Source of the DNA: Flavobacteriales bacterium BRH_c54
GTDB lineage: Bacteria > Bacteroidota > Bacteroidia > Flavobacteriales_E > Vicingaceae
Length of the DNA: 41,906 bases
Direction: 5' to 3'
Assembly (NCBI GenBank): GCA_000961845.1
Contig: LADZ01000034.1
Coordinates: 1 to 41,906, forward strand
Shown: positions 1 to 41,906 of the stretch, in pieces
Layout: every line of letters begins with the position of its first letter
Numbering within the stretch: position 1 is the first letter of the stretch
Position numbers and translations under genes: made by a program
The notes under the pieces: generated by a model
Told to the model about the DNA's origin: nothing
Seen by the model: the letters and a program-made list of their open reading frames with translations, nothing else
Database searches by the model: none

Positions 1-104
1 CCACTATTATTGATATGAGTACTTACCAACTAAAAGCTGGGAATTATCATTTAACAATTACAGTTAATGATAAAACAGATGTTGTGAAATTGTTGAAGCA
101 GTAA
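1..104 (+). CDS. T9SS cargo protein, C-terminal end only (partial)
   Basis: Reading from base 3, the frame stays open to a TAA at 102-104 and encodes about 33 residues. They contain the pattern Y-x-L-x-x-G-x-Y and finish in K-L-L-K-Q. This matches the last strands of a type A T9SS C-terminal sorting domain, as seen complete in the M1 peptidase and M43 protease of this window. The product is therefore probably an exported or surface-anchored protein whose body lies left of the window. Nothing can be said about its activity. No plus-strand terminator follows; the hairpin at 122-147 is oriented for the gene on the other strand. Confidence 0.75.
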   Translation, partial: TIIDMSTYQLKAGNYHLTITVNDKTDVVKLLKQ

Positions 105-121
105 TAAAGTTTAGATGAAAT

Positions 122-147
122 ATAAAAAGTGTAGCAAAAGCTACGCT
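122..147 (-). terminator. Intrinsic terminator of the unknown helical-protein gene
   Basis: An 8-bp stem (128-135 with 140-147, one G-T wobble) closes an AAAA loop. On the minus strand it is followed by a T-rich stretch (TTTTTATA), and it lies 43 nt beyond the stop codon of the leftward gene that ends at 191. On the plus strand no T-run follows. Confidence 0.65.
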
Positions 148-190
148 AGGTAGAAAAACTGAAATAGTAAAGTAAGGGGTATATTATAAA

Positions 191-1729
191 TTATTTCGAA
201 TTACTTTTTTCCATAGCCAACTTTACAAAAGACTGTTTGGTTATTTTGCTATCCAGCCATAAGATAAAATCAAAATAATCTAACGCTATTTTCTCATAAG
301 GATCTTCAAAAACTCTCATTAAATTTTCTTTAAAGGTAATGAATTGTTCTTGTTGTTTTTCCTCATTTTTTGCTTTTACTAATTTTCTCATTTCGTTTAA
401 GAAAACCGTTTCCAGTTTAAAATCTCTTTTGTTAACCGTAAGAAAACGTTTGGTAGATTTTATATTATATTCTAGTAAATCGATGTTGTTTAGCTCAAAA
501 TGAATGATGAGGTTTACCAATCTGGCAAAAGTATATACATCATCTCTTAGTCCGGGTTTGTTTTCATTTAATACCATATTAATGTATTTCAGAGCACTTT
601 TTAAATCGTCTGTAAAAAAGTAGACCCTAGAAATATTGTAATAAAACAACATTTCTTCTTCTTTGTTTATTTTACCATCGAAATGCTGTAATCCTTCAAT
701 AATTTTTGGGATAACCTGTTTGATGGCTTTCATGTAGTTGCCCATTTTAATATGTACATTCAGCTCAGCATTAAATGGAATAGAAAATAGTTTTAATTGG
801 ATGTCCATACTTTCAAAACCACGTTTAGATAAAAGTCCTTTCATCTTATTTATAATTTTGAAGGTCTCATCCCACTCACCTTTGCTAAGGTGGGCGTACA
901 TTACACTATTTAATGCTCTAATGTATCTTTTAGGTAGTTCTTGCATTATGGGAGGATTGTCCTCCATAATTTTTACTACATGACTAAAATTACTAAAAGC
1001 TCCTTCTAAATTCTGGTCGGTAACAGCACAAAGTCCTTTAATAGAAAGACAGGCAGTTGCTGCTTTTATAGAATGAGCAGTACCTTTATTAACAATAAGT
1101 GGGTGGTTGGCAATTTTTTTAATTTCCTCACGACCTTCAACATTTCGTGTAAAACCACTTTTTCTAATAATGTAGTTTATTTTTGAATACAGTTTTTGGT
1201 ATTCGGCAATATTTCTAAGTTTTTCTAAACAGTCGGCTTCTTCTTCAATAAGATTTTCCATGTTTACTTTAAACTTATTATCTAAAAAAGCTTCTTCAAT
1301 GAGTTTCTTTTCCCAATCAATTAAATCTAATAAAAAGTAGAATTTCTCGTACGTGTAAGCAATTCCTTTAGCTCGTTGTATGTTTTTAAAACATTCGGTA
1401 TAAAGTGCTTTGTTGAATAAAAGCTCAATGTTTCTGAGGTTTTCTTGTAAAACAGAAGCAGCAGAATTGTCAGAATAAAAACTTCGTAAGCTTTTTAATA
1501 TGAGTTTATAAAGGTGGTTTTTTTCGGATGGTAAATGTTTAATGAATTTTTCATTTTTAAGTTTTTCTTTAACTGCCTCTTCATCGTAATCTTCTAATTC
1601 ATCAATACATTCAAAAAGTTTCATGTAATTTTTGTCGCCTGTTTGTAATGACGACATTAATTTAAAATATCTTTTTTCCGATTTAGTAAGTGATTTTATT
1701 AAATAAAATAACTCTTTAGAAGGTTTCAT
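191..1729 (-). CDS. Conserved Bacteroidota protein of unknown function, helical-repeat type
   Basis: This 512-residue protein has no signal peptide and no membrane segment, so it is probably cytoplasmic. The N-terminus (S-K-E-L-F-x-L-I-K-S-L-T-K-S-E-K-R-Y-F-K) is one I have met repeatedly at the start of Bacteroidota hypothetical proteins, but I know no established function. The rest is almost wholly predicted alpha helix, rich in Lys, Glu, Leu and Tyr/Phe, with spacing like TPR or similar hairpin repeats (for example residues 360-390, a Y-F-x-x-D-D-x-x-x-A-L-K-Y motif typical of TPRs). No catalytic motif is visible. A scaffold or regulatory role is only inference. ATG start; an exact -7 box lies about 77 bp upstream and a terminator follows, so it appears to be monocistronic. 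Confidence 0.8.
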   Translation of the reverse strand: MKPSKELFYLIKSLTKSEKRYFKLMSSLQTGDKNYMKLFECIDELEDYDEEAVKEKLKNEKFIKHLPSEKNHLYKLILKSLRSFYSDNSAASVLQENLRNIELLFNKALYTECFKNIQRAKGIAYTYEKFYFLLDLIDWEKKLIEEAFLDNKFKVNMENLIEEEADCLEKLRNIAEYQKLYSKINYIIRKSGFTRNVEGREEIKKIANHPLIVNKGTAHSIKAATACLSIKGLCAVTDQNLEGAFSNFSHVVKIMEDNPPIMQELPKRYIRALNSVMYAHLSKGEWDETFKIINKMKGLLSKRGFESMDIQLKLFSIPFNAELNVHIKMGNYMKAIKQVIPKIIEGLQHFDGKINKEEEMLFYYNISRVYFFTDDLKSALKYINMVLNENKPGLRDDVYTFARLVNLIIHFELNNIDLLEYNIKSTKRFLTVNKRDFKLETVFLNEMRKLVKAKNEEKQQEQFITFKENLMRVFEDPYEKIALDYFDFILWLDSKITKQSFVKLAMEKSNSK

Positions 1730-1805
1730 AATAGTAAGTAGTTTTTGTAAAAATTTTAAAACTTAATTTGCATAAAATCAATAATTTATTAAAAATTGGT
1801 ATTTG

Positions 1806-1813
1806 CAAAATTA
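1806..1813 (-). promoter_or_regulatory. -7 box of the unknown helical-protein gene
   Basis: The minus strand reads TAATTTTG, an exact match to the Bacteroidota -7 consensus TAnnTTTG. It lies 77 bp before the ATG at 1729, implying a leader of about 70 nt. No convincing TTTG -33 element was found. Confidence 0.5.
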
Positions 1814-1933
1814 TTTGATAGCATTACAATATTACTATAAATTAGTTAGATGTTAAAATTAAGTAAAAAAATATAGTGTTTGGTTAATTTTTTTCAGTCA
1901 AAGTTTAGAGGATTAATATTCTTTCTGTTTTTG

Positions 1934-1941
1934 TATTTTTA
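1934..1941 (+). promoter_or_regulatory. Possible -7 box of the M1 aminopeptidase gene
   Basis: TATTTTTA matches five of the six defined positions of TAnnTTTG and lies 28 bp before the ATG at 1970. Transcription from here would start downstream of the in-frame ATG at 1880, which fits the shorter protein. Confidence 0.35.
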
Positions 1942-1969
1942 CAATGAATTATTATTGAAACATTTAAAT

Positions 1970-4342
1970 ATGAAAAAAATATTACTTTTTATAACGGTTA
2001 CTATTTTTAGTTTGAGTATAGCTTATGCTCAAGTAAAACCAACAGATGTTCATAACAAAGCCTTAAATAGTAGGAGTGATACCATTGATATTCTGAATTA
2101 TCAAATAAATTTAAATATTACTGATTTTACCAATAAAATTATTGCCGGAAATTGTAAAATTACTTTTACACCTAAGCTCAATGGTATTAATTTACTTGAT
2201 TTAGATCTATTGGAGCTTAATGTAGATTCTGTTAAAGATGTAGCTAATAATTTGCTGACTTTTAGTTATAATGATACTTTACTGGCAGTTAGTTTACCTA
2301 CTTCAATGAATGTTGGAGATACTTCTGAAGTAATTGTTTTTTATAATGGAACTCCGCAAACTGATAATAGTGGTTTTGGTGGTTTTTATTTCGATAATAC
2401 CTATGCCTATAATTTAGGAGTAGGCTTTAATGCAGATCCTCATAATTATGGAAGAGTCTGGTTCCCATGTTTTGATAATTTTGTAGAACATGCTACTTAT
2501 GAGTTTAATATTATTACTTCCGGAGGCAAAAAAGCTCATTGTAATGGGGTATTGGTTAGTGATTCTGTAATTACTGGAGACACCATTGTTAGAAAATGGA
2601 CAATGAATGAACCCATACCAACGTATTTAGTATGTGCAGCTGTTTCAGATTATGCAACTGTTCATCAAACTTTTTTAGGCACCAACGGAAGCATTCCTGT
2701 GGAATTAGTGGCTAGAGCTCCCGATACTACTAATTTAAAAAATTCATTTGTAAACTTAAATCAAGCGTTGGCAATTTACGAAAATCAATATGGTCCCTAT
2801 TTATGGAGTAAAATAGGTTTTGTGTTAGTGCCTTTTAATGGTGGTGCTATGGAACATGCAACATGTGTGGCTTATCCGAGAGTTGCTGCAAATGGTAGTT
2901 TAGCTTATGAAACATTAATGGCTCACGAATTCGCTCACCATTGGTGGGGTGATTTAGTAACTTGTGAAACTGCCGGAGATATGTGGATTAATGAAGGTTT
3001 TGCTACATATTCTGAACATATTTTTACAGAATTTTTATACGGTAGAGATGCCTATATGACTGATGTAAAAGCTAACCATAAACAAGTATTACAGTTTGCT
3101 CATATAGATGATGATGGGTTTAGGTCGTTAAGTAATATGGACCATGCTTATACTTATGGAACACATTCTTACTTAAAAGGTGCTTCAGTTGCTCATAATA
3201 TGAGAGCTTATTTAGGTGATTCTTTGTTTTTTTATGGTGTGCAACAGTTAATGGATAGTTTTAAATTTAAAAATATTAATCCAACAGAATTCAAAGATTT
3301 TTTAACCACTTCTACCGGTGTTAACATGACGGATTTTTTTAATGATTGGGTATTGAGTCCGGGGTTTTCTAATTTTAAAGTTGATTCTTTTGATGTAATA
3401 TTAAATTCACCAAATTATGATGTAACACTTTATGTTCAGCAAAAATTAAGAGGAGCTACTAATTTCCATACAGGAACTCCGCTAGAAGTAACTTTTTATG
3501 ACAATAATTGGAATAAATTTACAACCAATATTGTAGCCTCCGGACAATATTCTACCGCTTTGGCAAGTGTACCTTTTCAGCCAACAGTAGTAATTTTAAA
3601 TGAAGCCAATTTATTAAATCAAGCTAGAACAGATAATCAGCTTAAGGTTAAAAATACGTTTAATCTTCAACTTCAAAATCTTACCTTAGTAAGAGTTGGC
3701 GTAGATGCTGTTAGCGATTCTGCTTTGTTACATATTGAGCATCATTGGGTTGCTCCTGATTCAGTAAAAAATAATGTAAATAACTATAAGATATCATCTA
3801 GCAGGTATTGGCGATTTACAGGTATTTTACCAACTGGCTTTTCGGCTTCTGCCAGAATAGATTTTGATGGTAGAGCAAGTAGTGGGTTTTTAGATATAGA
3901 TTTGCTTTCGGTGAACCATGATAGTCTTGTTTTACTTTACAGAGAAGATGCACATGATGATTGGCAAGAGTTTCCTTATTATAGTAAAACTGTTATACCG
4001 GGAGTTCCTTATGGGTATGTAGTTATAGATAGTTTGTTGTTAGGAGAATATGCTTTTGCAAATAGTCCGAGTGCTGTGGCTATTGATGAAATTGAGAGTA
4101 AGGAGTTTGCTGTAATAGAAATTTTTCCAAACCCAACCAATGATGTGGTTTGGTTAAAAACGCTTGCTCCATATAATCAATTACAAGTTGTTGTTTATGA
4201 TGTGTTGGGTAATATTGCTCATGAAGAGGTTTTTACAAACGAATTAAAAATTGATGTTTCAGATTGGAATTCGGGAAATTATATTGTCACTGTATTTAAT
4301 GATAATCAATTAATTCAAACAGGAAAGTTAGTGGTTCAATAA
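1970..4342 (+). CDS. Secreted M1-family metallo-aminopeptidase with T9SS sorting domain
   Basis: This 790-residue zinc aminopeptidase should trim N-terminal residues from peptides outside the cell or at its surface. The substrate loop G-A-M-E-H is at residues 292-296 (family form is usually GAMEN). The zinc site H-E-F-A-H is at 319-323, with the third ligand Glu342 in W-I-N-E-G-F-A. An S-Y-L-K-G-A segment carries the likely catalytic Tyr. The last ~75 residues form a T9SS type A sorting domain beginning F-P-N-P-T-N-D. I chose the ATG at 1970 because it begins directly with a signal peptide (MKKILLFITV..., cleavage near the A-Y-A-Q at 17-20). The frame is open from an ATG at 1880, but that would add 30 hydrophobic residues before the signal. 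The gene overlaps the convergent OstA-like gene by 7 bp. Confidence 0.93.
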   Translation: MKKILLFITVTIFSLSIAYAQVKPTDVHNKALNSRSDTIDILNYQINLNITDFTNKIIAGNCKITFTPKLNGINLLDLDLLELNVDSVKDVANNLLTFSYNDTLLAVSLPTSMNVGDTSEVIVFYNGTPQTDNSGFGGFYFDNTYAYNLGVGFNADPHNYGRVWFPCFDNFVEHATYEFNIITSGGKKAHCNGVLVSDSVITGDTIVRKWTMNEPIPTYLVCAAVSDYATVHQTFLGTNGSIPVELVARAPDTTNLKNSFVNLNQALAIYENQYGPYLWSKIGFVLVPFNGGAMEHATCVAYPRVAANGSLAYETLMAHEFAHHWWGDLVTCETAGDMWINEGFATYSEHIFTEFLYGRDAYMTDVKANHKQVLQFAHIDDDGFRSLSNMDHAYTYGTHSYLKGASVAHNMRAYLGDSLFFYGVQQLMDSFKFKNINPTEFKDFLTTSTGVNMTDFFNDWVLSPGFSNFKVDSFDVILNSPNYDVTLYVQQKLRGATNFHTGTPLEVTFYDNNWNKFTTNIVASGQYSTALASVPFQPTVVILNEANLLNQARTDNQLKVKNTFNLQLQNLTLVRVGVDAVSDSALLHIEHHWVAPDSVKNNVNNYKISSSRYWRFTGILPTGFSASARIDFDGRASSGFLDIDLLSVNHDSLVLLYREDAHDDWQEFPYYSKTVIPGVPYGYVVIDSLLLGEYAFANSPSAVAIDEIESKEFAVIEIFPNPTNDVVWLKTLAPYNQLQVVVYDVLGNIAHEEVFTNELKIDVSDWNSGNYIVTVFNDNQLIQTGKLVVQ

Positions 4343-5901
4343 ATATCAAACTGATCTGTTGGTCGGTCAATTTCGTTCCAGTTGAACCCCTTTAAGATTA
4401 AGTCTTTTGGTGAAGGCTCATTAATAGGATGAAAGATACCATCAGGGTCTTTAATAAAAGTTAGTGATTTTAGGGTGTTATCTTCCAAGAAAATAAGCAT
4501 ATCATTCCCAGTAGCTTTGTTTACACCTATATACCTGTTATCATCGTCTTTAGCAAAATAAATTGTTTCTGCTTGGTTGTGTACTTCAATTTTGTAAAGT
4601 TTTTTCTCCTTAAAATAACCCACCATATCAATACCTTTAATTTGGTTAAAGTGTTTGTGTATCGAATCTGCTATGGAAATTATAAAAGCATTTTTCTCCA
4701 TAAAAATGGCATCAATGGCTTTGTTTTTCATTTGTAAATAGATGAAATCAGCTGTTAATTGGTTTTCGTTAGACCAAATAATGGGGTCTCTATAAAAATT
4801 CACAGTTGAATCGGCAAAATTATACACTACAGAATCTGCTTTGCCTTGCATATCGCTTTTAAAAAACTTCACTTTATGATAAGCCAATAAGTTTCTTAGT
4901 GTATCTATACTTAGCGTATCATGGTTAAGAGAATCTAAATCGTATTTATAACTGGCATAAACTTTAAAAGTATCGGCATGTAAATAAAGTGTATCATTAT
5001 CCATAAATTGCATTAGTAAAGCTTCTTTGGTAATAACGGCACTATCTTTTAACTCAAAAAGCTGAACATCATCGCCTAAAATTTGTAAATCATCAGCAGT
5101 ATCTTTTATTAACGCATTACACGTAATTTTTCCATATCCTAAATCTCTGTTATAGAAAATAGTATCGCCATAAATAAATTTATTTTCCGAGTAAATGTAA
5201 GAGTCGGTATAAAATTCTGAAGTATTATTTTTAGTGTTATACCAACCATTATTGGTATAGATAAAGTTTTCATCACTTAAAATAGTGGTTTTTCCAAGAA
5301 AATAAACTGTTTCGGTAGAGGAATGAAATTTTAGAGTGTCAGCAAATATTTTATATTGAGGGTTGGTAAGCACCACATTTTCTTTAAAATAAAAAGATTG
5401 ATGGTTGGCATGGTAATATCCTTTTTCGGAAGTAAGCGTATCCTGTTGTTGGCGGCTAATCATTTCTCCACCATTATAATAATAGGCAATGTTAGAAGTC
5501 CTGTCGTAGTCTAAAAATTTAGTGGTTAATGTAACATCTTTATTAACCAGTTGAATATTGCCTCTAAGAATAGCTTTTTTAGTATTGCCATAATAAATTA
5601 AAGAGTCACCGGTGAGTTGTAAGGAATCGCCTTGAATAATTTTTACTCGACTATAAGCGTGCATACTATTACTTTCTGAAAAAACATAAGCACTATCACA
5701 AAACATAAGTGCATCATCATGTTTTAGCTGAACATCTCCAATTAATTTTTTAGCTTTTTTACCTGTTGATTCATCATATTCTAAAGAATTAGCATTAAGA
5801 ATTTCTATCTGAGCAGGTTTCTGTGCCAAGCATAAAGCAGGAACTCCTGACAAAAACAGGAGAAATAAGCTTTTTAGAAAGAAATTTTGCTGTAACATCA
5901 T
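4336..5901 (-). CDS. OstA-like LPS transport protein (LptA/LptD N-domain family)
   Basis: This 521-residue exported protein begins with a signal peptide (hydrophobic residues 6-24 ending in C-L-A-Q). From about residue 30 it shows the repeating strand pattern of the OstA/LptA jellyroll (L-I-G-D-V-Q-L, then D-S-L-x-Y, then L-R-G-N-I-Q-L), with many Y-x-D-S and D-T-L-Y repeats running almost to the end. In this family the beta-jellyroll carries LPS across the periplasm. Bacteroidota often have such long stand-alone OstA-like proteins whose exact step is not established. There is no beta-barrel LptD domain. An LptF/G permease gene in the same window (34456-35955) fits an LPS export role. The stop overlaps the M1 peptidase gene by 7 bp and no terminator separates them. 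Confidence 0.85.
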   Translation of the reverse strand: MMLQQNFFLKSLFLLFLSGVPALCLAQKPAQIEILNANSLEYDESTGKKAKKLIGDVQLKHDDALMFCDSAYVFSESNSMHAYSRVKIIQGDSLQLTGDSLIYYGNTKKAILRGNIQLVNKDVTLTTKFLDYDRTSNIAYYYNGGEMISRQQQDTLTSEKGYYHANHQSFYFKENVVLTNPQYKIFADTLKFHSSTETVYFLGKTTILSDENFIYTNNGWYNTKNNTSEFYTDSYIYSENKFIYGDTIFYNRDLGYGKITCNALIKDTADDLQILGDDVQLFELKDSAVITKEALLMQFMDNDTLYLHADTFKVYASYKYDLDSLNHDTLSIDTLRNLLAYHKVKFFKSDMQGKADSVVYNFADSTVNFYRDPIIWSNENQLTADFIYLQMKNKAIDAIFMEKNAFIISIADSIHKHFNQIKGIDMVGYFKEKKLYKIEVHNQAETIYFAKDDDNRYIGVNKATGNDMLIFLEDNTLKSLTFIKDPDGIFHPINEPSPKDLILKGFNWNEIDRPTDQFDIY

Positions 5902-6074
5902 TAATTAAATAGGCAAAAGACAATATTAATAAAATAATTTCATGTGTTTATATCAATTGTTTTTGAGCGGGAACAACTATAAATAGAATAATAAAAGAAT
6001 GAATTTATCTTTAATACAAAATAAAAGTTTTTAAATTTTTAACATTTCGACATATTATTTCATCAAAAAATGTA

Positions 6075-6082
6075 TATCTTTA
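6075..6082 (+). promoter_or_regulatory. Possible -7 box of the small Cys/Lys-rich protein gene
   Basis: TATCTTTA matches five of six defined positions of TAnnTTTG and lies 30 bp before the ATG at 6113. A TTTC at 6045-6048 could be a poor -33 element, but the spacing (26 bp) is long. Confidence 0.35.
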
Positions 6083-6112
6083 CTGTTCAATATTCAATTA
6101 AACACAAATACT

Positions 6113-6379
6113 ATGAAAAAATTATTTTTAGCAGTTGCATTAATCAGTTTTGTTGGTTTAAGCAATGTAGAAGCTGCTCCATGTGACGGTGAAAAATGCA
6201 CTAAAGAATGTACAGATAAAAAACACAAAAAAGCAAGTACAGATAAAAAAACTGCTGATAAAAAAGCTTGTGCTTCAAAAGACGGAAAAAAATCTTGTTG
6301 TGCAAGTAAAGCAAAAGCATCTAAAACTACTACTAACAATGATAAAGTAGAAAAAGTAGAAGATAAATCAGCTGAATAA
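6113..6379 (+). CDS. Small exported Lys/Cys-rich protein of unknown function
   Basis: The 88-residue product begins with a signal peptide (MKKLFLAVALISF..., likely cleavage around A21-A22). The mature part is about 66 residues, very rich in Lys, Ala, Ser, Thr and Asp. It has six cysteines in two clusters: C24-x4-C29-x3-C33 and C53-x8-C62-C63, plus His38. The pattern could bind a soft metal or form disulfides, but no family motif is evident. It has its own probable promoter and a strong terminator, so it is a single-gene unit. The antisense open frame across the same bases is a shadow. Export is well supported; metal binding is inference. Confidence 0.75.
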   Translation: MKKLFLAVALISFVGLSNVEAAPCDGEKCTKECTDKKHKKASTDKKTADKKACASKDGKKSCCASKAKASKTTTNNDKVEKVEDKSAE

Positions 6380-6400
6380 TTAGTTGATTTTTAAAGCTAT

Positions 6401-6437
6401 AAAAAAGACCGAGCATATATTTGTTCGGTCTTTTTTG
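6401..6437 (+). terminator. Strong intrinsic terminator after the small exported protein
   Basis: A perfect 12-bp stem (6401-6412 with 6425-6436) with a 12-nt loop. The GC core GACCGA is flanked by A-run and T-run, so it can work in both directions. It isolates the small gene from the polysaccharide cluster that follows. Confidence 0.9.
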
Positions 6438-6490
6438 TTTTAGTTAGATGCTAAATGCAATATATCGTTTTTAAAGCCCAAACAATTTTT

Positions 6491-6498
6491 TACCTTTG
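6491..6498 (+). promoter_or_regulatory. -7 box of the polysaccharide cluster
   Basis: TACCTTTG is an exact TAnnTTTG match, 18 bp before the ATG at 6517, giving a very short leader of about 12 nt. It directly follows the terminator at 6401-6437, as expected for a new transcription unit. Confidence 0.6.
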
Positions 6499-6516
6499 TT
6501 CACTTAACAAGTAAAG

Positions 6517-8613
6517 ATGGAACAACTTACTCAGAATTTAAAAGATGGATTTATGCAATTACTGGAAGTTCCTTTTCCTGCATTGGAAAAAGGACAGATA
6601 ATGGTTAGAAATCATTATTCAGTAATTAGTGCAGGAACGGAAGGAAAGACTGTAAAAGATGCTCGTTTGGGCTATATTGGTAAAGCAAAAGCAAGAAAAG
6701 ATGAGGTAAAAAAGGTAATTACAGCAGCACAAACTTTTGGTGTAATGAAAACTTACCAAATGGTAAAAAACAAATTGGAAAGTCCTTCGCCATTAGGTTA
6801 TAGTTGTGCCGGAGAAGTAATAGCTGTTGCCGAAGATATTACTGAATTTAATGTTGGAGATGTTGTTGCTTGTGGAGGAAATACAGCCAATCATTCCGAA
6901 GTGGTAGTTGTTCCTAAAAATTTGTGTGTAAAAATTAATAACTCAGAAATTTTAAAATCGGCTGCTTTTACCACTATTGGAGCTATTGCGATGCAAGGAG
7001 TTAGACAAGCAGAAGTAGTGTTGGGAGAATCTTGTGTAGTAATTGGACTAGGATTGGTTGGACAACTTACGTTACAGTTGCTCAAAGCTGCCGGAGTAAA
7101 AGTCATAGGAATTGATATAGATAATCAACAAGTAGCGTTGGCCCATAAAAATGGTTTTGAAAATGCTTGGGAAAGAAATACTAATGGTATTGAAGAAATT
7201 ATTTTGCAACAAACTAAGGGTTATGGAGTAGATGCAGTAATTATTACTGCAGGAACTTCATCGTTAGACCCAATAAATTTTGCCGGAGAAATAGCTCGTA
7301 AAAAAGCCAATATTGTTATTGTGGGAGCTGTTCCTACGGGTTTCGATAGAAAAAATTATTATCAGAAAGAACTGACCTTAAAAATGTCCTCCTCTTATGG
7401 TCCGGGAAGAAATGATGTGGAATACGAACAAAAAGGACATGATTATCCTATCAGTCATGTACGTTGGACAGAAAACCGCAATATGCAAGCTTTTGTAGAG
7501 TTGCTTGAGAACAAGAAAATAGACTTAACGCATATTGTTTCTCATGTTTTTCCATTCAATAAAGCCAAAGAAGCTTATGAATTAATTGTCAATAAATCTG
7601 AAAATTTTTGTGGTATTGTTTTGGAGTACGATGTGAAAAAGGAATTGAAAAATGAGCAAATAACCATTTCCAAAACATTACATCCCGGTAAGGTGAAAAT
7701 AGGATTTATTGGGGCGGGTTCTTTTGCTCAGAATTTTTTATTACCCAACTTAAAAAATCAACACTTAGTAAGTGTGGCCACCAACAGATCTAATACTGCA
7801 AGAAATGTTGCCAACAAGTTTGGTTTTGAAACCTGCACAGGAGATGCCGACAATATTATTAATAATGAAGACATCAATACTGTTTTTATTGCTACACCAC
7901 ATCATTTACATGCTAAATATGTTATAAAAGCATTGAATGCGAATAAAAATGTATTTGTAGAAAAACCCCTTTGTTTAACCACTAATGAATTAGAAGAAAT
8001 AAAAGAAGTCGCTGCTAAAAGTAAAGGACAATTAATGGTAGGCTTTAACCGCAGATTTGCTCCTCAAATAGTGGAGCTGAAAAATAAATTAGGAAATGCT
8101 TTGCCTAAAGCCATTAACTATAGGATTAATGCAGGAAAAGTTGCTGCCAATCATTGGATAAATGACCCTGAAATTGGTGGTGGAAGAATTATTGGAGAAG
8201 CTTGTCATTTTATTGATTTATGCCGATTTATTGCTGATTCCCCTATAAAAAAGATTACTGCTAACGCATTGTCATCAGCTAATAGTATTCAGGATACGGT
8301 TAGTATTAGTATAGCTTTTGAAAACGGAAGTATTGCTTCAATTTCTTATTTTTCTAACGGAAGTAAAAAGTTAGCTAAAGAGTATTTAGAAGTTTTTTGT
8401 GGTGAACAGTCCATTATTATTGATGATTTTAAAACCGCTACTATTTATGGAAAATCAAAGTATAAAACTAAGTTGGCTCAACAAGAAAAAGGACATCAGC
8501 AAGAAATAACTGCTTTTATAGAAGCTGTTAAACAAGGAACCTCGTTGCCTATATCTTTTGAAGAATGTTATGAAAGTACTAAAGCTACTTTTGAAGTAGT
8601 GGAACAATTGTAA
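6517..8613 (+). CDS. Two-domain oxidoreductase: zinc-type alcohol dehydrogenase fused to Gfo/Idh/MocA domain
   Basis: This 698-residue fusion has two NAD(P)-binding modules. Residues 1-345 are medium-chain alcohol dehydrogenase-like: Y-S-V-I-S-A-G-T-E, L-G-Y-S-C-A-G-E, and a Rossmann loop G-L-G-L-V-G-Q. From about residue 390, a Gfo/Idh/MocA domain starts with G-F-I-G-A-G-S-F-A-Q and carries the lysine motif E-K-P-L near 481 and a C-H-F-I-D segment near 570. Fusions of this form are known from bacterial surface-polysaccharide clusters, where they are thought to oxidise or reduce a sugar or sugar nucleotide; the substrate is not known. Classic structural-zinc cysteines are not obvious in the first domain. 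It heads a rightward operon, 10 bp before the next gene. Confidence 0.88.
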   Translation: MEQLTQNLKDGFMQLLEVPFPALEKGQIMVRNHYSVISAGTEGKTVKDARLGYIGKAKARKDEVKKVITAAQTFGVMKTYQMVKNKLESPSPLGYSCAGEVIAVAEDITEFNVGDVVACGGNTANHSEVVVVPKNLCVKINNSEILKSAAFTTIGAIAMQGVRQAEVVLGESCVVIGLGLVGQLTLQLLKAAGVKVIGIDIDNQQVALAHKNGFENAWERNTNGIEEIILQQTKGYGVDAVIITAGTSSLDPINFAGEIARKKANIVIVGAVPTGFDRKNYYQKELTLKMSSSYGPGRNDVEYEQKGHDYPISHVRWTENRNMQAFVELLENKKIDLTHIVSHVFPFNKAKEAYELIVNKSENFCGIVLEYDVKKELKNEQITISKTLHPGKVKIGFIGAGSFAQNFLLPNLKNQHLVSVATNRSNTARNVANKFGFETCTGDADNIINNEDINTVFIATPHHLHAKYVIKALNANKNVFVEKPLCLTTNELEEIKEVAAKSKGQLMVGFNRRFAPQIVELKNKLGNALPKAINYRINAGKVAANHWINDPEIGGGRIIGEACHFIDLCRFIADSPIKKITANALSSANSIQDTVSISIAFENGSIASISYFSNGSKKLAKEYLEVFCGEQSIIIDDFKTATIYGKSKYKTKLAQQEKGHQQEITAFIEAVKQGTSLPISFEECYESTKATFEVVEQL

Positions 8614-8623
8614 TGCTTAAGCT

Positions 8624-9769
8624 ATGAAGGAGGCTAAAGAGAAACTAATCAATTACATCGAATCTCAAGCGTTTAAAGGTTACGACCCGTATGACACCCT
8701 AAACTCTCCTTTTCCTTTTTATTTCTTAGGTAAATGGGGACCTGTCTTAGCCATACAGCTTCAAAAAAGAAACCCATTCAACATCAGAAAATTATTGGGG
8801 ATTAAAAAAGAGTATAATCCCAAAGCTATTGGGTTACTACTACATGCGTATTCACTTCAATACCAAAAAGAACAAAATGAAGAGTGCCTCAAAAAGATGC
8901 ATTTCTTTTTCAATTGGTTGTTGGAAAATAAAAGCAAAGGGTACACAAATTTTTGCTGGGGCTATAATTTTGATTGGGCTAGTCCGGTAAAATTTTTAGA
9001 AAAGTATTCTCCGACTATAGTGGTAAGTGGTTTTATTTCCAAAGGTATTTTTGAATATTTCATAGCTACAAAAGATGAAAAAGCGAAAGAGGTATTAATT
9101 AGTATTGGTGAATTTGTAAAAAATGACTTAGCGTGGACCAATACTCCCGAGGGAAAATGTGTGAGTTACAGCATAAAAGCTACCGATTGTTGCTATAATG
9201 CCAGCATGTTAGGAGCAGAATTATTTGCCCGATTATATTTTTTGACACAAGAAGAAACTTATAAAACGTTGGCAGTAAGCTTAACCGATTTTACTGTAGC
9301 TCATCAACAGACAGATGGAAGTTGGAATTATAGTATTGATGTGGAGACAGGAAAAGAACGACAACAAATTGACTTTCATCAAGGGTATGTGTTAGATTCC
9401 ATACATTATGTATTGAAATATATCGGAGAAAATTCTGCTTATTTTGAAGCTTTAAAACAAGGAGCTACTTTTTATTACGAAAAACAATTTTTACCCAATG
9501 GACAGTCTATATATCGTTACCCGGATAAATACCCTATTGAAATTCATAATCAAGCACAGGGTATTATAACTTTTTCTCGTTTAGCGTATTTAGATGAGCA
9601 ATATGCCTCTTTTGCCAAAAAGATAGCTGAATATACTATTACAACCATGCAACACCCACATAAAGGGTACTTTTATTATAAAAAATACCCTTTATATACT
9701 ATTAAAACACCATTTATGAGATGGAGTCAAGCATGGATGTTGTTGGCGTTAACTGAGTTGAGTTCTTAA
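8624..9769 (+). CDS. Alpha/alpha-toroid-like protein of the polysaccharide cluster
   Basis: This 381-residue soluble protein has no signal peptide. Repeated helical pairs and aromatic motifs (F-C-W-G-Y-N-F-D-W near 113, D-G-S-W-N-Y near 231, and a final M-R-W-S-Q-A-W-M) look like the six-hairpin toroid of glycoside hydrolases and polysaccharide lyases. Relatives lie next to the same two-domain oxidoreductase in other bacteria and are sometimes labelled delta-aminolevulinic acid dehydratase, a label the sequence does not support. The fold assignment is from pattern only. The gap to the preceding gene is 10 bp, so the two are probably co-transcribed and act on the same sugar. I cannot name a catalytic residue. 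Confidence 0.75.
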   Translation: MKEAKEKLINYIESQAFKGYDPYDTLNSPFPFYFLGKWGPVLAIQLQKRNPFNIRKLLGIKKEYNPKAIGLLLHAYSLQYQKEQNEECLKKMHFFFNWLLENKSKGYTNFCWGYNFDWASPVKFLEKYSPTIVVSGFISKGIFEYFIATKDEKAKEVLISIGEFVKNDLAWTNTPEGKCVSYSIKATDCCYNASMLGAELFARLYFLTQEETYKTLAVSLTDFTVAHQQTDGSWNYSIDVETGKERQQIDFHQGYVLDSIHYVLKYIGENSAYFEALKQGATFYYEKQFLPNGQSIYRYPDKYPIEIHNQAQGIITFSRLAYLDEQYASFAKKIAEYTITTMQHPHKGYFYYKKYPLYTIKTPFMRWSQAWMLLALTELSS

Positions 9770-9816
9770 CACCCATATTGTATTTTTCCTCTAAAAATCT
9801 TTATTTTTTTCTCTGA

Positions 9817-9824
9817 TAATTTTG
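9817..9824 (+). promoter_or_regulatory. -7 box before the DUF354 gene
   Basis: TAATTTTG matches TAnnTTTG exactly and lies 17 bp before the ATG at 9841, inside a 71-bp gap. It suggests an internal promoter that splits the polysaccharide cluster into two units. Confidence 0.55.
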
Positions 9825-9840
9825 TACTATTGTTGCACGC

Positions 9841-10905
9841 ATGAAGTGTGATTCCTCAACATATTTATTTTACTTAGGTCATCCTGCTCATTATCATAAT
9901 GTTTCGGTAGTAATGAAACAAATGCTTGCGGAAAACTGTCGTATAATTTTAGTAGCAAGAGCTAAAGATGTGTTGTTTGATTTGTTGGATAATTTGCCTT
10001 ACAACATTATTTTTCTTCCTCCAAGAAAAGGCAAAGGGAAATTTTCTTTAGTAGTTGAGGTGCTTAAAAGACAACTGATTTTATTAAGAATTTGTTTGAA
10101 ATATCGTCCAAAAATGATGATAGGAACGGACATTGTAATCGCACACATTGGTAAATTATTAGGAATTCCATCTATCATTTTAAATGAAGATGATGCTGAA
10201 GAAGTGCCTTATTTGGTAAAATATGGCTATAAATATGCTACAAAAGTAATGGTCCCTGAATGTTGCAGTGTTCATCCTTACGAACATAAAAAAGTAGCTT
10301 ATAACGGTTACCACGAATTGGCATATTTACATCCCAATTATTTTACTCCCGATAAAAGTAAGGTGGAACATTTGTTTAAAAACAATCAGCCGTATTTTAT
10401 ATTGCGTTTTGTGGAACTTACTGCCCATCACGATAAGGGGAAAAAAGGCATTAACATTATGTTGGCTAAAAAACTGATTGAAAAACTTAAACCGTACGGT
10501 AACATTTACATTACTTCCGAACGTTCTTTGGAAGCAGAGTTAGAACAATATAGAGTTGCTGTTCATCCAAAAGAGATACATCATGTCTTGAGTTTTGCCA
10601 CATTATTTATTGGTGATAGTCAAACCATGACAGCCGAAGCAGCAGTGTTAGGGACTCCTGCCATAAGATTTAATGATTTTGTTGGAAAATTAAACTATTT
10701 GGAAGAGTTAGAACATAAATATCAATTAACTTTTGGGATAAGCACCGATAAGGAAAATGAGTTACTTGCTAAAGTGGATGAACTATTAAATACCGATAAG
10801 TTAAAACAGGTTTTTAATGAACGTCAGAAAAAAATGCTTCATTCAACCATTGATGTTGTTGCTTTTTGGAAAGATTATTTTATGAATTTTAGTAGTAAAA
10901 ATTAA
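9841..10905 (+). CDS. DUF354 family glycosyltransferase-like protein
   Basis: The 354-residue product has the layout of a GT-B protein related to UDP-GlcNAc 2-epimerases and MurG-like transferases. It starts F-Y-L-G-H-P-A-H-Y-H-N-V, typical of the DUF354 family. The first Rossmann half reads M-M-I-G-T-D-I-V-I-A-H-I-G-K-L-L-G-I near 95-115. The C-terminal half has I-G-D-S-Q-T-M-T-A-E-A-A-V-L-G-T-P-A near 258-275, the usual nucleotide-sugar binding region. No membrane segment or signal peptide is visible. Its place between an oxidoreductase pair and an initiating sugar transferase suggests it builds or modifies the same polysaccharide precursor. The sugar and acceptor are unknown. It ends 2 bp before the next gene. 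Confidence 0.82.
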   Translation: MKCDSSTYLFYLGHPAHYHNVSVVMKQMLAENCRIILVARAKDVLFDLLDNLPYNIIFLPPRKGKGKFSLVVEVLKRQLILLRICLKYRPKMMIGTDIVIAHIGKLLGIPSIILNEDDAEEVPYLVKYGYKYATKVMVPECCSVHPYEHKKVAYNGYHELAYLHPNYFTPDKSKVEHLFKNNQPYFILRFVELTAHHDKGKKGINIMLAKKLIEKLKPYGNIYITSERSLEAELEQYRVAVHPKEIHHVLSFATLFIGDSQTMTAEAAVLGTPAIRFNDFVGKLNYLEELEHKYQLTFGISTDKENELLAKVDELLNTDKLKQVFNERQKKMLHSTIDVVAFWKDYFMNFSSKN

Positions 10906-10907
10906 CA

Positions 10908-11942
10908 TTGAATAAAACACTCATCATACAAGAACAAGGGGAAGCTGCTTATGAATTTATAAGTAATTACATGGATGTGCAGTCTGGTGAAACAGAGGTG
11001 TTGAAAACCATTAATGTCTTCAATATTAAAAAAATTGAACCACCCAAAAGAGGTATTGTTAATCTTAATAAAATCAATGATATAAAAGATATTAATCAGT
11101 TTTTTAATGAAGTTCATCAAAAATTAGTTGATAATGGAATTTTTATTGGTTGTGTGGAAACAAAGGAAGAACGTAGAAAAAGGATTTATCGAAAATATCC
11201 TATTATTATTGCTCAGATATACTATTTCTTTGATTTTGTTTTTAAGCGAGTATTTTCTAAACTTTTTTTTACCCGATGGTTTTACTTTTTTATTACAGCG
11301 GGCAGAAACCAAACTTTATCAAAAGCAGAGGCATTAGGTAGAGTAGCCTATGCCGGTTTCGAAATTATTGAAGATAACGAAATCAACAATTTACATTATT
11401 TTGTAGTTAAAAAAAATGCTGATTTTGAACCTCGACCTTTACCAAGATTTAGCTTGTTGTTTAAAATGCAGCGAATTGGTAAAAACAATAAGCCCATCAC
11501 AGTTTTTAAGATACGAACCATGCATCCTTATGCTGAATATTTACAAGATTATTTGTATAAAACGAATAAATTACAAAAAGGAGGGAAGTTTAGAAATGAT
11601 TATCGAATTACGACTTGGGGAAGAGTTTTTAGGAAGTTATGGATAGATGAACTACCTATGGTGTATAATTTTATAAAAGGAGAAATAAAATTAGTAGGTG
11701 TTCGTCCATTAAGTGAACAATATTTAAACCTTTATACTGAAGAATTAAAAACATTAAGAAAAGAAGTGAAGCCAGGACTTATCCCACCATTTTATGCCGA
11801 TTTACCTGAAACTTTGGATGATATTATTGCATCAGAAATTAGATATATTAAAGCGTACAAGCAACGTCCGTTTAAAACAGATGTCAGTTATTTTTATAAA
11901 GCTGTTTGTAACATACTTTTTAAGAAAGTTAGGAGTAATTAA
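10908..11942 (+). CDS. Initiating sugar transferase (PglC/WcaJ type) with an unusual N-terminal region
   Basis: The C-terminal ~200 residues of this 344-residue protein are a bacterial sugar transferase domain (PF02397 type). They show Q-R-I-G-K-N-N-K-P near 186, the F-K-I-R-T-M-H segment, D-Y-R-I-T-T-W-G-R, the catalytic Asp-Glu in W-I-D-E-L-P, and V-G-V-R-P-L. Such enzymes move a phosphosugar from a nucleotide sugar to undecaprenyl phosphate at the inner membrane. Residues 1-90 and 140-165 look like parts of a degenerate methyltransferase fold (L-V-D-N-G-I-F-I-G-C-V-E-T; A-Y-A-G-F-E-I-I-E), with a basic hydrophobic stretch at 96-130 that may be the membrane helix. The start is a TTG two bases after the previous stop; no upstream ATG is available in the gap. 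Confidence 0.85.
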   Translation: MNKTLIIQEQGEAAYEFISNYMDVQSGETEVLKTINVFNIKKIEPPKRGIVNLNKINDIKDINQFFNEVHQKLVDNGIFIGCVETKEERRKRIYRKYPIIIAQIYYFFDFVFKRVFSKLFFTRWFYFFITAGRNQTLSKAEALGRVAYAGFEIIEDNEINNLHYFVVKKNADFEPRPLPRFSLLFKMQRIGKNNKPITVFKIRTMHPYAEYLQDYLYKTNKLQKGGKFRNDYRITTWGRVFRKLWIDELPMVYNFIKGEIKLVGVRPLSEQYLNLYTEELKTLRKEVKPGLIPPFYADLPETLDDIIASEIRYIKAYKQRPFKTDVSYFYKAVCNILFKKVRSN

Positions 11943-11945
11943 AAT

Positions 11946-11983
11946 ACTTATCAGTACTTAAATATTTAGGAGTACTTATAAGT
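11946..11983 (+). repeat. Imperfect inverted repeat in the gap before the wzi-like gene
   Basis: Outer arms ACTTAT (11946-11951) and ATAAGT (11978-11983) enclose two AGTACT palindromes and a central TAAATATTTA palindrome, so the whole 38 bp folds back on itself with small bulges. No T-run follows on the plus strand, so it is not a normal terminator. It sits 22 bp upstream of the -7 box of the next gene and could be an operator or attenuating hairpin; function is inference. Confidence 0.5.
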
Positions 11984-12004
11984 GTAGCGTTTAAATAGAA
12001 TAAG

Positions 12005-12012
12005 TATTTTTG
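12005..12012 (+). promoter_or_regulatory. -7 box of the Wzi-like gene
   Basis: TATTTTTG is an exact TAnnTTTG match, 10 bp before the ATG at 12023. The leader would be only a few nucleotides long. Confidence 0.55.
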
Positions 12013-12022
12013 AATTACGATT

Positions 12023-13642
12023 ATGAAAAGAATTTTAATATTTTGTTTGCTCTTTTTTATGGGTTGGAGCGTGTTGAAAAGCCAGGTAGTGTTGCAGCCT
12101 ATTACTTCCAGTGTATATGAGTTTTTAGATGAGATGGCTCAAGAAAAGAAAATTGAGCTTAATTCGGCTGTTAAACCTTACTCACGAATGTTTATCGCTA
12201 AAAAATTGGAAGAAATTAATGAGCAAAAAACCGATTTAAATAAAAGACAACAAAAGGAATTAGTATTTTACCTTAAAGATTTTAACAAAGAACTGATTGG
12301 TACGAAAGGCGAATTTGAAAAAAGAAAAGATCTATTCTATTATAATGATAGTTTGTTTACTTTAACGGTAAATCCAATTTTAGGATTTAAGTATGCTACT
12401 AATGAAAATGGAGCTTATACACATCGTTGGAATGGTGGAGAATTGTATGGAAATATTGGAACTCATTTTGGTTTTTATGCTAGTTTACGGGATAATGGAA
12501 TTTCTGATATTTTAACCGCACCAGAACATTTAACTACTACTCAAGGAGGAAATTTTAAATACAATCAAGGACAAACCGGACAACGAAGTGATTATAGTGA
12601 AATGCTAGGTGGTGTTTTTTATTCGTGGAAATGGGGAAGGTTAGGAATTGTTAAAGATAATCATAATTGGGGGGATAATTATCATGGAGCTAATATCTTT
12701 TCAGGAAAAAACCCTTCGGTAGGGTATATTGACTTTAATATAAAACCAACATCATGGTTTGAGCTAAATTACATTCACTCTTGGTTGGTTTCAGAAATTT
12801 TGGATAGTAACCGAATATTTTTAGTGAACAACCAAAAAAGAGAAGTTTATACCAATAAAAATTTAGCAGCTAATTTGTTTACTATTAAGCCATTTAAAAA
12901 TTTCTTTATTTCATTGGGAAATTCAGTTGTTTATGCTGATGATGGTGTAAAACCATTTTACTTTATTCCATTTATGTTTTATAAATCGGTTGATCATACT
13001 TTTAATGGAGCAGGAAGTAATGCTGTAGGGCAAAATTCTCAGATGTTTTTTAATATTAGTTCGAGGCAGATTAAGCATTTACATTTATATACTACTGTTT
13101 TTTTAGATGAAATTAGTATTGGAAACATGTGGGATAAAAACAATCATACTAATCTTTTTAGTGCTAAATTGGGAATGAAAATCAACAATTTTCCAATAAG
13201 GAATACCTATTTAATTGCTGAATATACACGAACTAATCCATGGACTTATAGACATCAAATAGAATCGACTACCTATGCTTCTAATCAATATACATTAGGA
13301 CATTATTTGGGAGAAAATGCTCAGGAAATATACTTGGAAGCAGGTTTAAAAGTTATTCGTGGGTTAAAATTAGCACTAGCTTATACCCATGCACAAAAAG
13401 GTGATGCGCATGTTTTTGAGATTGTTCAAGGAAACAGTAATGTTACCGGATTAAATTTTATGGAAAGAGTTGATTGGGAAAACCAAACTATTGAGGCTAT
13501 CGCTTCTTACGAAGTAATTAATGACGGTTATATTTTTGCTCGAGCAGCTTTATCCAATATTAAAGGAAATGAATTCTATACTCCTGAATTGATGCGTGGA
13601 AAAACTACTACGATTACTGCAGGAATTAACTTTGGGTTTTAA
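12023..13642 (+). CDS. Wzi-like capsule assembly outer-membrane protein
   Basis: This 539-residue protein starts with a signal peptide (hydrophobic residues 4-18, then S-Q-V-V-L-Q). After a helical stretch around 30-90 it becomes a series of alternating amphipathic strands with aromatic ends, and it finishes in a Phe (T-A-G-I-N-F-G-F), as outer-membrane barrels do. The central motifs D-N-H-N-W-G-D-N-Y-H-G-A-N, F-S-G-K-N-P-S and I-H-S-W-L-V-S-E match the Wzi capsule-assembly family (PF14052 type) as I know it. Wzi holds capsular polysaccharide on the cell surface. As the last gene of the polysaccharide cluster it fits attachment or export of that polymer. A bidirectional terminator follows 5 bp after the stop. 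Confidence 0.82.
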   Translation: MKRILIFCLLFFMGWSVLKSQVVLQPITSSVYEFLDEMAQEKKIELNSAVKPYSRMFIAKKLEEINEQKTDLNKRQQKELVFYLKDFNKELIGTKGEFEKRKDLFYYNDSLFTLTVNPILGFKYATNENGAYTHRWNGGELYGNIGTHFGFYASLRDNGISDILTAPEHLTTTQGGNFKYNQGQTGQRSDYSEMLGGVFYSWKWGRLGIVKDNHNWGDNYHGANIFSGKNPSVGYIDFNIKPTSWFELNYIHSWLVSEILDSNRIFLVNNQKREVYTNKNLAANLFTIKPFKNFFISLGNSVVYADDGVKPFYFIPFMFYKSVDHTFNGAGSNAVGQNSQMFFNISSRQIKHLHLYTTVFLDEISIGNMWDKNNHTNLFSAKLGMKINNFPIRNTYLIAEYTRTNPWTYRHQIESTTYASNQYTLGHYLGENAQEIYLEAGLKVIRGLKLALAYTHAQKGDAHVFEIVQGNSNVTGLNFMERVDWENQTIEAIASYEVINDGYIFARAALSNIKGNEFYTPELMRGKTTTITAGINFGF

Positions 13643-13647
13643 ACAAA

Positions 13648-13672
13648 AAAAGCAACGAAACTCGTTGCTTTT
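13648..13672 (+). terminator. Bidirectional intrinsic terminator
   Basis: An 11-bp perfect stem (13648-13658 with 13662-13672) with a 3-nt loop and A-run/T-run flanks on both sides. It closes the Wzi-like gene on the plus strand and the small broken gene on the minus strand, whose ancestral stop (13692) lies 19 nt away. Confidence 0.88.
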
Positions 13673-13691
13673 AAATCCTCTTAAGTTTTTA

Positions 13692-13963
13692 TTAAGCTTC
13701 TCCCAATGGATTATCTGAAGTTTGAGTTACACTATCAATAAAACGTCCGTTTACTACATTAAAAGAAATAGGACCTAAAACCAGTTCTTGAGTCCGTTTA
13801 CTACATTAAAAGAAATAGGACCTAAAACCAGTTCTTGTCCACTATTATCATTTGGTGTTTGAAAAACGTATTTTTTTCCATCATGTCCGTCAATCATTCC
13901 TACGCCTTGTGATGTTCCTTTATTTCCAGGCGGAAATAATTCTTTTAAATCTCCTGTTGCCAT
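13692..13963 (-). pseudogene. Small protein gene with C-terminus shifted by a 47-bp tandem duplication
   Basis: Read from the ATG at 13963, the gene now encodes 62 residues and stops at 13775 with the novel ending L-K-N-W-F. Removing one copy of the 47-bp duplicated unit restores an open frame of 74 residues. That frame continues V-V-N-G-R-F-I-D-S-V-T-Q-T and ends D-N-P-L-G-E-A at a TAA (13692-13694), right before the terminator. The first 57 residues are unchanged. The pattern G-V-G-M-I-D-G-x-D-G-K-K-Y-V-F followed by L-G-P-I-S-F-N-V-V-N-G faintly resembles a cold-shock-domain barrel; I hold that loosely. The truncated protein loses what would be its last strand, so it is probably damaged, unless the duplication is an assembly error. 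No exact -7 box was seen upstream. Confidence 0.72.
13745..13837. repeat. Tandem direct duplication, 47-bp period
   Basis: Bases 13745-13790 and 13792-13837 are identical over 46 bp, separated by one base. The period of 47 is not a multiple of three, so the duplication shifts the reading frame of the small gene around it. No copy is seen elsewhere in the window, which fits a recent local duplication rather than a mobile repeat. Confidence 0.95.
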
Positions 13964-14080
13964 AATTTAATTTTTTTGTTCTATAAAATAGAAGGTTAAT
14001 AAATAATTTTTTTCGAAAATAGAAAAAATAATTTAATTATAAAGTAATTAAAAAAAAAATTATATCTTGGCTTTTATATT

Positions 14081-16195
14081 ATGAAAAAATTACTTGTTAT
14101 ACTATTTTTCATTTCTTTTCTCACGGTTGATGTATTTGCCGATTCAAAACATCAAATTGATAGTATTTTAACACGTGTATCTGATTACACAGAAAGTGTG
14201 CTTGATTTAAGGTTGATTTCTGATAAAGAATTACTTGACCATCTTAAGACACCTATAAATGATTTAGCAAGGTGTAAAATTTATAATGCTTTATGTTGGC
14301 AAAAATTTAATTCTGACCCTCCAAAAGCGATGGAATATGCTCAATTACAGCAGCCTTTGGCAGAAAAATCAGGTAATCAAGATGCTATAATTACTTCTTA
14401 CGATAATATGGCATTTCTTTACCACGGTTTTAATGATAATGAGAAAGCTATCATGTATATGTTAAGGGCATTAAAAATAAAAGAAGCGATAAATGATAAT
14501 TTGGGAGTTTCTACCAGTTTGTCCGGTTTAGCAGGCATCTATTATGATATGAATAATTTAAAGTTAGCGTTAAATTATTATAAACAATCTTTAGAAATAG
14601 AAAATAAAGTTGCGAATCAAACTGTTGAAAAAATAAGAAGAAAAGCTGCATTAATTGGAAATATTGGTTTGTGTTATGTTGGTACAGGAGAAATAGACAG
14701 AGGTTTAGAAACCTATTTAATTGTTGTAAAGCTTTATACAGAGAACAATTTGGAAAAGGAAGCAAGTACCACATATTCAAATATTGGAGCACTCTATTTG
14801 GAGCATAAAAAAAATTATAATCAAGCATTGCACTATTTTAAGTTGGCTGCTAAATTCTTAAATGAAAATGAAGATGTGGGATTATTGAGTTCTATACATC
14901 GAAGTTTAGCAGAAGTATATTACCAAAAAAATGATTATGTAAAAGCCTTATATCATGGAAAAAAAGGAATTGAATACGCTAATATGTCTAATGACAGAAA
15001 AACAATACTGGAGGCCAATAAAAAGCTATCTCGTATTTATTATAATATGGGGAAATATGAATTAGCACATCAACATTTTCAAATTGCTTTTGATTTAAAA
15101 GACTCTATTTTTAATGAAACTTCATCGCAACAAATTGCTGAAATGCAAACCAAATATAATGTTGAAAAAAAAGAAACAGAAAATGAATTGCTTAAAACAC
15201 AAAATCAATTAGGAAAAGTGGAACTAGAACGAAAGTCCACTCAACAATTTTACTTAATCATTAGTTTAATTCTAGCAGGGATTATTGGTGTTTATATTAT
15301 GTATAGTTTAGCTCAAAAGAAAAAAATCAATAAAATCCTTAATCAAAAAAATGAGCAAATTTCTACCAAAAATAAAATAATTGAAGAAAAAAATAAAGAT
15401 ATTACGGATAGTTTGAATTATGCTAAACGGATTCAGACGGCTATTTTGCCTGAAGAAAATCTACTTTTAAAATATTTTGATTCTTTTGTTTATTATCTCC
15501 CTAAAGATATTGTTTCGGGAGATTTTTTCTGGATAAAAGAAGCAGGTAATAAGTTTTATTTTTCTGTAGTAGACTGTACCGGACATGGAGTTCCTGGTGC
15601 ATTTATGAGTATTATTGGATTTAATTCGCTTAATCGAATAGTAGAAGATTTACAATTAAGTGAAACAGGTTCAATTCTAGACAAATTAAATGAGTTGGTA
15701 ATTCATTCTATTAGAAAACAAGATAAAGATGGAAGTTCAGTAAGAGACGGTATGGATTTATCTTTTTGTTGTATTGACTTAGAAAGTAAGATGCTTCAAT
15801 TTTCAGGGGCAAATAACCCTTTATATGTTTTAAGAACTGTTTCTGATGACAATAACAATTTGTCTATTTCCATGACTGAAAATGGGTATAACTTATTAGA
15901 AATTAAAGCTGATAAAATGGCAATTGGTGGGGCTGAAAATTCAAAAAAATACCAAACACATCAAGTACAATTGAAACAAGGAGACACTATTTATTTATTT
16001 TCTGATGGTTACGCTGATCAATTCGGAGGTCCTAAAGGGAAAAAGTTTATGTATAGACGTTTTAAGGAGTTGATACTTGCTATACAAGAGCATCCGATGA
16101 GTAAGCAAAAAGAAATTTTTGATACCACTATGCTCAATTGGAAGGGAGATATAGATCAAATTGATGATATTTGTGTTCTCGGGGTGAAAATTTGA
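14081..16195 (+). CDS. TPR sensor with transmembrane helix and SpoIIE/PP2C-type phosphatase domain
   Basis: The 704-residue protein has a signal peptide (to about F-A-D at 21). TPR repeats follow from about 65 to 350 (for example A-L-N-Y-Y-K-Q-S-L and A-L-H-Y-F-K-L-A-A). A coiled coil leads to one membrane helix at about 390-411, then a Lys/Glu/Asn-rich coiled coil to about 450. A SpoIIE-type PP2C serine phosphatase domain fills about 460-704, with D-I-V-S-G-D-F-F-W, V-V-D-C-T-G-H-G-V-P-G-A-F-M, D-G-M-D and the ending D-Q-I-D-D-I-C-V-L-G-V. The Asp residues in these motifs bind the metal pair. The likely arrangement is periplasmic TPRs sensing a partner and a cytoplasmic phosphatase acting on an anti-sigma antagonist or similar phosphoprotein; the target is unknown. 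A partial paralogue lies at 41333-41906. Confidence 0.9.
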   Translation: MKKLLVILFFISFLTVDVFADSKHQIDSILTRVSDYTESVLDLRLISDKELLDHLKTPINDLARCKIYNALCWQKFNSDPPKAMEYAQLQQPLAEKSGNQDAIITSYDNMAFLYHGFNDNEKAIMYMLRALKIKEAINDNLGVSTSLSGLAGIYYDMNNLKLALNYYKQSLEIENKVANQTVEKIRRKAALIGNIGLCYVGTGEIDRGLETYLIVVKLYTENNLEKEASTTYSNIGALYLEHKKNYNQALHYFKLAAKFLNENEDVGLLSSIHRSLAEVYYQKNDYVKALYHGKKGIEYANMSNDRKTILEANKKLSRIYYNMGKYELAHQHFQIAFDLKDSIFNETSSQQIAEMQTKYNVEKKETENELLKTQNQLGKVELERKSTQQFYLIISLILAGIIGVYIMYSLAQKKKINKILNQKNEQISTKNKIIEEKNKDITDSLNYAKRIQTAILPEENLLLKYFDSFVYYLPKDIVSGDFFWIKEAGNKFYFSVVDCTGHGVPGAFMSIIGFNSLNRIVEDLQLSETGSILDKLNELVIHSIRKQDKDGSSVRDGMDLSFCCIDLESKMLQFSGANNPLYVLRTVSDDNNNLSISMTENGYNLLEIKADKMAIGGAENSKKYQTHQVQLKQGDTIYLFSDGYADQFGGPKGKKFMYRRFKELILAIQEHPMSKQKEIFDTTMLNWKGDIDQIDDICVLGVKI

Positions 16196-16253
16196 TTTAG
16201 CGAAATAACCAATTTTTACAACAAACTTAACTAGTTCTGTGCCTTCAACGAAA

Positions 16254-17585
16254 TTAAATTTTCAATTTTCTCCAATTGCCTTTTTTCAAATACCAAAGAG
16301 AGAAGATACCTAATAATCCAAAATAGATAAATTCCGAACACCAAACCACAGGTAAGGAAGCTTTAAACTCTATAGCAATAAAGTAGGCTGCCACTAAATA
16401 AATAGAGATGGTTGTCGCTTCAATTAAGAGAGATACTCTGGTGTTTCCTGTACCTGAAACGGCATTGAATAAGATAAAAGCAATGCAAAAGAAAAACATG
16501 GTTAAATTAATTACCCTTAATGTTGGAATGGAATCGTTTATTAGGTTTATATCCGGAGTATAAAAACCTATAATTTCTTTTCCGAAAAATATACTAAACA
16601 TACCTATAACTATCGTTGAACCTAAACTTAACACCAAAACTCTTTTGATAAGTGTCATTACTTTATATTCTCTTTTTTGCCCGATAAGATTACTTACAAG
16701 AGTGTTGGTGGCAGAGCTAAATCCAAAAAGTGGAATCATAAGCACCATGTAAATACTTCGGATAATATGAGAAATTGCTAATTCTTTTTCTCCTAATTTT
16801 TCAATAATCATAAAGAATATAAACCAAGAACTAATTGCCAAAAAATTCTGAAGCATAATAGGGCTACCAACTTTTGTAGTTTTATTAATGATTTCCCAAT
16901 TGATTTTTTTGAATTTAAATAGTTGGAATTGTTTTACAAAAGCATTTTTATGGGTATAAACTACTAAATAGCAAAAAGCTACCAATTCAGCTAAAACGGA
17001 AGCTATGGCAGCACCTTTTATTTCCATTCTAGGGAAACCAAAATTTCCAAATATTAGGGCATAATCGAAAAATACATTTACCAGCATCATAGCAATGGTG
17101 GTATGGATAAGTATTTTGGTGTTGGTTGTTCCTACATAAAAAGCTATAAAAACAAAATTTAGAAAATGAAAAAGTACCCCAAAAGAACGGTAATACAAAA
17201 ATTCAACAGTAGCAGTATAAATAGCAGGGGAGGAGGTTATGTTTTCTAATAAAATGGGAGCAATAAATTGAAGAAGTATAAAAACTAATAGGGAAATAAA
17301 AGAAAGTAAGTAGATGGTTTGATCGAAAATAGCTCCAATTTGAGAAAAGTTCTTCTCACCATTTCTTCTGCCCATAATAATTTGGGCTCCTGTGCTTAAT
17401 CCAACTCCGGTAAGAATTAAAACAAAGTAAAAAATTCCGGCATTGCCTGCAGCTCCAAGTGCAATGTGGTTTACTTGACCTAAAAAAATAGTGTCGGTAA
17501 CGGTTATTACATTTAGCGCTACATTACTTAATATAATTGGAAGAGCAATTTTCCAGATACTTTTATAGTTAATATGAGCTTTCAA
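16254..17585 (-). CDS. MATE family efflux transporter
   Basis: This 443-residue integral membrane protein has about twelve hydrophobic helices in two similar halves. The N-terminal segment (K-I-A-L-P-I-I-L-S-N, then D-T-I-F-L-G-Q-V) and G-A-Q-I-I-M-G-R-R-N-G are typical of MATE exporters. They pump drugs, dyes or metabolites out against a Na+ or H+ gradient; the substrate cannot be told from sequence. It begins 3 bp after the stop of rsmD and so is the last gene of a leftward DUF3822-rsmD-MATE operon. The convergent phosphatase gene ends 58 bp away with no clear terminator between them. Confidence 0.92.
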   Translation of the reverse strand: MKAHINYKSIWKIALPIILSNVALNVITVTDTIFLGQVNHIALGAAGNAGIFYFVLILTGVGLSTGAQIIMGRRNGEKNFSQIGAIFDQTIYLLSFISLLVFILLQFIAPILLENITSSPAIYTATVEFLYYRSFGVLFHFLNFVFIAFYVGTTNTKILIHTTIAMMLVNVFFDYALIFGNFGFPRMEIKGAAIASVLAELVAFCYLVVYTHKNAFVKQFQLFKFKKINWEIINKTTKVGSPIMLQNFLAISSWFIFFMIIEKLGEKELAISHIIRSIYMVLMIPLFGFSSATNTLVSNLIGQKREYKVMTLIKRVLVLSLGSTIVIGMFSIFFGKEIIGFYTPDINLINDSIPTLRVINLTMFFFCIAFILFNAVSGTGNTRVSLLIEATTISIYLVAAYFIAIEFKASLPVVWCSEFIYFGLLGIFSLWYLKKGNWRKLKI

Positions 17586-17588
17586 AAG

Positions 17589-18125
17589 TTACAAGTTTTG
17601 AAAAAAACTAAAATTAACATTGCCATATTTTCTGTGCTGAAAAAAATGGGGATGATTACTAAATTCCACAAATTTGTCATGTTCTAAGACCAACCAACCA
17701 TCATTTTTTAGCCAGTTGTTTTTAAAGATTAAATCAGGTATTTCGATTAATTCTTTTAGTTGATAGGGAGGGTCGGCAAAAATAAAATCGAATTGATTTA
17801 TAGATTTTTGTAAGAACCTAAATACATCTTGTTTTATTACTTGTATTTGTTTTAATTCAAGTTTGGTGCTAGTTTCTTTTACAAAACGAACGCAGTGGTT
17901 GTTAGCATCAACACTAGTAATATTTTTAGCTCCTCGTGAGGCAAACTCTAGGGAAATATTTCCTGTACCACAAAATAAATCCAACACTGTTAAATCATTA
18001 ATATCAAAATTATTTTCAATGATATTAAACAAGCCTTCTTTAGCAAAGTCAGTAGTTGGTCTAACCGGTAGTTGCTTAGGGGCTGAAATGGTTTTTCCTT
18101 TATATTTTCCGCTAATTATTCGCAT
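17589..18125 (-). CDS. rsmD: 16S rRNA (guanine966-N2)-methyltransferase RsmD
   Basis: The 178-residue enzyme methylates N2 of G966 in 16S rRNA using S-adenosylmethionine. It starts M-R-I-I-S-G-K-Y-K-G, which with R-P-T-T-D-F-A-K-E-G-L-F-N is characteristic of RsmD. The SAM loop D-L-F-C-G-T-G-N-I-S-L-E is near residue 48, and the catalytic D-P-P-Y is near 120. Length is normal for the family. It overlaps the end of the DUF3822 gene by 10 bp, so the two are translationally coupled, and is followed after 3 bp by the MATE gene. Confidence 0.95.
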   Translation of the reverse strand: MRIISGKYKGKTISAPKQLPVRPTTDFAKEGLFNIIENNFDINDLTVLDLFCGTGNISLEFASRGAKNITSVDANNHCVRFVKETSTKLELKQIQVIKQDVFRFLQKSINQFDFIFADPPYQLKELIEIPDLIFKNNWLKNDGWLVLEHDKFVEFSNHPHFFQHRKYGNVNFSFFQNL

Positions 18126-18991
18126 AAGTATTGTTGAAAAATGGAGTAATAATAGGTTGGTGAAATTTCATCGAAAATATAACTCAATTTTAAGGATGAG
18201 TTAGCAAGTAAATCGTTTTTTTCTAAAAATGAAACTTCATTAATATAAGTATTAAGTAAGGTGTAAATGGTAGAGTTTTTTTCCACTTCGCCTAATAAAC
18301 GAATGTGTACTTTTTTATTGTCAATTTTTTGTTGCTCTAATACAAATAGCAAGTAGTAAATAAAGTCTTCGCTAGTTTGATAATCGAACGAGTTGTAAAG
18401 TGCTAGTTGTTGATTTTTTATAATTATAATTTGAAAAGAATTGGGCAACACATGCACATCAATTAAAGATAAAGCATTGGTGTTTTTTGCATACAATAAA
18501 GCAGAAGCTATTAATGGTGTTGAAAAATGGAAGAAATGTTTGTTTTTCACATTGTCAAAACAGGAAATAATAAAGTCGGGAATGGCATAAATATTATTTG
18601 CCGGAAGATTTAAAAATTTATCGAAATAATAATTGTCCGTCTCGCTGGGGGTAAAATTATATTGATGGTAAGTGGCTAATTCGTCTTTATTAAAAAGGGC
18701 ATTAGGCATTATGGTAGCTCTATTATTTACAAAAATGATATATGTTGATGAGAAGTTGGTGTTTATCCAAGTATCTTCTTTAACAAAAAGCTGAATTTTT
18801 TCTGCTAAAGCATGGTCGGTATAAATATCAGTTAAAACGTAAACTTTTAGGGCGATAAAGGTGGATGTGGTAACATCTAAAACTAACAGTTTAATGTCGG
18901 CTTTACTTATCTGGATATATGATTTATAACCGACTATTTTAGCATCAGTAAAAGATTTGTCAATTAAATTTATGTTAGCTACGAGCTTCAA
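18116..18991 (-). CDS. DUF3822 family protein
   Basis: The 291-residue protein is recognised by its position directly before rsmD and by its overall pattern (D-K-S-F-T-D-A-K near the start, and strand-rich halves with L-L-V-L-D-V-T-T and I-D-V-H-V-L-P-N-S-F-Q-I-I-I). Known members are Bacteroidota proteins of unknown function; a fold related to the actin/hexokinase superfamily has been suggested, and nothing here contradicts that. There is no signal peptide or membrane segment. No ATG is available at the 5' end, so the start is the TTG at 18991. It lies 19 bp after the terminator at 19011-19042, so the promoter must lie within or just upstream of that hairpin. It overlaps rsmD by 10 bp. Confidence 0.78.
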   Translation of the reverse strand: MKLVANINLIDKSFTDAKIVGYKSYIQISKADIKLLVLDVTTSTFIALKVYVLTDIYTDHALAEKIQLFVKEDTWINTNFSSTYIIFVNNRATIMPNALFNKDELATYHQYNFTPSETDNYYFDKFLNLPANNIYAIPDFIISCFDNVKNKHFFHFSTPLIASALLYAKNTNALSLIDVHVLPNSFQIIIIKNQQLALYNSFDYQTSEDFIYYLLFVLEQQKIDNKKVHIRLLGEVEKNSTIYTLLNTYINEVSFLEKNDLLANSSLKLSYIFDEISPTYYYSIFQQYLCE

Positions 18992-19010
18992 TGTATATGA
19001 ATTAAAATAA

Positions 19011-19042
19011 AAAATGAGTTTGACTTAAACCAAACTCATTTT
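19011..19042 (-). terminator. Bidirectional intrinsic terminator
   Basis: A perfect 12-bp stem (19011-19022 with 19031-19042) with an 8-nt loop, flanked by A- and T-runs. It lies 23 nt past the stop of the membrane protein gene and separates it from the DUF3822 operon. Confidence 0.85.
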
Positions 19043-19065
19043 AAATATTATTTAGAAAGGAAATA

Positions 19066-19746
19066 TTATTTCCAGTTTCCGTTTGTTGTTGGTTCTTCCA
19101 TAGATCCTACTGCAATATAAGCATCTAAATCTACTCCTTCGTTTTTAAGATCTAAGCCATTGTAAACATTTTTATAAGGTGTCTTTACTTCAAAAACTTT
19201 TACCATTACCTTACCTTTTTCAATTTCTCCAGCCGCTATTTCAAATTCTACACCATCAGAAAAAGGTACAATGTTCATGTCTTTAACAACTTTGTCAAAG
19301 TTTTCTTTAAATAATTCTTCTCTAACAGGAACTTTGGTAGTATCTCTAACTATAATTCCTAATTCTAAAGCTCTTGCTTCTTGCCCGATTAAACTGTCAG
19401 GCACCTCGCCTTCAGAATAAACAAGTACAATAGAATCGTTGTTTAAGAAATCAAGTAATTTGTTAAAGTCTCCGGCATATTCTCCTTTAATTTTTTTGTA
19501 TTCTATTTGGGCATCTCTAATATTTTCTAATCGTTCTTGAACAACTTTGTTTCTTTTTTTAATTTCTTTCTCTAACTCAATTTTACTTTGAATAGAATCG
19601 TAGTTCATGTATGCTGCTACAGCAATTAATGCCACAAAAACTATTTTTACAATGTTTAGTAACATAGGAGATAATCCTACTAAAACATATTTAGACAAAA
19701 AATACAACGCTACAGCTGCTAAGATAATAATTATAAGTAATCCCAT
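19066..19746 (-). CDS. Membrane-anchored coiled-coil protein of unknown function
   Basis: The 226-residue protein has two hydrophobic segments at the N-terminus (about 2-18 and 27-45). A charged coiled coil follows, about 50-90, with E-L-E-K-E-I-K-K-R-N-K-V-V-Q-E-R. The rest is a soluble domain of about 130 residues with K-G-E-Y-A-G-D-F-N-K-L-L-D-F and alternating strands. This arrangement is common in Bacteroidota hypothetical proteins but I know no function. No catalytic motif is seen. It has its own exact -7 box and terminator, so it is monocistronic. Confidence 0.8.
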   Translation of the reverse strand: MGLLIIIILAAVALYFLSKYVLVGLSPMLLNIVKIVFVALIAVAAYMNYDSIQSKIELEKEIKKRNKVVQERLENIRDAQIEYKKIKGEYAGDFNKLLDFLNNDSIVLVYSEGEVPDSLIGQEARALELGIIVRDTTKVPVREELFKENFDKVVKDMNIVPFSDGVEFEIAAGEIEKGKVMVKVFEVKTPYKNVYNGLDLKNEGVDLDAYIAVGSMEEPTTNGNWK

Positions 19747-19774
19747 AGTTAATTATTTAAACGAATTTTGAAAA

Positions 19775-19782
19775 CAAAACTA
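19775..19782 (-). promoter_or_regulatory. -7 box of the membrane coiled-coil gene
   Basis: The minus strand reads TAGTTTTG, an exact TAnnTTTG match, 29 bp before the ATG at 19746. Confidence 0.55.
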
Positions 19783-19873
19783 CTATTTTTTTTATTGAAT
19801 AAGTAACTGCGAATTTAAAATTAATATTGTAGTAATATTGTTTTTTTACTAAGAAGTTATTTAAAATTCGAAT

Positions 19874-21313
19874 ATGCATAATCAGTTTTATCAATTATTA
19901 CTTCAACATTTTGGGTTTAAACCAACTCAAAAACAGCAGAAAGTATTGGGGGCATTAACTGATTTTGTTTTTCATCAACAAAAAAGAAGTTTGTTTGTGC
20001 TTAAAGGTTATGCCGGAACAGGAAAAACTTCTATTGTTGGTGCATTAGTAAAAACCTTGCCTCAATTTAACCTAGAATCGGTATTATTGGCTCCAACAGG
20101 AAGAGCTGCTAAAGTGCTGTCTAATTATTCGCAAAAACCCGCCTTTACCATTCATAAAATGATATACCAACTAAAAAGTGGGGGAGATGGCTATACTCGT
20201 TTTAGTATAAAACAAAATAAATTTCAAAATACTATTTTTTTGGTTGATGAGGCTTCTATGATTAGTGATGTGGGAAGCTTACTTAATAGCAATTGGGGAA
20301 ATCAAAAAGGGTTGTTAGATGATTTGTTGGAATATGTTTATAGTGGGATTAATTGTAAATTGATTTTTATTGGAGATACTGCTCAATTGCCACCAGTGGG
20401 TGTGGAAGAGAGTCCGGCTTTAGATGAGGATTTGCTCCATAAGAACTATTATTTATATCCCGAATTTTATGAGTTGGATGAAGTAGTAAGGCAAGCTCAA
20501 GACAGTAAAATTTTGTCTTTAGCTACTTTTATTAGAGCAAAAATTAATACTAAAAAAGTCGAATTGCCCATGTTTCCAGAATTAGATGTTAATACTGATG
20601 TGAGGTGTATTACAGGACTGGAGTTAGAAGATGAGTTAAATGATGCTTACGGTAAGTTTGGAGATGAAAATGTGATGGTTGTTTGCCGAAGTAATAAAAG
20701 AGCTAATTTGTTTAATTTGCAAATTAGAGTAAGAATAAAATGGTTAGAAGAAGAAATTGCCACAGGCGATTACATGATGGTGGTTAAGAATAATTATTTT
20801 TGGTTGGATGATGCCTCAAAAGCAGGTTTTATAGCTAATGGCGATATAGTTGAAATTTTAAAAATTAGAGGTTTTGAAGAAAAACATGGTTTTAGGTTCG
20901 CCAATATTACCATACGAATGGTGGATTATCCTAATGAACCGGATTTGGAAATTAAAATTCTGATGGACAGCATTCTTTCTGATGCACCATCATTGCCATC
21001 AGGAAAATTTAGGGAGTTGTATGATGCCATTTCGGAAGAGTATGGATACGAGCCTAATAGAAAAAAACGTAATGAATTAATTCGTAAAGACCCATATTAC
21101 CAAGCATTACAAGTTAAGTTTGCTTACGCTATTACTTGTCATAAATCTCAAGGTGGACAATGGGATGCTGTTTTTGTGGAACAAGGTTACCTTACCGAAG
21201 AAATGATAAATGTAGAATATTTGCGATGGCTTTATACAGCCATTACTAGAGCTAAAAAACAATTGTTTTTGGTTAATTTTAATCCCGCTTTTTTTGAAGG
21301 AGTAGAAGATTAA
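19874..21313 (+). CDS. RecD-like ATP-dependent DNA helicase (superfamily 1B)
   Basis: The 479-residue protein is a compact SF1 helicase of the RecD2/Dda group. The P-loop G-Y-A-G-T-G-K-T is at 45-52, motif Ia L-A-P-T-G-R-A-A-K near 76-84, and Walker B F-L-V-D-E-A-S-M near 119. I-G-D-T-A-Q-L-P-P-V-G is near 166. The C-terminal UvrD-like part has C-H-K-S-Q-G-G-Q-W near 424 and Y-T-A-I-T-R-A near 457. It lacks the N-terminal extension of full RecD2, so it is a short stand-alone form. It should unwind DNA 5' to 3' using ATP in repair or recombination. TAATATTG sequences at 19822 and 19833 are imperfect -7 boxes. It ends 2 bp from the end of copA on the other strand. Confidence 0.9.
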   Translation: MHNQFYQLLLQHFGFKPTQKQQKVLGALTDFVFHQQKRSLFVLKGYAGTGKTSIVGALVKTLPQFNLESVLLAPTGRAAKVLSNYSQKPAFTIHKMIYQLKSGGDGYTRFSIKQNKFQNTIFLVDEASMISDVGSLLNSNWGNQKGLLDDLLEYVYSGINCKLIFIGDTAQLPPVGVEESPALDEDLLHKNYYLYPEFYELDEVVRQAQDSKILSLATFIRAKINTKKVELPMFPELDVNTDVRCITGLELEDELNDAYGKFGDENVMVVCRSNKRANLFNLQIRVRIKWLEEEIATGDYMMVVKNNYFWLDDASKAGFIANGDIVEILKIRGFEEKHGFRFANITIRMVDYPNEPDLEIKILMDSILSDAPSLPSGKFRELYDAISEEYGYEPNRKKRNELIRKDPYYQALQVKFAYAITCHKSQGGQWDAVFVEQGYLTEEMINVEYLRWLYTAITRAKKQLFLVNFNPAFFEGVED

Positions 21314-21315
21314 TT

Positions 21316-23433
21316 TTACTTCAATTTCTTAGTCTTTAAACGTATAGAATTACCTACAACAATTACATCTGAGAAAGCCATTGCTAAAGCCGCTACCATA
21401 GGATTTAAAAAACCAAATGCAGCAACAGGTATTGCCAGTACATTATAGAAAAAAGCCCAGAATAAATTTTGCTTAATGGTTATTAAGGTGTGTTTGCTTA
21501 TCAAATACGCTTCATATACTTGAGATAAGTCTTTATCATTAAGTAAAACAATTTGTGCAGAATGTACTGCTACTTGCGTGGCTTTACTCATAGAAATCCC
21601 TACAGCAGCTTTTGTAAGTGCAGGAGCATCATTTATTCCATCACCCACCATTACCGTTAGTGATTGTTTTTCTAATTCATCAATTTTTGCTAATTTTTGC
21701 TCAGGAAGCTGTTCGCCATAAACAGTTTTAATATTTACTTTGGTAGCTAAATCTTCACATTTTTCTTGCACATCTCCACTTAATAAAATCGTATTTAATC
21801 CTTGTTTATTCAGCAAGGAAATGGTTTCTGGAACATGTTGTTTCAATTCATCTTCAATATCAATTCCGGCAATAAGTTCCTTGTTTTTAAAAATAAAAAT
21901 AGCGTGTTGTTTGTCTTTGGTTTGTGTCTCATCAATTCTAAACGAACCTACTTGATAATGATTGTTTTCTTTATCAAAAACTTCTAAACCTACACCTTTT
22001 ATTTCATTTATAGTAGGAAAATCAATAAGTGTAGCATCTGGTTTTAAATAAGTTACAATGGATTGAGCAATTGGATGAGAAGAATGTTGTTCGATGCTAA
22101 AAAGTATGTTTTTAAGTTCTTGTTCTTCAATAGAAGCGTACAGTTTGGTTCTTTTTATGGAAAATTTTCCTGTAGTAAGCGTTCCTGTTTTATCAAACAC
22201 CATATTTTTAGCATTGGCAAATAATTCTAAGGTGCTTCCTCCTTTAATTAAAATTCCTTTTTTTGCCGCTCTTCCTATTCCTACCATTACTGCTGTTGGT
22301 GTTGCTAAACCCATGGCACAAGGACAAGAAATTACTAATACAGCTATACTTTGCATTAACGCTTGTTGCATATTTATATCAAAACCAAAATGAGCAATTA
22401 AAAAAGTTAGTAATGCAATAACTAATACTACAGGAACAAATATAGCACTGATTTTATCTCCCAATCGTTGAATATTTGGTTGATTTTGTTGAGCATTTTT
22501 TACCATTTCAATAATTTTTGAAAGGACCGTTTCGCTACCCACTTTTTCAGCTTTAAACTGCATGCTTCCATCCATCATTACTGTTCCACCAATTACTTTT
22601 GAGCCGACTTCTTTCTCTACAGGAGTACTTTCTCCGGAAATCATTGATTCATCAATAGTAGCAGAACCTTTAATAATTTCTCCATCAACAGCTATTTTAT
22701 CTCCGCTGTTTACCTGAATAATATCTCCCACGCTAATTTCATCATAACTAACAATGGTTGTAGAACCATCGGACATTATTTTTTTGGCTTCGCTTTGTTG
22801 TATCTGGCTTAGTTCTTTTATGGCGGTGGTGGTCTGATTTACTGAACGATGTTCTAATACATTTCCCAATAATACTAAGGTGATGATGGTTGCAGCAGTT
22901 TCAAAAAACAAATAATTATGAGCTTCGTGCGTACCATAGTAGAGGTAAATTCCAACAATGCTATAAACAAAAGCGGCTGTTGAACCTATGGTAATTAACA
23001 CGTCCATATTAGGAACGCCTGTTTTTAGAGAACCCCAAGCACTTTTTCCAAAATGAAATAGTCCTATTCCGAAAACAGGAATACATAATGCTAATTGCAC
23101 CCAACCATCATTTAAAATATTGTCGTGTGGCATAAACATGTGTAAAAACAGAGGAATGGTAAAAATTAACGAAATGTAGAATTTTTTCTCAATGGATGAT
23201 AATCCTTTTTGTTCTTTAGGAGCATCAATTACTTTATAACCTAATTGGTTGATGCTGTCAATAATCTCTTGAGTATTGAGTTTGGTATTACTATCATAGG
23301 TTACTTCGCCTGTTGAGAAGCTTACATTTACGTTTTCTAATCCTTTTTTAACCAACTGTTTTTTAATGCCTAATGCACAATTGGCACAGGTCATTCCTTC
23401 CACATTTAGGGTAATATTTTTTTTATCGCTCAT
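21316..23433 (-). CDS. copA: Copper-exporting P-type ATPase CopA
   Basis: This 705-residue P1B-type ATPase should pump Cu+ out of the cytoplasm. It has one heavy-metal-binding domain with C16-x2-C19 in G-M-T-C-A-N-C. Eight membrane helices follow, with the metal-site C-P-C at 370-372 in helix 6 (S-C-P-C-A-M-G-L-A). The actuator motif is S-G-E-S-T-P-V, the phosphorylated Asp is D414 in D-K-T-G-T, and the hinge is G-D-G-I-N-D-A-P near 593. I place the start at the ATG at 23433. The frame extends one codon upstream to a TTG, but the -7 box lies 6 bp before this ATG, so the mRNA should begin about here. Copper is favoured over other metals by CPC and the CxxC domain. No CopY/CueR-type regulator is adjacent. 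Confidence 0.93.
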   Translation of the reverse strand: MSDKKNITLNVEGMTCANCALGIKKQLVKKGLENVNVSFSTGEVTYDSNTKLNTQEIIDSINQLGYKVIDAPKEQKGLSSIEKKFYISLIFTIPLFLHMFMPHDNILNDGWVQLALCIPVFGIGLFHFGKSAWGSLKTGVPNMDVLITIGSTAAFVYSIVGIYLYYGTHEAHNYLFFETAATIITLVLLGNVLEHRSVNQTTTAIKELSQIQQSEAKKIMSDGSTTIVSYDEISVGDIIQVNSGDKIAVDGEIIKGSATIDESMISGESTPVEKEVGSKVIGGTVMMDGSMQFKAEKVGSETVLSKIIEMVKNAQQNQPNIQRLGDKISAIFVPVVLVIALLTFLIAHFGFDINMQQALMQSIAVLVISCPCAMGLATPTAVMVGIGRAAKKGILIKGGSTLELFANAKNMVFDKTGTLTTGKFSIKRTKLYASIEEQELKNILFSIEQHSSHPIAQSIVTYLKPDATLIDFPTINEIKGVGLEVFDKENNHYQVGSFRIDETQTKDKQHAIFIFKNKELIAGIDIEDELKQHVPETISLLNKQGLNTILLSGDVQEKCEDLATKVNIKTVYGEQLPEQKLAKIDELEKQSLTVMVGDGINDAPALTKAAVGISMSKATQVAVHSAQIVLLNDKDLSQVYEAYLISKHTLITIKQNLFWAFFYNVLAIPVAAFGFLNPMVAALAMAFSDVIVVGNSIRLKTKKLK

Positions 23434-23439
23434 CAATTA

Positions 23440-23447
23440 CAAAGTTA
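23440..23447 (-). promoter_or_regulatory. -7 box of copA, very close to the start codon
   Basis: The minus strand reads TAACTTTG, an exact TAnnTTTG match, with only six bases between it and the ATG at 23433. Transcription would start within a base or two of the start codon, suggesting a leaderless mRNA. Confidence 0.55.
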
Positions 23448-23525
23448 AGAAAAAGCGGTGCAGCTATATTTTTTTAGCTTGAAAATAAAAAATAGTAGTG
23501 GAATTATTTTGTATAAAAAAAAAAG

Positions 23526-23533
23526 TATATTTG
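23526..23533 (+). promoter_or_regulatory. -7 box of tRNA-His
   Basis: TATATTTG is an exact TAnnTTTG match ending 12 bp before the tRNA. The same octamer stands before tRNA-Arg at 29581. A TTTG at 23508-23511 is a possible -33 element, although the 14-bp spacing is short. Confidence 0.65.
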
Positions 23534-23545
23534 CCCTCTCAAAAT

Positions 23546-23620
23546 GGTGGATGTAGCTCAGCTGGTTAGAGCATCGGTTTGTGGTACCGAGGGTCGTGGG
23601 TTCGAGCCCCATCTTCCACC
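23546..23620 (+). tRNA. tRNA-His (anticodon GTG)
   Basis: A full cloverleaf: D-stem GCTC/GAGC, anticodon stem TCGGT/ACCGA with loop TTGTGGT (anticodon GTG), and T-arm GTGGG-TTCGAGC-CCCAT. The extra G at position -1 pairing with C73 is the identity mark of tRNA-His. The acceptor stem has one T6-T67 mismatch. A complete CCA end is not encoded. It has its own promoter box and terminator. Confidence 0.96.
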
Positions 23621-23626
23621 CATTTT

Positions 23627-23652
23627 AAAGCTGCCTTCGAGCAGCTTTTTTT
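23627..23652 (+). terminator. Intrinsic terminator after tRNA-His
   Basis: An 8-bp stem (23627-23634 with 23641-23648), a 6-nt loop and a T-run. It starts 7 nt after the tRNA and reaches the stop codon of the convergent phosphodiesterase gene. Confidence 0.85.
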
Positions 23653-24409
23653 ATTTTCTATACTTCATCAATAAATTGGGGTAATCTGAAATAATACCAT
23701 CAACACCTCTTTCTATAAGTTTTTGAATGGTGGCTTCGTTGTTTACTGTCCAAACATGAAGTTCTTTACCGAAATCGTGTACTTTTTCTATAATGGCTTT
23801 GGTAGCATAGTCGTGTTTTACAATTACTTCATCTACAAAAGCATATTTTTTTAAGGGTCTAATATTTAGTCCTTTATCAAATGAAAGTGGGAGGTGAGCA
23901 TGTTTTCCAACGAATAGTTTGCCTAACCTAATGCTGTTATCTAATTTGTTAATCCTGAAAAGAGCTCTGTCATTAAAAGAAATTACTTTACACCAATCTT
24001 TAGCATTTTTATTTTTAATAATGTTGATAATGTGTCTTTCAATATTAGGATAATACATGTAACTGTATTTGGTTTCAATAAGCAGTTCTACTTTTCCATC
24101 AATTAAATCAATTACTTGTTCTAAAGTTGGTACTTTTTCGTTGATATAAAATTTATTGAACTTGTATCCGGCACTAAATTGAAGAATTTCATCGTAGGTA
24201 AGGTTTTTTACAAAGCCATGACCTGTTGTAGTTCTTCTAAGTGTTCTATCGTGTAATACAATAATTTTATTGTCTTTAGTTTGTTGAACATCAATTTCTA
24301 TTCTATCAACCCCTAGTTCTATTGCTAATTGAATAGAAGCCAATGTGTTTTCAGGAGCTAATCCTGCTGCACCTCTATGGCCGGTAATAATTATGTTTTT
24401 ATTTTCCAA
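23651..24409 (-). CDS. Glycerophosphodiester phosphodiesterase
   Basis: The 252-residue TIM-barrel enzyme hydrolyses glycerophosphodiesters to glycerol-3-phosphate and an alcohol. It shows the family's H-R-G-A-A-G-L-A-P-E-N-T at about 10-21, E-I-D-V-Q near 38, the catalytic second His in V-L-H-D near 51, E-T-K near 112 and the C-terminal H-V-W-T-V-N-N and D-G-I-I-S-D-Y-P. There is no signal peptide, so it is the cytoplasmic (UgpQ-like) type. It starts 10 bp after the mqnE-like gene and is probably co-transcribed with it. The functional link is not obvious. Confidence 0.92.
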   Translation of the reverse strand: MENKNIIITGHRGAAGLAPENTLASIQLAIELGVDRIEIDVQQTKDNKIIVLHDRTLRRTTTGHGFVKNLTYDEILQFSAGYKFNKFYINEKVPTLEQVIDLIDGKVELLIETKYSYMYYPNIERHIINIIKNKNAKDWCKVISFNDRALFRINKLDNSIRLGKLFVGKHAHLPLSFDKGLNIRPLKKYAFVDEVIVKHDYATKAIIEKVHDFGKELHVWTVNNEATIQKLIERGVDGIISDYPNLLMKYRK

Positions 24410-24419
24410 AATAAATAGC

Positions 24420-25574
24420 TTAAGCTAAAATAGGTTCTGAATAATCATTCAGTTCGTTATATATACTATCTCTTTCAATAGGTTTTCTACCAACTTCTTT
24501 TATTAGTTGAATCATTTGTTCAGAAGTCATGGTTGGTTTTTGCTCTTCAGCTCCAGCCATGGTATATATTTTTGTAGAATCATCAACAGTTCCATCAATA
24601 TCGTTTACTCCAAAAGAAAGTAATAATTGAGTAGTTTTTCTCCCTATCATTGGCCAATAAGCTTTTATGTGGTTAAAATTATCTAGAAAAATTCTGCCCA
24701 TAGCATAAACTTTCAAATCTTCAATTATGCTTACTTCTTCAATATTAGACATTTGATTGTTTTTATTTCTGAATTTTAGAGGAATAAAAGCATTAAAACC
24801 ACCTGTTTTATCTTGAAGATTTCTTAATCTGTTCATATGGTCGATAAGGTGTTCGTATTTTTCTAAATGTCCGTAAAGCATTGTTGCATTAGAGGGCATC
24901 CCAACTTTATGAGCAGCTTCGTGCATTTGTAGCCATTGTTCTGAAGTACATTTATCTTTACAGATTTGAGCTCTAATTTTTTCATCAAAAATTTCTGCTC
25001 CACCACCTGGTAAAGAACCTTGTCCGGCATCTTTTAATATTTTCAATCCTTCTTCATAACTCACTTTTGCTTTTTTGCACATATAATCTAACTCAACAGC
25101 AGTAAAAGCTTTAACATGTATATCGGGGCGAATTTGTTTAATATTTTCAATTAAATTTTTAAAGTAAGCTAATCCCATTTTTGGATGGACACCTCCAACA
25201 ATATGTACTTCGGTAATGTCTTTACCATCATAATTTCTAATGGCGTTGTAAATATCCTCTTCAGAAAGCTCCCAAGCATCATATTCATCTTTTTCTCTTA
25301 AAAAACGAGAGTAAGAGCAAAATTTACAATCGAAAACACAAATATTAGTGGGTTCTATATGGAAGTTTTTATTGAAGTAGGTTTTATTTCCGTGTCTTTT
25401 TTCTCTAATGTAGTTGGCAAGTGTTCCTAAATGGCTAAGTTCAGCGTTGTAGAATAAGTATGTTCCTTCTTTCGGTGTAATTCTTTCTTCGTTTACTACT
25501 TTATTGTAAATGCTGTTAAGCTTACTATCTGTAACAGTTGTTTTAAGCAATGTTTTAATGGTAGTATTGTCCAT
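24420..25574 (-). CDS. mqnE: Aminofutalosine synthase MqnE (radical SAM)
   Basis: This 384-residue radical SAM enzyme joins 3-[(1-carboxyvinyl)oxy]benzoate to adenosine to make aminofutalosine, an early step of the futalosine route to menaquinone. The iron-sulfur motif is C-V-F-D-C-K-F-C (CX3CX2C) near residue 80. H-I-V-G-G-V-H-P and G-Q-G-S-L-P-G-G-G-A-E fit the MqnE/MqnC/CofH group. It could in principle be a dehypoxanthine futalosine cyclase; C-S-Y-S-R after the cluster favours MqnE. The frame is open 7 codons further, to a TTG at 25595, but that codon lies inside the -7 box, so the ATG at 25574 is preferred. No other mqn gene is in the window. Confidence 0.87.
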   Translation of the reverse strand: MDNTTIKTLLKTTVTDSKLNSIYNKVVNEERITPKEGTYLFYNAELSHLGTLANYIREKRHGNKTYFNKNFHIEPTNICVFDCKFCSYSRFLREKDEYDAWELSEEDIYNAIRNYDGKDITEVHIVGGVHPKMGLAYFKNLIENIKQIRPDIHVKAFTAVELDYMCKKAKVSYEEGLKILKDAGQGSLPGGGAEIFDEKIRAQICKDKCTSEQWLQMHEAAHKVGMPSNATMLYGHLEKYEHLIDHMNRLRNLQDKTGGFNAFIPLKFRNKNNQMSNIEEVSIIEDLKVYAMGRIFLDNFNHIKAYWPMIGRKTTQLLLSFGVNDIDGTVDDSTKIYTMAGAEEQKPTMTSEQMIQLIKEVGRKPIERDSIYNELNDYSEPILA

Positions 25575-25592
25575 ATATGGTGAAATTTTTAA

Positions 25593-25600
25593 CAAAAGTA
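25593..25600 (-). promoter_or_regulatory. -7 box of the mqnE-phosphodiesterase operon
   Basis: The minus strand reads TACTTTTG, an exact TAnnTTTG match, 18 bp before the ATG at 25574, giving a leader of about 12 nt. Confidence 0.55.
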
Positions 25601-25609
25601 AGCATAAGA

Positions 25610-25639
25610 TAAAAAAAGAGCCTCAAAAAAATGAGGCTC
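25610..25639 (-). terminator. Intrinsic terminator of the M43 protease gene
   Basis: An 8-bp GC-rich stem (25618-25625 with 25632-25639) with a 6-nt loop. On the minus strand it is followed by a long T-run (A-run 25610-25617). It lies 28 nt after the stop at 25668. Confidence 0.88.
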
Positions 25640-25667
25640 CTTAAAAAATTTAATAATAATTAACTCA

Positions 25668-27857
25668 CTACTTAGCAATCAATACTTTTTTAGTGGTGAT
25701 GATGTTATCGGATTTAATATTTACAAAATAAATACCATTAGGCTGATTATCTATGTTGATAGTAAATAATTGAGTGTTTAGTGGATTGCCACTTGTGTAA
25801 ATTAATTCTCCAACAAGGTTGTAAATTTCAATAGTAGTTTCTTTTTTCTCTGTTAACGCAACATTTAATGTTCCGTTTGAAGGATTAGGGAAAACTAAAA
25901 TTTCATTAATTGTACCTAGTATTTCTTTTTCGCCTGTTGTAGAACTATTACAAATTACAGGGATTACAGCAGCACTATGATCTAAGCTATAAGTAGCTAA
26001 ATCAACCCATCCTGTAGTTTCTTTTGCCCACACAGTATTTGTTCCTGTAGGAGCAGCCATAAGAGCTACGGTATCTCCATTTGTTAGTGTATTATGATCA
26101 TGACCAACAAAGAAATTTCCGTTTAAAGATGGTGGAGTAGGAATAGACCAAACTGTTGGAGTTCCTCCAGTTCCTAATTGAGAGATTTGAACTGTTTGTT
26201 GAGCGAGTACATTTCCAGGAGCACCTGCATTTAATCCCCAAACTTTTAGGTTAACGTTTCCAGTTCCTGAAGTGCTAAAATAATAAATAACATCTGTTAG
26301 GAAAGTTCCAGAGCCAGTATAAGGAATTTTATCTGCCCAACCATTATCTCCATAACTATTTTGCCCCATAATATAACCATTTCCTCCTCCCCAAATATAA
26401 GCTCCTGTTTGACTACCATGTTGTCCAATGTCCCAAGTTGCAGCTGTAGAATCACAAACCTGACTACCTGAGGCTAATACAGTAATATAGGCATTTTTAG
26501 TTTCAGTATCATTACTAGTTCCATCTCCAACAGTTAATGAAACTGTGTAAGTCCCTGCATTGTTGTATGTAATAGCAGGAGGAGTAGCTGCTGTGGAAGT
26601 TGATGGAGTAACACCTCCTTGAGAGGTTACATCAAAATTCCAAGAGTTAGAAGTAATTGGGTTTGGACCAGCAGAAGTATTCGTAAAAGTAATTGATTGT
26701 CCTGCTGTAATTGTAGTAGCAGAAGCAACAAAGTTAGCGTTTAATGGAGCTACTCCACAAACAGTAGATGTTAGTAAAGAGCCTCTTCTAGGAGAATTTT
26801 GTAAAACAACATCCATTCTAGCTTTTTGGTTTGCAGAGAACATATACATACAGGCATCTGGTACATAATCCATATAATTCATAAACATTTCTCCTGTTGT
26901 ATTTCCTGAACAAGCTCCTACATTATAAGGGTGAGTTCTACAGTTATAGTTAGCTGTTTGTTGAGTAGGGGTATCATTGCAAAAATCATTTCCACAAGTA
27001 CCATCTCCCCATATATGACGAAGACCTAACCAGTGACCAATTTCATGTGTTGCTGTTCTTCCTTTGTTGTAAGGGGCACTAACAGCACCTGTTGTTCCAA
27101 AAGCATTGTAAAGAATAACCACTCCATCAGTGTTAGCAGCACCACCATTGGATGGCATACCTCCTAAACCTGAAGAAGAGGGAAATTGAGCATATCCTAA
27201 AACACCACCTTGAATATTAGCCACCCAGATGTTGAAATACTTAGTAGGGTCCCATTGAGTTTGTGGTTTCCATGTCCCATCTATTTGACTTGTAGTTAGT
27301 GATGTAGCTCCTACATTAACTCTGTTAACACCATTTGTTGGTTGGTTGTTAGGATCAATTTGAGCTAAACAAAATTCTATATCACAGTTACCAATAACCG
27401 ATTGAAAAGTAGAAGGAACACTTGAAATATCTGTATTCGAAGCGGAAAAATCTTGATTCAATGCAGTTATCTGAGACTGAATTTGAGTCATACTGATGTT
27501 TTGTGTTGAGTTTCCATACAAAACATGTACTACCACAGGAATTACTCTTGATGCTTTATTGTTAGCATTATCTTTAACATAGGTTTTTAATTTTTCTTCC
27601 ATCCAGATTTCAAAATCTTCCACGGATTCCATTTGTGGATTGGCTTGTTGGTGTATTTGATGCATTTCATCAGAAAAACATCTAATATGTCCACTTGGGG
27701 TTTTTGTAGCGTCTTGAATTAACTGTTGAGTTAAGTTATCATCTAATGAAATGTTAGCTTTTGTCTTAGTTGTTTCAATTTTGTTGCCACTAATTTGACC
27801 ATTTAGAAAAACAGTAAATAGTATCGAAAATAAGCTTAATAATGTAATTTTTTTCAT
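25668..27857 (-). CDS. Secreted M43 (cytophagalysin/pappalysin-type) metalloprotease with PKD and T9SS sorting domains
   Basis: This 729-residue zinc endopeptidase has a signal peptide (to about N-G-Q at 21) and a pro-region to about 105. The catalytic domain carries H271-E-I-G-H-W-L-G-L-R-H281, the extended HEXXHXXGXXH motif. Cys pairs (C-G-N-D-F-C; C-M-Y-M-F) and the Met-turn region M-N-Y-M-D-Y are typical of M43. Residues about 372-460 are a PKD-like domain (F-T-N-T-S-A-G, then Y-N-N-A-G-T-Y-T-V-S-L-T-V). A Gly-rich region of about 170 residues follows, and the end is a T9SS type A sorting domain starting F-P-N-P-S-N-G. The product is expected outside the cell, degrading protein. It is monocistronic, with its own -7 box and terminator. 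Confidence 0.94.
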   Translation of the reverse strand: MKKITLLSLFSILFTVFLNGQISGNKIETTKTKANISLDDNLTQQLIQDATKTPSGHIRCFSDEMHQIHQQANPQMESVEDFEIWMEEKLKTYVKDNANNKASRVIPVVVHVLYGNSTQNISMTQIQSQITALNQDFSASNTDISSVPSTFQSVIGNCDIEFCLAQIDPNNQPTNGVNRVNVGATSLTTSQIDGTWKPQTQWDPTKYFNIWVANIQGGVLGYAQFPSSSGLGGMPSNGGAANTDGVVILYNAFGTTGAVSAPYNKGRTATHEIGHWLGLRHIWGDGTCGNDFCNDTPTQQTANYNCRTHPYNVGACSGNTTGEMFMNYMDYVPDACMYMFSANQKARMDVVLQNSPRRGSLLTSTVCGVAPLNANFVASATTITAGQSITFTNTSAGPNPITSNSWNFDVTSQGGVTPSTSTAATPPAITYNNAGTYTVSLTVGDGTSNDTETKNAYITVLASGSQVCDSTAATWDIGQHGSQTGAYIWGGGNGYIMGQNSYGDNGWADKIPYTGSGTFLTDVIYYFSTSGTGNVNLKVWGLNAGAPGNVLAQQTVQISQLGTGGTPTVWSIPTPPSLNGNFFVGHDHNTLTNGDTVALMAAPTGTNTVWAKETTGWVDLATYSLDHSAAVIPVICNSSTTGEKEILGTINEILVFPNPSNGTLNVALTEKKETTIEIYNLVGELIYTSGNPLNTQLFTINIDNQPNGIYFVNIKSDNIITTKKVLIAK

Positions 27858-27884
27858 GAAAGTTTTAGTTTAATTAATGCTTAC

Positions 27885-27892
27885 CAAATTTA
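27885..27892 (-). promoter_or_regulatory. -7 box of the M43 protease gene
   Basis: The minus strand reads TAAATTTG, an exact TAnnTTTG match, 28 bp before the ATG at 27857. Confidence 0.55.
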
Positions 27893-28069
27893 CGGATATA
27901 ATATTATTTAGAAAACAATAGTTTGTTCAATTATTAGATTCCTAAGATAAAAAAATAATAAAGCAACCTTTTATGAAATTTTTTCGTCTTAGATTATACT
28001 AAGGAGATAAATTTTTAAAAGTTAATTAGATAGGTAGTTAAATCATAAAAAATCTCCTCCCTTTGAATT

Positions 28070-28098
28070 AAAGTCCCTTAAATTATTTGAGGGACTTT
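28070..28098 (-). terminator. Intrinsic terminator of the FAD-linked oxidase gene
   Basis: A 9-bp stem (28070-28078 with 28090-28098) closes an 11-nt loop just past the stop at 28101, with a T-rich but interrupted stretch after it on the minus strand. The remaining ~170 bp up to the protease promoter hold a short CTTAG/CTAAG hairpin (27988-28003) and nothing else I can support. Confidence 0.65.
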
Positions 28099-28100
28099 TT

Positions 28101-29507
28101 TTATGGAAAAATTTTGCCCGGATTAAGTATATTATTTGGATCGAAGATAGATTTTATTTGTTTTTGTAATAATAAGGTTTTTTGATCAAAAGGGATATTC
28201 ATATATGATTTCTGAACATAGCCAATACCATGCTCTCCGGAAATAGTACCTTTTAATTGCACACAAAGCTGAAAAATTTCTGTAATTCCTTTCGGCAATT
28301 CATTATTCCACGCTTCATCACTCATGTCTCCTTTAATGATGTTTACATGCAAATTTCCGTCTCCGGCATGTCCATAGCAAACTGATTTAAAACCGTATTT
28401 GTTTCCTATTTCTTTTACACCTTTAAGTAACTTAGGTAATTCTGCTCTAGGCACAACAGTATCTTCTTCTTTATAAATAGATTGACTTTTCACTGCTTCA
28501 CCTACCACTCGCCTAATTTTCCATAGTTTTTCTTTTTGAGTGGCATCATCTGCAAAAAGAATTTCTCCGGTTTTAAAATTTTCTAACACCTGATAAATGA
28601 GTTCACAGTCTTTATACAAAATATCCATATCATTTCCATCTACTTCAATAAGTAAATGAGCTTCAATTCCATCTTCAATATTGATGGCAGTATCATTTAT
28701 AAATTTTTTTCCCCATAAAATAGCGTCTCTTTCCATTAATTCCATTGCTGAAGGAGTTATGCCTGCATTAAAAATTGCCGCTACAGCACTACAAGCTTCT
28801 TCGGCCGAAACAAAAGGCACAAGCATCAATAAATCAAATTTTGGGTGAGGTATAAGTTTAAATACTGCTTTAGTTATAATGCCTAATGTACCTTCGCTAC
28901 CTATTAATAATTGTGTGAGGTTATAACCAGTAGAATTTTTTAGCACATTCGCTCCTGTCCATATTATTTCACCTGTGGGAAGCACCACTTCTAAATTTAA
29001 TACATAATCTTTGGTAACACCATATTTTACAGCTTTTGGTCCACCGGAATTTTCTGCTAAATTTCCACCTATAAAACAACTGCCTTTGCTGGCAGGATCG
29101 GGAGGATAAAAAAGTCCTTTAGCTTTTACCGCTTCTTGAAACTCTTGAGTGATGACTCCCGGTTCAATAGTAGCTTGTAAATTTCTTTCATCAATTTCAA
29201 TAATGCTATTAAAACGTTCCATTGAAAGCAAAATGCCTTTATTGATGGGTAAAGCTCCACCACTCAAACCAGTTCCAGCCCCTCTAGGAGTTAGTGGGAT
29301 TAAATGTTCATTACATAATTTCACGATGGAACTTATTTCTGTTGCTGTTCTTGGCTTAACAATTACTTCAGGGAAAAACTTCAAATCTTCCGTTTCATCA
29401 TGACTGTATTTACTTAAATTTTCATCATCCCATAAAACAAATTTATCACCAATTAATGCTTGTAATTGTTGAATAATAGGAGGTGTTACTTTTCCATAAA
29501 CAGACAT
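28101..29507 (-). CDS. FAD-linked oxidase of the GlcD/D-lactate dehydrogenase family
   Basis: The 468-residue flavoenzyme oxidises a 2-hydroxy acid such as D-lactate or glycolate. The FAD (PCMH-type) domain covers about 35-220, with P-R-G-A-G-T-G-L-S-G-G-A at 75-86 and G-S-E-G-T-L-G-I-I-T near 203-212. The C-terminal substrate domain has G-H-A-G-D-G-N-L-H near 378, which holds the metal site of this family, and G-T-I-S-G-E-H-G-I-G-Y near 434. No iron-sulfur (GlcF-type) partner or lactate permease is adjacent, so the substrate stays open. It is preceded by tRNA-Arg on the other strand; no exact -7 box was seen. Confidence 0.92.
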   Translation of the reverse strand: MSVYGKVTPPIIQQLQALIGDKFVLWDDENLSKYSHDETEDLKFFPEVIVKPRTATEISSIVKLCNEHLIPLTPRGAGTGLSGGALPINKGILLSMERFNSIIEIDERNLQATIEPGVITQEFQEAVKAKGLFYPPDPASKGSCFIGGNLAENSGGPKAVKYGVTKDYVLNLEVVLPTGEIIWTGANVLKNSTGYNLTQLLIGSEGTLGIITKAVFKLIPHPKFDLLMLVPFVSAEEACSAVAAIFNAGITPSAMELMERDAILWGKKFINDTAINIEDGIEAHLLIEVDGNDMDILYKDCELIYQVLENFKTGEILFADDATQKEKLWKIRRVVGEAVKSQSIYKEEDTVVPRAELPKLLKGVKEIGNKYGFKSVCYGHAGDGNLHVNIIKGDMSDEAWNNELPKGITEIFQLCVQLKGTISGEHGIGYVQKSYMNIPFDQKTLLLQKQIKSIFDPNNILNPGKIFP

Positions 29508-29580
29508 ATTGAACTATTTTTTGATGTAATTTTATAAAATCTAAAAATAATAAAATTAGAGAAAATACAGTCATTTTTTC

Positions 29581-29588
29581 TATATTTG
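29581..29588 (+). promoter_or_regulatory. -7 box of tRNA-Arg
   Basis: TATATTTG, an exact TAnnTTTG match, ends 10 bp before the tRNA and is identical to the octamer before tRNA-His. Confidence 0.65.
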
Positions 29589-29598
29589 CAGTCAATTA

Positions 29599-29672
29599 GG
29601 CCTCGTGGCGCAACTGAATAGCGCATCTGATTACGGCTCAGAAGGTTACAGGTTTGAATCCTGTCGAGGTCA
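29599..29672 (+). tRNA. tRNA-Arg (anticodon ACG)
   Basis: A complete cloverleaf: acceptor GGCCTCG/CGAGGTC (one G-T pair), D-stem GCGC/GCGC, anticodon stem TCTGA/TCAGA with loop TTACGGC (anticodon ACG, the first A presumably read as inosine), and T-arm ACAGG-TTTGAAT-CCTGT. The discriminator base is A and the CCA end is not encoded. Confidence 0.97.
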
Positions 29673-29674
29673 CT

Positions 29675-29704
29675 AAAAGCTCTGAAATTTTCAGAGCTTT
29701 TTTA
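29675..29704 (+). terminator. Intrinsic terminator after tRNA-Arg, overlapping the GT9 stop
   Basis: An 11-bp stem (29675-29685 with 29691-29701), a 5-nt loop and a T-run, starting 2 nt after the tRNA. Its right arm contains the stop codon of the leftward GT9 gene, so one hairpin probably ends both transcripts. Confidence 0.88.
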
Positions 29705-30662
29705 TTTCAATATCAAAACCACATTTAAAGTGACCTAAAGGACATTCAATTTTTCCATGCAAGCCACAAGGTCGGCAAGTAAGTTTTTCCTTAACTTCAA
29801 CAATTTTGGCACCTTTGGCTAAAGGTCCAAAGCCAAATGCAGGAATAGTAGAACAGAAAAAAGCCGTAGTAGGAGCATTCATAGCTGAAGCAATATGCAG
29901 CGGTGCAGAATCATTTACATAATTCATTTGTGCTGTTTGCATTAAAGCTGCCGATTCTAGTAATGAAAGTTTTCCTGCTAAATTCACTACCTTTTTGTTG
30001 TTAGATAGTGTTTTTATTTTATCGCAAGCTGTAGCATCGGCAGGACTTCCTAATAAATAAATTTGATAATTATATGGAATGCTATTGGTTAACTCAACCC
30101 ATTTTTCCTTTGGTAATTGTTTTGTAAACCAAACGGAAGTTGGTGCCATACAAACGTATTTTTCTTTTTTATAAGCCTCCACCGCTAAATAATCGTTGTT
30201 GCTTGGATAAAGCTTAGGCATGGCGGGAGTATTATCTGTAAAAGTTTTTATCAATTGATGATTCCGTTCAATTTCATGCGTACCATCTCCAATCTTATGT
30301 GGAAATTTTTGATTAAAGGAAAAAGACAAGGGATTTTTAGCAAAACCTATTTTAAGCTTAGCTCCCGAAAAAGCAGTAATTAATCCACTAGAAGCAAATC
30401 GTTGTAAATTAATAACCACATCATATTTATGTTGATGAACCTGTTTGGTTATTCTTTTCAGGCTATCGTATTTTTTATCGTGTTTGTTCCAAATAATTAC
30501 TTCGTTAATGATAGGATGATTTTCGAGCAAGCTTTCATTGCCTTTACGCAACAAAAAATCTATTTGACTATCAGGTAGGGCTTGGTGTAATTTTTCTACT
30601 ATGGAAGTAGCTAAAATAACATCTCCAATATAGGCGGTTTGTATGATTAAAAACTTTTTCAA
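29691..30662 (-). CDS. Glycosyltransferase family 9 (heptosyltransferase-like)
   Basis: The 323-residue GT-B protein resembles ADP-heptose:LPS heptosyltransferases. It begins F-L-I-I-Q-T-A-Y-I-G-D-V-I-L-A-T, the acceptor-side motif with the catalytic Asp. The C-terminal donor domain has N-D-S-A-P-L-H-I-A-S-A near 252-262, matching the family's N-D-S-G-P-x-H. The last 30 residues hold four Cys (C-R-P-C, C-P-L-G-H-F-K-C), a small Cys-rich tail also met in other GT9 proteins. It likely adds a core sugar to LPS at the inner face of the cytoplasmic membrane. It follows the TPR gene by 2 bp and its stop lies inside the tRNA-Arg terminator. Confidence 0.9.
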   Translation of the reverse strand: MKKFLIIQTAYIGDVILATSIVEKLHQALPDSQIDFLLRKGNESLLENHPIINEVIIWNKHDKKYDSLKRITKQVHQHKYDVVINLQRFASSGLITAFSGAKLKIGFAKNPLSFSFNQKFPHKIGDGTHEIERNHQLIKTFTDNTPAMPKLYPSNNDYLAVEAYKKEKYVCMAPTSVWFTKQLPKEKWVELTNSIPYNYQIYLLGSPADATACDKIKTLSNNKKVVNLAGKLSLLESAALMQTAQMNYVNDSAPLHIASAMNAPTTAFFCSTIPAFGFGPLAKGAKIVEVKEKLTCRPCGLHGKIECPLGHFKCGFDIEIKKL

Positions 30663-30663
30663 C

Positions 30664-31161
30664 TTAGCTAAATAGTGTTTTTTTTCGTTTGCAACGTTCT
30701 ACCGAGTCTAAAAATTTATCCATGGTAGCATTGTCCATACAAGCTCTCGCAGCATCTTTAAAATGAGAGATGGCTTTGTCATATTCTTCTATTGCTTCAA
30801 ACATAATCCCGTATTCATTGTAGATAGTAGATTTGTTAATTCCAGGGACTTTCAGGGCTTTTTCAAGCAATTGGTTTAGTTCATCCCATCGTTGTTGGGT
30901 AGAAAGCAAAATAGCATAGTTGTAATAAACAGCAGTATAATCAGGAGAAAGTTCTAATGCTTTTTTGTAATGTTCTTCTGCTTTTGCATAATCCTGAAAT
31001 TTGGTTTCGTTCATCCAACCTAAATGGTTGTGAGCCTTTCCGAAAGTTGGATTTTCTTTCAGAATGTTGTTTAATGTTTCATAGGCTTTTTCAATAAATC
31101 CGTCTTTTATATCTAGGTCGGCTAATTGAAATTGATCTTCAGATTTAATATTTTTATTCAT
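30664..31161 (-). CDS. TPR-repeat protein
   Basis: This 165-residue soluble protein consists of about three to four TPR units (A-Y-E-T-L-N-N-I-L-K-E-N-P; A-E-E-H-Y-K-K-A-L-E-L-S-P; A-I-S-H-F-K-D-A-A), with no signal peptide. TPRs bind other proteins; no enzyme domain is present. It is translationally close to the GT9 gene (2-bp gap) and probably co-transcribed with it. A role as partner of the glycosyltransferase is inference. The 110 bp upstream, up to dapD, holds no exact -7 box, so this pair may be read from the dapD operon. Confidence 0.85.
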   Translation of the reverse strand: MNKNIKSEDQFQLADLDIKDGFIEKAYETLNNILKENPTFGKAHNHLGWMNETKFQDYAKAEEHYKKALELSPDYTAVYYNYAILLSTQQRWDELNQLLEKALKVPGINKSTIYNEYGIMFEAIEEYDKAISHFKDAARACMDNATMDKFLDSVERCKRKKTLFS

Positions 31162-31271
31162 ATGTAGATATTTATTGATTTTTATTTGTCATATGGAATA
31201 CGCCATGTTATCTTCATTTGTGTTGATTTACTTTTTGCAAGTGGCTATTTCATAATACTATATTTATTGTG

Positions 31272-32087
31272 TTAAACTGCTACATCGTATTCTCTTAAGG
31301 CATTGTTAAGAGAAGTTTTTAAATCGGTACTTGCTTTTCGTTGTCCTATAATTAAGGCACAAGGTACATTAAATCTTCCCGCAGGAAATTCTTTGGTATA
31401 AGAACCTGGAATTACCACAGCTCTTTCCGGCACTTCACCTTTATATTCAATAGGAGCATCTCCGCTTACATCAATAATTTTTGTTGATTTTGTAAGCACT
31501 ACGTTTGCTCCTAAAACAGCTTGTTTTCTTACTCTAACACCTTCTACTATTATACATCTTGAGCCTATAAAACAACCATCTTCTATTACTACCGGAGCAG
31601 CTTGCAAAGGTTCCAACACACCACCAATACCAACTCCACCACTTAAGTGGACATCTTTACCAATTTGAGCACAAGAACCAACTGTTGCCCATGTGTCAAC
31701 CATTGTTCCGCTACCTACAAAAGCACCAATATTTACATAAGAAGGCATCATAATTACGCCTTTGGCTAAAAAAGCACCATAACGAGCTACAGCATGAGGC
31801 ACTACACGAACTCCCAATACTTCATAGTTCTTTTTCAACTCCATTTTATCATGAAACTCAAATGGACCAACTTCAATGGTTTTCATTTGTTGGATAGGAA
31901 AATAAAGTACTACTGCTTTTTTAACCCATTCGTTTACTTGCCAATCACTACCTTTTGGTTCGGCAACTCTTAATGTTCCTTTATCCAAATGTTCAATTAC
32001 TTGTCGGATAGCATTTTTTGTAGCTTCATCTTTTAGTAAATTTCTATTTTCCCAAGCCGCTTCTATTTGTTGTTGTAATTCTTTCAT
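31272..32087 (-). CDS. dapD: Tetrahydrodipicolinate N-succinyltransferase DapD
   Basis: The 271-residue enzyme transfers succinyl from succinyl-CoA to tetrahydrodipicolinate in the lysine/diaminopimelate pathway. It is a left-handed beta-helix protein, with hexapeptide turns from about 100 to 205 (V-I-M-M-P-S-Y-V-N-I-G-A-F-V-G and T-W-A-T-V-G-S-C-A-Q-I-G) and the family's N-terminal helical domain. Length matches E. coli DapD. The start overlaps the stop of the preceding glycosyltransferase (ATGA), so a housekeeping amino-acid gene is coupled to an envelope-glycosylation operon. Diaminopimelate feeds peptidoglycan, which may explain the grouping. Confidence 0.95.
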   Translation of the reverse strand: MKELQQQIEAAWENRNLLKDEATKNAIRQVIEHLDKGTLRVAEPKGSDWQVNEWVKKAVVLYFPIQQMKTIEVGPFEFHDKMELKKNYEVLGVRVVPHAVARYGAFLAKGVIMMPSYVNIGAFVGSGTMVDTWATVGSCAQIGKDVHLSGGVGIGGVLEPLQAAPVVIEDGCFIGSRCIIVEGVRVRKQAVLGANVVLTKSTKIIDVSGDAPIEYKGEVPERAVVIPGSYTKEFPAGRFNVPCALIIGQRKASTDLKTSLNNALREYDVAV

Positions 32088-33262
32088 TGTTTTTTAGTAT
32101 TTATAATCAATTCATTCAGTTTTTGAGTTGTTCCTTCCCAAGTGTAATTCTTTTTCACAAAATCATATCCTGATGTCGCAATGTTATTATATAAGTTTTT
32201 ATTTTCCAACAAAGATATAATATGTTCGTAATATTCTTCGGGTTCATTGCCAATTAATATGGAGTTTTGATGTTTAGCTCCTAAAGCATTATTCGCCAGT
32301 TGAGAAGTTACACAAGGCAGTTTCATAGCCATAGCTTCTAATAATTTATTCTGCAAACCTGTGCCAATTTGCATTGGAGCTATAAATATTTTAGCCGCTG
32401 CATAATAAGAGGTAATATCTTTTACCCAACCTGTTACTTCAACATTTTTGGAAGTTAATTGCAACACTTTTTTATCGGGTTCAGCACCGGCAATTACTAA
32501 TTTTACATCAGGATATTTTTTCCAAACTAATGGCATGACTTCATTTACCAAATAAATTACGCTATCAATATTGGGTGGATACGCCATGTTTCCTGTAAAT
32601 ATGAGGTCGTATTTTTTTTCGGAATTTTCTTGAAACTTAAACATTTCATAATCTACGCCATTAGGAATTATTTGAATAGCATCGTTTTTTATGTGAACGA
32701 TTAAATTTTTATCTTGTTCAGAAATTATTGTAAGATTATCAAAAGCATTAAAAATTTGGTGTTCGTAACGTTTTAATCGAGTAGTTTCGGTAGTTAAAAA
32801 CCACTTGATGTAAAAAGGTGATTGTGCTATTCTTCTTTCCATACCCCGAGCCAAGGCGTCCATGTAATCTAATGTTTTTGGAATAGGAATATTTTTAATG
32901 TATTCGGCAACTCGGATTAATTGACCATAAATATGGTCGGGTTGATATTCTGTTATAATTCGATTAATTTTTTTTTGAGCCGATTTATTATAAAAATAAA
33001 CTACTTGTAAGGATTTGTCGGTAAATAACAATTGCCAAAATAAATTCCAATAGATTTTCCACTTAGGAAGTTTAATAATGTGAATGGCTTTACAATATTC
33101 TTGAAGTTTATCGATAGAACTTTGTGCTACTTTTTGGTCGGATAAGGCACATAAAACTATTTCGTGTTGTTTAGATAATTCTTTTATTTGATGAAAAGCA
33201 CGTAACTTATCTCCTTTTTCTAAAGGATATGGAAAGCGAGAAAGTAGTACAAATAGTTTCAT
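32084..33262 (-). CDS. GT4-type glycosyltransferase
   Basis: The 392-residue protein is a GT-B fold glycosyltransferase. It has an N-terminal acceptor domain (L-L-S-R-F-P-Y-P-L-E-K-G-D-K-L-R). The donor domain has F-T-G-N-M-A-Y-P-P-N near 226, V-T-G-W-V near 280, and F-I-A-P-M-Q-I-G-T-G-L-Q-N-K-L-L-E-A-M-A around 298-317, the region that holds the nucleotide-sugar-binding Glu of GT4. It resembles PEP-CTERM/polysaccharide-type transferases. Sugar and acceptor cannot be read from sequence. Its ATG overlaps the stop of the upstream GT4 gene by one base (TAATG), and its stop overlaps dapD, indicating tight coupling. Confidence 0.9.
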   Translation of the reverse strand: MKLFVLLSRFPYPLEKGDKLRAFHQIKELSKQHEIVLCALSDQKVAQSSIDKLQEYCKAIHIIKLPKWKIYWNLFWQLLFTDKSLQVVYFYNKSAQKKINRIITEYQPDHIYGQLIRVAEYIKNIPIPKTLDYMDALARGMERRIAQSPFYIKWFLTTETTRLKRYEHQIFNAFDNLTIISEQDKNLIVHIKNDAIQIIPNGVDYEMFKFQENSEKKYDLIFTGNMAYPPNIDSVIYLVNEVMPLVWKKYPDVKLVIAGAEPDKKVLQLTSKNVEVTGWVKDITSYYAAAKIFIAPMQIGTGLQNKLLEAMAMKLPCVTSQLANNALGAKHQNSILIGNEPEEYYEHIISLLENKNLYNNIATSGYDFVKKNYTWEGTTQKLNELIINTKKQ

Positions 33263-34455
33263 TATTCGGCTATAAAATTAATTAATTGCTTTACTATAAC
33301 GGTATTGTTATACTGTTCTTCAATCGTTTTTCTTGCTTTTTGTCCAATGCTAGTAACAACTTCAGGGTGTTGTAAACACATTAGAATTGCTTCTTTAAAT
33401 TCATTGGCAGTGTTGGCAATAATACCATTTTTGTTATGCTGCACTGCAATTCCTTCAAATGCAACGGATGTTCCAATTACAAGCTTTCCCATTGCCATTG
33501 CTTCAATAATTTTAATACGCATACCGCTACCAGAAAACAATGGAACTATCATTATGTTATTATTGTTGATGAAGTCATTGGCATTTTTAACTTCTCCTTC
33601 ATTAATTACTCCATGCATAGTGGCTGTTAACTTTATAATTTCATCTGGCATATTTTTGCCGGCAAGATGAAAAGTAGCCGTTGGTTCTTTGGCAATAATT
33701 GCCGACCAAACTTCATTCAAAAACCATTTTATGGCTTCTTGATTAGGCATCCAATCCATACTACCAATATGAAAAAGTTTTTTTTCTTGAGGAATTTTTT
33801 TTAGCTCATAATCATGAAGGTTGATGCCAAAAGGTATAGTTGTTATTGGCTTTTTGCAACCTAATGCTATTAATTGCTCTTTATCTTTCTTAGTAATGGC
33901 GGCAATTCCATCTACTAAATTGAGAATGGATTGTTCGTATTTTTTGAGACGTTTGGCTAAAAAATGCAGGTACTTTTTTTTGATGGCATTATTTTCCTGA
34001 TTGCCTGTTCGTTGCCAAATTTCAAACTCAATATTATGTGAGCGGTATATCAGTTTAGCATTACTGCTTTTGCGAATAGCAGCAATGTAAGGTGTGGTAT
34101 AAAGACTTTCTAGTAAAATAATATCAAATTTTTCTTTTTGAAGTGTTGCAGTTATCAACTCTTCAAAATTTTTATTGTAAAAGCGACTAATATTGTAAGA
34201 CTTGCCGCTAAACAAGTTAGCCAAGGCATTTTTTTTCTTAATAGCAGTATCTATAAAAGCGTATTCTATGTTGGTTTGCTCTATATAAGCTATTGGAAAA
34301 AGTTCAGGTTGATAAGGATGTTTTTGTGTGGCAATGGTTAAGATTTTAACGGAAATAGCATTAGCCAAAAATCCTTCTGTTAATGCGTGCATAGCCTTGC
34401 ATCCGCCATCAAGAGCAGGGAGTGGAGGTTTATGACATATTTGAAGAATTTTCAT
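33262..34455 (-). CDS. GT4-type glycosyltransferase
   Basis: This second GT-B transferase has 397 residues and the same plan as its downstream neighbour. It starts I-L-Q-I-C-H-K-P-P-L-P-A-L-D-G-G, has F-H-I-G-S-M-D-W-M-P-N-Q-E-A near 232, and V-P-L-F-S-G-S-G-M-R-I-K-I-I-E-A-M-A around 304-321. The two probably arose by duplication and act in succession on one lipid-linked or LPS glycan. It begins directly after the stop of the LptF/G-like gene with no gap. Confidence 0.9.
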   Translation of the reverse strand: MKILQICHKPPLPALDGGCKAMHALTEGFLANAISVKILTIATQKHPYQPELFPIAYIEQTNIEYAFIDTAIKKKNALANLFSGKSYNISRFYNKNFEELITATLQKEKFDIILLESLYTTPYIAAIRKSSNAKLIYRSHNIEFEIWQRTGNQENNAIKKKYLHFLAKRLKKYEQSILNLVDGIAAITKKDKEQLIALGCKKPITTIPFGINLHDYELKKIPQEKKLFHIGSMDWMPNQEAIKWFLNEVWSAIIAKEPTATFHLAGKNMPDEIIKLTATMHGVINEGEVKNANDFINNNNIMIVPLFSGSGMRIKIIEAMAMGKLVIGTSVAFEGIAVQHNKNGIIANTANEFKEAILMCLQHPEVVTSIGQKARKTIEEQYNNTVIVKQLINFIAE

Positions 34456-35955
34456 TTAACTAAGCTCTTTTTTCTTTCGGGTAAAGATATTTTTAAAAAA
34501 TCCGGTATAAGCATCAATATTAAACAAGGCAGAATCGGTAGTGGCTTTGTAAGTAAAAAAGTAGCCCAATGGAAATAATACAAAAGTAGAAAACCACATG
34601 CCTAACCATGGAGAAATAATAAGTTCTTTTGCCATTTTTTCTCCCGTTATGGAAATTACATAATAAATTAAAAAGAAAATGATTGAAATTACCACCGGCA
34701 TTCCTAATCCGCCTTTTCTAACAATAGCTCCCAAGGGCGCTCCTATAAAAAACATAATTAAACAGGCAATTGAAAAAGTAAATTTTCTGTGCCATTCAAT
34801 TTTAACCCTGGCAAGTGTCTCTTTTAATACGTTCATTTCTATTTTAGCTGCGGCTGCTCTACCTTTTTGTGTACGTGCATTATTAATGGCAATACCAAAA
34901 ACCTGACTAATTTGTTGTTTGTTAAATTCTTTTAGGTTGACTTCTTTATGAGGAATAGAATCATGTTGTTGTATGTTTTGAGTGGGAGTTAGAAAAGTAT
35001 TATTTTTTTTGTCTGTAATGCTATCATTGAATAAATAGGCATAATGAACGTTTTCATTTAAGAAATCAGCTTCTTCGCGAGTAAATTTATGTAGTGAGTC
35101 TGTTCTATACATTAATTGTTTGAGGTTGAGCAAACGATAATCATGTTTAAAAGCTTCTTCATCACTACGCTTAAACTGGAAACCACTTATATCAAACTGA
35201 AATTCATTTTCTTCAAAATAAAACCTGGTTAATGGATAGTTTCTATTGTTATTTCTGTCTTCTTGTTTTTCTTGATAATCTACACCATGATAAAGTTTAA
35301 TGGTAAAATAGGCTTTATCTTTTGATAGGTTCATAATACCTGAATCTGCAACAGTAACTTGTCGGTTGCCATTGTTATTAGCATGGTTGTATATCATTAC
35401 ATCTTTAAGCATTTCTCTGCCATCTTCTAGCGGAATTTTATTTTTTACCCTGATGGTATATCCGTCAATTTCGTTGTAAAAAACATTGGGCTGAATATTA
35501 ATTGCCGGCTTTTGGCTTCTAATATCGTGCAACAGAGAATAAAATTTTAAGTTGGCAACAGGAATAACATTGTTGGCAAAATAAAAAGCTCCTATGCTAA
35601 TAAAACACACAAAAACAATAAGCGGTTTCATTACTTTTTGGAGAGATATTCCTGCAGATTTAAATGCTACCAATTCAAAATGTTCGCCTAAATTCCCGAA
35701 AGTCATAATGGAGGCAAGTAAAATTGCCAGTGGCATAGCCATAGGAACTACATTGGCGGTGGCGTAAAAAAATAATTCGGCAAGTACATACCACTCTAAA
35801 CCTTTGCCCAACATTTCATCAATGTAAAGCCAAATAAATTGCATTACTAATACAAAAACAGCAATAAAAAAAGTCATTACCAGCGGACCGATAAACGAAA
35901 ACAGTATGAATTTGTGCGACTTTTTCATTTTAGGCAGTTTTTGTTGCCGAGACAT
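34456..35955 (-). CDS. LptF/LptG family LPS export permease
   Basis: The 499-residue protein belongs to the YjgP/YjgQ family that, with the LptB ATPase, lifts LPS out of the inner membrane. Three or so membrane helices lie at about 18-110. A long periplasmic jellyroll domain spans about 135-385, with I-D-G-Y-T-I-R-V-K near 166. Three more helices lie at about 395-480, with G-A-P-L-G-A-I-V-R-K-G-G-L-G near 409, a signature of the family. At nearly 500 residues it is longer than the E. coli proteins (about 360), as usual in Bacteroidota. Whether it is LptF or LptG cannot be decided. The ATG at 35955 is used; an ATG at codon 10 is an alternative. An imperfect -7 box (GAAATTTG) lies near 35987. 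Confidence 0.88.
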   Translation of the reverse strand: MSRQQKLPKMKKSHKFILFSFIGPLVMTFFIAVFVLVMQFIWLYIDEMLGKGLEWYVLAELFFYATANVVPMAMPLAILLASIMTFGNLGEHFELVAFKSAGISLQKVMKPLIVFVCFISIGAFYFANNVIPVANLKFYSLLHDIRSQKPAINIQPNVFYNEIDGYTIRVKNKIPLEDGREMLKDVMIYNHANNNGNRQVTVADSGIMNLSKDKAYFTIKLYHGVDYQEKQEDRNNNRNYPLTRFYFEENEFQFDISGFQFKRSDEEAFKHDYRLLNLKQLMYRTDSLHKFTREEADFLNENVHYAYLFNDSITDKKNNTFLTPTQNIQQHDSIPHKEVNLKEFNKQQISQVFGIAINNARTQKGRAAAAKIEMNVLKETLARVKIEWHRKFTFSIACLIMFFIGAPLGAIVRKGGLGMPVVISIIFFLIYYVISITGEKMAKELIISPWLGMWFSTFVLFPLGYFFTYKATTDSALFNIDAYTGFFKNIFTRKKKELS

Positions 35956-36017
35956 TAAAAAGAATGGAAATTTAGAAAGTTAATTCCAAATTTCCAATCA
36001 TTTATGTATAATATCAA

Positions 36018-36905
36018 TTATTTAAACTGTGGAGACACAATTAAATCTTTTGTTCCGTGCGTCCAAGAATAAAATCCTTCACCTGATTTTATGCCTAATT
36101 TTCCGGCAGTAACCATGTTTACTAATAACGGACAAGGAGCATATTTTGGATTTCCAAAGCCTTCGTAAAGTACATTTAGAATAGATAAACAAACATCTAA
36201 ACCAATAAAATCTGCCAACTGAAGTGGTCCCATAGGATGCGCCATGCCTAATTTCATTACGGTATCAATTTCTTCTACTCCGGCAACACTTTCATGCAAG
36301 GTAATGATGGCTTCATTTATCATTGGCATTAAAATTCTGTTTGCCACAAAACCTGGGTAATCATTAACTTCTACAGGTACTTTTCCTAATTTTTTAGAAA
36401 GTTCCATAATATTGTTGGTTACTTCGTTAGAAGTAGAATAACCTCTAATAATTTCTACCAATTTCATAATAGGCACAGGGTTCATAAAGTGCATACCTAT
36501 TACTTTATCCGGACGAGAAGTTGCCGCAGCAATTTTAGTAATAGAAATTGATGAAGTGTTGGATGCTAAAATAACTTCTGGCTTAGTGGCGGTATCTAAC
36601 GATTTAAAAATGTTCAGTTTTAACTCTACATTTTCTGTAGCAGCTTCCACAACTAAATCAACATTAGCAACACCTTGATTCATATCGGTAAAAGTGGTGA
36701 TGTTACCAAGTGTGTTATTTTTATCACTTTCCGATATTTTTTCTTTCGCCACCATTCTATCTAAATTTTTAGATATAGTTGCTATAGCTTTATCTAGCGA
36801 AGCTTGTGAAAGGTCAATTAAGTTTACGTTAAATCCTGATTGAGCAAAAGTATGGGCAATTCCGTTCCCCATTGTTCCTGCTCCTATTACTGCAATGTTT
36901 TTCAT
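36018..36905 (-). CDS. 3-hydroxybutyryl-CoA dehydrogenase (3-hydroxyacyl-CoA dehydrogenase family)
   Basis: The 295-residue NAD-dependent enzyme interconverts 3-hydroxyacyl-CoA and 3-oxoacyl-CoA. The dinucleotide-binding loop is G-A-G-T-M-G-N-G-I-A at 8-17. The catalytic region is G-M-H-F-M-N-P-V-P-I-M-K near 142, with the His and later Glu of the family. The C-terminal dimerisation domain has G-F-V-A-N-R-I and H-P-M-G-P-L-Q-L-A-D-F-I-G-L-D. It is the short, single-function form (Hbd/PaaH-like), not the FadB fusion, so it may serve butyrate metabolism, phenylacetate breakdown or fatty-acid oxidation. It is 62 bp upstream of the LptF/G-like gene. Its likely promoter lies in a repeat-bearing stretch (36993-37000). 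Confidence 0.92.
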   Translation of the reverse strand: MKNIAVIGAGTMGNGIAHTFAQSGFNVNLIDLSQASLDKAIATISKNLDRMVAKEKISESDKNNTLGNITTFTDMNQGVANVDLVVEAATENVELKLNIFKSLDTATKPEVILASNTSSISITKIAAATSRPDKVIGMHFMNPVPIMKLVEIIRGYSTSNEVTNNIMELSKKLGKVPVEVNDYPGFVANRILMPMINEAIITLHESVAGVEEIDTVMKLGMAHPMGPLQLADFIGLDVCLSILNVLYEGFGNPKYAPCPLLVNMVTAGKLGIKSGEGFYSWTHGTKDLIVSPQFK

Positions 36906-36928
36906 AGTATATATTTTATTTGTTATGT

Positions 36929-37009
36929 GTTAATCGTTATTATTTGCCCCTCCCAACCTCCCCTAAGGAGAGGAGTTCCCAACGCACAAAGCCAAAGTTA
37001 ATCGTTATT
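36929..37009. mobile_element. 55-bp segment flanked by 13-bp direct repeats, possible mini-element
   Basis: GTTAATCGTTATT occurs at 36929-36941 and again at 36997-37009, bracketing a 55-bp segment. That segment is C/G-rich compared with its surroundings and holds a near-palindrome (36957-36964 with 36966-36973, one mismatch). The arrangement looks like a target-site duplication around a very small non-coding insert. From memory, similar C-rich palindromic pieces recur in Bacteroidota genomes. No other copy is seen in this window, so the mobile origin is inference. Confidence 0.5.
36993..37000 (-). promoter_or_regulatory. -7 box of the hydroxyacyl-CoA dehydrogenase gene, at the element junction
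   Basis: The minus strand reads TAACTTTG, an exact TAnnTTTG match, 87 bp before the ATG at 36905. TAAC belongs to the 13-bp direct repeat and TTTG to the inserted segment. Confidence 0.4.
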
Positions 37010-37010
37010 T

Positions 37011-37046
37011 GTTTACTTCGGGCTTCTGACTTCCGTCTTCTGACTA
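37011..37046. repeat. Short tandem repeat of a CTTCTGACT(TCCGT) unit
   Basis: CTTCTGACT at 37023-37031 recurs at 37037-37045 with a 14-bp period, and the sequence before it (ACTTCGGG) is a related half unit. On the minus strand it reads as the last residues and stop of the acyltransferase (S-Q-K-T-E-V-R-S-P-K). Such (S/T)-E-V-R-S tails are, from memory, a familiar mark of small Bacteroidota repeats running into gene ends. Confidence 0.6.
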
Positions 37047-38161
37047 TTCAATTTATTAATTACTGGATTAGCATACATTTTTAGGAAAATTTCTTTCGCC
37101 AACTCATTTCCTTTAAAGTTTTCCAATCGTTTTTCTATGTAAGCTTCAAATTTTTCTTTGTCAGCTTTTGTATAATTATTTTCAAACTCATTTTTGTTAT
37201 TTAACAAATCGTAAGCAATATAATTAGTTGGGAAAAGATGGTAGTTTTTGTAGATTTTTTCATCAATTACTTCGGCAATTAATTTTAGCAATTCATTTTT
37301 GTTTTTTATCTCTTTAAACTTAAGAATATTATTATTTATAGGTTCTCCAAAATGAATGTGAATATTGCCTTTGTAGCCTTTCATTCCCAACACCATGTGC
37401 TGATTATCTTCATTTGGAGCTTTTATATATTCTTCTCCATTATGTTTTTTAAGTAATTCAGGAATTTTAAGGTAATCGCAAGGATCGTACTCGTAAGAAA
37501 TAGCTACGGGAGTGATGTTTAAACTGATGAGGTGAGTAAGTAAATCACCATCTGTACACATACCAAACATTTTTAGTAAGCCAGGAGTAGTTTTATCAAA
37601 ACCATCTTTAGCTCTACCTTCTCTTTGGGCAATCCAAATGTCTTGTTTTTTCTCTTTTAAGGTATAGTTAATATAAGCTGACAAAGTTTTTGAGGCTTCA
37701 ATTACCTCTTGTTTAGGAACATTTCTTCTAACAATAAAAGATTTATTTAACCTTACTAAATCTTTTACCCAAGGAAGAGAAAGTAAGTTGCTGCCTATGG
37801 CAATTTCGCTGGTATTTTTTTTCTTAAAGTTAAGAGCGTAATTAATTAGTGCAGAATCAAGTACAATATCTCTGTGATTAGAAAGTAGTAAGTTAGAGAT
37901 GTTGGGATTTAGTTCTTCAATTCCTTTAAAGGTAATGCCGTCAGAAGAATGATTTACAATTCTGTCTATTACCAAACAAACCATATTACTTTGGAAATCT
38001 TGTATAGTGGTAAAAGATAGTAGTTTTTCTTTTATTTGTTCTATGGTCATTTCTGGTAAGTAGAAATGAATAGCTTCCATTAAAACATCGATGTCTATTA
38101 ATTTTTTAATAATAGATTGATACTCGTCATCTTTGTAAGCTCTTATGTTTTCGAAATTCAA
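37013..38161 (-). CDS. PlsC-like acyltransferase
   Basis: The 382-residue protein resembles glycerolipid acyltransferases that move a fatty acyl chain to glycerol-3-phosphate or lysophosphatidate. The first block is S-N-H-R-D-I-V-L-D near residue 108, with five residues between His and Asp rather than the usual four. Later blocks are Q-R-E-G-R-A-K-D-G near 181 and T-P-V-A-I-S-Y-E-Y-D-P near 214. I place the start at the TTG at 38161 (L-N-F-E-N-I-R-A-Y). The frame is open to an ATG at 38230, but an exact -7 box lies between the two and the extra residues look like non-coding AT-rich DNA. The last ten residues come from a short repeat. The gene is divergent from a lipoprotein gene. Confidence 0.82.
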   Translation of the reverse strand: MNFENIRAYKDDEYQSIIKKLIDIDVLMEAIHFYLPEMTIEQIKEKLLSFTTIQDFQSNMVCLVIDRIVNHSSDGITFKGIEELNPNISNLLLSNHRDIVLDSALINYALNFKKKNTSEIAIGSNLLSLPWVKDLVRLNKSFIVRRNVPKQEVIEASKTLSAYINYTLKEKKQDIWIAQREGRAKDGFDKTTPGLLKMFGMCTDGDLLTHLISLNITPVAISYEYDPCDYLKIPELLKKHNGEEYIKAPNEDNQHMVLGMKGYKGNIHIHFGEPINNNILKFKEIKNKNELLKLIAEVIDEKIYKNYHLFPTNYIAYDLLNNKNEFENNYTKADKEKFEAYIEKRLENFKGNELAKEIFLKMYANPVINKLNSQKTEVRSPK

Positions 38162-38190
38162 AATAAATATATTTTTCTTTGTAAGGATGA

Positions 38191-38198
38191 CAAAGATA
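38191..38198 (-). promoter_or_regulatory. -7 box of the acyltransferase gene
   Basis: The minus strand reads TATCTTTG, an exact TAnnTTTG match, 29 bp before the TTG at 38161 and downstream of the ATG at 38230. It is a main reason for the shorter start. Confidence 0.55.
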
Positions 38199-38268
38199 AT
38201 AAATACTATTGCTTTGTTGTGAAAATACAATTTTTTAGTTTAGATTATATTATTTACATTTATGGTGT

Positions 38269-38276
38269 TAATTTTG
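38269..38276 (+). promoter_or_regulatory. -7 box of the lipoprotein gene
   Basis: TAATTTTG is an exact TAnnTTTG match, 33 bp before the ATG at 38310. It lies just inside the longest open frame (ATG at 38262), so transcripts would start after that codon. Confidence 0.55.
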
Positions 38277-38309
38277 TTTGCTAATGAATTACTTATCAAA
38301 TTGTTAATT

Positions 38310-38873
38310 ATGGTTTTTAATAGATTTAAGTTTTATGTGTTGGCGGTATTGTTTGCCTTTGTTATTGTTGGTTGTCCGTATCAATCTGAAGTAGCACTTA
38401 CTGATTATGAGAATGCTGAAAAGTTTGAGAAAAATTTATTGGGCGAGTGGGTTGCTTTCCATGAAAATGGTGAAAGAGATGAGTTGACAATTAGCAAATT
38501 AAATACAAAAGTAATGGATGTGAGAAGCAAAAAATTTGATGCTTCAGGAAGAGTAAAAGAAGCTTCTAATTATAGGGTTTTTGGAACTGAAATTAAAGAA
38601 ACACTTATTTATAATATTGAAAATAAAGACATCGGTTTTATGTTTGGAAAAGTAAGTTGGGAAAGTAAAAATGTGTTTAACCTTCAGTATGTTGATGAAA
38701 AATTGGCTACCGAAAAATTAACATCAGATTCTATTACACAAAAAGAACTGACCAATTTTTTTACAGAAAATATCACCGAAGAGAAAATGTTCAACAATCC
38801 ATTAGAATTTTATAGAAAAAATTCTCCTGAACATGAAAAAATTAAAGTGTATTTAAAGAAATCTGGGTTTTAA
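38310..38873 (+). CDS. Lipoprotein of unknown function
   Basis: From the ATG at 38310 the product has 187 residues, with a lipoprotein signal (M-V-F-N-R-F-K then hydrophobic 8-20) ending in the lipobox V-I-V-G-C, Cys22 being the lipidation site. The mature part is about 165 residues, charged and strand-rich, with [13 protein letters not shown] near the start, which is reminiscent of small beta-barrel lipoproteins that begin with a G-x-W motif, but I do not recognise the family. It should sit on the outer or inner membrane. The frame extends 16 codons upstream, but these precede the promoter. Its stop overlaps the stop of pgk by 3 bases on the other strand. Confidence 0.8.
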
Positions 38874-40060
38874 TCCAATATTGCAGCAATTCCAGGTAAA
38901 GTTTTTCCTTCTAAATATTCTAACATAGCACCTCCACCAGTACTTACATGGCTCATTTTCTCAGCTAAGTTAAATTGGTTTACTGCAGCAACAGAATCGC
39001 CACCACCAACTAAAGAAAACGCTCCATTTGAAGTTGCTTCGGCAATAGCTTCAGCAACAGTTTTAGTTCCTTTTTCAAAGTTGCTCATTTCAAAAACGCC
39101 CATTGGTCCATTCCACAAAATAGTTTTAGAATTTTTTATACAGTTGCTATAAGCTGCAATGGCTTTTTCACCAATATCTAAACCCATCCATCCGTAAGGA
39201 ATGTCGTTGGTGTCGAAAATTTTCACTTCACTTTCATTATTAAATGCTGTTGAGGTAACACTATCTTCCGGTAAGAAAACGGTCACATTTTTAGCTTTAG
39301 CTTTTTCTAAAATTTCTTTGGCAGTGGCTAAAAAATCATCTTCAACTAACGAATTACCAATATTCCCTCCTAACGCTTTAATGAAGGTAAAGACCATTCC
39401 ACCGCCAATAATTAAGTTGTCAATACTATCTAATAAATTTTCTATAATAATTATTTTGCTCGAAACTTTAGCTCCACCAACAATCGCTGTTACTGGCTTA
39501 ACATTGTTTTTTAATACTTTAGAAACGCTTTCAATTTCTTTGGCTAATAAATAACCAAAATACTTGTTGTTAGGAAAAAACTGAGCAATAATGGCTGTTG
39601 ATGCATGAGCTCTATGTGCTGTTCCAAAAGCATCATTTACATAAACATCTCCCAATTTAGCCAACTTTTCAGCAAAAGCTACATCGCCTTTGGTTTCTTC
39701 AGTATAAAATCTAAGGTTTTCTAATAATAACACTTCTCCACTTTTTAGTTGAGCAGCTTTTTCTATAGCTTCTTTTCCTATACAATCGTTTGCAAATTTA
39801 ACTGGAGCCCCAACTAATTTTTCTAAAGTAGCAATAGTGTGTTTTAAAGAGAATTTTTCTTCAGGACCATCTTTTGGTCTGCCTAAGTGCGACATTAATA
39901 TAACAGCTCCACCATCATTTAATATTTTTTTAATACTAGGAATAGATGCTGAAATTCTGGTATCATCAGTAACTTCAAATTTATCGTTGAGCGGCACATT
40001 AAAATCTACTCGTATTAATGCTTTTTTTCCTGAAAAGTTAAAATTATCAATTGTATTCAT
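38870..40060 (-). CDS. pgk: Phosphoglycerate kinase
   Basis: The 396-residue glycolytic enzyme transfers phosphate from 1,3-bisphosphoglycerate to ADP. It has the signature R-V-D-F-N-V-P-L-N at 17-25, S-H-L-G-R-P-K near 57-63, the hinge-side G-G-A-K-V-S-S-K-I near 195-203, and the nucleotide loop [10 protein letters not shown] near 351-360. Length is normal. It has an exact -7 box and about 59 nt of leader, and it converges on the lipoprotein gene with overlapping stops, so no terminator lies between them. Confidence 0.97.
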
Positions 40061-40125
40061 AAAAAATGGTCGATGTTTAAAGGTTTAATTTTTAAGTTAT
40101 GGAAACTCAAAAATTTTATTTGTGG

Positions 40126-40133
40126 CAAAGGTA
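40126..40133 (-). promoter_or_regulatory. -7 box of pgk
   Basis: The minus strand reads TACCTTTG, an exact TAnnTTTG match, 66 bp before the ATG at 40060, in the 124-bp gap shared with the divergent holB. Confidence 0.55.
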
Positions 40134-40184
40134 AAATTTCTTCTTAATTTAGCTCATATTTAAAGTGTATAAATTACCGTTTCT

Positions 40185-41330
40185 ATGTTGTTTAAAGATA
40201 TTGTTGGACATCAAGCCATTAAGCAAAAATTAATTGCTATTATTAATAGCGAAAGAATTAGTCATGCCCAACTTTTTTTAGGAAAAGAGGGTAGTGGCAA
40301 TTTAGCTATGGCATTGGCGTATGTTCAGTACTTATATTGTTTAAATAAAACAGAAAATGATGCTTGTGGCACTTGTTCCTCATGTGTTAAGGTTAATAAA
40401 TTGGTTCATCCAGATGTTCATTTTGTTTTTCCTGTAGCTACCAACGATAAAGTTAAAAAAGACCCTGTAAGCAACAATTTTATTGAAAGTTGGAGAGCAT
40501 CATTTTTAGAAAATCCTTATATGAGTTTGGAAGAATGGCAGGAAATAGCAGAAACAGGCAACAAACAATTACTTATAAGTTCTAAAGAAAGTGCTGAAAT
40601 TTTAAAAATACTTAGCCTTAAAACGTATGAAGCACCTTATAAAACCATGATCATTTGGTATCCTGAAAAAATGAATGCTGCCTCTGCAAACAAATTACTT
40701 AAAATATTAGAAGAGCCACCCCAAAAAACACTTTTTTTACTTGTTGCTGCTGATATAGAAGAGCTTTTGCCAACTATTATTTCAAGAGTTCAAATCTTAA
40801 AAATTAATGCAGTAGATGAAAATGAGTTAGCTCAATATGCTATGGAAAAATATCAGGTAGATGCTCAAAAAGCAAAAGATATTGCTCTAATGGCAAATGG
40901 AAGTGTAAATGAGTTAAAACAGTCGTTAAATCAGATGGATAATTCTACTTATTTTAGAGAAATGTTTATTCAGATGATGCGTTCTGCTTTTGTGGCAAAT
41001 GTTCCCGGTTTAATAGATTGGACAGATGAAATGGCAAAAATTGGTAGGGAAAAACAAAAGCAATTTTTGAATTATGCTTTACACTTGGTGAGAGAAAGTT
41101 TAATGATGAACTATGGCAGCAATGCTGTTGGTAAAAAAACTTCTCAAGAAGCTCAATTTTTGGATAAATTTGCTCCTTTTGTGCATGGTGCTAATTGTTT
41201 AGATATTATTGCTTTGTTTGATGAAGCTGCTTACCACATTGAAAGAAACGGCAACCCAAAACCTATTTTTTTAGATGTTGCTTTAAAACTTACCAAATTG
41301 CTACGGGTGAAACAGCCTGTTTTGGAGTAG
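40185..41330 (+). CDS. holB: DNA polymerase III delta' subunit (clamp-loader, HolB-like)
   Basis: The 381-residue AAA+ protein is part of the clamp loader that puts the sliding clamp on DNA. After V-G-H-Q the P-loop reads G-K-E-G-S-G-N at 33-39, with Asn in place of the catalytic Lys, as expected for the delta' subunit, which does not hydrolyse ATP. The zinc site follows as C52, C61, C64, C67. A sensor-like region has K-L-L-K-I-L-E-E-P-P near 168 and the I-S-R-V-Q motif near 204 stands for the SRC arginine motif. The C-terminal helical domain is present. It is divergent from pgk and ends 2 bp from the phosphatase gene on the opposite strand. Confidence 0.88.
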   Translation: MLFKDIVGHQAIKQKLIAIINSERISHAQLFLGKEGSGNLAMALAYVQYLYCLNKTENDACGTCSSCVKVNKLVHPDVHFVFPVATNDKVKKDPVSNNFIESWRASFLENPYMSLEEWQEIAETGNKQLLISSKESAEILKILSLKTYEAPYKTMIIWYPEKMNAASANKLLKILEEPPQKTLFLLVAADIEELLPTIISRVQILKINAVDENELAQYAMEKYQVDAQKAKDIALMANGSVNELKQSLNQMDNSTYFREMFIQMMRSAFVANVPGLIDWTDEMAKIGREKQKQFLNYALHLVRESLMMNYGSNAVGKKTSQEAQFLDKFAPFVHGANCLDIIALFDEAAYHIERNGNPKPIFLDVALKLTKLLRVKQPVLE

Positions 41331-41332
41331 GA

Positions 41333-41906
41333 TTATATTCGGACTCCAATCACGCAGACATCATCTACTTGTTCTAGGTTACCTTTCCAGTTTTCAAAGT
41401 GCTGTTCCAACACTATTTTTTGTTCCTCCATCGTTTTATTTTGAATAGATAAAAGTAATTCTTTGAATGGTTTATACATGAATTTTTTGCCTTTTTCTCC
41501 ACCAAACTGGTCGGCAAAACCATCTGTAAAAACATAAATAGTATCTCCTTTTTGGAGTTGTATTTCGTGTGTTGTAAACGGAAGTGGATTATCAGTTTTT
41601 CCAATAGGTTGTTTGTTAGGCTTAACTTCTATAAGTTCGTGTTTTCTGATAATCCAAAGCGGGTTATTAGCTCCTGCCCATTGCAGTGTTGCATAACTTC
41701 CTGAAAGCTCGAGGCAACAAAGGGAAATGTCCATACCGTCTTTTACATCGTCATCACTTTTTTCAAATTCTTGAACAACTATCTCTCTGGTTTTATTTAG
41801 AATTTCAGCAGGATTGGTCAGCCCATATTCTCTAACTGTTCTATTTAAGGCATTATTACAAACTACACTCACCATAGCTCCCGGCACTCCATGTCCGGTA
41901 CAATCG
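41333..41906 (-). CDS. SpoIIE/PP2C-type phosphatase, C-terminal part (runs off right edge)
   Basis: The visible 190 residues begin D-C-T-G-H-G-V-P-G-A-M-V-S-V and include D-G-M-D-I-S-L-C-C, F-T-D-G-F-A-D-Q-F-G-G and the ending Q-V-D-D-V-C-V-I-G-V. These correspond to the second half of a SpoIIE-type PP2C serine phosphatase domain with its metal-binding Asp residues. It is closely similar along its whole length to residues 498-704 of the TPR phosphatase at 14081-16195. The N-terminal sensor is outside the window; by analogy it may have TPRs and a membrane helix, but that is inference. An in-frame ATG at 41887 is only an internal Met. Confidence 0.92.
   Translation of the reverse strand, partial: DCTGHGVPGAMVSVVCNNALNRTVREYGLTNPAEILNKTREIVVQEFEKSDDDVKDGMDISLCCLELSGSYATLQWAGANNPLWIIRKHELIEVKPNKQPIGKTDNPLPFTTHEIQLQKGDTIYVFTDGFADQFGGEKGKKFMYKPFKELLLSIQNKTMEEQKIVLEQHFENWKGNLEQVDDVCVIGVRI

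Follow-up and report, generated by a model that had tools for sequence, protein, structure and literature searches.

A tandem duplication, probably recent, that shifts the frame of a small cold-shock-domain-like protein gene in Flavobacteriales bacterium BRH_c54

The question raised by this locus is whether a short tandem duplication inside a small gene is a very recent mutation in the strain, a reversible phase-variation switch or an assembly error; all three options had been offered by the initial annotation. The stretch of DNA analysed (hereafter, the window) is a whole contig of 41,906 bases from a 69-contig, 2.92-Mb draft genome.

In plus-strand order, the first copy of the 46-bp unit occupies 13745-13790 and the second copy 13792-13837, and the single base between them (13791; A on the plus strand), which is unlike either outer flank, makes the period 47 and puts the reading out of frame. 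Tandem Repeats Finder returned 13745-13837 with period 47, 2.0 copies, 100% matches and a score of 186, and direct comparison at an offset of 47 gave agreement at 46 of 46 bases, with no further match leftward. The claim of two identical 46-bp copies in direct tandem with a 47-bp period was thus correct base for base. In the whole 41,906-base window, the 27 overlapping 20-mers of the repeat are the only 20-mers that occur twice on the same strand; chance is therefore excluded. With adjacent identical coding copies and a period that is not a multiple of three, the repeat is a frame-shifting tandem duplication inside an open reading frame.

The copies fall in the minus-strand frame at 13775-13963 (stop codon included) and together extend beyond its stop. 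The frame encodes 62 residues ending LKNWF, in agreement with what had been claimed, and its product would be a cold-shock-domain-like OB-fold protein cut after strand 4. The cut-off C-terminal frame (minus strand, 13692-13745; 17 codons plus stop) reads RFIDSVTQTSDNPLGEA followed by the stop ending at 13692; it matches the C-terminus of an intact relative and is now out of frame, and the profile of the family picks up this tail of the window as a separate out-of-frame match (13695-13793, E 3e-5). The statement that the restored frame ends 19 nt before a terminator held as well: downstream of the small gene lies an intrinsic terminator-like hairpin (minus strand, stem 13672-13648), the sole terminator-like site in 13600-14120 (one found; shuffle mean, 0.1). 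The further argument that the duplication shifts the frame and that a single copy restores 74 residues was also correct, and is matched by a single-copy relative with a 74-aa product (L002, see below). Rescue of the tail would need a ribosome shift of -1 (or +2) before the TAG stop. Programmed frameshifting of this kind was rejected, as no slippery heptamer was seen before the TAG (on reading the sequence by eye), and the TTTT ahead of the stop would favour a +1 shift, which leads into the wrong frame and gives no rescue.

The small gene was searched for at successive taxonomic levels. Matches were found in 2 of 6 genomes of the genus and in 9 of 46 genomes of the family, the window's own genome among them in both cases; the order search comprised the same 46 genomes and again gave 9 matches. 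The class search covered 395 genomes, an even sample of a larger group, and 4 of them matched, namely the window's own, G103 (from another family of the class), and two genomes whose matches are ordinary cold-shock proteins; two true cold-shock proteins (L022 and L023) match the family profile at E 9e-7 and 6e-4, respectively. Neither of the two matches in G103 (L021 and L024) enters alignment A1 or the set of relatives considered below; one of the two was read as a longer protein. This is L021 (reverse strand, about 193 to 660 of the reversed locus), in which a related N-terminal domain is followed by a longer threonine-/serine-rich C-terminal part; no family-like frame was present among the frames listed for L024. 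A profile match in G037 (E 0.004) was rejected as a family member, since the frames listed for its locus (L019) include no family-like one.

In one scan, genome contigs yielded a single close relative, L002, from a Flavobacteriales metagenome-assembled genome of the same genus, which we take as the same record as the genus-search match G002. It has one copy of the segment and encodes a 74-aa protein, 86% identical to the window product over 57 aa. The relatives' ending had been predicted from the window alone: L002 does end RFIDSVTQSADNPLGEA at 74 aa, but two residues differ from the prediction. We aligned eight relatives (L002 and L005 to L011), as had been suggested as a check. The frame is open through the region in all eight, the motif I-x-S-V/I, lost in the window, is kept in all eight, and the short ending of the window product occurs in none of them; the longest exact direct repeat within the gene measures 46 bp in the window versus 7 to 10 bp in the eight relatives. 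The relatives thus have the ancestral single-copy form. Because L002 is single-copy with 74 aa and the short ending is absent from the eight relatives, we place the lesion in the window's lineage.

The age of the event was considered from the two parts of the gene compared apart. Against L002, dN and dS were 0.063 and 0.61 for the first 57 codons and 0.052 and 0.92 for the 17 codons of the cut-off tail, values that come from few sites and one close relative; they suggest purifying selection on both parts and, since the dN and dS values of the tail resemble those of the rest of the gene, the tail appears to have been under selection until recently. With identical copies and a tail that still shows purifying selection, the duplication looks young. 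The zero differences in 46 bp would place it in roughly the final tenth of the branch since L002, a bound set by 3/92 = 0.033 substitutions per site versus about 0.3 on the branch under the assumption that the copies drift at the synonymous rate.

As for the origin, the plus-strand edges share GTCC (left, AAAACGTCCG; right, TTCTTGTCCA; junction, TTCTTGAGTCCG), which on the gene strand is a GGAC/GGAC microhomology at the unit ends, at one end not kept in L002. A likely route is template slippage at or near this 4-base microhomology, with one or two bases added. A clean GTCC join would give a 45-bp, in-frame duplication, unlike the observed 47-bp period, and the junction base at 13791 is not accounted for by simple slippage. 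Microhomology-mediated tandem duplications, for example in the ssp1 gene, inactivate the gene and may revert (review PMC13207564). The present duplication is similar in its few matching flanking bases (here GTCC), in the apparent inactivation of the gene and in the possibility of reversion; it differs in having additional sequence at the junction and a period of 47, where a GTCC join would give 45.

We regard a recent loss-of-function mutation, perhaps revertible, as the probable explanation: a tandem duplication of 46 bp and one additional base, specific to this lineage. It is the best fit of the three options, with identical copies and a tail under purifying selection, and we read it as a loss-of-function mutation because the site shows no recurrence in the relatives and the microhomology is not conserved.

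An assembly or consensus error, in which the true genome is single-copy, would be in keeping with the draft state of the genome (69 contigs) and with the single-copy state of the sole close relative; we nevertheless judge it unlikely. The junction A continues neither flank, and hence would come from a read, not from a graph loop, and both copies together span 93 bp, shorter than an ordinary short read. Exact tandem runs (period 4 to 399) were searched for in 388,229 bases (the window plus 20 stretches, about 13% of the genome); apart from the window repeat, this gave arrays whose units measure 7, 14 and 16 bp and a single 318-bp repeat, the last of which lies at a contig end and is the only other two-copy repeat with a unit longer than 40 bp.

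The other repeats of the scan are recorded here. Perfect arrays were located at L032:1-80 (14 bp), L032:16717-16789 (16 bp), L040:11666-11717 (7 bp) and L047:2491-2554 (7 bp), and two shorter 16-bp arrays in L044 and L046 of the same genome. At the contig end L034:1-571, the 318-bp direct repeat has a 253-base exact run; it may reflect domains repeated within one protein, or else the edge of an assembly.

The option of a reversible switch takes the duplication as the off-state of a contingency locus that is restored by slippage between the 46-bp copies. Exact adjacent copies make a good slippage substrate, and the two 46-bp copies are of this kind, so that reversion of the present allele by such slippage may occur. 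An evolved switch is a different matter, and we hold it to be more doubtful than an assembly error. A substrate conserved or recurring at the locus is what a phase-variable locus would have; in none of the eight relatives does an exact direct repeat in the gene exceed 10 bp, L002 lacks the GGAC microhomology at one end, and the small OB-fold-like product gives no sign of a surface structure. The nearest precedent is found in pneumococcal capsule genes, which phase-vary through out-of-frame tandem duplications (PMC4022640); spontaneous tandem duplications in the type 3 capsule locus, cap8E and tts reportedly cause phase variation (Waite 2001 and 2003, as cited in PMC8406281; Waite 2001 is likewise cited in PMC2600794), and a nine-base insertion in the capsule system reverts at about 1e-5 at most (PMC4022640). 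The present case resembles these in being a short direct duplication that inactivates an open reading frame and could in principle be lost precisely; unlike them, it is seen in one genome, affects a protein that gives no hint of a role at the surface, and shows no sign of recurrence. A recent mutation thus remains our preferred reading.

We next describe the protein. No Pfam family matched four intact relatives at E up to 1; no cold-shock domain match (PF00313) was obtained at E up to 1 for these four or for the window form, and the curated cut-off was not reached. Three other, ordinary PF00313 proteins of the window genome score above that cut-off. With NCBIfam, weak CspD matches appeared for 1 of the 4 members (best E 0.007, far under the cut-off). 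DUF3892 (PF13031) was rejected for the window product (E 0.087; 13.8 bits versus a cut-off of 22.3; absent in the four relatives scanned alongside). Homology to cold-shock domains was found by profile comparison: the family profile A1 matches CspE (3i2z; E 0.001) and CspA (1mjc; E 0.003), among the 18 PDB sequences listed with an E of 10 or less, 17 are named as cold-shock or Unr chains, and hhalign against five true cold-shock domains gave a probability of 96.3 and E 1.9e-9. In structure, Foldseek with the model of an intact relative against the PDB gave a best E of 0.66 and nothing at E 0.001 or better. VIA-align 2 gave OB-type matches and placed initiation factor IF-1 first (Z 7.2), with cold-shock domains at Z 6.2 to 6.7 and 17-29% identity among the rows listed; such Z values are middling, and the match may mean just a common arrangement. 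Since Foldseek gave nothing significant and the VIA-align Z values are middling, the fold assignment leans mainly on the sequence profiles. The RNP1 and RNP2 aromatic motifs are the nucleic-acid-binding motifs of the cold-shock domain. These are absent here: in most members, QGVGMI- and VFQT-type sequences stand in place of KGFGFI and FVH (alignments A1 and A3). Compared with the cold-shock domain proteins (PF00313; CspA, CspB and CspE), the family is therefore alike in profile homology and structural alignment, and unlike in having no Pfam match and replaced motifs, and in that IF-1 scores as well in structure. Because of the replaced motifs, our call from these comparisons is that the small protein is cold-shock-domain-like and is not to be filed as a cold-shock protein.

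In the AlphaFold model of the intact relative (pLDDT 76.4, pTM 0.64), strands were predicted at residues 2-10, 21-26, 31-35, 48-55 and 59-64, as in a five-stranded OB barrel. In the model of the window product (pLDDT 75.8, pTM 0.54), four strands only were predicted (2-10, 21-26, 31-35 and 48-52); the fourth is shortened, and the product has neither strand 5 (residues 59-64 of the relative) nor the tail. The two mean pLDDT values barely differ, and the models come from shallow alignments (9 rows) and from a method that is poor at judging truncations. In the proposed course of events, translation would pass through one copy, enter the next in the wrong frame and stop after five foreign residues, so that the small protein would lose strand 5 of its five-stranded barrel together with the C-terminal tail. 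As strand 5 would be lost from a closed barrel, we infer that the fold is destabilised and that the truncated product most likely lacks stability or activity, although an OB protein shortened in this way might still be partly active. It seems to us highly improbable that selection maintains the 62-aa form as a functional short variant. In its favour, 57 of the 62 residues are family sequence, with start, leader hairpin and terminator all intact; against this, the copies are identical and selection could not yet show in so young an event, all eight relatives keep strand 5, and LKNWF is merely the out-of-frame reading of the next copy. We thus continue with a recent loss of function.

The leader of the small gene has a hairpin (minus strand, 13979-13993; arms TTCTAT/ATAGAA) 15 nt before the start codon and, directly 5' of it, the conserved sequence ATTATTTATTAACC (minus strand, 13994-14007), whose core is TTATT[AC]A in the 8 leaders aligned and ATTTATTAAC in the window. 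In the relatives, a hairpin stands at the same place with arm sequences that differ yet stay complementary. For the pairing test, L002 (same hairpin as the window), L009 and L021 (leaders unlike the rest) were left out. Perfect arms of at least 4 pairs occurred in 7 of the 7 non-redundant leaders (1 of 2000 shuffled sets reached as much), and arms of at least 5 pairs in 6 of the 7 (0 of 2000 shuffled sets). The control is rough, because the sequences used for the test are those in which the hairpin had first been noticed, and the shuffles preserve nothing beyond base composition. The hairpin is a possible element of RNA-level control of the small gene. The pattern ATTTATT[AC]A occurs at 63 places in 388 kb, 3 of which, the window's included, are followed by a hairpin with arms of at least 5 pairs. 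Two candidates were rejected: McaS, the sole Rfam match in 13000-14500, is a chance match (21.4 bits versus a gathering score of 42; E 0.59), and a genome-wide leader regulon was not indicated by the pattern AWTATTTATTMAYC, with 3 matches in the genome versus 4 for the reversed control.

The divergent neighbour (plus strand, 14081-16195; open frame of 704 aa) has TPR repeats and a SpoIIE-type phosphatase domain. TPR-type matches to its first 300 residues are common (32 of 46 family genomes at E up to 1e-10); close phosphatase orthologues (E below 1e-74) are present in 7 of the 46, the next best match being at E 6e-23. In 7 of the 7 genomes with a close orthologue, the small gene lies divergently beside the phosphatase gene (in the window, the pair spans 13775-16195); of the nine carriers this leaves two, G020, in which the contig ends 230 bp upstream, and G015, with another context. 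With carriers in 9 of 46 family genomes, and in 6 of the 32 whose completeness is at least 90% and contamination at most 5%, the small gene looks dispensable at the family scale. The kept pairing with the phosphatase gene argues against a plain reading as dispensable, and for a role of the small gene where it is present. A limited literature search found no paper joining the cold shock domain, SpoIIE and Bacteroidetes.

A bolder reading would make the duplication an off-state that can be reversed, set in the small-protein half of an undescribed two-gene module of TPR-SpoIIE phosphatase and degenerate cold-shock-domain protein under the leader hairpin. If this were true, slippage between the copies would switch a phosphatase signalling module; we rate it a shade less probable even than the evolved switch in general. 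As a mutation, the change is ordinary, a clear frame-shifting tandem duplication caught before decay. The better lead is the conserved pair, a SpoIIE-type phosphatase and a degenerate cold-shock-domain protein, whose small member is unnamed by Pfam and NCBIfam (four scanned); for this pair, the window genome offers a natural case in which one half is broken and the other half is open.
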